Position numbers and translations under genes: made by a program. This document shows positions 1-64,000 of a stretch of 64,000 nt of DNA, piece by piece (positions within the stretch are counted from its first letter, which is position 1; each line of letters begins with the position of its first letter). The stretch is taken from positions 1 to 64,000 of the forward strand of contig CAITEC010000062.1 in the NCBI GenBank assembly GCA_903891325.1, in the 5' to 3' direction. The DNA is from an uncultured Opitutaceae bacterium (GTDB lineage: Bacteria > Verrucomicrobiota > Verrucomicrobiia > Opitutales > Opitutaceae). The notes beneath the pieces are model-generated. The model did not search any database. It saw only the letters and a list, made by a program, of their open reading frames with translations, and had not been told where the DNA came from.

Positions 1-18
1 CCTGGCGTCAAAGCAACC

Positions 19-80
19 GTAACAAAGTCGGCTTCCTGCGGCAAGCTTGGGCTCCTGTCCTCGGAAGCCGACTTTGTTAC
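19..80. repeat. Perfect 18-bp hairpin stem
   Basis: The 18 bases at 19-36 (starting GTAACAAAGTCGG) are exactly reverse-complementary to 63-80, around a 26-base loop. This is the first of several strong stems in the 344 bases before the first gene, where I see no coding region. It could be a REP/MITE-like repeat or a transcription terminator for a gene beyond the window edge. Confidence 0.8.
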
Positions 81-112
81 TACCCCCCTCTTATTCACGG
101 AATCGGACATAC

Positions 113-144
113 AAGATCGGGAAGAAGCGGGAAGGTCCGATCTT
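113..144. repeat. 8-bp inverted repeat in leader hairpin cluster
   Basis: AAGATCGG at 113-120 is the reverse complement of CCGATCTT at 137-144, with a 16-base loop. It lies between the two longer stems. It is weak alone but fits the pattern of the cluster. Confidence 0.5.
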
Positions 145-162
145 AATGCCTTCCAAACGAGT

Positions 163-203
163 CCGTAACTACGGAAGGGATGCCATCCCTTCCGTAGTTA
201 CGG
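163..203. repeat. 41-bp near-perfect palindrome (20-bp stem, 1-base centre)
   Basis: Bases 163-182 (CCGTAACTACGGAAGGGATG) are exactly reverse-complementary to 184-203 around the single base 183. The stem starts CCGTAAC, as does the one at 17-23. A smaller GGCCC/GGGCC stem follows at 216-233. The structure could extrude as a cruciform. Confidence 0.85.
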
Positions 204-344
204 GGTTAGGTTTCGGGCCCTTCCTTCCGGGCCTTTCCGAACTTCCCGGCCTTCATGTTCAAAAAGATCGTCCTGAGACTGTACCACCAACCCTGCAAGG
301 CGCCTGCTTGCAATCAGGCCGCAAGAATCTAGATTCGGGACTTT

Positions 345-881
345 ATGAAACTTACGCCGGAACAATCGAAGGCGGTCGCGGGCTGGGCGGCGGCGGGGGA
401 CAATCTCTCGGCGATCCAGCGGAAGCTGACCGCGGAGTTCCAGATCTCCATCACCTACATGGATCTCCGGTTTTTGCTGGATGATCTTAACCTCTCCCTG
501 AAGGACGCGGCGCCAAAGGCGGACACCCTCCTCAAGGGGGCGGCCCCGGCCGGCCCCCAGGGCGGGCCGGCGCAGGCGCCCGACGCTCTTCCGGGCGACG
601 AGGCCGATGAGCCCCTGCCCGGCGAGCTGGCTGAGGATGAATTGCCCCCAGCGGGCGCCAGCAAGGTCACGGTGAGCGTGGACAAGGTCACCCTTCTTCC
701 CGGCGCCCTTGCCAGCGGCACGGTCGCCTTCGGCGACGGGGTGACCGGCAAGTGGATCGTGGACAACCAGGGCCGCCCCGGGATCACCGAAATCAGCAAG
801 CCGGGCTACCGGCCCTCCCCCGCCGACGCCCAGGCCTTCATGATGGAGCTCAGCCGGACCCTGCAACAGCGGGGCTTCTGA
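345..881 (+). CDS. Conserved hypothetical protein, three-part architecture
   Basis: 178 aa, start ATG 345. The N-terminal ~50 residues look helical and may form a small helix-turn-helix-like unit (LSAIQRKLTAEF, then a D-L-R-F-L-L-D-D-L helix). Residues ~57-105 are an Ala/Pro/Glu-rich, acidic, probably disordered linker. Residues ~106-178 form a compact beta-rich domain (KVTVSVDKV, GTVAFGDG, GKWIVDNQGRPG) with a final helix. There is no signal peptide or membrane segment, so it is probably cytoplasmic. It converges on ligA, leaving 13 bp. I do not recognise a named family and assign no function. Confidence 0.75.
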   Translation: MKLTPEQSKAVAGWAAAGDNLSAIQRKLTAEFQISITYMDLRFLLDDLNLSLKDAAPKADTLLKGAAPAGPQGGPAQAPDALPGDEADEPLPGELAEDELPPAGASKVTVSVDKVTLLPGALASGTVAFGDGVTGKWIVDNQGRPGITEISKPGYRPSPADAQAFMMELSRTLQQRGF

Positions 882-894
882 GCGGCGCCTGCGC

Positions 895-2979
<2,085 letters not shown>

Positions 2980-3007
2980 TCAACCGCGATCGGGTCATTT
3001 CCACACA

Positions 3008-3080
3008 GGTGGAGCGCGATCTCGGAGCGCGCTGAACGACCCGATCCACGAACCAGCGTGCCCGGAGGTCCCGCTCCACC
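3008..3080 (+). repeat. 73-bp dispersed repeat, copy 1
   Basis: It starts GGTGGAGCG and ends CGCTCCACC, a 9-bp terminal inverted repeat, with conserved internal blocks (GATCTC.GAGCGCGCTGA and CCAGCGTGCCCGGAGG). A same-length, same-orientation copy lies at 54733-54805, differing mainly in a short central stretch. Both copies sit between divergently transcribed genes. Confidence 0.85.
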
Positions 3081-3125
3081 CCTAAGCCCGGAGGTTTGAA
3101 GGCGAAAAACGCTCGACTCCCTCCA

Positions 3126-4169
3126 ATGGCCATTCACTTAGGTCTTTGCGTGAAAATCCCGCCTTTTTTCATCCCCGTGTTGGCGCTCGCAGCGGCGACC
3201 GCAGCATCCGCCGCCGACTTTCGCCTGCTGGCCCGCTATCCCATCGGCGGCATCGGCGGCTATGACTATCTTCGCGTCGATCCGGACACCCGCCGGCTCT
3301 ACGTCGCCCACGGGAACCGGGTCGACGTCCTCGACGCGGATACCGGCGCCTCGATCGGCCAGGTCGCCCCGACCCGCGGAGTCCACGGAATCGCCCTCGA
3401 CCGGGCGCTCAACCGGGGGTTCATCACCGACGGCGCCGATCGCGCGGTGACGGTCTTCGACCTGCGGACGCTTAAGACGATCGCCGTCATCCACGGCCTC
3501 GGGGTCAAGCCCGACGCGATCGAGTTTGATCCCGACACCGGGAGGGTTTACGTCGCGAACGGAGCCTCGGGCGGAATCACCGTCATAGAGCCGGCGACGG
3601 CCGCGATCGCCGCGGTCATTCCCGTCGAGGGGAAGCTTGAGGGGATGGCCTTCGACGGCCGCGGCCGGCTTTTCGTGAATACCGAGAACCGGAGCGCCAT
3701 CCAGGTCGTCGACCTCCGGGCGGGCCGGGTGGTCGCCTTGTGGCCGGTCGCTCCCGTCGAGGGCGGAACCGGGCTGGCGATCGACCGCTCGACCCATCGG
3801 CTCTTCTGCGCCGGCGGCAACGGGATGCTGGCGGTGGTCAACAGCGACACCGGCGCCGTGGTTGCGACCCCGCCGATCGGCGAGGACCCGGACGGGGATG
3901 CCTTTAACCCGGCGACAGGCCTGATTTTCACGTCCAATGTCGGCGGCACGCTCTCGATCCTCCATGAGGACGCGGCCGACACCTACCGGACGGTCCAAAC
4001 CGTGGCGACGGCGTATGGGGCGCGGACGATCGCCCTCGACCGGAGGACCGGGCGGGTCTTCCTGCCCACGGGCCGCTTCGGTCCCGCGCCCGCGCCGACA
4101 GCCGACAGGCCGAACCCCCGACCGCGGTTGCTGCCGGGGACATTTGAGGTGCTGGTGGTTGGTCAATGA
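3126..4169 (+). CDS. Secreted YncE/YVTN-type beta-propeller protein
   Basis: About 347 aa from ATG 3126; an upstream in-frame ATG at 3096 is possible but gives a poor signal peptide. The N-terminus has a hydrophobic stretch ending A-S-A-A-D, a likely signal peptidase I site, so export is expected. The rest consists of repeated blades of the YVTN type (V-D-P-D-T-R-R-L-Y-V-A, F-D-P-D-T-G-R-V-Y-V-A-N-G, F-N-P-A-T-G-L-I-F-T-S-N), a seven-bladed fold usually used for binding. The stop overlaps the ATG of the next gene (ATGA at 4166), so the two are co-translated. The ligand is unknown. Confidence 0.85.
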   Translation: MAIHLGLCVKIPPFFIPVLALAAATAASAADFRLLARYPIGGIGGYDYLRVDPDTRRLYVAHGNRVDVLDADTGASIGQVAPTRGVHGIALDRALNRGFITDGADRAVTVFDLRTLKTIAVIHGLGVKPDAIEFDPDTGRVYVANGASGGITVIEPATAAIAAVIPVEGKLEGMAFDGRGRLFVNTENRSAIQVVDLRAGRVVALWPVAPVEGGTGLAIDRSTHRLFCAGGNGMLAVVNSDTGAVVATPPIGEDPDGDAFNPATGLIFTSNVGGTLSILHEDAADTYRTVQTVATAYGARTIALDRRTGRVFLPTGRFGPAPAPTADRPNPRPRLLPGTFEVLVVGQ

Positions 4170-4930
4170 AACGCCCGGTCGCCGCTCTAGCGATCGCGGT
4201 TTGCGCGCTTGTTGCGGGTGCCGCGGGCCTGCGCGCCCAGGCCGGCCCGCCGATGATCACGGACGACCCGGGAACGACACCCGCCGGCCATTGGACGATC
4301 AACACGGCGTGGACCGACCAGCGGACCCCCGGCTCGACGCTGACCGGGCTGCCGCTCCTCGACGCAAATTACGGGGCGACCGACAGGGTGGAGCTCAATT
4401 ACCTGGCTTCGTGGAACACCCTGCGCGAATCGGACGGGCCGACAGCCAACAGCCTGAGCGATTCGGAGCTATCGGTAAAGTGGCGCTTTTGGGACCACGG
4501 TGAACGAACCCTGCAGGTGTCGACCGCACCCCGCCTCTTCCTTCCCGGCCCGGGATCGGACCCGCACCGCCCGGAACTGGCGGACCCGCACGCCAGTTTC
4601 CTTCTCCCCATCGAGATCGCGCGGGACTTCAGCGAACTGTCCGCGGGCGTGGAACTCGGCGACACCTTCAGCCGGTCGGCCGGGAGTCGGGAATGGGTCG
4701 GCGGGTTCTGCGTCGGCCGCGACATCGTGAAGGGGTGGGACGTCGACGCGGAGATTCACACCGCGGCCTCCGAGAACGTCGCGCGCAAGGAGGTGACGGT
4801 GAACCTGGGCACCCGCTACGAGCTCAACGAGCATTTCACGCTGCTCCTCTCGGCCGGGCGGGACGTGCGGAACACGCTGGGGCCGAAGGCGTCGCTGCTG
4901 ACCTACGCGGGCATGCAGATTTGTTTCTAA
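4166..4930 (+). CDS. Outer-membrane beta-barrel, MetA-phenol-degradation/transporter-like
   Basis: 254 aa. A signal peptide ends near L-R-A-Q-A, followed by P-P-M-I-T-D-D-P-G-T and G-H-W-T-I-N, the typical opening of the Phenol_MetA_deg/'transporter' outer-membrane family. The rest alternates as barrel strands and ends in Phe, as expected for Bam recognition. It is translationally coupled to the beta-propeller gene, so the pair may work as a periplasmic binding protein plus outer-membrane channel (inference). Its TAA stop (4928-4930) is also the first three bases of the 26-bp inverted repeat bounding the RAYT element. A decayed relative of its 3' end lies past that element. Confidence 0.75.
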   Translation: MKRPVAALAIAVCALVAGAAGLRAQAGPPMITDDPGTTPAGHWTINTAWTDQRTPGSTLTGLPLLDANYGATDRVELNYLASWNTLRESDGPTANSLSDSELSVKWRFWDHGERTLQVSTAPRLFLPGPGSDPHRPELADPHASFLLPIEIARDFSELSAGVELGDTFSRSAGSREWVGGFCVGRDIVKGWDVDAEIHTAASENVARKEVTVNLGTRYELNEHFTLLLSAGRDVRNTLGPKASLLTYAGMQICF

Positions 4931-5874
4931 GGGGTCGCGCCGCTACTTGTTAAATGTGACCGCTTTCGGGAAAGATACACCCTCACCGAGCTCGGAGAAC
5001 CCATGGTAAGTTTCTCCGCAATCCATGGAATTGACGCCCCCGAGACCCGCCGCAGTTCATCGGCCAGGGCGACTTTCCAAGGTGCGCCTTTGGGATCCAT
5101 CCTTGCGCCTTCCCTCGTCCGGTTCGCATCCGCGAGCAGAGCCTCAAGTGCCGCCGTCCATCGTAGGTGCTTGAGTTCCGGCTCATCAGCGCCGGACACC
5201 GCGAGTTCGGCTAGGCGGTCCTTGTGTGCTTCTGCGATTTCTTTACGCCATTCATTGCTTCCAACTGCCCAACCCGACTCGCAGCCCGCTAGCTCCTGTT
5301 GTTCGGGATTCGCCTTTTCATCAACCAGCCCCGCCAGATGCGCAGCGTAGTCCCTCCAGCCCTCAGGAGTGTCGGTGAGGTCCAGTTCGGATAGCCAATC
5401 CTGGCAGACAAGGAAAGCAGGCCTATTTGCCTTCAAGAACCGCCGATAGCTGCTCCATGGGTATTGGACGAGGTTCTCAACGGTTACAATTCCTGCTCGA
5501 ACCGGATTGAGATGAATGTAATTCACAACCCGGGCCAGGGAGATGCCTGATTCAATTAGCAACGCCTTTGGCCTTCCCTGAAAGACATGGCCGTTTTCCT
5601 TGCGATAGCGGTTAAAGCGCGTGGAAAACGTGCTCGAGAGCCAGTGAAGACCCTGGCTCAGATTGGCCCGTGGGGTCTCAAGCGCCAGGTGGTAGTGGTT
5701 GCGCATCACCATGTGGGCGTGCAACAGCCAACCCATCCGCTCGGCTGCTTCGAAAAGTGTATCCTCGAACGCCCGAGCCGAACCTTCATCTTCAAACACG
5801 TCATACCGGTAATTTCCACGGTTAATGACGTGGTAAAGTGCCCTTTCGAACTCGATCCTCGGTTTGCGCACCAT
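4927..5874 (-). CDS. REP-associated tyrosine transposase (RAYT, Y1/HUH family)
   Basis: 315 aa. The HUH motif is H-Y-H at residues 60-62 (M-R-N-H-Y-H-L-A-L-E). The RAYT signatures G-H-V-F-Q-G-R and Y-I-H-L-N-P-V-R-A-G-I-V follow; Tyr119 in the latter is the likely nucleophile, by family comparison. The C-terminal ~110 residues add a helix-turn-helix-like region (W-I-A-E-K-L-T-M-G-S-P-S-S-V), as in larger RAYT groups. RAYTs cut single-stranded REP hairpins and probably spread them. The gene looks intact. It is enclosed by a perfect 26-bp inverted repeat, unusual because most RAYT genes are single-copy and not clearly mobile. Confidence 0.93.
   Translation of the reverse strand: MVRKPRIEFERALYHVINRGNYRYDVFEDEGSARAFEDTLFEAAERMGWLLHAHMVMRNHYHLALETPRANLSQGLHWLSSTFSTRFNRYRKENGHVFQGRPKALLIESGISLARVVNYIHLNPVRAGIVTVENLVQYPWSSYRRFLKANRPAFLVCQDWLSELDLTDTPEGWRDYAAHLAGLVDEKANPEQQELAGCESGWAVGSNEWRKEIAEAHKDRLAELAVSGADEPELKHLRWTAALEALLADANRTREGARMDPKGAPWKVALADELRRVSGASIPWIAEKLTMGSPSSVRVYLSRKRSHLTSSGATP
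4928..4953. repeat. Left 26-bp inverted repeat of RAYT element
   Basis: It begins TAAGGGGTCGCGCCGC and is exactly reverse-complementary to 5929-5954; the match stops abruptly at both ends. Its first three bases are the stop codon of the outer-membrane gene, and the transposase stop also falls at this end. Confidence 0.92.
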
Positions 5875-5928
5875 CCCTCATTATGGCAAGTGCACGTCAG
5901 CCCGTAGCGGACACCGGATCACCCGGAA

Positions 5929-5954
5929 TTAACAAGTAGCGGCGCGACCCCTTA
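5929..5954. repeat. Right 26-bp inverted repeat of RAYT element
   Basis: It begins TTAACAAGTAGCGGCGCG and is the exact reverse complement of 4928-4953. It contains GTAG followed by a G+C-rich run, resembling the GTAG tetranucleotide RAYTs recognise beside REP hairpins (inference). A similar GTAGCGG lies about 30 bp inside, near 5904. Between here and 6060 I see no feature. Confidence 0.92.
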
Positions 5955-6060
5955 AGATTGGCACTCGAATACCCGAATGGATTCGGCACTCTAATTAATT
6001 GGATTTTCTAGGATAGAGCCGTCGATTGCAAGCCGACCATGCGCTCTATCGGGCGCGGCG

Positions 6061-6306
6061 CAGCGCGGATGGATCGACTTACCCCGCAGACGGCAGCGAG
6101 CCGAGCTTTCGCATGACCGCAAAGTCATCGCCGAGATCGGGAACGGCGCGCGGCTCCGTTCGACTTACCCGGCCGGTTATTCGATGATATTCGGCAATCT
6201 GGGTCATCACAAGGCCCTGCTGCCAAGAACCGTCCCATCAGTGAGGAACACGCTGGAGCCAAAGCCGTCGCCGATGAGGTATGCGGGGGCGCAGACGAGG
6301 CTCTAG
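6061..6306 (+). pseudogene. Decayed 3' fragment of a paralogue of the outer-membrane gene
   Basis: Read in frame to the TAG at 6304-6306, this encodes V-I-A-E-I, N-L-G, then R-N-T-L-E-P-K-P-S and Y-A-G-A-Q. These align in order with V-D-A-E-I, N-L-G, R-N-T-L-G-P-K-A-S and Y-A-G-M-Q at the end of the intact gene at 4166. No start codon or upstream part is recognisable. Its stop overlaps the stop of the convergent gene at 6303. It is probably the remnant of a tandem duplicate or of a related gene, now separated by the RAYT element. Confidence 0.6.
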
Positions 6307-7820
6307 CCGGAGCCTGCGGACCATTCACGGTGGAGATCACGGGCGAGCCGGATCGCCGCGTCCGGGACGGCGCCGGCCCGAGAGATGACGTCGTCGATGA
6401 TTCGCAGGGCCTGGTCGTTGCCCTTGACCCGGCGCGCCCATCGCGCCCAGCCGATCTCTATCCAGCCGTTGTCGGGCAGGAGGGTCGCGCCCAGGGCGAG
6501 GAATTTTCCGTCGGACTCGGTGACATGGTCGGCGGTGTCCACCAGGGCTGCGATCCGTTGGTAGGCGATTTCAAGTCCCCGGCTGCAGATGATGGCTCGT
6601 TCCGCATCGTTGATGGCCTCGCGGGCCTGGGTTGGGCCGGGGGATCCCTGCGCACCCCTGTTGGCGGCCTCTTCTGATGCGATTTCCCAAGTCCATCCAT
6701 TCCGGGTGCCGAGCTGAATTGCCAGGCGGCAGTCGGCGTCGGCAGCCTCCGGTCGGGCAGATTCGAAATCGACCAAGGCCATTGCGTCGTGAGAACTTGG
6801 GTCACCGGGCGCCAGGTTGACCGCCTGTTCGGCATAGGCGCGGGCAATATCCTTGTGGCCCGCGCAAACCTCGAGCCGTGCCAACACCGAGGCGACCAGG
6901 GCCGGCGCAGCGGGCGCAGGCGGCGCCAATGCCGGCGGCGGCTCGACCGGGAGGGCCACCTCATAGAAATCCCCTCCCCGGATGTAATTGTAGAACTCGG
7001 AATTTATCGTGTCCGCCTCATCGCCAAATGCCATCCTCAGGGCCTCGTGCGGGATCGCCTTGCGGGCGAACGCCTTCAACAGCCGATCCATCGCGTGCTC
7101 GTTTGCCATGTCCTTCGAAACCATCAGGAAGTGGGCAAGCCCCCAGGACTCGATGAAGAACATTTGAATGCCGTGGCGATCGGCGACGGGATCCATGTCG
7201 CCCACCGCGAGAAGGTCCTCGATTTTCAGGAAACGCCCGTAACTTGAAAGCGGATGCCCGGCGGCACGCTGAAGATACGAAGTCCAGTTCCGCGGGGGCC
7301 GGCCAAACACCTCCCGGCCGCCCTCGACGGCGAACGCACCATAGACCTCATCGATGCCCGCACGCAGGGCGCGCGGGAGGTGGTGGTGGTAGCCGCTCAG
7401 CAGCCAATCCGCGCAATCGCGAAGAACGGCGCGCTGGGTCAACTCGGGCGACTCGGCGTCGCAGACCGCCTCCATCGCGCCCCAGCCCCCGGTATACGAG
7501 AAGGAGCTGAGGTTCTGGATGCGGTCGCCGCCCTTCAACAAGGGGGACGAGTCGTAAAAATCGGAGCGGCTGGAGAAAAGGACCATGGTGAGCGGCCCGA
7601 GGAGGCGCGAGTCGCCGGGGAGCCTTCCCTTCATGGCCGAGACGAACTGGTTCATTCGGTCGGCCCACGCAGCCGTGTCCGACGGGCTCATCTGCGAAAC
7701 AATCGTTATCTTTCCGGTTTCGCCAGTGCACCAGCCCTGGGTATTGACGACTTCGGCGGCCCGGGCGGAGAATCCGCCTAGGGTGAACGCGAGGGTGAGG
7801 GCCAGGGGGATGGACTTCAT
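6303..7820 (-). CDS. Secreted DUF1570-like protein with TPR-like C-terminal region
   Basis: 505 aa with a clear signal peptide (cleavage near S-A-R-A-A). Residues ~25-290 resemble the metalloprotease-like DUF1570 fold common in Verrucomicrobia and Planctomycetes, but I do not see an intact HExxH; the nearest region reads G-Y-H-H-H-L-P-R-A-L-R-A-G-I-D-E. A Pro/Ala-rich linker near residue 300 leads to TPR-like helices (A-R-A-Y-A-E-Q-A-V-N-L-A-P-G-D). It is probably periplasmic or surface-exposed. Its job is unknown and the domain call is tentative. Confidence 0.7.
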   Translation of the reverse strand: MKSIPLALTLAFTLGGFSARAAEVVNTQGWCTGETGKITIVSQMSPSDTAAWADRMNQFVSAMKGRLPGDSRLLGPLTMVLFSSRSDFYDSSPLLKGGDRIQNLSSFSYTGGWGAMEAVCDAESPELTQRAVLRDCADWLLSGYHHHLPRALRAGIDEVYGAFAVEGGREVFGRPPRNWTSYLQRAAGHPLSSYGRFLKIEDLLAVGDMDPVADRHGIQMFFIESWGLAHFLMVSKDMANEHAMDRLLKAFARKAIPHEALRMAFGDEADTINSEFYNYIRGGDFYEVALPVEPPPALAPPAPAAPALVASVLARLEVCAGHKDIARAYAEQAVNLAPGDPSSHDAMALVDFESARPEAADADCRLAIQLGTRNGWTWEIASEEAANRGAQGSPGPTQAREAINDAERAIICSRGLEIAYQRIAALVDTADHVTESDGKFLALGATLLPDNGWIEIGWARWARRVKGNDQALRIIDDVISRAGAVPDAAIRLARDLHREWSAGSG

Positions 7821-7892
7821 CGGGGAGCGGTTCCGGGGAAGGATTATCGCGGATGGACGGGGGGTGTCACGAAGGAACCGGGGGAGATCGAT

Positions 7893-8023
7893 TGTAGCCG
7901 GGGTCCAAAGCTTGTCGCGGCGAAACGGAGTGAAGACGGAACCCCGGTGCTTGGGGTCCTAATTTCGTTTCTCCGATCCCCGGCCTCCGGGAGGCCGGGC
8001 CGGGGTCTCGGACCCCGGCTACA
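7893..8023. repeat. GTAGCCGGGGTC palindromic element, copy 1
   Basis: TGTAGCCGGGGTC at 7893-7905 is mirrored exactly by GACCCCGGCTACA at 8011-8023; the 105 bases between include a further CCGGCCTCC/GGAGGCCGG stem near 7980-7997. The same termini recur at 20988-21062 and as a half copy at 36471-36485. The 280-base gap between the genes at 7820 and the tRNA holds this plus two hairpins. Confidence 0.75.
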
Positions 8024-8041
8024 GAAATCACCGTTGTTCGG

Positions 8042-8072
8042 GCCCTCCTACGCCCGTTGGGCTTCGGAGGGC
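8042..8072 (-). terminator. Hairpin downstream of tRNA-Pro
   Basis: GCCCTCC (8042-8048) pairs with GGAGGGC (8066-8072), with an inner GCCC/GGGC stem. It is the second stem after the tRNA on the minus strand. It lacks a clear T-run, so it may be a repeat rather than a terminator. Confidence 0.45.
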
Positions 8073-8100
8073 GAATCTTTCCCGCAAGAGCGGGAAAGAT

Positions 8101-8102
<2 letters not shown>
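8073..8102 (-). terminator. Perfect 13-bp stem overlapping the tRNA 3' end
   Basis: GAATCTTTCCCGC (8073-8085) pairs exactly with 8090-8102 around a 4-base loop. The stem shares its last two bases with the discriminator and last acceptor base of the tRNA, so it could act in 3' processing or termination. Confidence 0.6.
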
Positions 8103-8174
<72 letters not shown>

Positions 8175-8237
8175 ACAAGTGAAGGGTCAGCAAACGGAAT
8201 GCGGATGGGGGTGGCAAGGGCTAATTGGGGGCGGGCC

Positions 8238-8636
8238 TCAACCCCCGGGCATGCCGCTGGCGGCCGATTGCTGGGCGGCGGCGCTGCCGAGGTTCTGGGC
8301 GATGTTGGCCACGACGGGGGCGAACCACAGGAGAACCGCCGCCACGGTCGCCAGGATCGCCTTCCCCACCCCGTGGTGCATCACGAAGTAGTACGCGACC
8401 CCCAGCCCGATCAGGCTCAGGAACTTGAGGATCGAATAAATGTACCCGGTGAGGTTGTTGAGCCCATTCTGGAGCCCGGGATCCATGTTTTGCGGACCCG
8501 TGAAGACGGAGCTCGCGCTCTGGGCATGGGCGGCGCCGACAACGAGAAAAAGTCCCAGACAGGCTGCCAGCATGAGCCGGGATCGCCCGCCAGAGGGGCA
8601 AAACCGGCCGTGGAATGAGGCGGGTATTTTGTTCAT
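8238..8636 (-). CDS. Small exported protein with two membrane helices, VirB2/TrbC-like in shape
   Basis: 132 aa. A long signal peptide (cleavage near A-A-H-A-Q) is followed by a short soluble stretch and two hydrophobic helices around a basic turn (G-L-G-V-A-Y-Y-F-V-M, H-H-G-V-G-K, then I-L-A-T-V-A-A-V-L-L). It ends in a small-residue, Gln/Ser-rich tail. This signal-helix-turn-helix plan is that of VirB2/TrbC pilins, but no other conjugation gene is nearby, so the resemblance is only architectural. An extended -10 promoter lies 6 nt before the ATG. Confidence 0.65.
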   Translation of the reverse strand: MNKIPASFHGRFCPSGGRSRLMLAACLGLFLVVGAAHAQSASSVFTGPQNMDPGLQNGLNNLTGYIYSILKFLSLIGLGVAYYFVMHHGVGKAILATVAAVLLWFAPVVANIAQNLGSAAAQQSAASGMPGG

Positions 8637-8642
8637 GCAGGG

Positions 8643-8652
8643 ATAATAGCAA
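8643..8652 (-). promoter_or_regulatory. Extended -10 promoter TTGC-TATTAT, leaderless start
   Basis: Read on the minus strand: TTGCTATTATCCCTGCATG. The TATTAT hexamer ends 6 nt before the ATG of the 132-aa membrane protein, putting the expected transcription start at or next to the ATG. The secretin gene at 47223 has almost the same arrangement. Confidence 0.65.
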
Positions 8653-8681
8653 GTGAGACGCCCAAGCCCCCCGCCGAACCC

Positions 8682-9569
8682 TCAGCTTTCACGACGATCG
8701 ACTTTTTTAGCATTCCTTACCGCCGCCACGTTGCCGTGATAACGATCGGCAAACGCCTTGGTGAATTCGGCGCCATAGAAAACGATCATCGAGGAGTAGG
8801 ATACCCAAAGCAGGATGAGGATCACCGATCCCGCAGTCCCGTAGCCCGCCCCGGGTTGAGCCTTTCCGAAGTATAATCCCAATCCGAACTTGCCCATTTC
8901 AAACAACAAACCGGTGACGAATGCCCCCACCCAGACATACCACCATTTTATTTTGGCATCGGGCAGAACTTTGAACATCAAGGCAAACAAGACGGAAATA
9001 ATGGTCAGCGAGATCATGAAATCGGCGGTGTGGAAAAGGAACATGATGTATCCGGGCCAGTGCGCCTCAATCCACCTGCTCATCGCTGAAAGGACGGACG
9101 TGATCACCAGCGACACCAAAAGAAGGAAGGCAATTGAAAGGATGAGCCCGAATGAGAAGAGACGGTCGCGAAGAAAAGCCCAGACGCCGGATTTGGAAGG
9201 CGTGGCTTTGACTTCCCATATGATGTTGAAGGATTTTTGGAGCTGAACAAACACACCCGTGGTGCCAAAAAGAATGGTCACTATCCCGATGATCGTCGCC
9301 CAGGTGGAATCCTTGCCGCCGTCGGCTTTTTCCATCATTTCCTGCACCTGGTCGGCGGTGCCATTTCCCATGGTTTCGCTGATCTGGCTGTGCAGATGGG
9401 CGCTTACCGCATCTCTCCCGATAAAATGGCCGCCGAGCGCGATGACGAGCACCAGCAATCCGGGCAATGAAAATACGGCATAGTAGGCAATCACGGCGCT
9501 TTCCCGAAACGGATCCTTTGCGTACCATTTCCTGAACGCATCCCCGAACAGCAGGGCCGTTTCCTTCAT
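8682..9569 (-). CDS. YihY/BrkB-family inner-membrane protein
   Basis: About 295 aa from the ATG at 9567-9569. An upstream in-frame ATG at 9605 would overlap the preceding gene and encodes a Gly-rich, non-conserved extension. About six membrane helices are visible. Family marks are A-V-I-A-Y-Y-A-V-F-S-L-P-G near the N-terminus, F-G-T-T-G-V-F-V-Q-L-Q and the C-terminal W-V-S-Y-S-S-M-I-V-F-Y-G-A-E-F-T-K. The family was once misassigned as RNase BN; its function is still unclear. It is last in an operon with YqjK-, YqjE- and YqjD-like genes. Confidence 0.92.
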   Translation of the reverse strand: MKETALLFGDAFRKWYAKDPFRESAVIAYYAVFSLPGLLVLVIALGGHFIGRDAVSAHLHSQISETMGNGTADQVQEMMEKADGGKDSTWATIIGIVTILFGTTGVFVQLQKSFNIIWEVKATPSKSGVWAFLRDRLFSFGLILSIAFLLLVSLVITSVLSAMSRWIEAHWPGYIMFLFHTADFMISLTIISVLFALMFKVLPDAKIKWWYVWVGAFVTGLLFEMGKFGLGLYFGKAQPGAGYGTAGSVILILLWVSYSSMIVFYGAEFTKAFADRYHGNVAAVRNAKKVDRRES

Positions 9570-9579
9570 TTTTCCTTTG

Positions 9580-9828
9580 TTACCGCCGCTCCCGCCGACG
9601 CGCACGGGACCCGAGCCAGCGCGTCAGCAGGAATGAGCCGATGGGCAAGGCTGCAAACTTGATGATCGGCGAGAGGCTCCGCCACCGCACCAGGGCCTGG
9701 TCAAACCACCGGACCGAACGCCCGATGCGCCGGGCCTTCGCCGCACATTGGTCCCGATTCGCCTCGATGCGCTGGAGCAGCGCAGCCTTGCCCGAGGCAA
9801 GCGCGGTCAGCTCTCCTCGCGAAAACAT
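9580..9828 (-). CDS. YqjK-like small protein
   Basis: 82 aa, chosen to start at the ATG 9826-9828 (M-F-S-R-G-E-L); the longer upstream frame is the antisense or shifted frame of yqjE. It carries basic helices (K-A-A-L-L-Q-R-I-E-A-N-R-D-Q) and a C-terminal hydrophobic stretch (F-A-A-L-P-I-G-S-F-L-L) ending in an Arg-rich tail, like YqjK. It overlaps the 3' end of the holin-like gene by 22 bp and leaves 10 bp to the BrkB-like gene. Identification rests mostly on position in the yqjD-yqjE-yqjK order. Confidence 0.7.
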   Translation of the reverse strand: MFSRGELTALASGKAALLQRIEANRDQCAAKARRIGRSVRWFDQALVRWRSLSPIIKFAALPIGSFLLTRWLGSRARRRERR

Positions 9829-10196
9829 GAGCGGTCCCGGTCGAGTTCCCGGAGGGTGGAGGCGAAGGACTGCGGCTGGCGCGCCAGAAAGCGGCGGAAC
9901 GCGAGGCAAGTGGCGACAAAGGCCCCGGCGTACGCCAGCGCCAACCCGCCGAGGACGGCGAACCGGGCGCTCTCCCAAAATAGGTACACGAGCGCTATGC
10001 TCACGAAGGAGACCGCCAGCATGCCGGTGAACACGACCGCCGTGATCCAGAACATTATCCGGATCAGGCGGATTTTTTCCTCCTGCAGCTCGAATCCGAC
10101 CAGCCGGATCCTGTCGTGGACGCCGGCCAGGAGACCGTCGCCAAGCGCCCGGAGGGATCCGAGAAGGCCCGGGGAAGCCGGAGACCCGGTTTGCAT
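9807..10196 (-). CDS. YqjE-like phage-holin-family membrane protein
   Basis: 129 aa. A soluble N-terminal helix (L-V-G-F-E-L-Q-E-E-K) precedes two membrane helices (I-M-F-W-I-T-A-V-V-F-T-G-M and F-A-V-L-G-G-L-A-L-A-Y-A-G-A) and a basic tail, the plan of the holin 3_6/YqjE family. It follows the YqjD-like gene by 12 bp and overlaps the YqjK-like gene. In enterobacteria the equivalent cluster is a stationary-phase or stress-expressed membrane group; the same role here is an inference. Confidence 0.85.
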   Translation of the reverse strand: MQTGSPASPGLLGSLRALGDGLLAGVHDRIRLVGFELQEEKIRLIRIMFWITAVVFTGMLAVSFVSIALVYLFWESARFAVLGGLALAYAGAFVATCLAFRRFLARQPQSFASTLRELDRDRSCFREES

Positions 10197-10208
10197 CTCA
10201 GCGGGGGA

Positions 10209-10547
10209 TTATCGGCTCCGGCGGCCAAGAAGCACGCCGACGAGCAGGCCGACGCCGGTCGCGACCAGGATCGACCGGTAGGGATTGGCGCGAATGATCT
10301 TGTCCGCGTGTTTCGTCCCGCCGACAACCTTCTCCTTGGCGTTCTCGTAAAGATCGGTGATGCGCTCATGGGCGGCGTCAAAACGCGCGCGCAGCGTTTC
10401 GGGGGTGTCCGCGCCGTCCGCGTCCGGGGATTCCCCAACCATTTTCTCGGCCTCGGCCACGAGCCTGCGCAGGTCGCCGAGGAGGTCGTCGTGTGTCTGG
10501 GCGGATGCGGTGTGATTGGACTTCAGGGGGACGCGGTTTGATTTCAT
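10209..10547 (-). CDS. ElaB/YqjD/DUF883-family membrane-anchored protein
   Basis: 112 aa from the ATG at 10545-10547 (M-K-S-N-R-V); the open frame continues upstream to 10670 without conserved content. It has a long amphipathic helix (L-L-G-D-L-R-R-L-V-A-E-A-E, later A-H-E-R-I-T-D-L-Y-E-N-A-K-E-K), then Y-R-S-I-L-V-A-T-G-V-G-L-L-V-G as a single C-terminal tail anchor ending G-R-R-S-R. These are hallmarks of DUF883 proteins, some of which bind ribosomes at the inner membrane in stationary phase. It is first gene of the four-gene operon. Confidence 0.9.
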   Translation of the reverse strand: MKSNRVPLKSNHTASAQTHDDLLGDLRRLVAEAEKMVGESPDADGADTPETLRARFDAAHERITDLYENAKEKVVGGTKHADKIIRANPYRSILVATGVGLLVGVLLGRRSR

Positions 10548-10705
10548 TTTGCGAATGGGTGACGAATTGGAATGGTGCGCTCGAATCTGGCTTGTCATCG
10601 GCAGTGGGCGCGCGCTTCCGAACCTGACCGACCGAAATGAACCATAACCGAAAAGGTCCCCTGGCGTCATGGGGTGTTAGCCTGATGGGAGGAGGCGGGG
10701 CGGGG

Positions 10706-10743
10706 GCAGAAACCTGAGACCTGAGACCTGAAACCTGAGTCGA
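10706..10743 (-). repeat. Heptad-repeat element A
   Basis: On the minus strand: flank ending GATCGAC, then TCAGGTT-TCAGGTC-TCAGGTC-TCAGGTT, then TCTGC. It lies in the 256-bp gap between the DUF883 and EF-hand genes. The rest of the gap (to 10803) holds two copies of the flank motif GTCGATCSTTCAARCC, near 10739 and 10780, and G-rich runs. Confidence 0.85.
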
Positions 10744-10803
10744 TCGTTCAAGCCTCGGGGGCGGGGGCAGACACCCCTGTCGATCCTTCAAACCCCGGCG
10801 GGG

Positions 10804-12978
10804 TTATTTCTTGGCGGGGGCGGCAACAGGGGGCTTTTCCCAGAAATAATGGCCGCGCCGGTTGTGGTCCCAGCGGATGAGGATCGCGCCGGCCGCAAGG
10901 AGGATGAGGATGAGGAGAAAGGCGGCCCTGCGGCGGCGGCTCCTGGCCTCCTTGTCCTCATAGGGGTCCTCCAGCGAGCGCTTCGAGCCCGGCGGGAGCG
11001 CGGCCAGCTTCGTCAGGGCTTCGCCAAAGGGGATATTGATCATGACCCGGCCGTTGATGGCCCAGCCGTTGCCCTCGAGGATGGGACCGAGGGTGCGCTG
11101 CCGGAGCTTGAGCCAAGCTATGAGCATCGCAGGGAGAGAAATGAGGAGCATGATCCCGACCAGGATCAGCGGGACCTGCCAGGTCGGCAGGTCGACGAAC
11201 TTTGTGAATATCGCCGCCAGAAAGGTGCCGATCGATCCGATCGCCACGCCGATCCCGGTGATCAGCGCCAGGTCGAACTTCTTCGGCTCGGCCTTGGCCT
11301 GCGACGGCGGGGGTATGCTTTCCGCCGCGGCCATCAGCCGGGCGCTCGCATCCGCGTCCGCCTCCGCGGCGCGCTTGGCGAAATACTGCTCGATGGACCG
11401 GAGGGTCTTCTTGTAGGGGGACCAGAACGCCTGCCGGATGCTGATCGGGTTGTCCACGATGCTCGTCACGACGGCGTACCAGAGGCATCCCCGGCGGTCG
11501 TAGAACACGCCGTTGCGGCCGACAAAGACGTAGTCCCCGTCGCCCTGGGTGAAGCAGGCGCCGATCGTCATCGTCGCCCCCCCGCCCGCGCGCGTGCAGG
11601 CGCAGTAGGCGATGTACATCTGGCTCATGGCCGCAAGCGGGCTGACGCCCTCGACCCGGATGCACAGCTCGGTCGAGCGGCTGTCCAGGAAAAGCGTGCC
11701 CGCCTGGAAGGCGGCGTAGTGCCGGGGGGAGTAGAAATCCCCGAAATTGACGAAATTGTGCAGCAGCGTCCGCAGGTCGCGGTAGTACCGGGCGAGCCGC
11801 TCCACGTCGGTGATCGACTTGAATTCCGGCTCAAGCGCCTTGTCCTGGGCCACCAGCGCGTCGAGGGCGGCGCGGCCCGGCCCGGCAAGGATTTCCTTCA
11901 TCCGGGCCAGCCCGAGCTTTTCGACGGCACGCCCGGCGTTGGCCTCCAGTCCCGCCGCAAAGGCCGCGAACTTGGCCGTGAGCTCCGACCAATCCTCGAC
12001 CGAGAGGCTCGCCTTGTCCGCGCCGAAGACGGGGGTGACAGCCTTCTCGCGGAGGGCCCGCATCGCGTCCGCCCAGGCGGGATTGACCCCCTCCGCCAGG
12101 GGAAGGGGCCGGCCGGGCTCGACGCGGGCGAGAGGGAAACCGGCCAGCGCGTCGGCCGAGAGCTTCAGTTCCTGGGAGGCGATCGCCAGGTACTCGGACT
12201 CGTTGCGGTTCAATGCCGCCGTCGCCCGGGGATCAAAGGTGGCCAGGCGGGTGCGGGCAAAGTAGTCCTCGACCTTGGCGCGGACCGCCTTGATGGCGGC
12301 GAATGCGCCGTCCGTGCCGTCGCCCAGGACCGCGAAGTCCTGCGATGCTTTCTGGTCCGACCAGGCGACATAGGCCGTCACCTCGGCAAAGAATGCCTCG
12401 ACCTTCGCGGCAGTGATGCCCGTGAACGCGGACCCGCGCGCAACCTGCCCGACGCAGGCGATGATGTCGCCGATGAGCGCCCGCACGGCGGGATCGTCCG
12501 TGGCCTCCACCGGGATGATGCCATCGCCGTTCAGCGGGCTCGCGGCCACGACCTTCGCTGTGTCGGCCGCCTGCGCCACGGTGATCTCGGCCGCATCCTT
12601 CACGCCCTCGCCCGCCAGGATGCGCCTCACCGCACCGAGAAGCACCCCGCCCTCCGGCGTGGCCGCGTTGATCGCCGCCAGGGGCAGGGTCCCCGAGCCC
12701 CTGAGCAGGTCCCCGGCATCGTTGAGCCGGGCCGCCGCCCAGTTGACGGCGGCGATCACCTCGGGCACGCCGATCCGGCCGTCTCCGTCGGTGTCGATGA
12801 CCGCGAGCGTCCGCTCGTCGAGCTCCAGGCCCTTCACCGGGCAGCTGAGCGCGACCCAGAGCTCCTGGTCGAGCTCGGCGAGGGCGAGAAGGTCGGCGCC
12901 GGTCTCAAGCGCGACCTGGTCGATTCCTCCGGTGCGAAAGAATTTCCAGACGTGGGGAGCTGCGGGTGTCGATGGCAT
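10804..12978 (-). CDS. EF-hand-bearing protein with C-terminal membrane segments
   Basis: 724 aa, no signal peptide. Residues ~62-73 read D-T-D-G-D-G-R-I-G-V-P-E, a canonical calcium-binding EF-hand loop with flanking helices; a second looser loop, N-G-D-G-I-I-P-V-E, is near residue 150. The middle is soluble and helical. Then come two hydrophobic helices (L-A-L-I-T-G-I-G-V-A-I-G-S and W-Q-V-P-L-I-L-V-G-I-M-L-L-I) and a third near the C-terminus (A-F-L-L-I-L-I-L-L-A-A-G). The family is known to me only as uncharacterised. It leaves 27 bp to the upstream DUF748 gene and is probably co-transcribed. Confidence 0.75.
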   Translation of the reverse strand: MPSTPAAPHVWKFFRTGGIDQVALETGADLLALAELDQELWVALSCPVKGLELDERTLAVIDTDGDGRIGVPEVIAAVNWAAARLNDAGDLLRGSGTLPLAAINAATPEGGVLLGAVRRILAGEGVKDAAEITVAQAADTAKVVAASPLNGDGIIPVEATDDPAVRALIGDIIACVGQVARGSAFTGITAAKVEAFFAEVTAYVAWSDQKASQDFAVLGDGTDGAFAAIKAVRAKVEDYFARTRLATFDPRATAALNRNESEYLAIASQELKLSADALAGFPLARVEPGRPLPLAEGVNPAWADAMRALREKAVTPVFGADKASLSVEDWSELTAKFAAFAAGLEANAGRAVEKLGLARMKEILAGPGRAALDALVAQDKALEPEFKSITDVERLARYYRDLRTLLHNFVNFGDFYSPRHYAAFQAGTLFLDSRSTELCIRVEGVSPLAAMSQMYIAYCACTRAGGGATMTIGACFTQGDGDYVFVGRNGVFYDRRGCLWYAVVTSIVDNPISIRQAFWSPYKKTLRSIEQYFAKRAAEADADASARLMAAAESIPPPSQAKAEPKKFDLALITGIGVAIGSIGTFLAAIFTKFVDLPTWQVPLILVGIMLLISLPAMLIAWLKLRQRTLGPILEGNGWAINGRVMINIPFGEALTKLAALPPGSKRSLEDPYEDKEARSRRRRAAFLLILILLAAGAILIRWDHNRRGHYFWEKPPVAAPAKK

Positions 12979-13005
12979 GGATGGAAGATGGGAGCCCTGC
13001 GGTGG

Positions 13006-16000
13006 TTACTGGAAGCTGAGGAATACCCGGGGGCCCTTGTCGGGCATCGCTGTCCCGCGGCCCTGGGAAAGGAAGATTCGGTCCGCGCCGATGTGGCCGG
13101 TCGTGACAAGATAGTCGCGGACCCGCTGCGCGCGCGCGGCGGCCAGGCCGCGCAGGTCGTCGTCGGTGACCGCGATCGTCTCGGCGAGGCGGCCCGCCAT
13201 TTCGGCGACCGGCAATCCGGCGGCCTTCGCCGCGGCGACCTGCCCGGAGTAGGCGGCCGCCTGGCGCAGGTTCTCCTTCCGGGCCGCCCGCCTTTCACGC
13301 AGGGGCCGGAAGGTGAGCGTCGCCAGGAGGCGCTTGAGGAAACCGGCCGGCGGGGGCGGCGGGGCGACGATCGGCGGGGGCTGGGGCAGCGGCGTGCCGA
13401 ACTTCGTGCCCGGGGGGAATTTCGCGTCGAAGAGCCTCTTGATCATCGCCGCGGTCTCGCCCGGCGCGACGACGAGGCGGTCGGGCGGCGCGATGTCCGG
13501 GTTGGACTGGCGCTTGAGCTCCCACACCGCCCGCCGGACCTGGTCGGCAAGCTTCAGGCGCCTGAGCGCGTAGGCGTCGGCCGCCGTATCGCAGCTCCCC
13601 TCCAGGTCGAGGCTGAGCCCGGGTCGGTTCGTCAGGGCGGCTGTCATGGTCTGCAGCTTCCGGATGCCGGCCGGCTGGAGATCGGACGCGCCGGGGTCGA
13701 ACTCCTGGTAGGCCAGCTCCTCTCCCCCGCCGCCAAACATCGAGCCGACAAGGGAGAACGGGGACACGGCGGCCTTCGTGAGGAGATTCACGACGACGCG
13801 CAGGACCATCTTCCCGATCTTGAAATTCGGGTCGTCGGTGCTCCCCTGGATCGGCACGTCGATCACGATCTTTCCGTCGACATCCTTCAGGAGGGCGACG
13901 CCCAGCCGGACCGGCAGGTGCGTCGCATCGGGGCTTTTCACCGGGTCGCCAAAGGTGAACTGGTTGAGGGTGACGACGTTCGTCGCGTCGATCTTTTTCC
14001 CATCCAGGAGGAAGTTCACGTCCACGAAGAGCTGCCCGCGGGCCAGATCGTAACCCGCAAACTTTCCGGTGTAGGGGCCGAGGGGCACCAGGTCGACGCT
14101 CCTGAACTTCACCTTGAGATCCACGGTCTTCCTCGCGCCGAGGGGATCGAGCTTCCCCACAATCGAGATGGGGCCGGAATCGTCGACCATCGCATTGATG
14201 TCCAGGTCCGCCTTGGCGACGTTGTCCGACGAGAGCCCCGTGATCGTGCCGCCGAACCCGGTGATCGCCATCGTCACGTTGGGCTCAAGCGAGCGGTCGG
14301 TAAACCGGTAGTTGCCCCCGGATATCGTCACCTTGCCGATCTCGATCCGGGGCGCCGGGCCGGGGGAGGCCGCCGGCAGCGGAGCCGGGCCGGGCGACGC
14401 CGCCGCGGATCGGGTGCCGGGGCGCATCACCGCGGAGAGGTTCACGGTCTTGTCGCCGTTGACGACGATCCGCGCGTAGGAGCCGGCGAGCGCGATCTCG
14501 GCGAGCGACACGCTGAGGCCGGGGGTAGTCGTCGCGCGCAATCCCCGGAGCGAAAGGGAGGCGAACCCGGCGAGCTCCTTGTTCCTGGCCCCGTCGACCA
14601 GCCCGAACCGGTCGATCGCGACATCCCCGGCGACCGTTGCGGCGGGCGGCTTGCCCCCGGAAATCCGGGCGGTGACGGCGAGGGTCGCGGTGACGGAGCC
14701 CTGCGTGATGCGGGCGTTGACAAACTGCTCGAGGTACGGGCTGAGGGGAAGGAGATCAAAGCCGGTCACGCTCGTTTTCAGGTCGGCCTCGAGGGGCGAC
14801 ATTCCCACCTCGCCGTCGACCCGCACGCTGCCGTGGGGCGCCCAGTCAAAGGCAAGCTGCAGCGGCATGCGGGCGCCCGGCGCCAGCGAGATGTCCCTGA
14901 GCGAGAACCGGACAGCGCCGAGCGCGAGCTCCGCCGGCCTCGGGCCGGCGAGGTCGGCGACGTCCACCTGGAAGCCCTTGATCGCGAATTCCCCCACTGT
15001 CACGTCGGGCGGCGGGGCCGCGGCTGAAGCGGACGCAGGTGCGGCGGGTGCGGCAGCCAGCGGGGCGGCGGCGGGGCCGGGCGGGGCTAGCATCGCCAGC
15101 AGGTTGATCGTCCCGTCCTTTTCGCGCCGGGCGCGGATGCGCCCGCCGGCGAGGACCACCGAGCCGATTGCGGCCTTCCGGGAAAGCGCGTCCGCCGCAA
15201 TGCCCGTCACGTCGAGCCGGGGCAATTCGACCGCCGCAGGTCCGCCGGGGCCCTCGAGGAGCTTGAAATCACGCAGCTTCACGGTCCCGTTCGCGAGCTT
15301 TGCCACGCGTCGGCCGTCGGCCAGGCTCAGATCGTAATGGCCGCTGACTGAAAGCAGCCCGCCGGCGAGCTCGGCGCGCAACCGATCCGCATAATAGGGC
15401 GCGTACTTGGCCAGGACGACGTTCTCCACGCTAAAATCCCCGCTTGATCCAACCGGGTCCGCCTGGACCGTTCCCGACCAGGTGAACCGCTCGTTCGCCT
15501 CCGTGACCGCCTCAAATCGGTACGGCGCGCCCACCTGGCCCGCCGTGCGGAATTCCGTTACGCCGAAGGTCAGCGGGCCGACCGTGGTGGCAAAGGGGCG
15601 TTTCCGGGACAGGTCCGAGAATTCCAGCCGCGCGCCGGAGACTTCCAGCCGGCGGACCCGAATCGGACGGCCGGGCTTGGACGGCTGGGCCGGGGCCGCA
15701 GCGGCCGGCGAACCCGGGGCCGCGAACTTGGCGAGCAGGTCCGAGAAGTTCATCGATTGGTCGGCATTGAGCACGACCCGGACATTGAAACCGTCCAGGT
15801 CGATCGCGCCGACCGTCCACGCTCCCCAGATCGACGACAGGGCGTCGGCCCGGACATAGAGCCGGCGCCAGCCGAGGAACACCCGGGTCCCGTCCTTCTC
15901 CCGGATCGCGAAGTTCTCCACGGAAAGGGAAAGCGCGAAGGGGTTGATCCGAACCTTCTCCACGGTGACGTCCCTCCCCAGTGCGGAGGAAAGGCGCTTC

Positions 16001-16113
16001 TCCATCTGCGATTTCACGATCGGCGGCAGCACAACGAAGCCGAAAATGGCAAAAAGGGCCACCGCCGCGCCGAGGATGGCGAGCCGGCGCTGAAATTTCG
16101 GGGTAAGCATCAT
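13006..16113 (-). CDS. DUF748/AsmA-like envelope protein
   Basis: 1035 aa, start ATG 16111-16113 (a second Met follows immediately). One N-terminal membrane helix (A-I-L-G-A-A-V-A-L-F) anchors a large periplasmic beta-rich chain. The C-terminal half has the DUF748 signature: G-K-I-V-I-D-V-P-I-Q-G-S-T-D-D-P-N-F, then F-S-L-V-G-S-M-F-G-G-G-G-E-E-L and F-D-P-G-A-S-D-L. The end resembles an OmpA-like region (L-D-L-E-G-S-C-D). AsmA-like proteins form bridges thought to move lipid between membranes; that role here is by family only. Pro/Ala-rich linkers lie near residues 340-365 and 570-590. Confidence 0.88.
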   Translation of the reverse strand: MMLTPKFQRRLAILGAAVALFAIFGFVVLPPIVKSQMEKRLSSALGRDVTVEKVRINPFALSLSVENFAIREKDGTRVFLGWRRLYVRADALSSIWGAWTVGAIDLDGFNVRVVLNADQSMNFSDLLAKFAAPGSPAAAAPAQPSKPGRPIRVRRLEVSGARLEFSDLSRKRPFATTVGPLTFGVTEFRTAGQVGAPYRFEAVTEANERFTWSGTVQADPVGSSGDFSVENVVLAKYAPYYADRLRAELAGGLLSVSGHYDLSLADGRRVAKLANGTVKLRDFKLLEGPGGPAAVELPRLDVTGIAADALSRKAAIGSVVLAGGRIRARREKDGTINLLAMLAPPGPAAAPLAAAPAAPASASAAAPPPDVTVGEFAIKGFQVDVADLAGPRPAELALGAVRFSLRDISLAPGARMPLQLAFDWAPHGSVRVDGEVGMSPLEADLKTSVTGFDLLPLSPYLEQFVNARITQGSVTATLAVTARISGGKPPAATVAGDVAIDRFGLVDGARNKELAGFASLSLRGLRATTTPGLSVSLAEIALAGSYARIVVNGDKTVNLSAVMRPGTRSAAASPGPAPLPAASPGPAPRIEIGKVTISGGNYRFTDRSLEPNVTMAITGFGGTITGLSSDNVAKADLDINAMVDDSGPISIVGKLDPLGARKTVDLKVKFRSVDLVPLGPYTGKFAGYDLARGQLFVDVNFLLDGKKIDATNVVTLNQFTFGDPVKSPDATHLPVRLGVALLKDVDGKIVIDVPIQGSTDDPNFKIGKMVLRVVVNLLTKAAVSPFSLVGSMFGGGGEELAYQEFDPGASDLQPAGIRKLQTMTAALTNRPGLSLDLEGSCDTAADAYALRRLKLADQVRRAVWELKRQSNPDIAPPDRLVVAPGETAAMIKRLFDAKFPPGTKFGTPLPQPPPIVAPPPPPAGFLKRLLATLTFRPLRERRAARKENLRQAAAYSGQVAAAKAAGLPVAEMAGRLAETIAVTDDDLRGLAAARAQRVRDYLVTTGHIGADRIFLSQGRGTAMPDKGPRVFLSFQ

Positions 16114-16226
16114 CGCGAAAATTCTGCCCGTCCCGTGGTTTCGATGGCAACGCCGATTTCCGGCGCCGGCCGGCCGCCCCGCAAGCGGTATTGATCAGGG
16201 CCGGGCTCGTTGGTAGTCCCCTTTGA

Positions 16227-18104
16227 ATGGCATCGCGAAATACGAGCGCCGGCGGCCCGGTTCCCACTCCCGACCTCGCTCCCCTCCAGCCCGTTCTGAT
16301 CGGCGGCGCGCTTATCGCCCTCGCCGCGATTGCCGCCTACGGGCGGACGCTTGGGTGCCCCTTCGTCCTCGATGACGCCCCCTCGATCGTGGACAACCCG
16401 TCGATCCGCCATTGGGGCAGCGCGCTTTGGGCCCCGCCCGACACGACCGCCGGGGGCCGTCCCCTCCTGAACCTGTCCCTCGCCCTGAACTACGCAATCG
16501 GCGGAACGAACGTCGCCGGCTATCACGCCCTCAACCTGGCCATCCACATCCTGGCAGCCCTGACCCTCTTCGGAATCCTGCGCCGCACATTCGCCCTTCT
16601 CCCGGCAAAGCCCGCGTTTCATCCCCTCCTCCCCCTGGCGATCACGCTCATCTGGACCCTCCACCCCCTCCAGACCGAATCGGTAACCTACACCATCCAA
16701 CGAGCCGAGTCCCTGATGGGCCTTTTCTACCTCCTAACCCTCTACTTCTTCATTCGTTCGATCGGTTCCGATAGTTTGACTCAGGTTTCAGGTTTCAGGT
16801 CTCAGGTCTCTGCAAAGACGTTTCAGGTTTTTAGCGTCGCCTCCTGTTTGTGTTGCGTAGCAACAAAGGAGGTATCGGCGACGCTTCCGATCCTCCTCCT
16901 CCTCTACGACCGAACCTTCGCAGCCGGCAGCTTCCGTGAGGCCTGGGCCCGGCGCCGGAAGTTTCACCTCTGCCTGATGGCGACCTGGATCCCGCTGGCC
17001 GCCCTGGTCCTGGCGACCCACGGCCGGGCCAGCACCGCGGGTTTCGGCAGCGGGGTCTCCGTGGGCGCCTACGCCCGGGACCAGTTGGCGGCCGTGCCTC
17101 ACTACCTTCGGCTCTGCCTTTGGCCCAGCCCGCTGGTGTTTGACTACGGGACCTCGCTGGGCTTCCCGAACAGCCGGGTCGCGGCCGGCGCGGCCGTCCT
17201 CATCTCTCTGGCAGCCGCCACGGGATGGGCCCTGGTCCGGCGGCCTGCCGCGGGATTCCTCGGGGCCTGCTTTTTTGTGATCCTCGCGCCGAGCTCGAGC
17301 GTCATCCCCGTGGCCACCGAGCCCATGGCCGAGCACCGGATGTATCTCCCTTTGGCGGCCGTCGCCGTCGCTTTTGCCGCCGGGCTCCACGCGCTTTTGG
17401 GCAGGCGGAGCCTTCCCGCGCTCCTGGCGCTCGCCGCCGTGCTGGGATGGGCGACCGTCCGCCGGAACTCGGTCTACGCGGATGAGGAGGGCCTCTGGCG
17501 CGACACGCTGGCCAAATGCCCGTCGAACGAGAGGGCGCGCAACAACCTGGGCAATGTGCTCGCGGGGAGGGCCGGTCGGCTCGACGACGCGATCGCGGAG
17601 TACCGCGAGGCCGTCCGGCTCAGGCCGACGTACGCGGAGGCCCAGTTCAACCTGGGTTGCGCCCTCGAGAGGAGTGCGGGGGGAACTGGGGAGGCGATCG
17701 CCGCCTACCGCAGCGCGATCGCGCTGAAGCCTGATTTTGCCGAGGCCCACAACAACCTGGGGAACGCGCTCGAGAAGCTTCCGGGGAGTTCGCCCGAGGC
17801 GATCACCCAGTTTGAGGCCGCCGTGCGGCTGAACCCCGGCTACGCCGAGGCCCGCAACAATCTCGGAGGGGCGCTCCTGGATGTGCCCGGCCGGCTCGGC
17901 GATGCGACGGACCAAATCCGGGAAGCCCTGCGCCTCCAGCCCGCCAACCCCGCGGCGCACGTCAACCTGGCGGTCGCGCTCCTGATGACCAACGTCCCCG
18001 CGCAGGCGGACGAGGCGGTCTCACACCTCCGGGAGGCGCTCCGGCTCCAGCCGGGAAACCCCGCGGCCCGCGGCCTGCTCGAAAGGATGGGACAGCCGCC
18101 GTGA
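16227..18104 (+). CDS. Polytopic membrane protein with C-terminal TPRs (TMTC/PMT-like)
   Basis: 625 aa. The N-terminal ~430 residues hold about ten membrane helices with the start G-C-P-F-V-L-D-D-A-P-S-I-V-D-N-P and H-P-L-Q-T-E-S-V-T-Y, typical of the TMTC-like protein-O-mannosyltransferase-related family. Five or so TPRs follow (N-N-L-G-N-V-L-A, A-Q-F-N-L-G-C-A-L). It probably transfers a lipid-linked sugar at the outer face of the inner membrane (inference). Residues ~185-205 (T-Q-V-S-G-F-R-S-Q-V-S) are encoded by heptad repeat B and are foreign-looking between two membrane helices. Its TGA overlaps the GTG of the next gene. Confidence 0.85.
   Translation: MASRNTSAGGPVPTPDLAPLQPVLIGGALIALAAIAAYGRTLGCPFVLDDAPSIVDNPSIRHWGSALWAPPDTTAGGRPLLNLSLALNYAIGGTNVAGYHALNLAIHILAALTLFGILRRTFALLPAKPAFHPLLPLAITLIWTLHPLQTESVTYTIQRAESLMGLFYLLTLYFFIRSIGSDSLTQVSGFRSQVSAKTFQVFSVASCLCCVATKEVSATLPILLLLYDRTFAAGSFREAWARRRKFHLCLMATWIPLAALVLATHGRASTAGFGSGVSVGAYARDQLAAVPHYLRLCLWPSPLVFDYGTSLGFPNSRVAAGAAVLISLAAATGWALVRRPAAGFLGACFFVILAPSSSVIPVATEPMAEHRMYLPLAAVAVAFAAGLHALLGRRSLPALLALAAVLGWATVRRNSVYADEEGLWRDTLAKCPSNERARNNLGNVLAGRAGRLDDAIAEYREAVRLRPTYAEAQFNLGCALERSAGGTGEAIAAYRSAIALKPDFAEAHNNLGNALEKLPGSSPEAITQFEAAVRLNPGYAEARNNLGGALLDVPGRLGDATDQIREALRLQPANPAAHVNLAVALLMTNVPAQADEAVSHLREALRLQPGNPAARGLLERMGQPP
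16779..16828 (+). repeat. Heptad-repeat element B, in frame inside a gene
   Basis: GAC then TCAGGTT-TCAGGTT-TCAGGTC-TCAGGTC-TCTGC, with one more TTTCAGGTT at 16820-16828. It encodes T-Q-V-S-G-F-R-S-Q-V-S in a loop of the membrane protein. Gain or loss of one unit would shift the reading frame. Confidence 0.9.
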
Positions 18105-19375
18105 GAACCCCTGCGGAAAAAGAACGGGACGACCTGGTCCGAAAGGTCTGCCTTGTCGGGCTGCAGCGGATCCGCGAGAAGCGCTTCGATGACGCGGTCA
18201 TCGCGTTCCAGGCGGCGCTCGAGCTCAAGCCGGAATATGCGGACGCCTACAACGACCTGGGAACGGCGCACCAGCTCGCCGGCCGCGTGGACGAGGCGAT
18301 GGCCGCCTACGGGCACGCGCTCAGGATCGATCCGGACCATCCCAAGGCCTGGAGCAACGTCGGCGCCGCGCACATGCAGCGCAACGAGCCGCTCCGGGCA
18401 ATCGCGGCCTACGAGCGGGCGATCGCGCTCAACCGGCACAACGCCAGGATCCGGACCAATCTTGCCTTCGCACGCCTGCTCATGGGGGACCTGCTCGCCG
18501 GGTGGCGGCATTACGAGGCTCGCTGGGCGGCGGGATTGACCGGCGTCAAGCGGATCGGAAAGCGCAAGCCCTGGCTCGGGGGGCGATCGATTCACGGACG
18601 CACCATCCTCATCTGCAACGAGCAGGGCCTCGGGGACATGATGCAGTTCGCGCGCTTCGTGCCGCTGGTTGTCGCGCTGGGCGCGAAGGTCCACCTCGAG
18701 GCGCCGCCGCCCCTCATCCGGATCTTCCAGGCCTCCTTTCCGGGCGTCGAGGCCGTCCACTCGACGGAGGGCCCCGTCCCCGAGTGCGACGAGATCTGCA
18801 CGGTGCCGAGCCTGGCGCTCGCTTTTGAGACCGAGCTGCACACGATTCCCTCCGACGTACCGTACCTGCGCCCGCCGGCGGGCGCCCACCCTTTCCTGCC
18901 CGCGCGGACCTCGGGTGTTCCCCGGATCGGGCTGGCCTGGTCGGGGTTCGCGGGCCACACCAACGACGCAAACCGCTCGATTCCCTTCGAGCGCTTCCGG
19001 ATGATTCCCGACGGGATCCCCCTCCAGTTTATCTGCCTGCAGAAGGAGATCCGGAAGAGGGACGAGGCCGACCTGGCGGCCTCCGGCGTCCCGTCCTTCA
19101 CGGACCGGATCGGGGATTTCGCGGACACGGCGGGTTTGATCGGGGAGGTCGACCTGGTGATCGCCGTCGACACCTCGATCGCGCACCTGGCCGGAGCCAT
19201 GGGCCGGCCGACCTGGGTCCTCCTGCCCCACGTTCCGGACTGGCGCTGGATGCTCGAGCGGGCGGATTGCCCGTGGTACCCGACGATGCGTCTCTTCCGC
19301 CAGCCGCGCGCCGGCGACTGGGAGGCTGTCTTCGGGGAGGTTTTGAAGGCGCTCGGGACCTGGGCGGCGCGATGA
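18101..19375 (+). CDS. TPR protein with GT9/heptosyltransferase-like domain
   Basis: 424 aa, starting at a GTG within GTGA (18101), coupled to the upstream stop. Residues ~1-150 are TPRs (A-Y-N-D-L-G-T-A-H-Q-L, A-W-S-N-V-G-A-A-H-M). The C-terminal half has the Rossmann-like pattern of glycosyltransferase family 9 (I-L-I-C-N-E-Q-G-L-G-D-M-M-Q-F-A-R, then I-G-L-A-W-S-G and D-L-V-I-A-V-D-T-S-I-A-H-L-A-G-A-M-G). It is cytoplasmic. It probably adds or handles sugar on a glycan or on protein together with its two membrane neighbours (inference). Confidence 0.85.
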   Translation: MRTPAEKERDDLVRKVCLVGLQRIREKRFDDAVIAFQAALELKPEYADAYNDLGTAHQLAGRVDEAMAAYGHALRIDPDHPKAWSNVGAAHMQRNEPLRAIAAYERAIALNRHNARIRTNLAFARLLMGDLLAGWRHYEARWAAGLTGVKRIGKRKPWLGGRSIHGRTILICNEQGLGDMMQFARFVPLVVALGAKVHLEAPPPLIRIFQASFPGVEAVHSTEGPVPECDEICTVPSLALAFETELHTIPSDVPYLRPPAGAHPFLPARTSGVPRIGLAWSGFAGHTNDANRSIPFERFRMIPDGIPLQFICLQKEIRKRDEADLAASGVPSFTDRIGDFADTAGLIGEVDLVIAVDTSIAHLAGAMGRPTWVLLPHVPDWRWMLERADCPWYPTMRLFRQPRAGDWEAVFGEVLKALGTWAAR

Positions 19376-20988
19376 GCCGGGAAAAGTCCAGGCGCCCCGC
19401 CAATCCCCGCCCCCTGCCGCCTGACCGGGGCTCCGTCGTCCCGGTGGCCGTGCTCGTCGCCGCGGCTGTCGCCCTTGCCTATGCGCCCAGCCTTTCGGGG
19501 CATTATTTTTACGACGACAACACCTCCCTCCTCGCCAACGCCTCGGTGCGCTCCTTCCGGCCGCCGTGGGCTCCCCTGTTTCCTCCACGGACGGTGACGA
19601 CGGGAGGCCGTCCCCTGGCCAACCTGACCTTCGCCCTCAACTACGCGCTCGGCGGTTACGAACCGGCAGGGTACCACGCGGTCAACCTGCTCATCCACAT
19701 CGCCGCGACCCTGGCGCTCTTCGGGGCGGCCCGCCGCATCCTGATGTCCCCGGCGCTCAAGGGCCGCTTCGCCGGCGACGGCACCCTCGCCGCCGCCCTC
19801 ATCGCCGCCCTCTGGGGACTGCACCCCCTCCAGACCGAGGCGGTGACCTACATCATCCAAAGGGTCGAATCGCTAATGGGGCTGTTCTATTTGCTCACCC
19901 TCTACTTCTTTGTCCGTTCCGTCGGGGTCGAGGGCCCGACTCAGGTTTCAGGTTTCAAGTTTCAGGTTTCTGCCGTCGCCGCTTGCTTGTGCTGCGCAGC
20001 GACCAAAGAGGTGGCGGCGACTGCACCTATCATGGTCCTTCTCTGCGACCGCACCTTCTTTTCCGGCTCCTTCGCCGCGGCATGGCGGCGGCGCTGGCGA
20101 TTCCACCTCAGCCTGATGGCGACCTGGATTCCGCTCGCCGTCCTGGTCGCGGGCAACGGCTGGAGCCGCGGGGGCTCCGCCGGTTTCAACGTCGGCATCG
20201 CCCCTTGGGCCTACTGGCTTGTCCAGCTCAAGGCGGTTGCGACCTACCTCCGGCTCTCTGTCTGGCCACACCCGCTGGTCTTCGACTACGGGTCCTTCCA
20301 GATCACGGTCGCGGAGGCGCTGCCCTTCGGCCTGGTCGTCCTTCCCCTGGTCGCCGGCACGCTTGTCGCCTTGCGGCTCCGGCCGGCATGGGGATTTCTC
20401 GGCGCGTGGTTCCTGGCGATCCTGGCTCCCACCTCCATCATTCCAGGCTACTTCCAGGTGATCGTCGAGCACCGCATGTACCTGTCGCTTGCGGCGGTCG
20501 CCGCCGGCGCGGTTGCGGTCTGCCACCATTTTGGAAAACGCCGGGGATTGCTGCTGCTGGTCCCGGTGGCGGCGGTCCTCGCCCTGCTGACCGGCGAACG
20601 GAATGCGGTGTACGGCGACGATGAGGCGATGTGGCGCTCCGTCACGGAGGCGCGGCCGGAAAACAGCCGCGGGTTCAACAACCTGGGCAATGCCTACCTG
20701 CACGAGCGGAGGCTCGATGAGGCTGCGGATTGCTACCGTGCGGCGATCCGCCTGGATCCCGGCGCGATGGAGGCCCACGGCAACCTGGGCAACATTCTCC
20801 TGGCGACGGGCCGCGTGCCCGAGGCGATCGCGGAATTGTCGACTGCAGCCCGAATAAGGCCGCGGGAGCCGATAGCGCACCTGCTGCTTGGGAACGCGTA
20901 TAGGGCGGCCGGCCTCACTGCGCAGGCGGCGGAGGAATTCAAAAAGGCGGCGGAACTGGCACCCCGCGGCGGACCCGGCGCGCGCTGA
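19372..20988 (+). CDS. Second TMTC/PMT-like membrane-TPR protein, paralogue of the 16227 gene
   Basis: 538 aa, ATG 19372 in an ATGA overlap with the previous stop. It repeats the paralogue's landmarks: Y-D-D-N-T-S-L-L-A-N-A-S, H-P-L-Q-T-E-A-V-T-Y-I-I-Q-R, E-H-R-M-Y-L, then three TPRs (N-N-L-G-N-A-Y-L-H). Residues ~190-200 (T-Q-V-S-G-F-K-F-Q-V-S) are encoded by heptad repeat C at exactly the site where the paralogue carries repeat B. The three coupled genes likely form one glycosylation unit. Confidence 0.85.
   Translation: MSREKSRRPANPRPLPPDRGSVVPVAVLVAAAVALAYAPSLSGHYFYDDNTSLLANASVRSFRPPWAPLFPPRTVTTGGRPLANLTFALNYALGGYEPAGYHAVNLLIHIAATLALFGAARRILMSPALKGRFAGDGTLAAALIAALWGLHPLQTEAVTYIIQRVESLMGLFYLLTLYFFVRSVGVEGPTQVSGFKFQVSAVAACLCCAATKEVAATAPIMVLLCDRTFFSGSFAAAWRRRWRFHLSLMATWIPLAVLVAGNGWSRGGSAGFNVGIAPWAYWLVQLKAVATYLRLSVWPHPLVFDYGSFQITVAEALPFGLVVLPLVAGTLVALRLRPAWGFLGAWFLAILAPTSIIPGYFQVIVEHRMYLSLAAVAAGAVAVCHHFGKRRGLLLLVPVAAVLALLTGERNAVYGDDEAMWRSVTEARPENSRGFNNLGNAYLHERRLDEAADCYRAAIRLDPGAMEAHGNLGNILLATGRVPEAIAELSTAARIRPREPIAHLLLGNAYRAAGLTAQAAEEFKKAAELAPRGGPGAR
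19939..19972 (+). repeat. Heptad-repeat element C, in frame inside a gene
   Basis: GAC then TCAGGTT-TCAGGTT-TCAAGTT-TCAGGTT-TCTGC, in the same reading frame and protein position as element B in the paralogue. Confidence 0.88.
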
Positions 20989-21062
20989 ATGTAGCCGGGG
21001 TCCCAGACCCCGGAGGCGGAGCCGATCTCCAATGCACCGGGGTCTGGGACCCCGGCTACATT
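20988..21062. terminator. GTAGCCGGGGTC palindrome between convergent genes
   Basis: The 26 bases at 20988-21013 are exactly reverse-complementary to 21037-21062, and each arm itself contains GGGTCCCAGACCC. It fills the gap between two convergent genes and could end transcription from both sides. It belongs to the same repeat family as 7893-8023. Confidence 0.8.
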
Positions 21063-21082
21063 CGAGCCCGGTTTCCTGCGGG

Positions 21083-23260
21083 TCAGGGCGCAGCTCCCAG
21101 CCGCTTCAACCCATCCGCGGCCGCAGCGTAGCCGGGCGTGATGGCCACGGCCCGCCGATAGGCCTCGATCGCCTCCCCCCGCCTGCCCGTCGCCGCGAGG
21201 ACGAACCCAAGGTTGGCCCACGCCTCCACGAAGCCGGGCCGCAGCCCGGTCGCCCGCCGAAAATGCCCCTCGGCGGCCGCGTACCGTCCCGCCGCCGCCA
21301 GGGCGAATCCGAGGTTGTTCTCCGCGTCCGCAAAGCCGGGCCTCAGCTCCAATGCCCGCCCGAAGTGGGAGATCGCCTCGTCGCGGGCGCCCGTCCTGCC
21401 CAGACAGAGCCCGAGCAGGTTCTCCGCATCGGCCGATCCCGGTTCCCGCCGCAGCGCCTCCCTGAGGTCGGCGATCGCCTCGCCCGTCCGCCCGGCCCTG
21501 TCGTGCGCGTCGGCCAGCTCCAGCCGGGCCTCGAGGTAGCCGGGGTTCAGCCGGAGCGCCTCGCCAAAGGCCGCGATCGCCTCCGGGTACCGGCCGGCGG
21601 AGAGCATCATCTCCCCGTCCTCGAAGGAGTGAAGCACGCTCGGGCCGCGCCCCCCCCTTCCGCCGCCCAGGCGCAGCGCCCGGTCAAAATGGGCGGCGGC
21701 ATCCGGCTGGCGGCCGGCGGCGACCAAGGCGAACCCCAGGCTCCGCTCGGCGTCGGCCGCATCCGGGTCGATGCGGAGGACCTCGGTGAAGTCGGCGACC
21801 GCCTCCGGAAAGCGCCCCAGGGTGAGCATCATCTCGCCGTGGTTGGAATACTGCCGGGCCCGCTGCTCGAAGCTCGCGAGAAGATTGAATGCCACCGAGA
21901 GGGCCAGGAGCGTTCCCCAGGCGCAGCGCGCCGCCCACAGGGATCCGCGCCGGCCCGCCAGGGCACGCTCCAGCCCGAGGATCCCGAGCAACGCCAGCAG
22001 CACCAGCGCGGGAAGAAAGTCGACCTCGTAGCGGGCGGATGTCCACCAGTAGCAGCCGACCGTCAGCGCCCCCGCTGCAAAGAGAAGCCCGGCGGCCGCA
22101 ATGAGCCCGCCGAGCGCCCGGCGATCGCCGGAATCCCTGCGGGCGCAGGCCAGGGGGGCGGCCAGGGCGAGCCACGCGAGCGGAACGTCCGCCAGGATGC
22201 CGAAGGGGCTCTCGACCGCGCCGTGCCCGGCCGGGATGGGCCCGGCGGCCGCGTCGGCCACGAAGGGGAAGCGCCCGATGATCCGCATGGGCTCAAGGAA
22301 GTAGGCCCGAAGGTTGAACCCGAGGTAGCGGGGGCTGAAGGTGGGCGCGGCGCCGCGGTAGCTTCCCACGAGAAGCTGGTAGTGCTGCCCGAACTCCAGC
22401 GGGTTCCCGAAGCGCAGGGCGTTGTAGGCCATCAGCCCGCAGAGGATCAGGAAAAGGGGGCCCGCCGCGCAGAGCAGAAGGGTCGCCGGGCGCGGCGCCC
22501 GCCCCGGGCCGCCTCCCCACCCCAGGGCCACGGGAACCGCCAGGATCGCCGCCCCGAAGAGGAGCGAGGGGCGCGCGCCCACCGCCAGTCCGTAGAGGAT
22601 GCTGGCGGCCGCGAGCCACGCCCCCGCGCGGGACGGCCGGGCCAGGGCGCCGTGGACGCAGGCCAGGGACAGCATCGCCATCGCGTACCCGCAGGCGACG
22701 GCGACCTCGTAGGCGTTCGACCACTGCAGGAGGACCGGGATCCCGTTCGCCAGGCCGAGGGCCAGGAGGCAGGCCGCGGCCACCCCCGTCCCCGTCCCCG
22801 GAAAGAACCGGCGGCGCAGCGAAAGGAGGAGCGCGGCGGTCGCCAGGAAGCCGGCGGCGCAGAAGCCGGCGGTCGCCGCCGCCTGCGGCAGGTAGCGGCC
22901 GGTGGCGGCGGCCCAGGGCCAGAAGAGCACCAGGGCGGGCGTCACGCCGAAATAGAGGTGCAGCCTGCCCCGGTAGTAGCTCAGGTCGTGCAGATTGTAG
23001 GGATATTCTCGATACCGTTCGTTGGCCGCCGGGTCGTACGGGTCGGCCAGCCCGGCCAGGCCGGGCGGGACCTCCCGGGCGAGCGACAGCCGGCCCTCGC
23101 GGAAGCCGCGGACCAGGAGGTTGTAGGGGGCGTCGGCCGGATCCGCGCTCCACACGAGGCGCGACCCGACAGAGCCGGCGATCGCCGCCATCGCGGCGAC
23201 GACCACCGCCGCCGCCCCCGCAAGGAGGGCGGGTCGCAGGGCGCTCAACGGCCCGCCCAT
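21083..23260 (-). CDS. Polytopic membrane protein with six C-terminal TPRs
   Basis: About 725 aa from the ATG 23258-23260; the longer open frame upstream lies inside the preceding gene. Around ten membrane helices occupy residues 1-400 (L-Y-F-G-V-T-P-A-L-V-L-F-W-P-W), a GT-C-like plan but without a clear D-D or D-E catalytic loop that I can fix. The C-terminal third is TPRs (A-E-N-N-L-G-F-A-L-A-A-A-G-R-Y, A-W-A-N-L-G-F-V). It overlaps the upstream GT39-like gene by 16 bp, so the two are coupled. Role unknown; glycan assembly is likely from context. Confidence 0.75.
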   Translation of the reverse strand: MGGPLSALRPALLAGAAAVVVAAMAAIAGSVGSRLVWSADPADAPYNLLVRGFREGRLSLAREVPPGLAGLADPYDPAANERYREYPYNLHDLSYYRGRLHLYFGVTPALVLFWPWAAATGRYLPQAAATAGFCAAGFLATAALLLSLRRRFFPGTGTGVAAACLLALGLANGIPVLLQWSNAYEVAVACGYAMAMLSLACVHGALARPSRAGAWLAAASILYGLAVGARPSLLFGAAILAVPVALGWGGGPGRAPRPATLLLCAAGPLFLILCGLMAYNALRFGNPLEFGQHYQLLVGSYRGAAPTFSPRYLGFNLRAYFLEPMRIIGRFPFVADAAAGPIPAGHGAVESPFGILADVPLAWLALAAPLACARRDSGDRRALGGLIAAAGLLFAAGALTVGCYWWTSARYEVDFLPALVLLALLGILGLERALAGRRGSLWAARCAWGTLLALSVAFNLLASFEQRARQYSNHGEMMLTLGRFPEAVADFTEVLRIDPDAADAERSLGFALVAAGRQPDAAAHFDRALRLGGGRGGRGPSVLHSFEDGEMMLSAGRYPEAIAAFGEALRLNPGYLEARLELADAHDRAGRTGEAIADLREALRREPGSADAENLLGLCLGRTGARDEAISHFGRALELRPGFADAENNLGFALAAAGRYAAAEGHFRRATGLRPGFVEAWANLGFVLAATGRRGEAIEAYRRAVAITPGYAAAADGLKRLGAAP

Positions 23261-24879
23261 TGGTAGACGGTCACCGCCGCCGCCGGGGTGCGCCCGTTGA
23301 AGGAGTGCCGGGTGAGCTCCGGCCGCGCGCCATCGTCGGGGCGCGCCCGGCCGGAGGGAATGACGGCCGCCTTGCGCCAGCCCTCCGGGGTATCCGGGAA
23401 AACATTCAGGGAGTCGACCATCCACAACGGCGGCGCGAAGAGCCGGGCGTAGGCCTCCTGCCCGAGCGTCGCCAGGATCCAGGGCTCCCCCTGGTCGTCG
23501 TGCGGACCGGGCCGGTGGATATAGTCGGGCGGGATGATGTAGCGGTCGCCCAGGTAGAAGACCAGGGTCGCCTGCGTCCAGGGCGGCACGGCGAGGATCG
23601 CGCTGTCCCCCGCCCCTGCCGGGGGCGCCCGCCGCCTGAGCTCGGCGATGACATCGTCGAGCGCCTCCGGCGCCGGGTTGAGGATGTCACTGTAGACCGG
23701 GGCCGCCCAGGAGAGCGGCACGCTGCGCCCGAAGGGCCGGGTCCAGTAGGAAACTGTGCCCAGGTTGCAGGCCACCGCGAACGCGCACAGCGCCGCGCAG
23801 GGGACCGGGGCGGCCACCGCCCGGTCGAGGACGACCAGGCAGGCGACCATGCCGAAGACCGCAAAGTGCGGCATGTACCGGAGGACCGCGAACTTCGACT
23901 CCGATTCGGTGCCGGAGATGGCGGCGGTCGCGAGCGCCTGGACGAGCAGCGCGATCAGGACAAAGCCGACCAGGGGCTCGCCGCAGAGTCCCCGCGGCCC
24001 CGGGCGGTTTCGAACCGCAAGCAGGGCGACCGCCGCCGCGAGGAGCAGGAGCGGAAGCGAACCGACAACGTCCATGTCCACGATCATCGCCAGGACGGCG
24101 CGAAGGAAGACCGCGCACCAGTCCCCAAGCCCGTTGACCGGCGCCCAGGTCTGGTAAAGCGGGCTCTCCGTGAGCGGCGGGCCGAGCGCCTTGAACCAGG
24201 CCGCCCAGGACACAAACCCGATCGCCGCGGAGCCCGCGTAGCCGGCCAGGTCCCCGCGCCGCCAGAGCAGGCAGTAGGCGCCGAGCGCGGCTGCGATCGC
24301 CAGGGCGATGAGGGTGTGCGTGTGGAAGAGCAGGACAAAGATCAGCGTCGAGAGCCCAAAGCGGACCCGCCGGTTCCGGAACGAGGCGGACAGATGCCAG
24401 ACCAGGCAGGAAAAGAGGAAGACGATGATCGGGTAATACCGCGCATTCCGGTCGAAAAGGACCGCCTGCGGCGCCATGAGCGCCAGCGCGGCGACCGCCC
24501 CGGGAAACTTCACGCGGCCGCGCAGGGCGGCCCAGAGCGGCACGAACGAGAGCAGGCCGACCAGCGCGAAGAGGGCCCGAAATCCGGCGGTGTCCCCGCC
24601 GAAGAGGGCCATCGAGAGGGCGCCGACATACCACTGGACCCAGGGGACCTCCTTGCTGACCAGCCTGCGGTTGAGGCCGGCCCTGATGTCGAAGAGGACC
24701 AGGTTGCGCCCGTCGTACGCCGTCGGTATCCCCGTCCGCAGGATCCCCCGGGACAGGGATGCGGTGTGGCCCTCGTCCCCCCAGAGGAGCGGCCGGTCGA
24801 GACGGTAAAAATAGGCTGTGGCGACGAGGGCGAACGCCAGCGCAAACCCGATCCAACGCATCCGGGACTGTTTAATCAC
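23245..24879 (-). CDS. GT39/ArnT-like membrane glycosyltransferase
   Basis: 544 aa. The first periplasmic loop holds W-G-D-E-G-H-T-A, the acidic D-E motif expected of GT-C fold transferases that use polyprenyl-phosphate sugars. About ten helices follow (A-L-F-A-L-V-G-L-L-S-F-V-P-L-W), and a soluble C-terminal region of about 150 residues ends the chain. An internal Met at residue 7 is an alternative start. It is coupled to the downstream membrane-TPR gene by a 16-bp overlap. Confidence 0.8.
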   Translation of the reverse strand: MIKQSRMRWIGFALAFALVATAYFYRLDRPLLWGDEGHTASLSRGILRTGIPTAYDGRNLVLFDIRAGLNRRLVSKEVPWVQWYVGALSMALFGGDTAGFRALFALVGLLSFVPLWAALRGRVKFPGAVAALALMAPQAVLFDRNARYYPIIVFLFSCLVWHLSASFRNRRVRFGLSTLIFVLLFHTHTLIALAIAAALGAYCLLWRRGDLAGYAGSAAIGFVSWAAWFKALGPPLTESPLYQTWAPVNGLGDWCAVFLRAVLAMIVDMDVVGSLPLLLLAAAVALLAVRNRPGPRGLCGEPLVGFVLIALLVQALATAAISGTESESKFAVLRYMPHFAVFGMVACLVVLDRAVAAPVPCAALCAFAVACNLGTVSYWTRPFGRSVPLSWAAPVYSDILNPAPEALDDVIAELRRRAPPAGAGDSAILAVPPWTQATLVFYLGDRYIIPPDYIHRPGPHDDQGEPWILATLGQEAYARLFAPPLWMVDSLNVFPDTPEGWRKAAVIPSGRARPDDGARPELTRHSFNGRTPAAAVTVYQWAGR

Positions 24880-24897
24880 CCCCCGCCGCGGGGCCAG

Positions 24898-26337
24898 TCA
24901 AAAGCGCCCCGCCTCGATGTGGCGCATCGTGTTGCGGCGGGCAAAGGCCATGACGGCGCCCTGGGGATTCACGCCGGGTGCGGTGCACAGCAGGCTCGCG
25001 TCGTGAACCGAGAGCCCGGGAACGCCGTGGACCCGGCCGAAGCTGTCGCAGGCCGCCACCCGCCGGTCCTCACCCATCGGGCAGGACGAGAACAGGTGGA
25101 TGGTCATGAGGCTGGCCCGGTCCGCCGGCAGGAAATCGGGCAGCCCCGCGACCTGGTCCGGGCTCGTCAGCGGCTCCATGCCGGCGATCGAGGGAAAAAG
25201 CTCGACTGCCCCCGCCTCAAAGAGGAGCCGGCAGAGTCGGCGGAGCCCGAGCGCCAGGTCGCCCCGGTCGGCGGGACGGATCTGGTAGCGCACGAGGGGA
25301 TCCCCACTGAAGGGGACCGGGCGGATCCGCCCGGTCGCCGGCCCGGTCACCATCGCATAGTAGGCGGCCATGTGCCGCCACTGCTCCCGGATCCGCGCCC
25401 GGTGCCGCGGATAGTCGACCAGCCCGAGCATCACGTGGGGAAGCGACGCGATCGAGCAGCCGAAGCTCATCCTCGGGGAGAATTCCTTCACCTGGTGGAC
25501 CCCGGGCTCCGGGCTGCCCGTCTCGTCGGGAAACCGGGCGAGGACCTTGACCGTGGGATGCATCGCCAGCGAGCCGCCGATATTCCGGGAGATTCCGCTG
25601 TTGCGAAGCAGGAACGGCGTGTGCACCGCCCCCGCGCACGCGAAGGCGTGGCCGGCACGAATCTGGCGCAGGGTGCCGGCGATCCGGCATTCCGCGACCC
25701 AGCCATCCCCCCGCCGCTCGAGCCTCAGCGCGCGCGCGCCCGTAATGATCCTCGCGCCGGCCGCCCTCGCCCGGGCGAGATAGGTCCGGCTCATGGACTG
25801 GCGCACGCCCTGCGCCACGCCCGCCGCGTCGCGCGTGCCGTCGTAGCGGATCCAGCGCGGGACCTCCATCGCCCGCCAGCCCAGCGCAGCGGCGCCCGCG
25901 GCGAGCCTGAGCGAGGCCCGGCCCGCGGGCGTCGGCATGAGGCACACGTTGACGTCGCGCTCGACCGCCGCGCAGTGGGGATCAAGACCGGCGGGATCGG
26001 CGCCGAGGACGCCGTAGTCCCGGCGCCAGTCCTCGAGGATCCCATCCGGCAGCCGATGATAAAGCCCGCTGTTGATCTCGCTGCCGCCGCCGGCGACCCG
26101 GCCCTCGACATAGGCGATCTTCGGGCTCCCCAGGGCGACCGTCAGCCCGCCGGAGCGGTACTTCTGCCGCATTTCCCCGATGCTGAAGGGCTCGCAGGAC
26201 CCGGGCGGATATTCCCCGCCCTCCTCGGCGACGATGACATCCCTGCCCCGCTCCGCGAGCAGGCAGGCGGTGATCGCCCCGCCCGGCCCGGAGCCGATCA
26301 CCAGTTCCTGGCAGCGCAGTTCCGGATCAGCGCGCAC
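24898..26337 (-). CDS. GMC-family FAD-dependent oxidoreductase
   Basis: 479 aa. The N-terminal dinucleotide-binding motif is V-I-G-S-G-P-G-G-A-I-T-A, followed by V-A-G-G-G-S-E-I-N-S-G-L-Y-H-R and A-F-A-C-A-G-A-V-H-T-P. The C-terminal M-T-I-H-L-F-S-S-C-P-M-G and the final G-V-N-P-Q-G-A-V-M-A-F-A are typical of GMC alcohol or sugar oxidoreductases. No signal peptide is seen. It overlaps the small partner gene by 11 bp. With a UbiA-type transferase and an epimerase nearby, it may oxidise a lipid-linked sugar (inference); it is not a DprE1 homologue by fold. Confidence 0.9.
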   Translation of the reverse strand: MRADPELRCQELVIGSGPGGAITACLLAERGRDVIVAEEGGEYPPGSCEPFSIGEMRQKYRSGGLTVALGSPKIAYVEGRVAGGGSEINSGLYHRLPDGILEDWRRDYGVLGADPAGLDPHCAAVERDVNVCLMPTPAGRASLRLAAGAAALGWRAMEVPRWIRYDGTRDAAGVAQGVRQSMSRTYLARARAAGARIITGARALRLERRGDGWVAECRIAGTLRQIRAGHAFACAGAVHTPFLLRNSGISRNIGGSLAMHPTVKVLARFPDETGSPEPGVHQVKEFSPRMSFGCSIASLPHVMLGLVDYPRHRARIREQWRHMAAYYAMVTGPATGRIRPVPFSGDPLVRYQIRPADRGDLALGLRRLCRLLFEAGAVELFPSIAGMEPLTSPDQVAGLPDFLPADRASLMTIHLFSSCPMGEDRRVAACDSFGRVHGVPGLSVHDASLLCTAPGVNPQGAVMAFARRNTMRHIEAGRF

Positions 26338-26701
26338 GGGAATCCTTTGGGGCCCCGGCGGGGCGCGAATACAGCGCGACCAGGCAGAGGCTGTCGTAGA
26401 ATCGCATCAGGTCGCGCGCCGCCCCGAACCGCGACGAGCGCCAGCGGTCCATCTGCCGGCGCCGCAGCTCCGGTCCCAGCCGGTGGAAAGGGGCTCCGTG
26501 CCGCAGCCCGCACAATCCGAAGGCCGCCGTGGCGCAGCCCAGCCCGACGCGCAGGTGCGCCGGCGCGCTCCCGACCTGCCCGGCGACGAACGCGGCGATA
26601 TCGTCCCACGGTCCCGCCGCCATCCCGCCCCCTGCCGCGTCCTCGCCGCGGCCGATCTCCGCGCAGATGGCCGCGAGGGTGTCCGTCGTGAAGCGACGCA
26701 T
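26327..26701 (-). CDS. Small partner protein of the GMC oxidoreductase
   Basis: 124 aa from the ATG 26699-26701 (M-R-R-F-T-T-D-T-L). It has helices A-A-I-C-A-E-I-G and A-H-L-R-V-G-L-G-C-A-T-A-A-F-G, then R-R-R-Q-M-D-R-W and M-R-F-Y-D-S-L-C-L-V-A-L-Y. This resembles the helical N-terminal part fused to some long-chain alcohol oxidases or the small subunit of membrane GMC dehydrogenases. It overlaps the oxidoreductase by 11 bp. No twin-Arg signal is visible. The partnership is inferred from overlap and size. Confidence 0.65.
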   Translation of the reverse strand: MRRFTTDTLAAICAEIGRGEDAAGGGMAAGPWDDIAAFVAGQVGSAPAHLRVGLGCATAAFGLCGLRHGAPFHRLGPELRRRQMDRWRSSRFGAARDLMRFYDSLCLVALYSRPAGAPKDSRAR

Positions 26702-26703
26702 GG

Positions 26704-28164
26704 TCAACGGGCAAACTCGATCGGCGGAAACCACTGGTGCGCCGCCAGGAGGAGCCAGGCCCCGCACCAGGCGATGACCACATAGGTTCCCGGGTCCCGG
26801 AGGGCGAAGATGATCGGGTCCTCATCCATCTGCCCGCGGCCGGACAGGATCCAGATCCGGCATATCCAATAGAGAAATGCCGGGACGAGCAGCCAGAGGA
26901 GCTCGGGCTGCCCGTAGAGCTTCAGCACCGCGTCGCTTCCCAGGTAGAGGAGGAAAATGATGCAGGCTGCAAAGCCGCTCGCCACGCCGGCCACCGTGAC
27001 GACCAGCCGGTCGTCGGTGCCGTAACCGCGCCCCGGCGCAGACCGCCCCCCCCTGAGGTGAAGGTTGTGCAGCTCCGAGACGCGCTTGCAAAAGGCCAGG
27101 CTGAAGAACGCGAACACGGCGAAGGACAGGAGCCAGGGCGAATAGGGAATCCCCGTGGCGGCGTGGCCCGCGACGATCCGCAGCGTGTAGAGGAGGGCGA
27201 GGGTCATCACGTCGAGGAGCACCAGGCGCTTCAGACGGAACGAGTAGACCAGCGCGAGCACCGCGTACAGCGCCAGCACGGCCCCCGCGCCCGCGGGAAG
27301 CGGCGCGGCGACGAGCGCGGCGAGGGCGGCCAGGAGGACGGGGATCAGGACCCCGTAGACCAGGGGAAGCCGGCCGCTCGCGAAGGGCCGGAGGCTCTTG
27401 CGGGGATGCATCCGGTCGGCGTCCACGTCCACCACGTCGTTGACGACGTAGATGCAGGAGGCGACCAGGGAAAACGCGATGAACATCCGGAAGGCGGAGG
27501 CCAGGTCCCCGGGGTCGCCGATCCGGTGGGAGGTCACCAGGGGCAGGAAGATCAGGAGGTTCTTGACCCACTGGACCGGGCGCAGGCTGTCGAGCGCCGG
27601 CGAGCCGGCACGGGGCACGGTGAAAATCCGGCCGACCCGGAAGGCGCGCTCCGCCTCCCGCCTCAGCCCGGGGGACGGGTTGACGAGCATCGCCTCGCGG
27701 CACTCCCGCCAGACGGGAAAGTCCGTCCGCGAGTCGGCACAGTAATCAAAGGGTCCCGGGCAAAGCCGCCGGATCGCCTCCAGCTTGGCGGCGCCCACCC
27801 GGTTCGTCACCCCGTCGCTGCCGATCGCCGCATCAAAGAGCCCGAGATGCGCGGCGACGCGCCGGACCAGCAACTCGTCCGAGCCGGAAACAAGGTACGC
27901 CTTTCTTCCCGCGCCCTTCTCCGCGCGGATCCAGTCGATCACCTCCCGGTTGTAGGGCAGGCTCTCGACCGGGATGTTGGTTCGTTCCGCCAACCGCCGC
28001 TTCAGCTGCGCCCGGCCGGCCGCGAGCCACAGCGCGCAGGCGGGAAGCATCCAGGGCTTCCGACCCAGATAGGCCAGGAGGGTCTCGTAAAGGAGGTCCG
28101 TGGGCGTGAGCGTCCCGTCAAGGTCCACGAAAAGGGGCGGCGGAACGTCGGGCGGGGTGTCCAT
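26704..28164 (-). CDS. HAD phosphatase-UbiA prenyltransferase fusion
   Basis: 486 aa. Residues ~10-190 are a HAD-type phosphatase (D-L-D-G-T-L-T-P-T-D near residue 14; S-G-S-D-E motif II). The rest is a UbiA-family transferase with about eight helices and the Mg-binding motif N-D-V-V-D-V-D-A-D-R followed by the second acidic region. Such fusions resemble decaprenyl-phosphate phosphoribosyltransferase enzymes that put a pentose phosphate on a polyprenyl carrier and dephosphorylate it. This pairs well with the oxidoreductase and epimerase beside it (inference). Confidence 0.88.
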   Translation of the reverse strand: MDTPPDVPPPLFVDLDGTLTPTDLLYETLLAYLGRKPWMLPACALWLAAGRAQLKRRLAERTNIPVESLPYNREVIDWIRAEKGAGRKAYLVSGSDELLVRRVAAHLGLFDAAIGSDGVTNRVGAAKLEAIRRLCPGPFDYCADSRTDFPVWRECREAMLVNPSPGLRREAERAFRVGRIFTVPRAGSPALDSLRPVQWVKNLLIFLPLVTSHRIGDPGDLASAFRMFIAFSLVASCIYVVNDVVDVDADRMHPRKSLRPFASGRLPLVYGVLIPVLLAALAALVAAPLPAGAGAVLALYAVLALVYSFRLKRLVLLDVMTLALLYTLRIVAGHAATGIPYSPWLLSFAVFAFFSLAFCKRVSELHNLHLRGGRSAPGRGYGTDDRLVVTVAGVASGFAACIIFLLYLGSDAVLKLYGQPELLWLLVPAFLYWICRIWILSGRGQMDEDPIIFALRDPGTYVVIAWCGAWLLLAAHQWFPPIEFAR

Positions 28165-28204
28165 CGTCGTGTCGGTTGTCCGGGTGGGGTGCGCGGCGGG
28201 CCGG

Positions 28205-29230
28205 TCAGGAGAGCCGCCGCAGGAGCCCCAGGATGCGCTCCTTCACCGCCTTGCGGTGCGGAGAGGCCCCATCGCCGGGTTTTTCACTCCCGTGCTCGAC
28301 GAACCACTGGTAGCTTTCCTGAAGCATGCGGTCATTCGAATAAAGCGGCTTCCACCCAAGGGCCAGCATCGGCTCGATGTCGAAGTAAAACGCGGCGTTG
28401 TAGGTGAGGTAGTGGTAGGGCGCGAGCGGGCTCAGCCCGAGGATGTCGAGGGCCCGCAGCGCGAGGATCGTGGTGCGCTCCGGCAGGCTCCTCACCCGCG
28501 ACGTGGAGCCGGCGAAGGCGATGAGGTTTTCCAGGGCGGAACGCATCGACCCGAACTGGTCGGTGCCCACGTTGTAAATCCCGGGCTTCCGCTTGTCCAG
28601 GGCCAGCATGTAGGCGGCCATCAGGTCGTCGGCGTGGACGAACTGGAAGCGGGCGTTGCCCGGGCCGATGCAATAGACGTTCCGGTTCTCCCGGATCCAC
28701 TGGAAAAGGATCTGGAAGATCCCGAGCCGGCTGGGGGCCAGGATCGTCCGCGGCCGGATGACAATCAGCGGGACCCCGCCCGCGCTGCAGGCCGCGGCAA
28801 CCGCCTGCTCGCCCGCCCACTTTGAGCGGCCGTAGATTTCGGCCGGGGCGGGCTTCGACCGCAGCGTGATCGGCGCGTCCTTGGGTATCCCGAAAATCGC
28901 GCTGGAGCTCATGTGGATGAAGGCGGAGACCCCGGCGGCCGCCGCGCTCTCCGCGACCGCCCGGGACCCCTCGACATTCACGCTCCAGAACTCGCGGCCG
29001 GACTTGGTGAGCGGGACCAGCGCGGCGTTGTGGTGGACGATGTCGATCCCGCGCATCAGCTCCGCCAGGCGCTTCCGGTCGCGGACGTCGCAGACGGCGA
29101 AATCGACGCCCGCCGGACGGGCGCTGTCCTCGCGCACGTCCACCGCGAGGACGCTCTCGCCCCGCTCGGCGAGGCGCCGGCTGATCAGCGCCCCGAGGAA
29201 TCCAGACCCGCCGGTGACCAGGTGTCTCAT
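28205..29230 (-). CDS. NAD-dependent epimerase/dehydratase (extended SDR)
   Basis: 341 aa from the ATG 29228-29230; the much longer open frame upstream (to 30892) is antisense to other genes. The N-terminal Rossmann motif is V-T-G-G-S-G-F-L-G-A; the catalytic pair is Y-G-R-S-K, with H-M-S-S-S-A-I-F before it. It probably interconverts nucleotide or lipid-linked sugars. Only 11 bp separate it from the GNAT gene, and 40 bp from the HAD-UbiA gene, so all are likely one operon. Confidence 0.9.
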   Translation of the reverse strand: MRHLVTGGSGFLGALISRRLAERGESVLAVDVREDSARPAGVDFAVCDVRDRKRLAELMRGIDIVHHNAALVPLTKSGREFWSVNVEGSRAVAESAAAAGVSAFIHMSSSAIFGIPKDAPITLRSKPAPAEIYGRSKWAGEQAVAAACSAGGVPLIVIRPRTILAPSRLGIFQILFQWIRENRNVYCIGPGNARFQFVHADDLMAAYMLALDKRKPGIYNVGTDQFGSMRSALENLIAFAGSTSRVRSLPERTTILALRALDILGLSPLAPYHYLTYNAAFYFDIEPMLALGWKPLYSNDRMLQESYQWFVEHGSEKPGDGASPHRKAVKERILGLLRRLS

Positions 29231-29241
29231 CGTCGGTAAAA

Positions 29242-29739
29242 TCAATGGGCACGCCGCTCTCCTATCAACTCCCAATAGCCGACGTCGATCCACCGGTCGA
29301 ACTTCCGGCCCACCTCCGCCAGGTGCGCAACCTTGCGGAATCCGAACTTCTCGTGAAGGGCGACGCTCCCGGGATTGGGCAGCGCGATGCCGGCGACCAG
29401 GCTGTGCATGGACAGATCCCAGAGCATCGGGATGAGCGTCCCGTAAAGGGCCGAGCCGATCCCCCGGCCCGCCGACGCCTCCTCGACATAGACCGTCGTC
29501 TCGGCGGTGTGCCGGTAGGAGCAGCGGGTGCGGAAGCGGCCGGCGTACGCATAGCCGGCCACCCGGCCCTCCCGCTCCAGGACCAGCCAGGGGAATTCCC
29601 GCTGGACCTCGGCCATCCGCGCCGCCATCTCGGCGGCGCCGACCTCCTCCTCCTCGAAGGTCACGGGCGTGCGCAGGACGTACGGATTGTAGATCGAGCA
29701 GATCGCGGCGGCGTCGGCCGGTGTGGCGGGGCGGATCAT
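29242..29739 (-). CDS. GNAT acetyltransferase, phosphinothricin-acetyltransferase-like
   Basis: 165 aa from the ATG 29737-29739 (M-I-R-P-A-T-P-A-D-A). It has I-Y-N-P-Y-V, T-F-E-E-E-E, R-C-S-Y-R-H-T-A-E-T-T-V-Y-V, the acetyl-CoA site G-R-G-I-G-S-A-L-Y and L-H-E-K-F-G-F, all characteristic of the Pat/Bar/YncA-type group. It acetylates an amine-bearing small molecule; the substrate cannot be told. It diverges from the frameshifted GT39-like gene across 103 bp. Confidence 0.9.
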   Translation of the reverse strand: MIRPATPADAAAICSIYNPYVLRTPVTFEEEEVGAAEMAARMAEVQREFPWLVLEREGRVAGYAYAGRFRTRCSYRHTAETTVYVEEASAGRGIGSALYGTLIPMLWDLSMHSLVAGIALPNPGSVALHEKFGFRKVAHLAEVGRKFDRWIDVGYWELIGERRAH

Positions 29740-29842
29740 CGGGGGCTTGGGGAGCGAAGGCGGGAGAATGAAAATTGGCAAGTTTGCGGCGCGCAGCAAA
29801 AGGATTTGATGCCCCCGCCTTCCTGCCCGATAAATCCGTCCC

Positions 29843-31676
29843 TTGGGCACTCCTTCGGAATATCCGCGGCATTGGCTCTCCCGGAAGGCGGAGTGGCTCG
29901 GGCTGGCTGCGGTCGCGGGGCTGGCGGCCTGGCTCCTCGCCGCATCGTGGCGGAAATGGCCCGACACCCTCGTCGACTTCAGCCGCGAGCTCTACGTGCC
30001 CTGGCGGATAGCGAACGGCGCCCTGCTCTACCGCGACGTGAACGACATCTTCGGCCCGCTGTCGCAGTACTTCAACGCGGCGCTCTTCTCGGTCTTCGGC
30101 CCGGGCCTGATGGTCCTGGTGGCCGCCAATCTCGCGGTGTTTGCCGCGATCACCGGCCTGATTTACCGCCACTTCCGCCGTGCCTGGGGTCCGGGCGCCG
30201 CCCTCGCCTCCTCCGCCGTCTTCGTGTCCGTCTTCGGCTTCTCCCAGTACATCACGATCGGGAACTACAATTACGCCACGCCGTACTGCCACGAGGCGAC
30301 GCACGGCGTGCTCGTCTGCCTCCTGCTGCTCGGCGCGCTGGACGGCTGGGTCGGCCGGCCGTCGGCCGCGCGCAGCCTCGTCGCCGGCGGGCTCTTCGGG
30401 CTTACCGCGGTCCTGAAGCCAGAGATCATGCTCGCCGGCGCCGCGGTCACGCTGGCCGCGGTCGCGATCCGGATCCGCCGGGGCGGCAGGCCGGCCGGTT
30501 CGGCCGCCGCAGCGTGGGCGGCCGGGGCCCTCCTTCCCACCGCGCTGTTTGCGGCGTGGTTCAGCCGCCGGGTGGGCTGGCGGGCTGGCATCGGCATGGC
30601 TGGCCATGTGTGGCTGAGCGCCGGCACGACCGGCCGCCAGATCAACGAGCGGGTCCAGGCGCGCTTTCTGGGCCTCGACAACATCCCGCGCCATCTGGCC
30701 GAGCACGGGCTTGCCACCCTGCTGGGTCTTCTCCTGGTCGGGTCGCTTTGCGCCCTCGCCTGGACCGCGGAGCGCGCGCCCCGGCCATGGTTCCGGAACC
30801 TCGCGGCCGGGATCGCCGCGGGGGGGGGGCCTCTGGCTGGGCTGCCGCGGGATCGCATGGACCAACATCGGGCATTGCCTGCTCGGCCTCACCCTCGCCT
30901 ACGGCGCCTTCGGTTTCTTCCGGCTTGCCCTGCGGCGCGAATGGGGCGGCTTCCCGGAGGGGAGCACGCTGCGCCTGCTGATCCCGGTGCTCGCCGCGGT
31001 CCTGATGGGCCGGATGGTCCTGGCCGGGCGGATCTATCACTACGGCTTTTACCAGGCGGCGCTCGCCGGCATCCTCGTGCCCGCCGTGATGATCGGGGAG
31101 CTGCCCGGGCTCATCGGCCTGGCCGGGCGGGGACGACTCGTCCTTGCGGGCGGCACGCTGCTCCTGCTGGCGCCCGGCGTGGCGCAGTTGACGGCCCTGT
31201 CCGGCCACCTCATGAGCCTGAAGACCGAGCCTGTCGGCCGGGGGCGCGACCTGTTCTACACCTTTCCGCAGGAGATCAACCCGACCGGCGCCATGGTGCG
31301 CCTGACCAGCGAATCGCTGGAGCGCAGGCCGCCGGGTGGGACGCTGGTCGTCCTGCCCGAGGGCGAGATCATCAACTACCTTGCCCGAATGCCGAGCCCC
31401 GTCGCCCCCTACTCCTTCTATGGGGCGAATACCGCCGACGGCCTCGAGAAGGCCATCGTCCGGGACCTGGACCGGCACCCGCCGGACTGGATCGTCATCA
31501 TCAGCCGGGACCTCGGCGACTATGGCATCCACAGCTATGGGGAGAGTCCCGGTTCAGGTAGGGACATCCTCGAGTGGGTCGCGGCGAACTACGAGCATGC
31601 CGACTACTTCGGCGGCAATCCCTTCGATCCGCGCCAGTGCGGCGCAATGATCATGGCGCGCAGCCCCGCCCGGTGA
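29843..31676 (+). pseudogene. GT39-like membrane protein gene, frameshifted at a G10 tract
   Basis: The first part (about 326 codons from the TTG at 29843) has membrane helices typical of GT-C proteins (W-R-I-A-N-G-A-L-L-Y-R-D, D-I-F-G-P-L-S-Q-Y). At 30820-30829 a run of ten G shifts the frame. The second part (to the TGA at 31674-31676) continues the same protein in another frame (L-W-L-G-C-R-G-I-A-W-T). With nine G the two join as one ~610-aa protein with a soluble C-terminus. It may be a sequencing error, a phase-variable switch or a real mutation. Confidence 0.8.
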
Positions 31677-31685
31677 GCGCGGCCC

Positions 31686-31708
31686 GGCTGCGCAAAAGAT
31701 GCGCAGCC
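31686..31708 (+). terminator. Hairpin after the GT39-like gene
   Basis: GGCTGCGCA and TGCGCAGCC form a perfect 9-bp stem around a 5-base loop, 10 bp past the stop at 31676. No T-run follows, so it may not be a classical terminator. I see nothing else in 31677-31855. Confidence 0.5.
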
Positions 31709-31855
31709 ATCGCCAATCGCCGCGAAGCCCGCAGGCCCGCGATGCCCTAGGCTCACCCGCCGTCCAACCCCGGATGGCGGACTGCCGATGGCTTTGACCC
31801 TTGCCCCCCCCCTGCCCCAACCGGCTCTTGTCAGACCGGTGCGGCTCGCGCATGG

Positions 31856-33109
31856 TTGCAGGCGATGCCTGAGGCCCTATCGAGATCCGTCGCGCGCCCG
31901 GACCCCGGAGACGGGAATCCCGGCGGCGCGCTTCAATCCGCCGTGAAGGAACTCCGGGACATCAAGGCGGCGATCGACGAGCATTCGATCGTGGCGGTTA
32001 CCGGCCCGGACGGCCGGATCACGTACGTGAACGACAAGTTCTGCTCGATCTCCAAGTACTCCCGGGAGGAGCTTCTCGGGAAGGACCACCGCATCATCAG
32101 CTCCGGACGCCACCCCAAGGAGTTCTTCAGGAATCTCTGGGAGACGATCGGAAACGGCCGGACGTGGCATGGGGAGATCTGCAACCGCGCCAAGGACGGG
32201 TCCATCTACTGGGTCGACACGACGATCTACCCGTGCATGGGCGCCAATGGAAAGCCCGAGCAATACGTGGCGATCCGCACGGACGTCACCCATCGGAAGC
32301 TCGACGAGGCCAAGCTGCAGAACTACGCCGAGCAGCTGGCGGAGAAAAACCGCGAGCTCCAGATGATCTTCTACACGGTCTCCCACGACCTGCGCTCGCC
32401 GCTGGTCAACATCCAGGGTTTCGCCAAGCGGCTGGCCCGGGCGTCCGAGTCGGTCCGCAGCGGCCTGCTCGCCGGCGGCGGACCGGACTCGCCGGAGGCG
32501 GCCCAGGCCCGGGAGCACCTTGGGGCGACCTTCCCGGAGTCGCTCCGCTTCATCGACGCGGGGGCCGCCCGGATCGATGCCCTCCTGACCGGCCTCCTGC
32601 GCTATTCCCGGCTCGGGCGCCAGACGCTGCGTTTCGAGCGCGTGGACATGAACGCCCTGCTTGCCGAGGCGCTGGCGGCCATGCGCTTCCAGGTCGAGCA
32701 GGCGAAGGCGGAGGTCCGGGTCGGGGACCTTCCCGATTGCTGGGCCGACCGGGCCCAGGTCAGCCAGGTCTTCGCCAACCTCCTGGACAACGCACTCAAG
32801 TACCGGCATCCGGACCGCGCGCCGCGGATTGTCGTCGGGGGAGCCGTCGAGGGAGGCGAGGGAGCCGAGGTGATCTACCGGGTCGGGGACAATGGGATCG
32901 GTATTTCCACCGACCAGCAGGCGCGCATCTTCGAGATTTTCAACCGGCTGAACCCCAGCGGGCCCGCCGGGGAGGGGCTGGGCCTGACGATCGCCCGGCG
33001 CATCCTGGATCGCCAGCGCGGCAAGATCCGGGTGGAAAGCGACGGGGAGGGTTCGACCTTCGTGGTCTCGCTGCCCAGCCGGAATCCGCGGGAAGGCGCG
33101 GTCGCGTGA
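31856..33109 (+). CDS. PAS-containing sensor histidine kinase
   Basis: 417 aa from the TTG at 31856; the ATG three codons on is an equally good start. Residues ~35-145 form a PAS domain (I-V-A-V-T-G-P-D-G-R-I-T-Y-V-N-D-K-F) with a PAC end. The phosphoacceptor is His177 in V-S-H-D-L-R-S-P-L-V-N, an HisKA box. The HATPase domain shows N-box L-L-D-N-A-L-K, G1 V-G-D-N-G-I-G and G2 G-E-G-L-G-L-T. It has no membrane helix and is probably cytoplasmic. The TGA overlaps the GTG of the next gene. Confidence 0.93.
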   Translation: MQAMPEALSRSVARPDPGDGNPGGALQSAVKELRDIKAAIDEHSIVAVTGPDGRITYVNDKFCSISKYSREELLGKDHRIISSGRHPKEFFRNLWETIGNGRTWHGEICNRAKDGSIYWVDTTIYPCMGANGKPEQYVAIRTDVTHRKLDEAKLQNYAEQLAEKNRELQMIFYTVSHDLRSPLVNIQGFAKRLARASESVRSGLLAGGGPDSPEAAQAREHLGATFPESLRFIDAGAARIDALLTGLLRYSRLGRQTLRFERVDMNALLAEALAAMRFQVEQAKAEVRVGDLPDCWADRAQVSQVFANLLDNALKYRHPDRAPRIVVGGAVEGGEGAEVIYRVGDNGIGISTDQQARIFEIFNRLNPSGPAGEGLGLTIARRILDRQRGKIRVESDGEGSTFVVSLPSRNPREGAVA

Positions 33110-34161
33110 AGGCCCCCGCCGGACCCGCCCCGGAGATCCTGGTCGTCGACGACGACGAGGGGCTGCGCCTGCTCGTGTCCGACTGCCTCCGCACGGAGGG
33201 ATACGAGGTCGCGGTCGCGGCCTCGGGCGCCGCGGCGGTCGCGGCCCTCCGCGACCGGCGTCCGGACCTCATGCTTCTCGACCTGCAGCTCGACGACATG
33301 CCGGGCAGCGCGCTGCTCGAGGCATTGAGGAAGACGGACCGGAAGGTGCCCTTCATCGTCATAACGGGACAGGGGGACCAGAATGTGGCGGTGGAAATGA
33401 TGAAGCAGGGGGCCCTGGACTACGTCATGAAGGACGCCGCGATCCTCGACCTTCTGCCCTCCGTCGTGAAGCGGGCGATCGCCACCCTTGAGCGGGACCG
33501 ATCGCTGGCCTCGGCCATGTCCGAGAAGCGCGCCCTGGAGCAGCGGATCCTGGAACTGGGCGAAACCGAGCGGCGCCGGATCGGGGCCGACCTGCACGAC
33601 GGTGTCGGCCAGCTCCTGACCGCCGCCGAGCTGATGTGCGTGGGGCTGAAGGACGACGTGGCGGCGCTGGACGCCCGGCTGGGCGGGCAGCTCGGGACGA
33701 TCGCCGGGATGCTCCGCGACGCGATCGCCCAGACGCGAGCGCTTGCCCGGGGGCTGGCCCCGCTCGACGAGGAACCCGAGGCCTTCCAGAACGGGCTGAC
33801 GGAACTGGCCGCCCGGGCGGAGTCCATCGGCCGGCTCAAGGTGCGGCTCGACTGCCGCTGCGCGGAGCCGCTGCGGGACCGCGCGGCGGCGGGGCACCTC
33901 TACCGGATCGCCCAGGAGGCGCTGCACAACGCCGTCAAGCACAGCGGGGCGACGGAAGTCCTGATCCGCTGGGAAAAGGCGGACGGCCGGTTCCGCCTCG
34001 ATGTCTCGGACAACGGGAAGGGCATGCTGCGCAGCCCGTCGGACGGTCTCGGGCTGGGGCTGATGCAGCACAGGGCCGACCTCATCGGCGCAAAGCTGAC
34101 CCTGGAATCCAGGCCGGGCGGCGGGGTGACCGTCACCTGCCTGCTTCCCTCCAAGTCATGA
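33106..34161 (+). CDS. REC domain fused to NarL-type (HisKA_3) histidine kinase
   Basis: 351 aa from the GTG at 33106 (GTGA overlap). Residues 1-125 are a receiver domain (V-V-D-D-D-E, phospho-Asp in L-L-D-L-Q-L). A coiled stretch then leads to E-R-R-R-I-G-A-D-L-H-D-G-V-G-Q-L-L, a HisKA_3 phosphoacceptor box, and an HATPase with H-N-A-V-K-H-S and L-G-L-G-L-M-Q-H-R. The upstream kinase could phosphorylate its REC domain, and it in turn the NarL-type regulator downstream: a three-step relay (inference). ATGA overlap to the next gene. Confidence 0.93.
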   Translation: MKAPAGPAPEILVVDDDEGLRLLVSDCLRTEGYEVAVAASGAAAVAALRDRRPDLMLLDLQLDDMPGSALLEALRKTDRKVPFIVITGQGDQNVAVEMMKQGALDYVMKDAAILDLLPSVVKRAIATLERDRSLASAMSEKRALEQRILELGETERRRIGADLHDGVGQLLTAAELMCVGLKDDVAALDARLGGQLGTIAGMLRDAIAQTRALARGLAPLDEEPEAFQNGLTELAARAESIGRLKVRLDCRCAEPLRDRAAAGHLYRIAQEALHNAVKHSGATEVLIRWEKADGRFRLDVSDNGKGMLRSPSDGLGLGLMQHRADLIGAKLTLESRPGGGVTVTCLLPSKS

Positions 34162-34856
34162 AGGCGCAGCGACCCGGCCCGGCGACAGGTTCCGCCGGGC
34201 AGCCCGCCCGCCGCAGCGTCCTCCTGGTCGACGATCATCCCTTCATGCGGGCCGGGCTCGCCCAGCTGATCGACCGGCAGCCCGACCTGGCCGTCTGCGG
34301 GGAGGCCGGCAACCCGGCCGAGGCCTTCACCGCGCTCGGGAAATCGCAGCCCGACCTTGTCCTGAGCGACATCACGATGCCCGGCCGCAGCGGGCTGGAC
34401 TTCATCAAGGACCTGCGGGCGCGGCACCCGGGCCTGCGGGTCCTCGTCGTGTCCATGCACGACGAGGCGATCTACGCGGAGCGCGCGCTGCGCGCGGGCG
34501 CCAGCGGCTACATCATGAAGGAGGCCGGAGGAGAGAACCTGCTCGCCGCGATCCGCCAGGTGCTCCGCGGCGAAACCTACGTCAGCGCGCGGATGGCCGC
34601 GAAGCTCCTCGAGTCGTTCACCGCGGCCCGGCCGCGCGGGTCGTCCTCGCCCATCGAGAAGCTGACCGACCGGGAGTTCGAGGTTTTCCGGCTGATCGGC
34701 GAGGGAAAGAGCACGCGCGACATCGCCGCGCAGCTCCACCTCAGCCCGAAGACCGTCGACGTGCACCGCAGCCACATCCGGGAGAAACTCGCCCTTTCGG
34801 ATTCGACCGCCCTCGTGCGGCACGCCGTGCGCTGGGTGGAGACGGCGCCGGACTAG
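34158..34856 (+). CDS. NarL/FixJ-family response regulator
   Basis: 232 aa. Receiver domain with L-V-D-D-H-P-F, phospho-Asp in V-L-S-D-I-T-M-P-G and Lys in M-K-E-A. The C-terminal LuxR-type helix-turn-helix reads L-T-D-R-E-F-E-V-F and T-V-D-V-H-R-S-H-I-R-E-K-L. It is the output of the three-gene phosphorelay; targets unknown. Confidence 0.95.
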   Translation: MKAQRPGPATGSAGQPARRSVLLVDDHPFMRAGLAQLIDRQPDLAVCGEAGNPAEAFTALGKSQPDLVLSDITMPGRSGLDFIKDLRARHPGLRVLVVSMHDEAIYAERALRAGASGYIMKEAGGENLLAAIRQVLRGETYVSARMAAKLLESFTAARPRGSSSPIEKLTDREFEVFRLIGEGKSTRDIAAQLHLSPKTVDVHRSHIREKLALSDSTALVRHAVRWVETAPD

Positions 34857-34935
34857 CCATCTAAGGGTTTTACCTAGTCAGATGCGGCGGCGACTCCAAT
34901 TCACGGGGCGCCGCCCGTCGTGTATGCTCCGCGGC

Positions 34936-35934
34936 ATGATATCCATGACCCTCGACGCCCCAACGGCCTCCTCCGCCCCCGCCGGCGACCGCCGCGAGTC
35001 GGGCTGCTCCACCGAGAAGATCCTCCACAGCCGCGAAATCGTCGCGCAGCTGAAGCGATCCGAGATCTACTCCTCGTACGAGGAGGCCTTCCAGGTGGCT
35101 ACGGGCCTGCCGCTCGCCCTCCGCCCGGTGGGCACCCTCCAGTCGCCGCTGCGCGACGCCAGGAGGGAGAATGGATTCTGCGCGCTCGTGGCCAGGGCCA
35201 ACAGCAGTTGCGCGGCCTGCCTCCGGCTCCAGGAGAAGGTCGAGCTGGCCTCATCCGAGGGGGCCGGCACGCTCACCTGCCACGCCGGGCTGGTCGAGTC
35301 GGCGGTGCCGATCCGCCTCGGCGAGAACATCGTCGCCTACCTTCAGACCGGGCAGGTCATGCTTCGCCGGCCGACAAAGACCCAGCTGGCCCGGACGATC
35401 CGGGGCATCCGCGAGTCCGGGATCGATATTCCCGCGGCCGAGCTGGAGACCGCGTATTTCCAGACGCGCGTCCTCAGCCGGATGGAATTCAGCTCGATCC
35501 TGCGCCTGCTCTCCATCTTCGCCGAGCACCTCTCCGTGATCGCCAACCAGCTCGTCACGGCCCGCGCCAAGGCCGAGCTGCCCGCCGTCGCGAAGGCGCG
35601 CAGCTACATCCAGCAGCACCAGACGGAGGTGCTGACCCTCACCGACGTCGCCCGTGCCGTAAACATGAGCGCGTTCTACTTCTGCAAGATCTTCCGGAAG
35701 GTCACCGGGGTGACCTTTGTCGAGTACTTGGCCCGGCTCCGGGTCGAGGGGGTGAAGAACCTGCTCCTCGATCCCCACAAGCGGATCAGCGAGGCCGCCT
35801 TTGAGGCGGGCTTCCAGTCGCTCTCCCAATTCAACCGGGTGTTCCGCAGGCTCGCCGGCGAGGCGCCCACCCGCTACCGGGAAAAGCTGCACGGCAGCAG
35901 CGAGCCGGCCGCCCCCATCGTCTTTGCCGCCTGA
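34936..35934 (+). CDS. PocR-domain AraC-family transcriptional regulator
   Basis: 332 aa from the ATG 34936, chosen over an upstream ATG at 34882. Residues ~35-200 are a PocR sensory domain: C-A-L-V-A-R-A-N-S-S-C-A-A-C and L-T-C-H-A-G-L-V-E-S-A-V-P-I, with conserved Cys/His that may bind a ligand or metal. The C-terminal two helix-turn-helix AraC domain reads L-T-D-V-A-R-A-V-N-M-S and F-Q-S-L-S-Q-F-N-R-V-F-R. PocR-AraC proteins in this group sit near sugar or methyltransferase genes and usually activate them. A -10-like TATGCT lies 7 nt before the ATG. Confidence 0.92.
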   Translation: MISMTLDAPTASSAPAGDRRESGCSTEKILHSREIVAQLKRSEIYSSYEEAFQVATGLPLALRPVGTLQSPLRDARRENGFCALVARANSSCAACLRLQEKVELASSEGAGTLTCHAGLVESAVPIRLGENIVAYLQTGQVMLRRPTKTQLARTIRGIRESGIDIPAAELETAYFQTRVLSRMEFSSILRLLSIFAEHLSVIANQLVTARAKAELPAVAKARSYIQQHQTEVLTLTDVARAVNMSAFYFCKIFRKVTGVTFVEYLARLRVEGVKNLLLDPHKRISEAAFEAGFQSLSQFNRVFRRLAGEAPTRYREKLHGSSEPAAPIVFAA

Positions 35935-35937
35935 ACC

Positions 35938-36417
35938 GTGAAAACCATCCTTGCAGCAGTCGACTTCTCACCGGCCACCGAGGCCGTGGTTGCCGCCGCG
36001 GCGACGCACGCGCGGGCGTCGGGAAGCCGGATCGTCCTCCTGCACGTCGCCCCGGACTACGCCGCGCTCAGCTCCGTCGCGGAGGGTTTCAGCTACCCCC
36101 TGGACATGGGAACACCCCTGCCCGTCGACCAGGCCCGGATGACCGAGGTCGAGAAGGCCGCCGAGAACCGGCTCAAGAACATCGCGTTCAAGCTAAAGGG
36201 ATTGGAGGTCGAGACGATCGTGACGGCCGGCACGCCGCCCGAGGAAATCCTCCGGGTTTCCCGCGAAAGCGCGGCCGGATTGATCGTGATGGGGCTGCCC
36301 ACGCACAGCCCGCTCTACGAGCTGATCGCCGGGAGCGCGACCTATGGCGTCCTGAAGAAGGCGCCCTGCCAGCTGCTCTTCGTGCCCGCGGGGAAGTCCG
36401 CGTCCAAGGTGGCCTGA
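35938..36417 (+). CDS. Universal stress protein, UspA family
   Basis: 159 aa from the GTG at 35938, 3 bp past the regulator's stop, so probably co-transcribed. The fold marks are I-L-A-A-V-D-F-S at the start, V-L-L-H-V-A-P and the ATP-binding tail I-V-M-G-L-P-T-H-S-P-L, then G-S-A-T-Y-G-V-L-K-K-A-P-C. Expected role: ATP-binding stress response; specifics unknown. Confidence 0.93.
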   Translation: MKTILAAVDFSPATEAVVAAAATHARASGSRIVLLHVAPDYAALSSVAEGFSYPLDMGTPLPVDQARMTEVEKAAENRLKNIAFKLKGLEVETIVTAGTPPEEILRVSRESAAGLIVMGLPTHSPLYELIAGSATYGVLKKAPCQLLFVPAGKSASKVA

Positions 36418-36426
36418 CGGCCACCT

Positions 36427-36485
36427 GCCGAAACCTGAAACCTGAGACCTGAAACCTGAGTCGATCGGCCGGACCCCGGCTACAT
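36427..36485 (-). repeat. Heptad-repeat element D plus half GTAGCC palindrome
   Basis: On the minus strand: GATCGAC then TCAGGTT-TCAGGTC-TCAGGTT-TCAGGTT-TCGGC (36427-36467), next to GGACCCCGGCTACAT at 36471-36485, half of the GTAGCC palindrome family. It lies between uspA and the convergent CoA-transferase gene. Confidence 0.82.
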
Positions 36486-36513
36486 CGGAACTCGATCGTC
36501 CCGGCGCTCCGTC

Positions 36514-37866
36514 CTATTCCAGCGGGAAGTGTCGGATATCGTCGACCTTTTTGCGGAGCTCGGCGCGGAAGTCGGGATGGGCGATCGAGATGAGCGCGGC
36601 GGCGCGCTCGCGGAGGCTCCGGCCGTGCAGGTTGACCGCGCCGTACTCGGTCACGACCCAGTGGACGTGGCCCCGCGTGGTGACAACGCCCGACCCGGGC
36701 GCCAATTCCGAGACAATCCGGGACCGCGTCCCCTTCACCGCGGTGGAGCGCAACGCGATGATCGGCTTTCCCCCCGGGGACAGGGCCGCCCCGCGGATGA
36801 AGTCCATCTGCCCGCCGATCCCCGAGTAGATCCGGTGCCCGATCGAGTCGGCGCAAACCTGGCCGGTGAGGTCGATCGAGACGGCCGAATTGATCGCCAC
36901 GACCCGGGGGTTCTGCCGGATGATCGACGTGTCGTTCGTCCAGTCGCAGGGATAGAAGGCGACGCGCGGATTGTCCCGGACGAAGTCGTAGAGCCGCCTC
37001 GTCCCGTTGACGAAGCTCGTGATGATCCGGCCCTTGCCGACGACCTTGAAGCGATTGGTGATGACCCCCTTCTCCGCGAGGTCCGCCACGCGGTCGGAGA
37101 ACATCTCCGTGTGGACGCCCAGGTCGTTCTTGCCGCCGAGCCGCGCAAGCACCGCGTCGGCGATTCCGCCGATCCCGGTCTGGATCGTCGACCCGTCCTC
37201 CACCATGTCGGCGATCAGGTCGGCGATCCGCATGTCCTCGGGCGTCTCCGGCGTCGGCGGGCGCTCATGGAGCGGCCGGTCGGTGGCCACGAAGGCGCTC
37301 ACGCGGCTGAAGGGAACGACATTGTTGCCGTGGGTCCGCGGCATCTGCTCGTTGATCTCGGCGATGACGACCCGCGCGGTCTCCGCGGCGGCAAGCGCCG
37401 CGTCGGTCGAGGTGCCCAGGGAGCACAGCCCGTGCTCGTCGGGCGGGGAGAGCTGGAGCAGGGCCGCATCGAGCCGCACCGCGCCGCTTATGAACAGGTT
37501 CGGGATGTCCGAGAGGAAGATCGGGACAAAGTCGGCCCGGCCCTCCTCGATGGGGCGACGCAGCGGCGCACCGACGAAGAACGACACCGAGCGGAATTCG
37601 CCCTCCCGGCCGGGATCGGCGAAGGGGGCCGCCCCGTCCGTGTGGAGGTGGTACAGCCGGACCCCCGACAGCCCGGTCCGCGCCGCCAGGGCATCGACCA
37701 GCGGCGTCGGGGTCGCGGCGGCGCCGTGGATGAACACGGAGGACCCGCTGCGGACCGAGGCGACCGCGGCGGCCGGGGAGACGGCCCGCCCGCGGACCGA
37801 CTCCCAGAAGGATGAGCGGAGCAGGAGGCGGCCGGTGCTTTCAGGTTTGGTGTTCAGCGTATTCAT
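36514..37866 (-). CDS. Acetyl-CoA hydrolase/transferase-family CoA-transferase
   Basis: 450 aa. This family moves CoA between acyl-CoA and acetate or 4-hydroxybutyrate. The probable catalytic Glu254 sits in V-H-T-E-M-F-S-D, preceded by I-Q-T-G-I-G-G-I-A-D-A-V-L; the C-terminal domain has I-Y-S-G-I-G-G-Q-M-D-F-I-R-G-A. Length and motifs match 4-hydroxybutyrate CoA-transferase/acetyl-CoA hydrolase types, but the substrate cannot be fixed. No close operon partner: it converges on uspA and diverges from the small coiled-coil gene. Confidence 0.9.
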   Translation of the reverse strand: MNTLNTKPESTGRLLLRSSFWESVRGRAVSPAAAVASVRSGSSVFIHGAAATPTPLVDALAARTGLSGVRLYHLHTDGAAPFADPGREGEFRSVSFFVGAPLRRPIEEGRADFVPIFLSDIPNLFISGAVRLDAALLQLSPPDEHGLCSLGTSTDAALAAAETARVVIAEINEQMPRTHGNNVVPFSRVSAFVATDRPLHERPPTPETPEDMRIADLIADMVEDGSTIQTGIGGIADAVLARLGGKNDLGVHTEMFSDRVADLAEKGVITNRFKVVGKGRIITSFVNGTRRLYDFVRDNPRVAFYPCDWTNDTSIIRQNPRVVAINSAVSIDLTGQVCADSIGHRIYSGIGGQMDFIRGAALSPGGKPIIALRSTAVKGTRSRIVSELAPGSGVVTTRGHVHWVVTEYGAVNLHGRSLRERAAALISIAHPDFRAELRKKVDDIRHFPLE

Positions 37867-37904
37867 GGCATAGGGCTCCTTTGGGCTGTTTCCAGCACTA
37901 TAGC

Positions 37905-37910
37905 ATTATA
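37905..37910 (-). promoter_or_regulatory. -10-like TATAAT upstream of the CoA-transferase
   Basis: TATAAT on the minus strand, about 38 bp before the ATG, with an AAAGGAG ribosome site nearer the start. It lies in a 14-bp palindrome (CTATA-GCAT-TATAG, 37898-37911). No clear -35 is seen. Confidence 0.4.
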
Positions 37911-38038
37911 GCGGCAGGACGCCCCCCGGCCTGCGCATTTTTTGCCCTTAGTTGCGCGATCGCTGGGAGGGCCCGGAGTCGGTTTTTTCCCTAAGAAAGG
38001 GGCAATACAGGCCGATTGGAAGGTTGCAGGAACCTCCG

Positions 38039-38341
38039 ATGACCCTCTCCTCGATATCCTTCTCCAGCACGACCGGCGCAACCCAGTTGCAGCAGGAACT
38101 GCAGGAGATTCAGAAGGAGATCGCCGCGGAGCAGCAGAGCAAGGACAGCGCCCAGGTGAAAACCCAGACTGAGCAGGAGCTTGAAATGGAGCTCCAGCAG
38201 GTCGAACAGGCGGAGGAGCAGAAGACACAGGGCGTCTCCCAGCAGCAGCTTGCGGCGGCGCCAGGGGCCGATTCAACCTCGTCGCCGCCCATGGGTTCGG
38301 GCTCCGACCCGATCGGCAGCGTGCTGAACGCGTGGGCCTGA
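38039..38341 (+). CDS. Small Gln/Glu-rich coiled-coil protein
   Basis: 100 aa from the ATG at 38039. Residues ~18-70 are almost all Gln, Glu, Lys and Ala in a heptad-like pattern (Q-L-Q-Q-E-L-Q-E-I-Q-K-E-I), so a coiled coil is very likely; the tail is Ser/Pro/Gly-rich. No signal peptide. It stands alone between the CoA-transferase and the UroD-like gene. Function unknown. Confidence 0.7.
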   Translation: MTLSSISFSSTTGATQLQQELQEIQKEIAAEQQSKDSAQVKTQTEQELEMELQQVEQAEEQKTQGVSQQQLAAAPGADSTSSPPMGSGSDPIGSVLNAWA

Positions 38342-38439
38342 CCGCGCCCCGGGCGGCGGTGCCAGGTGCAAGGTTTTAATCGTGTTCACCCGCAAACGTA
38401 ATAGAAGCGGCGCGCGGCCCGGATTGACTCGTGTGAGCC

Positions 38440-38490
38440 GGTGTCGATCGGTAGTGATGAGCCAGCCCGAAAACCAGCGGGATCGACACC
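38440..38490 (+). promoter_or_regulatory. 10-bp inverted repeat directly before a start codon
   Basis: GGTGTCGATC (38440-38449) is exactly reverse-complementary to GATCGACACC (38481-38490), ending 1 bp before the ATG at 38492. It could be a regulator-binding site or an mRNA stem that controls ribosome access. Confidence 0.5.
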
Positions 38491-38491
38491 C

Positions 38492-39505
38492 ATGAGCGCA
38501 ACACCGAGGGAAATCGTAAAACGCACCCTGGAATTTGCGGCGCCCCCCCGGGCGCCGCGCGACCTGTGGGTGCTGCCCATAGCCGCCGAGAGGCACCCGG
38601 CCGCGCTGGCGGCCCTGGATCGCGACTTCCCGACGGATTTCGCCGCGATACCCGGCCACGAGCGGGTCCAGGCGAAGACCCGCGGCGCCCCCTACGACGC
38701 GGGTGAATTCACGGACGAATGGGGCTGCACCTTCGTCAACATCCAGCGGGGGGTCATCGGCGAGGTGAAGGACCCGCTGGTTGCCGACTGGGACTCGGAC
38801 CGTGCGCGGATCCACGTCCCGCGCGAGTGGCTCACGATCGACCGGGATGCGGTGAACCGCGACTGCGCGGCGACCGACCGGTTCACCTTCGCCGGCTGCT
38901 GCCCGCGGCCCTTCGAGCAGCTCCAGTTTATCCGGGGGTCCGAGAACCTCTACGTCGACCTGGCCGACCCGCCCCCGGGGCTCCTGTCCTTCATGCGCGA
39001 GCTGCACGGGTTCTACTGCGAGCTCTTCGAGGCCTGGGCGAAGACGGACGTCGACTCGATCCGCTTCATGGACGACTGGGGATCCCAGCGCGCCCTCCTG
39101 ATCGCACCGCCCCTCTGGCGGGAGCTTTTCAAGCCGCTGTACCGGGACTACGCGCAGATCGTCCACGGCGCCGGAAAGAAGATCTTCATGCACTCCGACG
39201 GGCACATCGCCGCGGTCTATCCCGACCTGGTCGAGATCGGCGTCGACGCGGTCAACTCGCAGCTCTTCTGCATGGGCGTGGAGACGCTGGCCCCCCACGC
39301 CGGGAAGATCACGTTCTGGGGGGAGATCGACCGCCAGCACCTGCTCGCCGAGGGGACCCCCGCGGACATCGACCGCGCCGTCCGCAGCGTGCACGCCAAC
39401 CTGTGGCGCAACGGCGGCTGCATCGCGCAGTGCGAGTTTGGCGCGGGCGCCCGGCCGGAGAATGTCCGGCAGGTGTACGAGACCTGGAAGGATCTCCGGG
39501 CCTAG
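38492..39505 (+). CDS. Uroporphyrinogen-decarboxylase-family protein (probable corrinoid methyltransferase type)
   Basis: 337 aa from the ATG 38492, just after the inverted repeat. It opens M-S-A-T-P-R-E-I-V-K-R-T-L-E-F, the standard start of the UroD-like group in Verrucomicrobia. Other marks are I-R-F-M-D-D-W-G, K-I-F-M-H-S-D-G-H-I and I-T-F-W-G-E-I-D-R-Q. The group is shorter in key haem-pathway residues and is thought to transfer methyl groups to corrinoid proteins or act on sugar-linked methyls; the substrate is unknown here and no corrinoid protein is adjacent. Convergent with the MFS gene. Confidence 0.88.
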   Translation: MSATPREIVKRTLEFAAPPRAPRDLWVLPIAAERHPAALAALDRDFPTDFAAIPGHERVQAKTRGAPYDAGEFTDEWGCTFVNIQRGVIGEVKDPLVADWDSDRARIHVPREWLTIDRDAVNRDCAATDRFTFAGCCPRPFEQLQFIRGSENLYVDLADPPPGLLSFMRELHGFYCELFEAWAKTDVDSIRFMDDWGSQRALLIAPPLWRELFKPLYRDYAQIVHGAGKKIFMHSDGHIAAVYPDLVEIGVDAVNSQLFCMGVETLAPHAGKITFWGEIDRQHLLAEGTPADIDRAVRSVHANLWRNGGCIAQCEFGAGARPENVRQVYETWKDLRA

Positions 39506-39536
39506 CCCGGATCAGGACTCCCAGGTGCAATCCCGG

Positions 39537-40982
39537 TCAGTGCTGGGGCACCTCGCGGTGCAGGCTCACGTTCCTTCCGTCGTTCGGGCGCATCGTGCGG
39601 AAGACCAGGGTCGAGACGACGGTCAGCGCCCCGAGGCAAAGGAAGGCCTTGTGGATCCCGGTGATCATCTCGGGCGCGCTCGAGCGAAAGCGGTCGGGGA
39701 TGAAGAGCGCGGTCACCAGTGAGGCGACGGCCACGCCGAAGCTTAGCGCCATCTGCTGCATCGTGCTGGCCATGCTGCTGCCCATGCTCGTGTCCCCGTC
39801 CGTGAGGTCGGCGTAGGTCAGCGTGTTCATGCTCGTGAACTGCAGGGAGGAGCAGAACCCGAAGGCGAAGGCCTGCGCCAGGATCACCATCGGGGCGGTG
39901 CCCGGCCCGATCGTCGAGAAAAGCGCGATCAGCAGCCCGGCAAAGAACGTGTTCGCCATGAGGACGGCCCGGTAGCCGAACCGGGCGAGGATCCGCGGCA
40001 TCGTGAACTTGAGGGTCATCGCCGCCAGGGGCTGCGGCATGATCAGCAGGCCCGACTGGATGGGAGAGTAGCCCAGGCCCACCTGGTAGAGGAGCGGCAG
40101 GAGGAAGGGCATGCCGCCGATCCCAAGCCGGGTCACAAAGCCGCCGAGCACGGCCGCGCGGAATGTCCGCACGCGGAAGAGGCTCAGCCGCAGGAGGGGC
40201 CGCGCGATGCTCGTCCCGTGGACGTAATAGGCGGCCAGGAGGCAGACCGAAAGCGCCAGCAGGCCGGCGATCTCGATCAGGCTCAGCGAGGTTTCGCCGA
40301 AAAGCTCCAGCACGTAGGAAAGGAGCGCGACACCCGACCCGAAAAGCACCAGTCCGATGAAATCGATCGGGTCGGACTCCTCCGCGCGATAATCCGGCAG
40401 GTGCCGGTAGACCAGGTAGAGCCCGAGGATCCCGATGGGAAGGTTGACGAAGAAGATGACGCGCCAATGGAAGTAGCCGACGATCAGCCCCCCGGCCAGG
40501 GGGCCGATCAGCGGACCGATCAGCCCGGGGATCGCCACGAAGCTCATGGCCCGGATCAGTTCCGACCGGGCGAAAGTCCGAACGAGCGTCAGCCGGCCGA
40601 CCGGCACCATCATGGCGCCCCCGCAGCCCTGAAGGATGCGCGAGGCGACGAGCAGGTGCATGCTGGTGGACAGGCCGCATAGGAGCGATCCAAACGTGAA
40701 GATCCCGATCGCCGTCGAGAAGACGCGCCGGGTCCCGTACCGGTCCGCCATCCAGCCGCTGATGGGAATGAAGACCGCCAGGCTCAGGGTGTAGCTGGTC
40801 AGGGCCGCCTTCATGCTCAGCGGCACCACGTGCATCGCCTCGGCGATCGTCGGGACCGCCGTGTTCAGGATCGTCGCGTCGAGCGACTCCATGAAGAACG
40901 CCACCGCGACCAGCCAGGGAAGGATGCTCTTGATTGTCTCGGAGGCCGCGGGGTGGCTCGAATGCCGGTGTTTCATTCGCAC
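39537..40982 (-). CDS. DHA2/EmrB-type MFS drug exporter
   Basis: 481 aa with 12-14 hydrophobic helices. Family motifs: motif D1-like M-E-S-L-D-A-T-I-L-N-T-A-V-P-T-I-A in helix 1, motif A D-R-Y-G-T-R-R-V and Q-G-C-G-G-A-M-M-V-P in helix 4. Proton-driven export of toxic compounds is expected. No HlyD/EmrA adaptor or TetR regulator is beside it. Start ATG 40980-40982. Confidence 0.92.
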   Translation of the reverse strand: MRMKHRHSSHPAASETIKSILPWLVAVAFFMESLDATILNTAVPTIAEAMHVVPLSMKAALTSYTLSLAVFIPISGWMADRYGTRRVFSTAIGIFTFGSLLCGLSTSMHLLVASRILQGCGGAMMVPVGRLTLVRTFARSELIRAMSFVAIPGLIGPLIGPLAGGLIVGYFHWRVIFFVNLPIGILGLYLVYRHLPDYRAEESDPIDFIGLVLFGSGVALLSYVLELFGETSLSLIEIAGLLALSVCLLAAYYVHGTSIARPLLRLSLFRVRTFRAAVLGGFVTRLGIGGMPFLLPLLYQVGLGYSPIQSGLLIMPQPLAAMTLKFTMPRILARFGYRAVLMANTFFAGLLIALFSTIGPGTAPMVILAQAFAFGFCSSLQFTSMNTLTYADLTDGDTSMGSSMASTMQQMALSFGVAVASLVTALFIPDRFRSSAPEMITGIHKAFLCLGALTVVSTLVFRTMRPNDGRNVSLHREVPQH

Positions 40983-41139
40983 AGAAGGAAAATATCCTTT
41001 TTGAGGGATTGTCCACCCCGCCCATTTGGCTTCGATCCTTCAGTCAATTTTTGCCGCAAAATGGATTGGTTGGCCGGCTCGTGCACGGTCACGATTCGAA
41101 ATTGCGAAGCGCGCGACCTGGGAACAGGCTCGCCATTCC

Positions 41140-42729
41140 TTGAATCGACTCATTCCACTTCTTCTCTCGGCGATCCTCGCCCCGTGTTCGGCCTCCGCCG
41201 CGATCCGGCTGCCCGCCATTGTCAGCGACCACGCGGTGCTGCAGGCCGGCAAGCCCGTGGCTGTCTGGGGCTGGGCCACATCCGGCGCCCGCGTCACCGT
41301 GGAATTCATCCGCGGCGGCGATTCCGCCGCGCGGGCGGCATTCCAGGCAACGGCGGATTCCCGGGGAAAGTGGTCCGGGCGGCTGCCGGCCCTCGCAACC
41401 GGAACCGCGGGCCGGCTCGTGATTGCGAGCAACCGGGATTCCGCCGTGACCGTGTCCGACCTCCTGGTCGGCGAGGTTTGGCTTGGAGGCGGCCAGTCGA
41501 ACATGGTCTACTCGATATCGGGAAAATACGGCGCGGATCCGACGAATCCGGCCGAGGTGGCCCAGGTCGCCCGCAACGTCGCGACGGCCCGCCGCGAGGC
41601 GGCGAACCTGGCCGAGCCGATCCGCTACTTTGAGGTCGCCACCCGGGACCTCGTCCATCCGGACGACGACGTGGTCGGCCGCTGGGTGGAGGCCGGGCCG
41701 GGGAATGTCAGCTCATTCTCGGCGGTCGCCTGGAATTTCGCCGCCGCGCTGCAGCGCCGGCTGCACGCGCCGATCGGCCTGGTTGTCTCATGCGTCGGGG
41801 GGACGCCGGTCGAGTACTGGATGTCGCGCCCGGCGATTGACGCGACCGCGGCCGGGGCGGCCGTGGAGGAGCGGTACCGGGAAATTGTTGCGTACGTCAC
41901 CGCGTACGTCGAAGCCGCCACCCGGGCCTGGTTCCTTGCCAACCCGACACCGGAGCTGCAGGTGAAAAACCGCGGTTCGATGCCCGTTCCCTTTGTCCCC
42001 GGGGATTTCAACAAGGTGCCGGCCCGCTTCTACAATGGGATGATCCACGGGCTGGAACCCTACACGCTGCGCGGCGTCATCTGGTTCCAGGCCGACGGGA
42101 ACCGCCGGCGTCCGCTGGACTACGGCGAGCTGTTCCAGGCGCTGATCCGGGACTGGCGGGCGCACTGGGGCGAGCAGCTCCCCTTCTATTTTGTCGAGAT
42201 GAACAACATGGTCTCCGATCCCCAGGCCAGGCCGGTCGAGCCCGACAGCCTCTGCCTCATCCGCGAGCAGCAGCACGCGGGCCTGGAGGAGCCGGGCGTC
42301 GGCATGGTTGTCTCGATCGACCTCGGCACGAAGAACGCACATTTCCCGAACAAGAAGCCGGTCGGCGAGCGGCTGGCTCGGCTTGCCCTGCGCGACTGCT
42401 ACCACCTCCCCATGGGCGAGGTGGACAGCCCCATTTTCCGGGGCTACCGCATCGAGGGCTCGCGGATCCGGCTCCAGTTCGACCACGCGGCCGGATTGCG
42501 GGTGCGCGGCCGATTCTGGACGGGGAGGTTCGCAATCCGCGGCGCCTCGGGGGACTGGGCCTGGGCCGACAGCCGGATCGAGGGATCAGACATCCTGGTC
42601 TGGAACCACTCGATCCCCGCGCCGGCGGCGGTCCGCTACGCCTGGGCGCCAAACCCGCTCGTCTCGGTCGAGAACGGGGCAGGCCTGCCCCTCTCCCCCT
42701 TTCGCACCGACACCGGCGCCCGGGAGTAG
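41140..42729 (+). CDS. Secreted sialate O-acetylesterase-family protein
   Basis: About 529 aa from the TTG at 41140, the first start that gives a good signal peptide (L-I-P-L-L-L-S-A-I-L, cleavage after C-S-A-S-A). The frame is open upstream to 41026 without a conserved start. The SGNH-like block G-Q-S-N-M (nucleophile Ser) follows G-E-V-W-L-G-G, the family hallmark, preceded by a beta domain (D-H-A-V-L-Q-A-G-K-P-V-A-V-W-G). It removes acetyl groups from sugars. Nearby GH51 and SSS genes suggest hemicellulose or glycan use. Confidence 0.88.
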   Translation: MNRLIPLLLSAILAPCSASAAIRLPAIVSDHAVLQAGKPVAVWGWATSGARVTVEFIRGGDSAARAAFQATADSRGKWSGRLPALATGTAGRLVIASNRDSAVTVSDLLVGEVWLGGGQSNMVYSISGKYGADPTNPAEVAQVARNVATARREAANLAEPIRYFEVATRDLVHPDDDVVGRWVEAGPGNVSSFSAVAWNFAAALQRRLHAPIGLVVSCVGGTPVEYWMSRPAIDATAAGAAVEERYREIVAYVTAYVEAATRAWFLANPTPELQVKNRGSMPVPFVPGDFNKVPARFYNGMIHGLEPYTLRGVIWFQADGNRRRPLDYGELFQALIRDWRAHWGEQLPFYFVEMNNMVSDPQARPVEPDSLCLIREQQHAGLEEPGVGMVVSIDLGTKNAHFPNKKPVGERLARLALRDCYHLPMGEVDSPIFRGYRIEGSRIRLQFDHAAGLRVRGRFWTGRFAIRGASGDWAWADSRIEGSDILVWNHSIPAPAAVRYAWAPNPLVSVENGAGLPLSPFRTDTGARE

Positions 42730-42733
42730 GCGT

Positions 42734-43357
42734 TCACTTCCGGAACAGGAGCGCGAGGACCCCCTTCGCGCTGGCGATGCCCAGGAAGGTGCCGGCGAGC
42801 ATGTCGCCGACAAAGTGGTAGTCGCAGCCGTAAAGCCCCAGGGCAACCAGCCCGGCCAGCGTCACCCAGGCCCAGCGCAGCGACGGGACGCGCGACCAGA
42901 GCGCCGCCGCCATGGCGGCCATGACGGTCATGTGGCCGGACGGGAACGAAAACCAGCCCTCCTGGCCGTGGAAGGGGTGAAAGCCAAACGCGCCATCGTG
43001 GATCCACGACGGATTTTTCGCAACCCACGTCTCGGGCCAGGTCCGGCCGAAGGCGCGCTTGAGACATTCCTTCGCCTCGTAGGCCGTGGCGACCGAAAGG
43101 CAGGTGGCGATCAGCGTCATGCCTTTGCTGCCGGGGCGCCAGCCGGCGCAGACTGCCACACCGGCCAGGAGGAGCCCGGCGGGAGCCGCCCATCGCACAA
43201 CATCGACGATGTGGGTCAGTTCGTCGAAAAACGCGATCCCTTGGAGGTGGGCGTGCGACCAGGTCGACGCCGGGCGGTCGACGAAAAGGATCGCGAGGGC
43301 GACCGCGACCAGGCACAGGAAAAGGGCGCGGAGGTGGTTGTGCTTCGGCTCGTACAT
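42734..43357 (-). CDS. PAP2-family membrane phosphatase
   Basis: 207 aa from the ATG 43355-43357. Acid-phosphatase motifs: K-R-A-F-G-R-T-W-P (motif 1, with Thr where Pro is usual), F-P-S-G-H-M (motif 2) and D-Y-H-F-V-G-D-M (motif 3, with Cys before Asp). Five or so helices. It may dephosphorylate undecaprenyl diphosphate or a phospholipid; the exact substrate cannot be seen. Convergent with the acetylesterase, leaving 4 bp; divergence of motif 1 lowers certainty that it is active. Confidence 0.87.
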   Translation of the reverse strand: MYEPKHNHLRALFLCLVAVALAILFVDRPASTWSHAHLQGIAFFDELTHIVDVVRWAAPAGLLLAGVAVCAGWRPGSKGMTLIATCLSVATAYEAKECLKRAFGRTWPETWVAKNPSWIHDGAFGFHPFHGQEGWFSFPSGHMTVMAAMAAALWSRVPSLRWAWVTLAGLVALGLYGCDYHFVGDMLAGTFLGIASAKGVLALLFRK

Positions 43358-43410
43358 TCGGGCTCGGAAACTGACAGCCGCAGCGCCAAGCGCAAGAAAG
43401 ACAGGAGGGC

Positions 43411-45318
43411 TCAGCGCGCCGGGAGCCGCAGGACCGTGACCGAGTAGGGCGCGAAGGTCCGCTCGAAGCAGGCGGGCAGGGCCCCGAGGGGCGACTCGAC
43501 CGGGATGATTCGCTCCGGATCGGAAATCGAATTGGTGTCCGTCGGCTTTGCCGACGCGAGGAGGATCTGCCGGCCCCCGGCCGCAATCGACTTGATGCCG
43601 GTGATCTCGATCCGGACGCGGAGCGCGGCCGGTCCGGGGTTGACCGCCTTCACGTAGATATCCCCGGTGCGGGTGTCGCGCGTGACCGACTCGAAAAAGC
43701 GGTCCGCGCCCTCGAGCGAGGACCGCGGCACCGCGTCGCCGTGATGCAGGCTGAACATCGCCTGGGCGTAATAGGACGGCGACCCGTAGCTCGAGAGCCC
43801 GTCGTAGCCGATCAGGTTCGTCTGCCACTGCCAGGCGCCCCGGTTCACGTTCACGAGCAGCGGCGCATAGGCGGCCATGACGACGAGGTCGGAATTGCGC
43901 TCCAGGCCGGTCATCCAGGCGGCGTCGGCCAGCGCCGCGCCGAGGTCCGGGGTCGGCGGGCGGGCGGGGTCGGTCTTCCACGGCGTCCCCGAGACGGTGG
44001 CCCACTCGCCCACCAGGACCTTCGGCCCCCCCCGGCTGCGGTTGTCGTAGTGGTGCGCATGGGCCTCCATCTCCGCCGCGGAAAGGTAGAAGTGCTCGTC
44101 GTACACGTCCGGGATCCTCGACGTGACCGGCGCGGTGGCGATGACGCGCAGGGCCGGGTATTTCGCCCGGATCGCGTCAAAGAACTGCGCGAACCGGCCG
44201 TCGTAGTTCCCGTAACCGTCCTCGTTGCCAACCTCGACGTAGGTGAGCGCGAAGGGCGCGGGGTGCCCGTCGGCAACCCGCTCCGAGCCCCAGCGCGTGT
44301 CCGGGCCGCCGGTCGCGTACTCGATCTCGTCGAGGGCGTCCTGGACAAATAGGCGGAGCCGGGATCCCGGCGGGACGACCTGGCGGCGCAGCGAGTAGCC
44401 GGCGTAAACGGCGAGGACGGGCTGCATCTTCAGGTCCTCGCACCATTCCAGGAATTCCAGGAGGCCGAGGCCGTCGGAGGAGCGGTAGCCCCAGGGCTGC
44501 GCGTGTCCCAGGCGATCATAGGTCCCGTGCAGCGTCGTCTTCCAGTTGAAGCGGGTCGCGATCGTGTCGCCCTCCAGGTAGTTGCCGCCCGGCAGGCGAA
44601 GAAAGGCGGGATGGAGCCCCGCCAGCTTTTCCATCAGGTCGATCCGGTTGCCGTTCGGCCGGTCCCTCCAGGTAGGCGGAAAGCACGAGACAACGTTGAG
44701 GTAGAGCGAGCCGGGCCGCGCCGCATAGACCACCAATCGCCCCTCCGCCGCCGGGAAACCCGCGCCGGTGACCAACTCAAGCGAGTATTTCTTCCACTCG
44801 ACGGTAACCCCCTTCAGCTTCTCCCGGGCGTAGCAGCGCGAGCCGTCGGCGCTCTCCAGCGCCACCGAGAGCGAGGCCGAAAACTCGTCGCTGCCGCCGG
44901 TCCGGGCGATGACCGACACCCGGTAATGCGTGCCGGGACGGATCGGGATCCCCCAGTAGCCGTCGTTGGCCACGCCGACGGTGTTCCCGTCCGCCGCGGC
45001 GCTGACATCCAGCCTGAGGCAGGACGTGAGCAGCGCGGTGATCGGCTGGGTTCCGTCGAGCGCGAGCGCCCCCCGGCCGGATCCCCGCTCGACCACTGAC
45101 CAGTGCGCCGGCGCCTTCGGGTCGTCGCGGAAGATCCGGTTGCTCACCAGCTCGCCGTACAGCCCGCCGTCGTAGGAATGGTTGATCTCCTCGGTCATCA
45201 GCCCGTAAAGGGTCGGGCTCACCCGCGCGGCGACAGCGCCGGCTTCGATTTTCAATACGGGGGTCCCGCGGAGCGGGACCAGGCAGAGAAAGAGGGAAAG
45301 GAGGGTCGACAGCTTCAT
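43411..45318 (-). CDS. Alpha-L-arabinofuranosidase, GH51
   Basis: 635 aa from the ATG 45316-45318; the open frame upstream lies over the symporter. A signal peptide (L-S-L-F-L-C-L-V-P-L-R-G) indicates export. It cleaves terminal arabinofuranose from arabinoxylan or arabinan. The catalytic acid/base is probably Glu366 (E-V-G-N-E-D-G) and the nucleophile Glu438 (L-V-G-E-W-A), as in clan GH-A. N-terminal carbohydrate-binding-like region (T-E-E-I-N-H-S-Y-D-G-G-L-Y-G-E-L). It overlaps the SSS symporter stop by 4 bp (ATGA), so uptake and hydrolysis are co-expressed. Confidence 0.93.
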   Translation of the reverse strand: MKLSTLLSLFLCLVPLRGTPVLKIEAGAVAARVSPTLYGLMTEEINHSYDGGLYGELVSNRIFRDDPKAPAHWSVVERGSGRGALALDGTQPITALLTSCLRLDVSAAADGNTVGVANDGYWGIPIRPGTHYRVSVIARTGGSDEFSASLSVALESADGSRCYAREKLKGVTVEWKKYSLELVTGAGFPAAEGRLVVYAARPGSLYLNVVSCFPPTWRDRPNGNRIDLMEKLAGLHPAFLRLPGGNYLEGDTIATRFNWKTTLHGTYDRLGHAQPWGYRSSDGLGLLEFLEWCEDLKMQPVLAVYAGYSLRRQVVPPGSRLRLFVQDALDEIEYATGGPDTRWGSERVADGHPAPFALTYVEVGNEDGYGNYDGRFAQFFDAIRAKYPALRVIATAPVTSRIPDVYDEHFYLSAAEMEAHAHHYDNRSRGGPKVLVGEWATVSGTPWKTDPARPPTPDLGAALADAAWMTGLERNSDLVVMAAYAPLLVNVNRGAWQWQTNLIGYDGLSSYGSPSYYAQAMFSLHHGDAVPRSSLEGADRFFESVTRDTRTGDIYVKAVNPGPAALRVRIEITGIKSIAAGGRQILLASAKPTDTNSISDPERIIPVESPLGALPACFERTFAPYSVTVLRLPAR

Positions 45319-47138
45319 CCGGTGAAGTAGAGGTAGGCGCCCAGGATGCACAGCACGATCACGGCTGAGAAGACGACGTCCCGCGGGCGCCAGCTCGCCC
45401 GCGTCTGGGCGCGATCCTCGTCGGACGCCGTCCCGAAGGTGAGGCCGCCGATCCGCGCGTAATCGGGCGCGGGCGTCGCGTAGCTGAAGGCGATCATCAC
45501 GAGGGCCGAGACGACCGTGATCAGGACGCTGAAGTACTGGAAATTGATGTTGTTGACGACCCAGAGGAAGGACCCCGGACGGTAGCCGGCCTCGAAACCG
45601 GGCAGCCGCATTGTCACGACGGTGTCCACGACCATCCGGAACAGCCCGATTGCAAAACCGACCACCATCGCCCAGAGGCAGCCGGCCGCGTTGAGCCGCT
45701 TCCAGAACACCCCGAAGAAGAAAACGACGAAGATCGGCGGGGCGAGGTACCCCTGCACCGACTGGAGATAGTTGTAGAGGCCGCGCGCGCCCTGGATGAC
45801 CGGGATCCACGCCAGCGCGACGACGACCACCACCCCGGTCGAGATGCGCCCCATCCTCACGAGCTGGTGCTGCGAGGCCAGCGGGCGAAGCTTCTGGTAG
45901 AGGTCGACGGTGAAGAGGGTCGAGCAGGCGTTGAAAACGCCCGACAGGGAGCCCATGAGGGCGGAAAGCAGGCCGGCGACCACGATTCCCCGGAGTCCCG
46001 GCGGAAGGAGGTACTTGACCATGAGGGGAAAGGCCGCCTGGGCCTCTGCCGGGACCAGCCGGCCGTCTGCGCCCATCATCGTCCCGAAGTGGGGCACGCG
46101 GCCGCTCTTGGCCAGGGCGAAGAAGATCAGCCCGGGTATGATGAACAGGTAGACGGGAAAGAGCTTCAGGAACGCGGCGAAGATGCCGCCGCGGCGAGCC
46201 GTCGCCTGGTCCGGGGCGGCGAGCGCCCGCTGGACAATGTACTGGTCCGTGCACCAGTACCACAGCCCGATGATCGGCGCGCAGATGAGCATCCCCGGCC
46301 AGGGAAAATTCCCGTTGAAATACCAGGCCTGCCGGATGGGCGCCCCATTCGCGCCGGTCTCGAGCACGGGGGCCCAGGTCGCCTGGACGCCCGCCGGGGT
46401 GATCGGCTTCCAGAGGTTGAACATCTCCGGGCCGCAGAGGCGCCGCAGCTCCGACCAGCCGCCGAGCCGGTGGAGGCCGTAGAAGGTCAGCAGGGCGGAG
46501 CCGCCGATCAGGACAACCACCTGGACCGCGTCGTTGTAGGCGACGGCGCGCATCCCGCCCAGGCCGGTGTACAGGCCGGTCAGGACGATGACGGCGACCG
46601 ACCCGATCCAGAAGCTGTTGACCGGACACCCGAGCACGGTTGCGTGAATCTCAGGCAGGAGCGTCGCGAAGACCACCCCGCCGGCGAAGATCCCCACCGC
46701 GACCTTCGTGACCACGAAGGTCACCAGCGAGACAATCGACAGGACGTAGCGCGAGGGGGCGCTGAAGCGCCGCTCGAGGAATTCGGGCATCGTGAAGACG
46801 AGCGACCGGGAGTAGAAGGGCACGAACACCCAGGCCAGGACGAGCAGGCACCAGGCGTGGAGCTCGTAGTGGGCCAGGGCGACCCCGTCGGAGGCGCCCG
46901 AGCCCGCGAGCCCGACGATGTGCTCGGACCCGATGTTCGAGGCGAAGATCGAGGCCCCGATCACCCACCAGCCCAGGTTTCGCCCCGCCAGGAAGTAATC
47001 GGCGGCCGTGTCCCTGCCCTTTCGCACGACCCAGGCCGCGACGCCGATCAGCAGGCCGAAGTAAACGGCGATGGCGAACCAGTCCAAACCGGTCAGCGTC
47101 GGGGCGACCGGCTGCCCGTGGGGGAGTGCGGGGAGCAT
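45315..47138 (-). CDS. Sodium/solute symporter (SSS/SGLT family)
   Basis: 607 aa with 13-14 helices. SSS marks: D-Y-F-L-A-G-R-N-L-G-W-W near the N-terminus, F-A-S-N-I-G-S-E-H-I-V-G-L-A-G in helix 2 and W-Y-W-C-T-D-Q-Y-I-V-Q-R in helix 7, all typical of sugar-type (SGLT) members. It probably takes up arabinose or a related sugar released by the GH51 enzyme coupled to it. Start ATG 47136-47138; no regulator is adjacent. Confidence 0.93.
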   Translation of the reverse strand: MLPALPHGQPVAPTLTGLDWFAIAVYFGLLIGVAAWVVRKGRDTAADYFLAGRNLGWWVIGASIFASNIGSEHIVGLAGSGASDGVALAHYELHAWCLLVLAWVFVPFYSRSLVFTMPEFLERRFSAPSRYVLSIVSLVTFVVTKVAVGIFAGGVVFATLLPEIHATVLGCPVNSFWIGSVAVIVLTGLYTGLGGMRAVAYNDAVQVVVLIGGSALLTFYGLHRLGGWSELRRLCGPEMFNLWKPITPAGVQATWAPVLETGANGAPIRQAWYFNGNFPWPGMLICAPIIGLWYWCTDQYIVQRALAAPDQATARRGGIFAAFLKLFPVYLFIIPGLIFFALAKSGRVPHFGTMMGADGRLVPAEAQAAFPLMVKYLLPPGLRGIVVAGLLSALMGSLSGVFNACSTLFTVDLYQKLRPLASQHQLVRMGRISTGVVVVVALAWIPVIQGARGLYNYLQSVQGYLAPPIFVVFFFGVFWKRLNAAGCLWAMVVGFAIGLFRMVVDTVVTMRLPGFEAGYRPGSFLWVVNNINFQYFSVLITVVSALVMIAFSYATPAPDYARIGGLTFGTASDEDRAQTRASWRPRDVVFSAVIVLCILGAYLYFTG

Positions 47139-47206
47139 GGGGATGGGGGAGAACCGAAAGGGGAAAGTAGGAATTAGTAAGGAGAATGGGGCGAGGCAAG
47201 TGCAGG

Positions 47207-47216
47207 TTGCTATAAT
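47207..47216 (+). promoter_or_regulatory. Extended -10 promoter TTGC-TATAAT, leaderless start
   Basis: TTGCTATAATCCCGGCATG: a perfect TATAAT with the upstream TG of an extended -10, ending 6 nt before the secretin ATG. Transcription would start at about the ATG. No -35 or ribosome site is seen. Confidence 0.72.
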
Positions 47217-47222
47217 CCCGGC

Positions 47223-48689
47223 ATGGGAAAATTACTCATGGCGGCGGTCGCGTTGGTTCCGGCGCTGCAGCCGGCGATGGCGGACACCCGGGTCCTCCTG
47301 CCGGCCTACCACCTGGATGGCGGCGCGGCGCCGGCGGCCGATCCCCTGGACGCCCCGCTCGCCTCCTACAGGGCGGTGCGGATTCCCGTCGCCGCCGCGT
47401 TCCTCGCGCTCAGCCGCAGCAGCGGCGTCACCTTCGTCCTCGACCCGTCCATGAAGGGCGATGTCACGCTCGAGATGCGGGACGCCACGGTGCGCGACGC
47501 GGTCGACGCCCTCGCGAAGTCCCAGGGTTTCTACTGGGCGCGCGAGGGACGGCTGGTCGTCCTGCGCCGGAACATCGTCCGGTTCTATGAGATCGACTAC
47601 CCGCAGATGACGCGGTCCGCCCAGGGGAGCAGCAACGTCGTCCTCTCCGCCCAGGCCGCCGGGGCACCGGCGGGCGCCACAGGGATGGCAGTGTACGGCG
47701 CCGCGGCCACGGCCGCAGGCGGGCTGCCCGGCCAGAACGACCAGACGAACATCTCCATCCAACAGCAGAACCAGAGCACATTCTGGTCGGACATCCTGTC
47801 CGAGCTCTCGGGAATGGCCCAGCCCGGCGAGTCGGTCGCCGTCAACAAGCTGGCCGGCGTCGCCATCGTCACCGCGGGCCCGGAGCGGCAGGAGGACTTC
47901 AGGGCCCTCATCGAGCTGGTCAACCGGCGGATCACCCGGCAGGTGCGCATTTCCGCACGGGTGGTCGAGGTGGAGCTGAACGCGCAGCACCAGCTCGGGG
48001 TGGACTGGACCCTGGCGGCAACGCGGATCGGGGGAATCGGCCTGGGCGGCCTCTCGACGAACACCGGTTTCACCACGATCAACGGCCAGGCCCTCGGGCC
48101 GGCCGGCGTCTCCGGCATCCTGTCGGCGGGCAAAGTCTCGGCCGCGATCAGCGCGCTCCAGGAGCAGGGCGACGTGCGCGCCGTCTCCAACCCGTCGGTC
48201 ATCAGCCTGAGCAACCAGACCGCCTTCGTGAAGGTCGGGACCGAGCAGACCTTCTTCTCCCTCCTGAATGCGACCACGATCAACCAGAATGCGGCGACCA
48301 ACCCCTATTCCACGACCCAGTCCAGCTACTCCCAGAACGCGATCACGATCGGAACGGTCCTGTACGTGACGCCCGTCGTGAACGGGGACGGCTCGGTGAC
48401 CGTGGACGTCCTGCCGGCCATCAGCCAGTTGATCGGCGTGGACACCTCGCCGGACGGCCAGCAGACGGCGCCGCGGATGGATATCAAGTCGCTCTCGACG
48501 ATCGCCCGGCTGCGCCCCGGCGAGTCCGTGATGATCGGCGGGCTCATCCACGAGGAGACCGCCTCGCAGTCGCAGAAGCTGCCGATCCTCGGCGACCTCC
48601 CCCTGCTCGGAAGGGCCTTCGGCACCTCGGGGGCCACGAGGACCCGCAGCGAGCTGGTGATCTTCCTGACCGCGGAGACGGCCGGATGA
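47223..48689 (+). CDS. Secretin of a type II secretion/type IV pilus-like system (GspD/PilQ/MshL-like)
   Basis: 488 aa, shorter than most GspD or PilQ. A signal peptide is present (cleavage near P-A-M-A-D). Residues ~45-125 form an STN/N0-like domain (V-R-I-P-V-A-A-A-F-L-A-L-S-R), then one N1-type region with a Gly/Ala- and Gln-rich insertion near 145-190. The secretin core reads V-R-I-S-A-R-V-V-E-V-E-L, A-I-S-A-L-Q-E-Q-G-D-V-R-A-V-S-N-P, and ends V-M-I-G-G-L-I-H-E-E, L-P-I-L-G-D-L-P-L-L-G. It forms the outer-membrane ring. ATGA overlap to the ATPase. Confidence 0.93.
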   Translation: MGKLLMAAVALVPALQPAMADTRVLLPAYHLDGGAAPAADPLDAPLASYRAVRIPVAAAFLALSRSSGVTFVLDPSMKGDVTLEMRDATVRDAVDALAKSQGFYWAREGRLVVLRRNIVRFYEIDYPQMTRSAQGSSNVVLSAQAAGAPAGATGMAVYGAAATAAGGLPGQNDQTNISIQQQNQSTFWSDILSELSGMAQPGESVAVNKLAGVAIVTAGPERQEDFRALIELVNRRITRQVRISARVVEVELNAQHQLGVDWTLAATRIGGIGLGGLSTNTGFTTINGQALGPAGVSGILSAGKVSAAISALQEQGDVRAVSNPSVISLSNQTAFVKVGTEQTFFSLLNATTINQNAATNPYSTTQSSYSQNAITIGTVLYVTPVVNGDGSVTVDVLPAISQLIGVDTSPDGQQTAPRMDIKSLSTIARLRPGESVMIGGLIHEETASQSQKLPILGDLPLLGRAFGTSGATRTRSELVIFLTAETAG

Positions 48690-50356
48690 CACCCCCGCCG
48701 GACCGCGACCCGTTCTGGCTCGGCCACGCGCTGGTCGCATCGAAGGCGATCACCGAGGAGCAGTTCGCAAGCGCCCGCCGGTTCTGGAGAAAGAACCCAT
48801 CCGAGAGCTTTGCCTCGATCCTTGAGATCCTCGGCCTGGCGGGCCCGCTCCCCCTGGCTGGCCTGATCGCGCGGCATCACCGGCTGCCCAACGCCATCCT
48901 GGGGCCCGGCACGCTGGACCGGGAGGCTGCGCGGCTGGTGTCCCCCGCCCTGGCCCGGCAAAAGTGCCTCCTGCCCTTCCGCCGGGCCGACCGGCGGCTG
49001 GACGTGGCTGTCGCCGACCCGGCGGACTACGGGCTGCCCGACGCGAGGAGGGATTTTCCCGACCACGACGTGTCCCTGCACGTGGCGCCGCGCCGGGACA
49101 TCCTCGGGTTGATCGAGGAGGCGTGGCGCGCCCCCGCAGTCGCCAACATCAACGCGGGCGACCTCTTCGAGAGCCTGGTCCGGGAGGCCGTCGCGGAGCG
49201 CGCGACCGACCTGCACCTCGAGCCGCGGGACTCGAGCCTGGACGTCCGGCAGCGCATCGACGGGTTCCTCGTCCACAAGTGCTTCGTCGACCAATCCCTG
49301 AGGGACTCCCTCGTGCAGGCCGCGAAGATCGCCGGGCGGATGGACATCGCCGAGCGCCGGCTCCCGCAGGATGGAAGGGGCTCCCTGGAGTGCGGTTCCC
49401 GGTCCTACCACCTGCGGTTTTCCTGCATCCCGGCGGTCAACGGGGAGTCGATCGTCGTCCGGATCATCGACGAGCGCGCCGGGCTGCGCTCGTTCGCGGA
49501 CATGGGGCTCTTTCGCCAGGATATCGCGCACCTGCACCGGCTCCTCGGCCTGCCCAACGGGCTCGTGTATGTGACCGGCCCGACCGGGGCGGGAAAGACG
49601 ACGCTCCTTTACTCGATGCTCAACAACCTGCCGCCGGAGGAGATCAACCGGCTGAAGATCGTCACGCTCGAGGATCCCGTCGAGCTGCGGAATCCCCGCT
49701 TCTTCCTGCAACTGGCCGTCGACGACCGGATCGGCCGCACCTTCGGCGAGCTGCTCCGCCACGTCCTGCGGCACGATCCCGACGTGCTCCTGGTTGGCGA
49801 GACCCGGGACCGGCCGACCGCGGAGATCACCCTGCGGGCCTCGCTGACCGGGCGGCTCTGCTTCAGCACGCTGCATACGAACGACGCGCTCGGCGCAATC
49901 GCGCGGCTGACGGAGGTGGGTCTCGACCCGCTCATGCTGGCGTCGGCCCTCAAGGGCGTGATCGCCCAACGCCTCGTCCGCCGTCCCTGCCCGGATTGCA
50001 GGCGGCCCCATCCGCAGGCCGCCGCCCTGGAAGCCCGGTTTCATCCGCTGCTCACCGAGGAGTCCCTCGGGGGGCGGCGCGCCGGCTTCCTCGCGGCGCA
50101 GCCCGGGGCCGATTGCGCTCTCTGCCACGGCCGCGGCCACCAGGGGCGGACGGCCATCATCGAGGTCTTCCCGCTGGCCGGCCTGGACCGCCTGGTCGCC
50201 ACCCGCGCGCAGCCCGACGCCTTCCTCCCCCACCTGCGCGAGCGCGGCTGCCGCACCCTCTTCGAGGACGGCATCATCAAGGCCGCCCTCGGCCTCACCA
50301 CCTTCGAGGAGGTCTGCGCAGCGGTCGAACCTCCCGCAGGTTCGGTGACGTCCTAG
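48686..50356 (+). CDS. GspE/PilB-family secretion ATPase
   Basis: 556 aa. The N-terminal GspE-II-like region (residues ~1-150) is followed by Walker A G-P-T-G-A-G-K-T (about 298-305), Walker B L-L-V-G-E-T-R-D and the Asp and His boxes L-E-D-P-V-E-L and F-S-T-L-H-T-N-D. A four-Cys zinc site (C-P-D-C and C-A-L-C) is present, as in most extension ATPases. It powers prepilin polymerisation from the cytoplasm. Coupled to the secretin; the cluster continues past a 166-bp repeat. Confidence 0.95.
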   Translation: MTPPPDRDPFWLGHALVASKAITEEQFASARRFWRKNPSESFASILEILGLAGPLPLAGLIARHHRLPNAILGPGTLDREAARLVSPALARQKCLLPFRRADRRLDVAVADPADYGLPDARRDFPDHDVSLHVAPRRDILGLIEEAWRAPAVANINAGDLFESLVREAVAERATDLHLEPRDSSLDVRQRIDGFLVHKCFVDQSLRDSLVQAAKIAGRMDIAERRLPQDGRGSLECGSRSYHLRFSCIPAVNGESIVVRIIDERAGLRSFADMGLFRQDIAHLHRLLGLPNGLVYVTGPTGAGKTTLLYSMLNNLPPEEINRLKIVTLEDPVELRNPRFFLQLAVDDRIGRTFGELLRHVLRHDPDVLLVGETRDRPTAEITLRASLTGRLCFSTLHTNDALGAIARLTEVGLDPLMLASALKGVIAQRLVRRPCPDCRRPHPQAAALEARFHPLLTEESLGGRRAGFLAAQPGADCALCHGRGHQGRTAIIEVFPLAGLDRLVATRAQPDAFLPHLRERGCRTLFEDGIIKAALGLTTFEEVCAAVEPPAGSVTS

Positions 50357-50374
50357 AACATCATCGCCCGTTGA

Positions 50375-50540
50375 GTGCCGTCTCAATTTGAGCCGGAAGG
50401 CCTCCCGGAGCGGCATTAGCGGAGCTCATTGGTCGCCTCTGGCCGTCCCCCCATGAGGCGGGACGGCGGTGTGGCGACCAGATTGGGATTGCGCAGCGGA
50501 GCCGCGGAGGGAGGCCTTCCGGCTCAAATTGAGACGGCAC
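50375..50540. repeat. 166-bp palindromic element with perfect 32-bp terminal inverted repeats
   Basis: 50375-50406 (GTGCCGTCTCAATTTGAGCC, continuing to CCTCCC) is exactly reverse-complementary to 50509-50540. The interior holds nested stems: GGTCGCC near 50431 with GGCGACC near 50473, and GGCCGTCCC with GGGACGGC. There is no protein-coding gene in it. It separates the ATPase gene from the prepilin gene. Size and ends suit a MITE or REP doublet; no target-site duplication is obvious. No second copy was noticed in this window. Confidence 0.88.
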
Positions 50541-50579
50541 GAACGGATGATATCGCCGCGGAATCCGGGAGCGCCGCCC

Positions 50580-50589
50580 TTGCTACTAT
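50580..50589 (+). promoter_or_regulatory. Extended -10 promoter TTGC-TACTAT before the prepilin
   Basis: TTGCTACTAT, with the hexamer ending 11 nt before the ATG at 50601. This predicts a leader of only a few nucleotides, and lets the prepilin be transcribed separately from the ATPase, across the 166-bp element. Confidence 0.55.
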
Positions 50590-50600
50590 GCGGGCATCCC

Positions 50601-51380
50601 ATGAACACATCACGAAACACCTCCGGCTTCACGCTGGTCGAAACTCTGGCCGTCCTCGCCGTCATCGCGGCGATCATCGCCATCGGCGTTCCCGCCATAT
50701 CGAAAGTAATGCAAAGCAGCCGCATCCGCAGCGCGGAGGGCACCGCAAGCGTCATGAAGGCCGCGATGACCCAATACCTGGGGAAACCCGGGTCGCCCGG
50801 CACGCTTCCCGTCACCGAGGGGACCGTGCCCGCCTCGGAGTACACCACCTCCGGGACAATCCTGACGGCGGCCAATATCGCCGCCGCCGCCACGCTCGAT
50901 GGAATCCTCCTTGCGGAGGGGGCCCTCGAGCGGCCGATCGGCGTGCGGATGGGCGGGCAGAACTTCTCGCCCTCCGGCGCGGGTCCGACCTGGTCCCCGT
51001 CCCTCTCCCAGTTCACCGGCCCGGCCACCGGCACCTTGGCCAGCTACGCGGCCGCGACGCGCGCCGAGTGCGCCGTGAGCGACGGGGCGAACAATCCCGG
51101 GATAACCGGGCAGACGGCCGGCTCCGCAGCCTGCGCGTTCAACCTCGCCGGGTCCGGATCGCTGATCGCAACCGGAAGCCGGGTCGCCTACCTGGTGATC
51201 AAGGGCGCCGCCGACTCGGACGCCTACCAGCTTGCGCTCGACGTTGACGGAGCCGGCCTCACGCAGAACACCGCCTCCAGCCCCGCGGCCAACGACCAGT
51301 CCCAGGGCCCGGTCGTCTACTCAAAAGACGCATCGGCGGCCGGGTTTGTGGACGTCTACTACTACCTGACGAGCATCTGA
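50601..51380 (+). CDS. Type IV pilin-like prepilin (type II pseudopilin)
   Basis: 259 aa from the ATG 50601. The prepilin signal is N-T-S-G-F-T-L-V-E-T-L: cleavage after Gly9, N-methylated Phe10 and the conserved Glu14. A single hydrophobic helix follows (L-A-V-L-A-V-I-A-A-I). The globular domain is Ala/Thr/Ser-rich with two Cys about 20 residues apart (A-E-C-A-V and A-A-C-A-F) that could form a disulfide. Large for a major pilin. The TGA and the next ATG overlap by one base (TGATG). Confidence 0.93.
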   Translation: MNTSRNTSGFTLVETLAVLAVIAAIIAIGVPAISKVMQSSRIRSAEGTASVMKAAMTQYLGKPGSPGTLPVTEGTVPASEYTTSGTILTAANIAAAATLDGILLAEGALERPIGVRMGGQNFSPSGAGPTWSPSLSQFTGPATGTLASYAAATRAECAVSDGANNPGITGQTAGSAACAFNLAGSGSLIATGSRVAYLVIKGAADSDAYQLALDVDGAGLTQNTASSPAANDQSQGPVVYSKDASAAGFVDVYYYLTSI

Positions 51381-53029
51381 TGCCCGGCTCCCTGGTCATC
51401 CTGTGGTGGGGCGGAGACCTTCGGATTCTCGCGCCCGACGGGCGGCTGATCCGACCCCCTTCGGCGGCGCCCGGCGACGGCGTCGCGGCGGTCCTCCAGG
51501 CCGCGGCCGGCGAACGCGCGGGCGCCGCAGGCGCCCGCATCATCTACCACCCGGACACGCTCGACCTCCACGAGGTTTCCTGCCCCCGGACGAGCCGATC
51601 GCGCCTTGGCAGGATTCTCAGCCGCGAATTCCCGGCGCTGGCCGCGCCCGGCGCCGTCTGGAGCGCCGAGCCCATCCGTCGGGGCACCCGCGAATACGCG
51701 ACCGTTCTCTACGCCGACCGGGCGGGGAACCTGCCCCGCCTGGTCGCCGGCCTGGCCCGCGGTGGCCTGAGGGTCGAGGGCGCCTGGCCGCTGCAATCCC
51801 TGATCGAGGCCACCCCGCCCTGCGACGGCCCCGAAGCGCGCTTTCTCAGCCTCGTCTCGCTGGAGGGGCGCGCGCTCATCTCCTGCGTGGGCCCCTCGGG
51901 GGATCGCTCGCTGCGGTTCTTCGACGGGGACGGATTCTCCGACGGCGCCCTCGCCGCGGCGGCGGCGGGATTGGCGCGCTTCGACGAGGGATCGCCCCCT
52001 CCCGGGCTGATGGTCGTCGAGGAGGGCCCGTTCGCGGCCGCACTATCCGACGCGTTGCGGACGCCGTCGCTCAACCGAATGCCGCTCGCCCGGTTTCTCG
52101 AGAATGCCCGCGGCCTGCCCGCGGCCGGCTTCTCCGACTTCCTCGGGCACGGACCCTTTCTGTCCCGGCTGCCGGGCCGGCGCCGGCTGGCCACGCTCGC
52201 GGCGCTCGCGTTTCTCGCGGGCGCCGCGGGGGTCGCGTTGACCGCGCGACGCGAACGGGAGCGGGCCCTGGGCCGGGCCGAGCTGCTGCGCGAAGTCCGG
52301 GAACGCGAGCGGCGGTCCGAAGAGGACCGGGCGGAGGCCGAGACCGCGTTTTCCACGCTGGCGGGCGCGCTGTCCCGGGTCGAGGGCCCGGCCCGGCCCC
52401 ACCACCGATTCCTGGAGGCGCTCGCGAGGACCACGCCATCCGAGATCGCCCTGCGGTCAGTGAGCGTGGAGGGGGCCGCCATCCTCATCCGGGGGCGCGC
52501 CGACGGAAGCTCCCGGGATCCCGGCGGCCCCGCGGCACAGCTCAGCAGGGAACTCTCCGCGGCCGGAGCGGAGTGGCGCTTCAATCCGCCCGTCTTCGCG
52601 GAAGGCGGCGATTTCACGCTGGCGGGTTCATTCGAAGGGGCCAGGTCCCAACTTCTTAATTCGGATCGCGAATCAAGAAGTCGGGACCTGAGCCCTTTGC
52701 GCCACCGCCTCCAAGAGGAGCGCGACCAACTGCCCGACGCGGGAGCGCTCGACTCCCTATTGCGATCCAGCTTCAGCGGCTGGAAGGCCGAATTCCAACC
52801 CGGGGCTCCCGAAGACGGTCTCGAGCGGCGGATCTGCCGCATGGTCCTTGAACACCCGCGCATCGACGCGTGGCCGGGAATCCTCGAGGCGACGAGAGCC
52901 CTCTGCGAAACGCCCGGCCTGCGGATTGACAGCCTGGTACTCGAAGCCGGACCCGAGGACGGAGACGCATTCGCCCGGGTCGAGATCGTGTTCGAGGCGA
53001 CGCTCAAGCATCAGAAACCTGAAACCTGA
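51380..53029 (+). CDS. GspL/PilM-PilN-like assembly protein
   Basis: 549 aa. The N-terminal ~260 residues are an actin-like-ATPase-type domain (V-I-L-W-W-G-G-D-L-R-I-L; L-S-L-V-S-L-E-G-R-A-L). One membrane helix lies near residue 270-290 (T-L-A-A-L-A-F-L-A-G), then a coiled coil and a ferredoxin-like periplasmic domain, as GspL or PilN. Residues ~422-437 are encoded by a palindromic repeat. The last codons and the stop (K-P-E-T then TGA) come from heptad repeat E, so the true C-terminus may have been altered. Confidence 0.75.
   Translation: MPGSLVILWWGGDLRILAPDGRLIRPPSAAPGDGVAAVLQAAAGERAGAAGARIIYHPDTLDLHEVSCPRTSRSRLGRILSREFPALAAPGAVWSAEPIRRGTREYATVLYADRAGNLPRLVAGLARGGLRVEGAWPLQSLIEATPPCDGPEARFLSLVSLEGRALISCVGPSGDRSLRFFDGDGFSDGALAAAAAGLARFDEGSPPPGLMVVEEGPFAAALSDALRTPSLNRMPLARFLENARGLPAAGFSDFLGHGPFLSRLPGRRRLATLAALAFLAGAAGVALTARRERERALGRAELLREVRERERRSEEDRAEAETAFSTLAGALSRVEGPARPHHRFLEALARTTPSEIALRSVSVEGAAILIRGRADGSSRDPGGPAAQLSRELSAAGAEWRFNPPVFAEGGDFTLAGSFEGARSQLLNSDRESRSRDLSPLRHRLQEERDQLPDAGALDSLLRSSFSGWKAEFQPGAPEDGLERRICRMVLEHPRIDAWPGILEATRALCETPGLRIDSLVLEAGPEDGDAFARVEIVFEATLKHQKPET
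52642..52690. repeat. 22-bp imperfect palindrome inside a coding region
   Basis: CAGGTCCCAACTTCTTAATT (from 52642) mirrors 52669-52690 with 20 of 22 bases matching, around a 5-base loop. A half copy (CAGGTCCCAGCTTCTT) lies at 54708-54723. It adds a Ser/Arg/Asp-rich stretch to the GspL-like protein. Confidence 0.8.
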
Positions 53030-53050
53030 GACCTGAAACCTGAGTCGATC
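53011..53050 (-). repeat. Heptad-repeat element E, overlapping the GspL-like stop codon
   Basis: On the minus strand: GGATCGAC then TCAGGTT-TCAGGTC-TCAGGTT-TCAGGTT-TCTGA. The gene's TGA (53027-53029) lies in the tract. It faces away from element F, 45 bp downstream. Confidence 0.88.
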
Positions 53051-53095
53051 CTTCAAACCTGGAAATCGGCGGTCTTGCGCCTTGGCCCGACTTCG

Positions 53096-53125
53096 GGTTT
53101 CAGGTCTCAGGTTTCAGGTCTCTGC
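53096..53125 (+). repeat. Heptad-repeat element F
   Basis: GGTT-TCAGGTC-TCAGGTT-TCAGGTC-TCTGC on the plus strand, back to back with element E and next to the terminator stem at 53129. Confidence 0.85.
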
Positions 53126-53128
53126 AGA

Positions 53129-53163
53129 GAAGAAATCACGCCGGTCCCCGGCGTGATTTCTTC
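53129..53163 (-). terminator. 16-bp hairpin at the end of the three-repeat protein gene
   Basis: 53129-53144 (GAAGAAATCACGCCGG) pairs exactly with 53148-53163 around a 3-base loop. The minus-strand gene's stop (53136-53138) lies in the stem and a T/C-rich run follows, so it can end transcription from that gene. Confidence 0.75.
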
Positions 53164-54626
53164 TTCGACGATTCCCCGCCCTCCGCGAATTTCGAGGCCT
53201 TGGCGTTCAGCCAGAGCTCATCCTTCGCGTTGCGGTTCAGCCAGAAGATTTCGCCCGCATCCTCGACAAAGACGGGCTTTTCGCGGGGCTTTTCGGGGAC
53301 CTTCAGGCCGAGGCCCGTCAGTGCCTCGATCAGGGCCTCGGGGGTCTTCCCCAGGGTCTCCGCAAGCCAGTCGGTCCGGGCCGCCAGTCCGCCCGTCTTG
53401 GTCGGCTTGAGCAGGAGGCGGACCGCGGTGAAGACGGAATCGGAACGGGGCGCCTCGGGATGCGGGGCGGGAGCCGGCTCGCCGGCCGGAGTCTCGGCCT
53501 GGGGGGCCGAGTCCGCCGCGGACTTGTCCACCTGGCGCTCCTGCCCGTTGATCCACACGCCGCCGCGCTGGTCCTTGTTCAGCCACCACTCCTCGTCGCC
53601 GAAGGGCACGACCACCGGCTTTGCGTCCGGCAGGTCGGAAAGGACAAGCCCGATCCCGGCAAAGCCGGCCATCAGGTCGGCCTCGCCGCACTTCAGCGCG
53701 CGGGAAAGGAAGCTGATGCTTCCGGACCCGCCGGGCCCGCGCCGGTTGCGGCGCATGTGAGGGCGGATCCTATCGAGGAGCTCAGGCCCCGCCTGAAGGG
53801 GCACTGTCGTCGCCGGAACGGCTTCCGCCGGCGATTCCGCGCGCGGCTGGGGGGCCTCGGCGGGTTGCTCGCCGCCCGACTCCTTCTCCGCGGGCTTGAC
53901 CGGGGTCGCCGTCACGACGCGGAAGGGCTGCCGCATCTTCTCCTTTGTATTGATCCAAAGTTCGCCCCGCCGGTTGACATTGACCCAGTAAAGGTCCCCG
54001 TCGTACTCGACGTAGGCCGGCCGGGTGTTCTCGTCCTCGGGAATCACGAATCCGCACTCCTTGAGCGCGCCGACCACGTCCTCCTCGGTCATCCCCCACT
54101 TCCGCGCGAGGTGGTCCACCCCGGCGGAGAGCCCCGCCCCGCGCTGGTTGCGGCGCATCAGCGGCTGGATGGCCTCAAAGAAGGTGGGAAGCTCATCCTC
54201 CTTGGCCAACGATTCCCACTCGTCCGGCTCGGCGTTTTCCTCCGGAGCGTCCGGATCCCGGTCGCTGTCCGTGTCGCGCAGGCGGCGCAGCCCGTCATCC
54301 GCTCCCGCCTTCTCGGCCTGAAGCGACTCGGGCTTTTCCTCCCCGGCTGCCGGGACACGGGCATCCTTGAACTTCGCCTCAAACTCCGCCCGGATCTTGT
54401 CTCCCTCGGCCCGGGCCGCGGCGGCGGCTGCGTCCTCGAGCGTCCAGTCGCGCTGGGTGGTGCGCCGCGCAAGGCCGGTGAATGCCAGCGGGTTGTCGAG
54501 CTGCGTCTGGAAATGGATGATCTCCCATCCGTCCGAACCGAGCTGGTTGAGAAACGATTCCAGGAGGGCAGGAGTGGCGAATCCGCCCTTGCCGCTGGTG
54601 ATTACCTTATAGGCCCAGATTGACAT
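53136..54626 (-). CDS. Three-repeat protein with N-terminal DUF4177-like domain
   Basis: 496 aa. Residues 1-60 (W-A-Y-K-V-I-T-S-G ... L-G-S-D-G-W-E-I-I-H-F) resemble DUF4177. A charged linker follows, then three similar ~85-residue units at about 150-238, 283-372 and 395-485. Each has helices ending in D-H-L-A-R-K-W or S-F-L-S-R-A-L, a winged-helix-like pattern, and closes with the signature Y-W-V-N-V-N-R-R-G-E-L-W-I-N / W-W-L-N-K-D-Q-R-G-G-V-W-I-N / F-W-L-N-R-N-A-K-D-E-L-W-L-N. No signal or membrane segment. Family not recognised; nucleic-acid binding is only a guess from the shape. Confidence 0.78.
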   Translation of the reverse strand: MSIWAYKVITSGKGGFATPALLESFLNQLGSDGWEIIHFQTQLDNPLAFTGLARRTTQRDWTLEDAAAAAARAEGDKIRAEFEAKFKDARVPAAGEEKPESLQAEKAGADDGLRRLRDTDSDRDPDAPEENAEPDEWESLAKEDELPTFFEAIQPLMRRNQRGAGLSAGVDHLARKWGMTEEDVVGALKECGFVIPEDENTRPAYVEYDGDLYWVNVNRRGELWINTKEKMRQPFRVVTATPVKPAEKESGGEQPAEAPQPRAESPAEAVPATTVPLQAGPELLDRIRPHMRRNRRGPGGSGSISFLSRALKCGEADLMAGFAGIGLVLSDLPDAKPVVVPFGDEEWWLNKDQRGGVWINGQERQVDKSAADSAPQAETPAGEPAPAPHPEAPRSDSVFTAVRLLLKPTKTGGLAARTDWLAETLGKTPEALIEALTGLGLKVPEKPREKPVFVEDAGEIFWLNRNAKDELWLNAKASKFAEGGESSKKKSRRGPA

Positions 54627-54633
54627 CGATGTA

Positions 54634-54643
54634 ATTATTGCAA
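54634..54643 (-). promoter_or_regulatory. Extended -10 promoter TTGC-AATAAT, near-leaderless
   Basis: On the minus strand TTGCAATAATTACATCGATG: the hexamer ends 7 nt before the ATG of the three-repeat protein. Same spacing class as at 8643 and 47207. Confidence 0.55.
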
Positions 54644-54732
54644 CCGCGAAGGTTCCCTAAAGTACGCCCCCTTGCCGAGACATTTCTTGCAACCATCGCA
54701 AAGAGGTCAGGTCCCAGCTTCTTCTGGATTGA

Positions 54733-54805
54733 AGGTGGAGCGCGATCTCCGAGCGCGCTGAGCGACAATAGTCCCAAACCAGCGTGCCCGGAGGTCCCGC
54801 TCCAC
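54733..54805 (+). repeat. 73-bp dispersed repeat, copy 2
   Basis: Same length and orientation as 3008-3080, with identical terminal 9-bp inverted repeats. Directly before it is a half copy of the CAGGTCCC.CTTCTT palindrome (54708). The 275-bp gap between the two divergent genes holds these repeats and the extended -10 at 54634. Confidence 0.85.
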
Positions 54806-54901
54806 CTTCAAACAGACCCACTCCCGCCCATCAAATGACTTTACTTGCCCCTGCAACCCGCGATTCTTTCCCATCCGCTTTCCCCAAGGGCTGAACCATC
54901 C

Positions 54902-57394
54902 ATGAATTGCCATCAATCACCCCGTTTCCTGCGCCAATTTGCGGGATTTAGCGTGTTCGCGATCGCGTGCGTCTCTGCCGCGGCCCAGACCTACACCCCC
55001 TACGCGATCACGACGATTGCGGGCAACTCGAATGGAAGCGGAAGCGGCGACGGCCAGGGCACTGCCGCGCTTTTCGACAATCCAAAGGGGATCGCGACCG
55101 ACAGCCAGGGAAACCTCTACATCGCGGACACGGTAAATGACACCATCAGAATCCTGACGCCGGGCAGCACGGCGAGCGTGGCCACGCTGGCTGGCTCAGC
55201 CCAGACGATCGGCCACGCGAATGGGAGCCCAGCCAGCGCAACATTCAATGCCCCGACGGATGTCGCCGTCGACAGTGCGGGGACCGTCTACGTCGCCGAT
55301 ACCGGCAACGAGGCGATCCGCATGATCAAGAACGGGGCCGTATCCACCCTGACCGGCCAGCCCGGCGTGATCGGGCATGCGGACGGCACGCTGGCCAGCG
55401 CCACCTTCGCAGAGCCAATGGCGGTGGCCCTTGACAGCGCCGGCAACCTCTACGTTGCCGATACGGGGGCAAAGACGGTTCGGATGATCAATATCGGCAC
55501 CGGGCAGGTCACAACGGTCGCTGGACAGCCCGGCGTCATCGGCCACGCGGATGGCGCGGCGCTCACGGTCGCCACCTTCAACGGGCCCGAGGGCCTGACT
55601 GTCGACAGCGCGGGGAATATCTATGTCGCCGACACGGGCAATGACACGATCCGGATGATCAGCGGCGGGCAGGTCACCACGATTGCGGGCCAGGCAAACG
55701 TCACCGGCCACGCGGACGGAACGGGTGTCTCCGCCCTCTTCAATCAACCCGCCGGCATCACGGTCGACGCGGGGGGCACCCTTTATGTTGCCGACACCGC
55801 CAACGACACGATCCGGCGGATCACGCCGGCGCGCACTGTCACGACGCTCGCCGGGCTGCCCCTGACCACCGGAACCCAGGACGGCTCCGGAGGCGTCGCG
55901 ATGTTCTACACCCCATGGGGTGTCGCGGTCGACAGCAGCGGCAACCTCTTCATCGCCGACTACTGGAACAACACGATCCGCGAGGGCGTGTCCTCGGTCA
56001 TCGCGATCAGCGTCCAACCGCAGAGCGTGGTCTCGGTTAATGGCGGGACGGCGACATTTTCCGTCAGCGCCTCCGGGCCGTCGCTCACCTACCAGTGGTA
56101 TTTCCGTGGCGCAGCGGTTTCAGGGGCCACGGCGAGCAGCCTGACCGTCAATCCCGTCGGATCGGCCAACACGGGCGCCTATTATGTGGTCGTGGCCGGC
56201 ACGGGCGGTTCGGTCACCAGCGCCACCGTGCAGCTCTCGATCACGGGCGACACATCGCCGACAGTGACCAATCCGGCGAACCAGACGGTCAACGCCGGCG
56301 GGACGGCCGCCTTCAGCGTCACCGGGACCGGCGGCGACCTCAGCTACCAGTGGTACTTCAACGGGCAGAGCATCGCCGGAGCCAACTCCGCCACGCTTTC
56401 ACTGGCCAACGTCGGCACGGCCCAGTCCGGCTACTACGCCGCTGGGGTCACGAACGGGGCGGGCTCGGCTATCTCCGCGAACGCCCTGCTGACGGTCAAT
56501 TACTCCGCGCGGCTCGTTAACATCTCGGCCCGGTCCGGCGTCGCCTCCACCACCAATATCCTGATCGGCGGCTTTGGCATCAGCGGAACCGGGACAAAGA
56601 ACCTGCTCCTCCGGGGAGTCGGGCCGGGGCTGACCTCGTATTTCGGGCTGACCGGGACGCTCTCCAACCCGCAGCTCACCCTCTTCGACAGCGTTCCGAC
56701 CGCAATCGTCACGAACATCGGCTGGGGCAACGGGCTCACCGCGGGGGCCTCGACCGTCTCGGTCAGCCCCCAGGCGGCGACTTCCGGGCTGATGAACACC
56801 CTCGGGGCATTCACGATCCTCACCGGCTCCGCCGACTCCGCCATGGAGGTCACGCCCGCGGTCGGGAGCTACACCGCCCAGGTGAGCGGGGTCGGCGGCA
56901 CATCCGGAATCGCCCTCATGGAAATCTACGACGCGGACACGGGCGCCCCGCCCGCCCGCCTGGTCAACCTCTCGGCGCGGTCCGCCGTGGGGGTCGGCGG
57001 AAACATCCTGATCGGCGGATTTGCGATCGCGGGGAGCACCCCCGAGACGGTCCTCATCCGCGGCGTCGGCCCGGGCCTCTCCTCCTATTTCGGGCTCGCC
57101 GGATACCTGGTGAAGCCCCAGCTCGTCCTCCTCGACAGCATCGGCGCCGGGAATATCATCGCGTCAAATTCGGGCTGGGGCACGGCCCCGGCGACCGGAC
57201 CGTCGACCGTCCACGCCGGCGTCATTGCGGCGACGGCCGCCGTGATGGCCGAGGTCGGCGCCTTTCCGGTCCTTTCCGGGTCGACCGACGCCGCCATGGT
57301 CGTCACGCTTCCGCCCGGCAACTACACCGCCCAGTTGAGCGGCGTCGGCGCCAGCAGCGGGATCGGGCTTGTCGAGGTCTATGAGGTTCCCTGA
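54902..57394 (+). CDS. Secreted NHL-repeat/Ig-like protein with duplicated C-terminal module
   Basis: 830 aa from the ATG 54902 (M-N-C-H-Q); an earlier ATG at 54845 is possible. Signal peptide (C-V-S-A-A-A-Q). Residues ~30-350: six NHL beta-propeller repeats (V-A-V-D-S-A-G-T-V-Y-V-A-D-T-G-N). Then two Ig-like domains (L-T-Y-Q-W-Y-F-R-G, L-S-Y-Q-W-Y-F-N-G) and two copies of an ~140-residue module (A-R-L-V-N-I-S-A-R-S, L-L-R-G-V-G-P-G-L). The last is a common Verrucomicrobial surface-protein ending, perhaps for export or anchoring. Its 3' end overlaps the next gene by 14 bp. Confidence 0.88.
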   Translation: MNCHQSPRFLRQFAGFSVFAIACVSAAAQTYTPYAITTIAGNSNGSGSGDGQGTAALFDNPKGIATDSQGNLYIADTVNDTIRILTPGSTASVATLAGSAQTIGHANGSPASATFNAPTDVAVDSAGTVYVADTGNEAIRMIKNGAVSTLTGQPGVIGHADGTLASATFAEPMAVALDSAGNLYVADTGAKTVRMINIGTGQVTTVAGQPGVIGHADGAALTVATFNGPEGLTVDSAGNIYVADTGNDTIRMISGGQVTTIAGQANVTGHADGTGVSALFNQPAGITVDAGGTLYVADTANDTIRRITPARTVTTLAGLPLTTGTQDGSGGVAMFYTPWGVAVDSSGNLFIADYWNNTIREGVSSVIAISVQPQSVVSVNGGTATFSVSASGPSLTYQWYFRGAAVSGATASSLTVNPVGSANTGAYYVVVAGTGGSVTSATVQLSITGDTSPTVTNPANQTVNAGGTAAFSVTGTGGDLSYQWYFNGQSIAGANSATLSLANVGTAQSGYYAAGVTNGAGSAISANALLTVNYSARLVNISARSGVASTTNILIGGFGISGTGTKNLLLRGVGPGLTSYFGLTGTLSNPQLTLFDSVPTAIVTNIGWGNGLTAGASTVSVSPQAATSGLMNTLGAFTILTGSADSAMEVTPAVGSYTAQVSGVGGTSGIALMEIYDADTGAPPARLVNLSARSAVGVGGNILIGGFAIAGSTPETVLIRGVGPGLSSYFGLAGYLVKPQLVLLDSIGAGNIIASNSGWGTAPATGPSTVHAGVIAATAAVMAEVGAFPVLSGSTDAAMVVTLPPGNYTAQLSGVGASSGIGLVEVYEVP

Positions 57395-58370
57395 CCGCGC
57401 CGCGTCGGCCCGGTGGCTGGGCCTCCTGCTCGCGCTCGCCGCCCCGATCGCCGTGGCGGCGGCGCCCTACGAGATCGCCGTCGTGCCGATGGGCAACACG
57501 CACGAGTACTGGAAGGCGATCCACGCCGGCGCGCTCAAGGCCTCGGGCGAGTTGAACGCGGCGGGAATCCCCGTCGAGGTGATCTGGAAGGGGCCGCTCC
57601 GGGAGGACGACCGCGACCAGCAGATCCAGGTGGTCGAGAACTTTGTCGGGCGCCAGGTGAGCGGGATCGTCCTGGCCCCCCTCGACAGCCACGCGCTGGC
57701 GGGACCCGTCGAGGAGGCGGTCGCAGCGCACATACCGGTGGTCATTGTCGACTCGGCCCTCCGCTCATCCGCGCCCTCGAGCTTCATCGCCACGGACAAC
57801 CGCGAGGGCGGACGGATCGCGGCCCGCCGGCTCGGGAGCCTGCTCGGGGGCCGGGGCAAGGCCATCATGCTTCGCTGCCTTTCCGGCTCGGCGAGCACCG
57901 AGGAGCGGGAGGCGGGCTTCCTGGAGGTCATGGCTCGGGATTTCCCGGGGATTGAGCTTCTCTCGACCAACCAGCACGCAGGCGCCACCCGGGACACCGC
58001 CCGTCGGGCCGCGGAAAACCTCCTGAACCGGTACGGGGGCGAGGTGGACGGAATTTTCACGCCCAACGAGTCCTCTTCCGTCGGCATGCTGCTCGCCCTT
58101 CGCGACGCCGGACTGGCCGGCGGCCGGGTGAAGTTCGTGGGCTTCGACGCCGGCGACACGCTCACCGCGGCGCTGGCCGCCGGCGACCTCCAGGGACTGG
58201 TCGTGCAGAACCCCTTGGGGATGGGCTACCTCGGCGTGAAGACGCTCGTCGCCATCCTGCAGGGACGCCCCGTTGAGCGCGTCGTCAAGACCAGCGTCGT
58301 CATGGTGACCCCCGCGAACCGAAACGACCCGGCCATCGCCGCGCTGCTGCATCCCGGGGCGGGCCTGTAG
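57381..58370 (+). CDS. Sugar ABC-type periplasmic binding protein (Peripla_BP_4)
   Basis: 329 aa from the ATG 57381, inside the end of the NHL gene. Signal peptide A-L-A-A-P-I-A-V-A-A-A. Ribose/xylose-type binding protein features: V-V-P-M-G-N-T-H-E-Y-W, I-V-L-A-P-L-D-S-H-A-L, G-I-F-T-P-N-E-S-S-S-V-G and F-V-G-F-D-A-G-D-T-L. No permease or ATPase gene is next to it, so it is an orphan component or a sensory binding protein. Overlapping start suggests coupling with the surface protein. Confidence 0.87.
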   Translation: MRFPDRAASARWLGLLLALAAPIAVAAAPYEIAVVPMGNTHEYWKAIHAGALKASGELNAAGIPVEVIWKGPLREDDRDQQIQVVENFVGRQVSGIVLAPLDSHALAGPVEEAVAAHIPVVIVDSALRSSAPSSFIATDNREGGRIAARRLGSLLGGRGKAIMLRCLSGSASTEEREAGFLEVMARDFPGIELLSTNQHAGATRDTARRAAENLLNRYGGEVDGIFTPNESSSVGMLLALRDAGLAGGRVKFVGFDAGDTLTAALAAGDLQGLVVQNPLGMGYLGVKTLVAILQGRPVERVVKTSVVMVTPANRNDPAIAALLHPGAGL

Positions 58371-58471
58371 GGATCGCGGGGTGCCCGACGCAAAGTGCAA
58401 TTGATTTTACCCGGAAAGCTGATAGCGTTCCGTCTCAGCAGTCTGAACTCAATAACCCAAAACCCATATCG

Positions 58472-58723
58472 ATGAAATCCCTGACCCCCCTCATTCTCGT
58501 CGGTGCATTGATCGCCCTCGCCGGATGCACCACCGACAGCCCGATATTTGCAACTGAAGGCACCAAGGAAAAGCAGGAGGGCGCGGGTCCGTCCGTGCAG
58601 GAACAGTCGCGCGACGCCTACATCCAGCAGAACAACGGCGTGGGCCTGCAGGGCTCCTCGAGCACCCCCCAGCCGACCCGCTCCATGATGGAGCAGCAGG
58701 CGGGCAATCCGTACGGACACTGA
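58472..58723 (+). CDS. Small lipoprotein
   Basis: 83 aa. Lipobox L-A-G-C at the end of a short signal (L-I-L-V-G-A-L-I-A-L-A-G-C), so the mature chain begins at the Cys and is lipid-anchored. The rest is polar, Gln/Ser/Pro-rich and probably unstructured (V-Q-E-Q-S-R-D-A-Y-I-Q-Q-N-N). Function unknown. Confidence 0.82.
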   Translation: MKSLTPLILVGALIALAGCTTDSPIFATEGTKEKQEGAGPSVQEQSRDAYIQQNNGVGLQGSSSTPQPTRSMMEQQAGNPYGH

Positions 58724-58738
58724 GGCGGTGTCGGCTTT

Positions 58739-58774
58739 GCCGAGACCTGAAACCTGAGACCTGAGACCTGAAGG
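58739..58774 (-). repeat. Heptad-repeat element G
   Basis: On the minus strand: TCAGGTC-TCAGGTC-TCAGGTT-TCAGGTC-TCGGC. It lies just before the next lipoprotein gene and faces away from H. The 40 bp between G and H include an inverted repeat CCCGAG-CGAAA / TTTCG-GCTCGGG. Confidence 0.85.
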
Positions 58775-59298
58775 CAAATCCCCGAGCGAAACCTTCGAAA
58801 TCCGGAATTTCGGCTCGGGTTTCAGGTTTTGGTGTCGTCCTGCTCATTTTGGTTGGTTGCGCAACCTCCGGCGACACCCTGGCCTCCTTCAGGGAGTCGG
58901 ATTTTCACGGTCGCCGGGGTGAGGGCTCGGCCTCCATTTCGGGCCGCGCGTTTGTCCTCGATTACCTGGGGGACCCGATTTATGGGAGATCCACCGAGGT
59001 GACGCTGGCCCCGGCGACACCGTACACGCTCTCGCGCTGCGACGTGATCCGGTCGGGCGGCATCCCCCCGGATCCGGATCCGCGGCTTGAGAAGTACCTC
59101 CGCAGGACGGTCACCGACGGCCTGGGCGACTTCAGGTTTCGCAACGTTACCCCCGGGCGCTACACCCTGGCCTGCACGGTCAGCTGGGATGTGCCGTCCC
59201 CCTACAATGTCCACGGGGTGATCACGAAGTCCCGGGCCATCGCGGTCACGGCCAACGTCGAGCCGGAAAAAATCACGCAGATCGAATTGACCGAATAG
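58768..59298 (+). CDS. Lipoprotein with carboxypeptidase-regulatory-like fold; start region made of repeat sequence
   Basis: About 176 aa if read from the CTG at 58768. The signal reads R-V-S-G-F-G-V-V-L-L-I-L-V-G-C-A-T, a proper lipobox preceded by basic residues, but no ATG, GTG or TTG exists before the TTG at 58849, which would cut off the signal. The frame upstream stops at 58762. The N-terminus is encoded by heptad repeat sequence G/H, so the original start was probably displaced. The mature part has a beta-sandwich end (D-F-R-F-R-N-V-T-P-G-R-Y-T-L-A-C). It may be non-functional or use a non-standard start. Confidence 0.65.
   Translation: MKANPRAKPSKSGISARVSGFGVVLLILVGCATSGDTLASFRESDFHGRRGEGSASISGRAFVLDYLGDPIYGRSTEVTLAPATPYTLSRCDVIRSGGIPPDPDPRLEKYLRRTVTDGLGDFRFRNVTPGRYTLACTVSWDVPSPYNVHGVITKSRAIAVTANVEPEKITQIELTE
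58816..58830 (+). repeat. Partial heptad-repeat element H
   Basis: CGGGTTTCAGGTTTT: one unit in plus orientation, facing away from element G. It encodes V-S-G-F in the lipoprotein signal. Confidence 0.7.
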
Positions 59299-59323
59299 CG
59301 CCGGCGTCGCTGTATTCAGGGAC

Positions 59324-60364
59324 TTGAAGACAATCTACTCGGACGGAAGGCCCGCGACGAAGCACCGGCTGATGGCCAGGGATTTTGGTCCCGTCCTGAA
59401 GCATGGCGAGGGGCCGGGACGCTGCGACTATCTTGGGGCCAGGGATGTCTGGGTCTGGGCGCACAAGGGGCGGTATTACATGCACTACGACGGGGCCGGC
59501 CCGAAGGGCTGGCTCGCCTGCCTGGCGACCAGCACGGACCTCGTGCACTGGACCCGGAAGGGCCCCGTCCTTGATTTCGGCCGAAAGGGCTCCCGGGACT
59601 CCGGGTCGGCGTCCTACGCGACGACCTTCCTCGATGGCGGGAAGTGGCATGGCTTTTACGTCGGCACGCCGAACACATCCGGGGCGCCCGACTTCATCCC
59701 GTCGTTCCCCTACCTGACCATGAAGTCGACCGGGAAGTCGCCGACCGGCCCGTGGACGAAGCAGTACGGCGTCGCCACCTTCTGCCCGAAGCCGGGCACC
59801 TATTACGGGGCGACGGCCAGCCCGGGGCACATCGTGAAGCAGGGGGGGGAGTACCTGATGTTCTTCTCCGCCTCGACCCAGGACACCCGGAAGACCCGGA
59901 TCCACCCGTGGGGGCTCGTGCTCAGGACAATCGGGATCGCCCGCACCCGCAATCTCGACGGGGCGTGGACGCCGGATCCGGACCCCGTCGTCCCGCTCGA
60001 GGAGCAGATCGAGAACTCCTCCCTTTATTACGAGAAGTCGAACCGGACCTGGTTCCTGTTCACGAACCACGTGGGCATCGCCAAGGACGGAGGGGAATAC
60101 ACCGACGCGATCTGGGTCTACTGGAGCCGGGACATCAACCGGTGGAATCCGGCGGACAAGGCGCTCGTCCTCGATTCAAGCAACTGCAAATGGTCGAAGG
60201 GGGTGACGGGCCTTCCCTCAGTGTTGAAAGTCGGGCGCCGGCTGGCCATTTTTTACGATGGGCGGGCCCGTCCGCGCGGTGCGCCCTACGACGCCCGGCT
60301 GGCCAACACCAGCCGCGACGTCGGGCTGGCCTGGCTCGACCTTCCCCTCCGCCCTCCCGCCTGA
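59324..60364 (+). CDS. GH43/GH32-like five-bladed beta-propeller glycosidase
   Basis: 346 aa from the TTG at 59324, the only usual start in its frame. No signal peptide is visible; it begins at a mid-protein-like point (K-T-I-Y-S-D-G), so the N-terminus may be lost. Propeller marks include Y-Y-M-H-Y-D-G-A-G, S-T-D-L-V-H-W-T-R-K-G and T-G-P-W-T-K-Q. Catalytic acids cannot be fixed with confidence. It likely cleaves arabinoside, xyloside or fructoside bonds. It precedes a six-hairpin glycosidase by 4 bp, so they form an operon. Confidence 0.8.
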   Translation: MKTIYSDGRPATKHRLMARDFGPVLKHGEGPGRCDYLGARDVWVWAHKGRYYMHYDGAGPKGWLACLATSTDLVHWTRKGPVLDFGRKGSRDSGSASYATTFLDGGKWHGFYVGTPNTSGAPDFIPSFPYLTMKSTGKSPTGPWTKQYGVATFCPKPGTYYGATASPGHIVKQGGEYLMFFSASTQDTRKTRIHPWGLVLRTIGIARTRNLDGAWTPDPDPVVPLEEQIENSSLYYEKSNRTWFLFTNHVGIAKDGGEYTDAIWVYWSRDINRWNPADKALVLDSSNCKWSKGVTGLPSVLKVGRRLAIFYDGRARPRGAPYDARLANTSRDVGLAWLDLPLRPPA

Positions 60365-60368
60365 TCCC

Positions 60369-61877
60369 ATGAACTTCGACATCCCCCGGCTCCCGGATCC
60401 GCTGCTCACCGAGGCCTACGAGGCGGCCGCCTCGAAGAGCGTCCTTGCCGCGGTGAACGACAAGATCTTCTTCGGCTATTTCTCCGTGTGCGGGGACGGC
60501 AAGGGCCACGGCGGCAACACGACGTTTCCAGGGCTTGACTGGGGGCAGTCGGCGGAGGCCCTCCTCTGGCTCGGGAGGGAGGATGTCGTGCGGGCGAGCT
60601 GGGAGTACGTGAAGTCGTTTCAGCGGGCCGACGGCCTGCTGCCCTTCGCGATCCTCCCCGACCACGCCGGAAAGGCGTTCGACATCCTCGGTTACCCGGT
60701 GCAGGTGGACCCGAACGGCGGGCTCTACAGGCACTGGGAACCGGGCAATGCCTTCCTCACCCTGGCCGATGTCACTTACATCCAGGTGGCCGACACGTTT
60801 TTCCGCGCCACCGGCGATCTCGACTGGCTCCGCCGCCAGGCCGAAACGCTGAGGCGGGCGGTCGGCTTCCTCGAGGGCGCCGTGGACGCGAACGGGCTGG
60901 TCCGCGGCGGGGGCTTCTACATGGAGCGCCCGGCCCGGCACCGGTATGAGGGGGTCACCCAGTGCTACAATGCGAATGCGCACGGAATTGCCGCCGGGCT
61001 TTTCGACCGGATCGGGGACGGGGCGACGGCCGCCCGCTGCCGTGGGCTGGCGGACCGGATCACTGCGGCGTTTCGGCGCGAGTTCTGGGAGGGCGGCCAG
61101 TGCTTTGAGTACATCACCCCGGACGGACGGAAGATCGCCACCCACGGGCTCACCGACGCCGACTGGATAGCGGTGGGCTCCGGAACCGCCAGCCCCGAAC
61201 AGGTCGCGGTCGTCTGGCCGCGCCTGCGCGACGCCTCCGACTTCGTCTACGACGGCATACCGACCGGGGTCGCGACCCGTCCCGAGGCCTACGAAGATTG
61301 GGAATTATCCTCCGACCGGCACGATATCGCCGCCATGGGCCGGGTCTGGTACCTCGAGGCCTGGGCGCGCACCGCCATGGGCGACGGCGAGGGCCTGGTC
61401 GCCTCCCTGAGGAAGGTCGCCGAGACCGGGAAGATCAACGGCTGGTCCTGGTGCGAGCGCTACTACTCGGAGCGGACCGGCTACCTGGGCCTCCACAAGA
61501 TGCAGTGGTACGTCGAGTACCCCGCCTGCCTGGTGCGGATCGTGAACCGCTTCCTGCTCGGCGTGGAGTACGGCCTGGACGGCTCGCTGTCCCTGGCGCC
61601 GACCGTCCCCGCGGAATTCTGGAGGGACGGGTTCGGCCAGCGGCTTGCCTGGGCGGGGCGGGTCGTGGACTTTCGCTTCGCCGGGCGGTCCCTGGCCGGC
61701 ACCTACGAGGGCGCGACTGCCCAGCGCGTGCGGGTGCGGCCCTTTCCCGGGGCCGCCGGCCAGCCGACGCTCAGGATTGACGGATCGCCCGCCGCCGCCG
61801 TCGCCGCCCGGGGCGGCTGGCTGGAATTCGACCTCCCCCCCTCCCCCAAGGCCCGCCCCTTTGAACTAACCGCTTGA
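60369..61877 (+). CDS. (alpha/alpha)6-barrel glycosidase, GH78/GH63-like
   Basis: 502 aa from the ATG 60369; no signal peptide, probably cytoplasmic. Helical barrel pairs show D-W-G-Q-S-A-E-A-L-L-W-L-G, Y-N-A-N-A-H-G-I-A-A-G-L-F-D-R and W-C-E-R-Y-Y, with a C-terminal beta-sandwich (F-G-Q-R-L-A-W-A-G-R-V-V-D-F-R-F). The plan fits alpha-L-rhamnosidase or trehalase-like enzymes. The exact substrate is unclear. It is between the GH43-like and PhyH genes, all in one orientation. Confidence 0.8.
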   Translation: MNFDIPRLPDPLLTEAYEAAASKSVLAAVNDKIFFGYFSVCGDGKGHGGNTTFPGLDWGQSAEALLWLGREDVVRASWEYVKSFQRADGLLPFAILPDHAGKAFDILGYPVQVDPNGGLYRHWEPGNAFLTLADVTYIQVADTFFRATGDLDWLRRQAETLRRAVGFLEGAVDANGLVRGGGFYMERPARHRYEGVTQCYNANAHGIAAGLFDRIGDGATAARCRGLADRITAAFRREFWEGGQCFEYITPDGRKIATHGLTDADWIAVGSGTASPEQVAVVWPRLRDASDFVYDGIPTGVATRPEAYEDWELSSDRHDIAAMGRVWYLEAWARTAMGDGEGLVASLRKVAETGKINGWSWCERYYSERTGYLGLHKMQWYVEYPACLVRIVNRFLLGVEYGLDGSLSLAPTVPAEFWRDGFGQRLAWAGRVVDFRFAGRSLAGTYEGATAQRVRVRPFPGAAGQPTLRIDGSPAAAVAARGGWLEFDLPPSPKARPFELTA

Positions 61878-61912
61878 TTGCCGGCCCCGCCGGGGCCTGA
61901 CTTCACCCAGCG

Positions 61913-62740
61913 ATGAATACCCGGACGACCCCCCAGCAGATCGAGGCCTACCAGCGCGACGGTTTTCTCGCCGTCATGGATTTTCTCAGCCCCGCGGAGC
62001 TCGCCGAGCTGCGCGCGGCGGTGGACGAGGCGGTCGCGATGATGGGCAACCGGAAGCTTTCCGTCGGCAACGACGACATGAAGGATGCCGACGACTACTA
62101 CGACCGGGTCTTCAAGCAGCGCCTCAATCTCTGGCGGATCAACGGGACCGTGAAGCGCTACATGCTCAATCCGGACCTCGGCGAGATGCTCTGCAAGCTG
62201 GCCGGCGTGGACGGCATGCGCGTCTGGCACGACCAGGCCCTGATCAAGCCGCCCTTCGGCAACCCCACCGGCTGGCACCTCGACAATCCCTACTGGTCGT
62301 TTTCCTCGCGCCAATCCATCTCGATCTGGATTTCCCTGGACGGGGCGACCTTCCAGAACGGCTGCATGTTCTACGTCCCGGGGTCCCAGGCGATCGCCGA
62401 CTACCGCAATGTGCCGATCTCCGAAAAGATCGGCGCCCTGTTCGAGGTCTACCCGGAATTCCTGAAGAGGGGCACCCGGGGCGTCGAGCTGCCCCCCGGC
62501 GGGGCGGCGTTCCACAACGGGCTGACGGCGCACGGGGCCGGCGCCAACATGACCACCAGCCCGCGAAGCGCAATGACCTGCGCGTACATGCCGGTCGGAT
62601 CCACCTTCAACGGCCAGGCCAACATTCTTCCCCGCGCCTACTTCGATTCGCTGAAGATCGGCGACGTGCTGGATAACGAGGAGCTGAACCCCTTGGTTTA
62701 TGCCCGACCTGGGTCTAACGGTCCCGTGGGAAAATCCTGA
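61913..62740 (+). CDS. PhyH-family Fe(II)/2-oxoglutarate dioxygenase
   Basis: 275 aa. The iron-binding H-x-D is His122-x-Asp124 in G-W-H-L-D-N-P-Y-W; the second His is probably 207 (L-T-A-H-G-A-G-A-N-M), and Arg218 could bind 2-oxoglutarate. Such enzymes often oxidise sugar-linked or methylated substrates near glycosidases in Verrucomicrobia. Cytoplasmic. It ends 41 bp inside the next gene, which starts in another frame. Confidence 0.9.
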   Translation: MNTRTTPQQIEAYQRDGFLAVMDFLSPAELAELRAAVDEAVAMMGNRKLSVGNDDMKDADDYYDRVFKQRLNLWRINGTVKRYMLNPDLGEMLCKLAGVDGMRVWHDQALIKPPFGNPTGWHLDNPYWSFSSRQSISIWISLDGATFQNGCMFYVPGSQAIADYRNVPISEKIGALFEVYPEFLKRGTRGVELPPGGAAFHNGLTAHGAGANMTTSPRSAMTCAYMPVGSTFNGQANILPRAYFDSLKIGDVLDNEELNPLVYARPGSNGPVGKS

Positions 62741-64000
62741 GGTAACCTCCCTCAACAAGCTGCCGCCGCGGGCGACGTTCACGACGTTTCCCGACGCGGC
62801 GGCCGCTCGCACGCGCGACCCCTCCGCCTCGTCCTGGCGGCAATCCCTGGACGGTTCCTGGGGATTCCGGCTCGCTCCCAGCCCGTCGGTCGCCGCTCGC
62901 TGGCTCTCCGGCGACGACGCGGACGCGCCCGCCGAGGCGCCCATCCAGGTCCCCGGCAACTGGGAGATGCAGGGCTGGAACAAGCCCCACTACACGAACA
63001 TCCCGATGCCCTTCCGGGACGAGCCGCCCCGGGTTCCGGCCGCCAATCCCACGGGAATCTACCGGCGGTCGTTCACCGTGCCGGACTCCTGGAGGGGAAT
63101 GCGCGTCGTCGCCCACTTCGGAAGCGCCGACAGCGTCCTTTGCCTCCGCGTGAACGGTACGCTGGTCGGCCTGAGCAAGGACTCCCGGCTTCCCGCCGAG
63201 TTCGAGATCACGCCGCTCGTGCGGTTCGGGGAGGACAACGAGCTGACCGCCGTCGTCATCAAGTGGTCGGATGCCAGCTTTGTCGAGGACCAGGACATGT
63301 GGTGGCTCTCCGGCCTCGCCCGCGAGGTGTTCCTCTATGCGACCCCCGCGACCCACATCGGCGACATCCAGGTCCGCACGCCGCTCAACGCCGCCTGCAC
63401 GCGCGGCGGGATCGAGGTCCTTGTCACCGTCGGGTTTGGCGGCGCGCTCCACGCCTCCGGGGTGCGGGTGGAGGCGCGGCTCCTGGATCCCGAGGGCCGG
63501 CCCGTCTTCCGCCAGCCGCTTCGAGGCGACGTGTCGACCAAGCGCTCGATCTTCGACCACGACCGGATGAAGGCCCGGCTTGCCGCCCGGGTGCCGCCCA
63601 AGCGGCTGAGGCTCTGGTCGGCGGAGCAGCCGAACCTTTACACGCTCCTCATCAGGCTCTCGACCCCCGACGGCGACTCCCATACGGCCGTCCGGGTCGG
63701 CTTCCGGCGGATCGACGTGGCCGCGCGCAATCTCCTCATCAACGGCCGGCGCGTCCTGATCAAGGGCGTCAATCGCCACGAGCACGACGACCGCCGGGGA
63801 AAGGCCGTCACCCGCGAGATGATGCTCAAGGACATCGTCACGATGAAGCGCTTCAACTTCAACGCGGTGCGCTGCTCCCACTACCCCGACGACCCGCACT
63901 GGCTGGACCTGTGCGACGAGCACGGGCTTTACGTGATCGACGAGGCCGACATCGAGGCTCACGACTTCCACAACCAGCTCTGCGACAACCCCCGCTATGC
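62700..64000 (+). CDS. Beta-galactosidase GH2 (partial, runs off the window)
   Basis: At least 433 codons from the ATG 62700, overlapping the PhyH end by 41 bp. It has the GH2 N-terminal jelly-roll (G-S-W-G-F-R-L-A-P-S-P, P-G-N-W-E-M-Q-G-W, P-T-G-I-Y-R-R-S-F), an immunoglobulin-like domain, and the start of the barrel with I-N-G-R-R-V-L-I-K-G-V-N-R-H-E and V-R-C-S-H-Y-P-D-D. The D-E-A-D-I-E-A-H motif is near the end; the acid/base and nucleophile Glu lie beyond 64000. No signal peptide: probably LacZ-like and cytoplasmic. Confidence 0.95.
   Translation, partial: MPDLGLTVPWENPEVTSLNKLPPRATFTTFPDAAAARTRDPSASSWRQSLDGSWGFRLAPSPSVAARWLSGDDADAPAEAPIQVPGNWEMQGWNKPHYTNIPMPFRDEPPRVPAANPTGIYRRSFTVPDSWRGMRVVAHFGSADSVLCLRVNGTLVGLSKDSRLPAEFEITPLVRFGEDNELTAVVIKWSDASFVEDQDMWWLSGLAREVFLYATPATHIGDIQVRTPLNAACTRGGIEVLVTVGFGGALHASGVRVEARLLDPEGRPVFRQPLRGDVSTKRSIFDHDRMKARLAARVPPKRLRLWSAEQPNLYTLLIRLSTPDGDSHTAVRVGFRRIDVAARNLLINGRRVLIKGVNRHEHDDRRGKAVTREMMLKDIVTMKRFNFNAVRCSHYPDDPHWLDLCDEHGLYVIDEADIEAHDFHNQLCDNPRY

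Follow-up and report, generated by a model that had tools for sequence, protein, structure and literature searches.

The two genes and their arrays

The window, i.e., the whole stretch of DNA analysed here, is 64,000 nucleotides of a contig (CAITEC010000062.1) from the assembly of an uncultured Opitutaceae bacterium (GCA_903891325.1), and its features are collected in Table 1. Among them are two paralogous genes, beginning at 16227 and 19372, each of which carries four CAGGTYT-type heptads in the same loop and in one reading frame. The in-frame reading is ACT CAG GTT TCA GGT TTC ARG in both, giving the peptide TQVSGFR in the product of the first gene (P0001) and TQVSGFK in that of the second (P0002). 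TRF reports each as a period-7 array, with 4.4 copies and a score of 48 in the 16227 gene and 4.3 copies and a score of 53 in the 19372 gene. The units are not uniform: those of the 16227 gene vary between T and C (TTCC), the third unit of the 19372 gene is CAAGTTT, and the 16227 gene has an extra fifth unit, set apart at about 16820-16834. Outside the loop region, the two genes are 44-48% identical.

A sequence-only reading of this DNA had described T-Q-V-S-G-F-[RK] in both genes, encoded by four heptads in one frame and lying between the same two membrane helices. TRF and the translations confirm the peptide and its encoding, and an AlphaFold model of P0001 (mean pLDDT 88.6) agrees with the site, as it places the loop with the array between predicted helices 156-184 and 196-213. 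The membrane half of the protein matches Pmt4, Pmt1-Pmt2, ArnT and OST with Z about 19 over 319-356 residues, a likeness that supports a GT-C membrane fold as modelled. The C-terminal half of both proteins is made of TPRs (Pfam), and an acidic motif in the first loop, D49 D50, is invariant in the host genes, which on fold and motif are predicted glycosyltransferases. This GT-C/TPR family was found in 13/13 genus genomes searched. Its expansion is strong, with 143 matches in the organism's own genome and 24-119 in each of 12 congeners.

Table 1. Genes, heptad arrays and related features of the window (P0001 and P0002 are the products of the two host genes).
Feature	Position	Strand	Basis
RAYT-like gene; below the NCBIfam cut-off for REP-associated transposases	4927-5874	-	Y1_Tnp
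Four-unit array, TCCT pattern, 5' flank GATCGACT	10710..10737 (TRF 10712-10739)	-	TRF, catalogue
P0001, predicted GT-C fold (PMT/ArnT/STT3-like) membrane protein with C-terminal TPRs, 625 aa	16227..18104	+	Translation, Pfam TPR, AlphaFold model
In-frame loop insert relative to congeners: GATAGTTTGACT + four heptads + CTGCAAAGAC + GTTTCAGGTTTTTAG	16770..16838 (approximate ends)	+	Loop comparison
Array CAGGTTT CAGGTTT CAGGTCT CAGGTCT, codes TQVSGFRSQVS	16780..16810	+	TRF, array catalogue
P0002, second predicted GT-C/TPR paralogue, 538 aa	19372..20988	+	Translation, Pfam TPR, genus-wide homologues
Array CAGGTTT CAGGTTT CAAGTTT CAGGTTT, codes TQVSGFKFQVS, ends with the element's usual CTGC	19941..19970	+	TRF
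Four-unit array, TCTT pattern	36431..36458 (TRF 36430-36459)	-	TRF, catalogue
Left arm of diverging inverted pair	53015..53042 (TRF 53014-53043)	-	TRF, catalogue
Right arm of diverging inverted pair, 58 bp from left arm	53101..53121 (TRF 53096-53122)	+	TRF
Intergenic four-unit array	58743..58770 (TRF 58742-58772)	-	TRF, catalogue

TRF finds five further arrays of the same heptad in the window, all outside genes. The outer end of the TCTT array lies ~13 nt past the stop of a gene at 35938-36417, and the left arm of the inverted pair (53015..53042) provides the stop codon of a gene at 51380-53029. The pair as a whole (53015-53121) folds at -70.8 kcal/mol, with a z of -10.5.

A dispersed element with a fixed pattern

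The heptads are far above chance, yet they are no peculiarity of these two genes, because three consecutive units match the genome 171 times and a reversed control pattern 0 times. The same three-unit search returned no match in 37 relatives, 12 congeneric species among them. Our catalogue, built from fetched genome stretches, counts an array from two exact units upwards; it holds at least 127 arrays, 71 of them with exactly four units. In these four-unit arrays the variable base follows TCCT in 35 and TCTT in 19, and the frequency of C over units 1-4 is 0.13, 0.87, 0.65 and 0.06. Such a position-fixed pattern points to arrays copied as blocks, with no in-place growth by slippage.

The element can be outlined as about four CAGGTYT units, often with GATCGACT as 5' flank and with CTGCA at the 3' end. 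The catalogue holds 24 diverging array pairs, mostly spaced by 44-62 bp, and 0 converging pairs. With gene calls from a simple coding model, the outer end points at the tail of a gene for 83 of 111 arrays (p 1.7e-7), and intergenic arrays facing gene tails lie at a median of 19 nt from the stop. Of the catalogued arrays, 24 overlap gene 3' ends, every one of them antisense, and 13 of the at least 127 are internal to genes, all in sense orientation and all in one loop of the GT-C/TPR family. Genic arrays are sense and 3'-end overlaps antisense because the two strands differ: all three frames of repeated CAGGTYT are free of stops (they read QVSGFRF or QVSGLRS), and those of its complement each contain TGA. 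Six contigs (C27, C32, C33, C53, C60 and C104) begin or end near arrays, which suggests that the repeats break the assembly.

Beyond this genome, CAGGTYT arrays occur in many phyla, where they are mostly single, usually uniform in T and variable in length. Diverging pairs were found in only 6/388 genomes of the phylum, this one included; counting overlapping matches, there are 47 per strand here and 1-3 in the other five. Loci of Opitutus and Lacunisphaera hold similar paired arrays. Uniform heptad arrays of 13-18 units were seen at six loci from Flavobacterium, Kiritimatiellae, Terriglobia and Wenzhouxiangella (L105, L113, L118, L173, L190 and L206), and these would be better slippage candidates than the present arrays. 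A scan of viral contigs found a four-unit array in ten of them (L233-L242). A literature search on the heptad string gave nothing on the repeat, only an unrelated human-gene match.

The genome also has six divergent RAYT-like genes (Y1_Tnp), about 316-332 aa long with one ORF of up to 538 aa; besides the one in the window they lie on C110, C23, C88, C69 and C87. A GGGTCA or GGGGTC repeat stands within 80 nt upstream of 5/6. We considered these genes as the mover of the heptads and found no support for that role, because there is no heptad in the 2.7-3.9 kb around any of the six.

One loop in many paralogues

Counting degenerate copies, heptads are present in the same loop of 14 of the 18 own paralogues examined and absent from the other four. 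All 14 array-bearing genes are open with the array in frame (0/14 out of frame); RSVDSESSTQVSGLRSQVSAKSGFRFQVFAVAAC is an example of such a loop. The sequence-only reading had proposed aligning orthologues, and in this alignment the congeneric homologues have no array and a short native loop, e.g., RSVESTRPLRWQVCAVAAC.

Genic inserts resemble intergenic copies of the element. For example, the insert of the 16227 gene and the copy at C53:12083 agree over 41 bases (95%), and the array of the 19372 gene matches copies at C96:13495 (37 bases, 97%) and C23:10748 (34 bases, 100%). The likeness can reach past the heptads, as in the 62 bases at 97% between the insert of the C75 gene and an intergenic copy on C13, and the C100 paralogue has the hairpin core besides the array. 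Different genic inserts match different intergenic copies (C102 with C103, C100 with C53 and C90, C75 with C13), which suggests that the element may have entered genes more than once.

Two other observations concern the same loop. An unrelated palindrome, CCTCCTTCGTCCC..GGGACTTCGGCGGG, occupies it in heptad-free own paralogues (L067:775 on C75 and L103:1280 on C15); a close variant is found in a congener (L043:2397, G012), and the own genome has six perfect copies, some outside the GT-C/TPR family. The native loop of the congener G010 (L024) has CAGGTCTGC, which resembles the 3' end of the element, CAGGTTTCTGC. Such a native CAGGT might have offered a landing site by microhomology, but the lead is weak, because the G010 loop has the sole CAGGTY among the 29 congener loops examined, and one occurrence is within what chance would produce.

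Shared tracts and gene trees

We compared paralogue DNA in pairs using a GENECONV-like permutation test. Among pairs of array genes, 50/91 have significant shared tracts, and in 44/91 a tract abuts the loop. The corresponding counts for array/non-array pairs are 10/56 and 0/56, and significant tracts occur in 4/120 array-relative pairs and 8/120 relative-relative pairs. Third-position identity near the loop climbs in parallel with the shared tracts. The 16227 gene has tracts with other paralogues, and no 16227-19372 tract is among the significant pairs listed.

The two halves of the genes give different trees. Monophyly of the array genes is rejected by the C-terminal half (p-AU 0.0008), as is that of all own genes taken together (p-AU 0.0054). 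The N-terminal half does not reject monophyly of the array genes (p-AU 0.19), and the full-length tree requires 11 array-state changes. The N-terminal halves of own paralogues are more alike with or without an array, so there appears to be broad recombination in the family, i.e., exchange that is not array-specific. The array may ride along with this exchange or mark a boundary of it.

Origin of the arrays in the loop

At the level of sequence, we regard as well established the dispersal of the element, its copying in blocks, its orientation rule, its restriction to one coding family and site, its absence from congeners and the tracts shared around the loop. The explanation we consider probable has two steps: a dispersed heptad repeat of REP/REPIN-like character came into a loop that tolerated it, and short-tract gene conversion carried it from one paralogue to another. 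The heptads would thus be copies of a dispersed repeat that is found for the most part at the 3' ends of genes and that frequently takes the form of two diverging arms able to fold into a long hairpin. Half-elements would have got into one loop of the GT-C glycosyltransferase/TPR genes and would persist there, as their sense strand is free of stops in all frames, in contrast to the opposite strand with a TGA in each. Short-tract gene conversion, which we take to be the likely cause of the shared tracts, would then have handed the array, flanks included, from paralogue to paralogue. Likewise, entry probably came before conversion, the loop presumably tolerates the insert rather than needing it, and the elements at mRNA 3' ends may have a REP-like role.

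The sequence-only reading had offered, as one option, an old shared insertion carried by duplication or gene conversion. Gene conversion gains from the array-free congeners and from the loop tracts in array-array pairs, and duplication fails on the C-terminal tree (p-AU 0.0008).

It is unlikely that the element inserted independently and repeatedly at this one site in many paralogues, with conversion playing little or no part. Such repeated insertion would account for distinct genic inserts resembling distinct intergenic copies (the C102/C103, C100/C53/C90 and C75/C13 sets) and for the presence of a second, unrelated palindrome at this loop in other paralogues. However, the array paralogues also have native flanking DNA in common, to a degree far beyond what is seen over the rest of the gene.

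A further idea builds on exchange between paralogues: the heptad elements might act as recombination anchors, seeding ectopic exchange at one loop and so a mosaic diversification of the predicted glycosyltransferases. We hold this to be distinctly unlikely. If it were true, loop lengths and sequences would be reassorted among the paralogues of a large family.

The main caveat for the preferred reading, entry followed by gene conversion, is the draft assembly, in which some joins among array paralogues may be chimeric. Short-read joins through the repeat could create a likeness between paralogues around the array, and such an origin would fit a draft of 140 contigs, the six contigs that begin or end near arrays and the uncorrelated N- and C-terminal relationships of own genes. 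Against it, the longest exact run common to array paralogues is 95 nt, array-free paralogues are also alike in the N-terminal half, and the 16227 and 19372 genes both sit within a 115 kb contig. We therefore consider chimeras a very unlikely source of the pattern as a whole.

One old ancestral insertion, multiplied by gene duplication within the species, would explain why site and orientation are identical in all copies, and one clade is not rejected on the N-terminal half. However, the two rejections on the C-terminal half and the 11 changes on the full-length tree make this highly improbable, and for the whole gene it is largely refuted already. Given the N-terminal result (p-AU 0.19), a single insertion followed by spread through larger N-terminal exchanges is possible.

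The sequence-only reading had also suggested phase-variable contingency loci, in which slipped-strand changes of heptad number toggle the glycosyltransferases on and off; a unit of 7 is not divisible by 3, the array lies within the ORF, and surface glycosyltransferases are classical phase-variable genes, but this proposal found no support and is highly improbable. There are just 2-5 uninterrupted units rather than a long near-perfect slippage-prone array, intergenic copies mostly hold four units and keep the T/C pattern fixed by position, 14/14 array-bearing paralogues are open, and genic inserts differ in length by a multiple of 7 in 14/86 pairs vs 12.3 expected. A heptad in a gene is, on its own, no evidence of phase variation.

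Comparison with known systems

These arrays join two poorly understood matters: dispersed heptamer repeats and the way in which proteins take up non-coding repeats in frame. The 14 paralogues with the insert, the 4 without it and the array-free congeners form a natural series, which lets one ask whether an all-frame-open repeat can colonise coding sequence, and whether gene conversion is steered by repeats. Rickettsia palindromic elements are dispersed palindromes kept in frame inside proteins, in many unrelated genes; the heptads are likewise in frame, but in only one family and at one site.

The closest counterpart in unit size is the TAACTGA heptamer, whose direct repeats occur in Beggiatoaceae, cyanobacteria and Bacteroidetes with a patchy distribution across phyla (MacGregor 2015, PMC4679880). 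The two systems share a 7-base unit, 2-6 copies per set, more than 100 mostly intergenic sets per genome, stops in all frames of one orientation with the other open, and overlap with ORF ends. However, the heptamer itself differs, and the present arrays favour gene 3' ends, whereas those of Beggiatoaceae lie upstream of start codons. Diverging inverted pairs, fixed unit patterns and in-frame recurrence in one gene family also set the present arrays apart.

In what is described of HMW1A of Haemophilus influenzae, heptanucleotide repeats switch expression by a change in copy number (PMC8262952). Our heptads resemble these in being 7-base tandem units tied to surface genes, but copy-number change underlies the switch there, whereas the heptads here are known from one assembly.

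REP/REPIN elements are similar in being dispersed, mostly extragenic, downstream of genes, arranged as inverted hairpin pairs and occasionally intragenic, and GTAG REPs give stop codons to flanking ORFs as the heptad arrays do (PMC3116915, PMC3733652). In contrast to their short imperfect palindrome, the element here is a tandem heptad array, and the RAYT-like genes are not heptad-flanked. Neither a GTAG nor a CGTC foot tetranucleotide is found in the consensus flanks GATCGACT and CTGCA. Dispersed REP-like and heptamer repeats are thus already known; what is unusual here is that such a repeat has colonised a single coding site in many members of one gene family.
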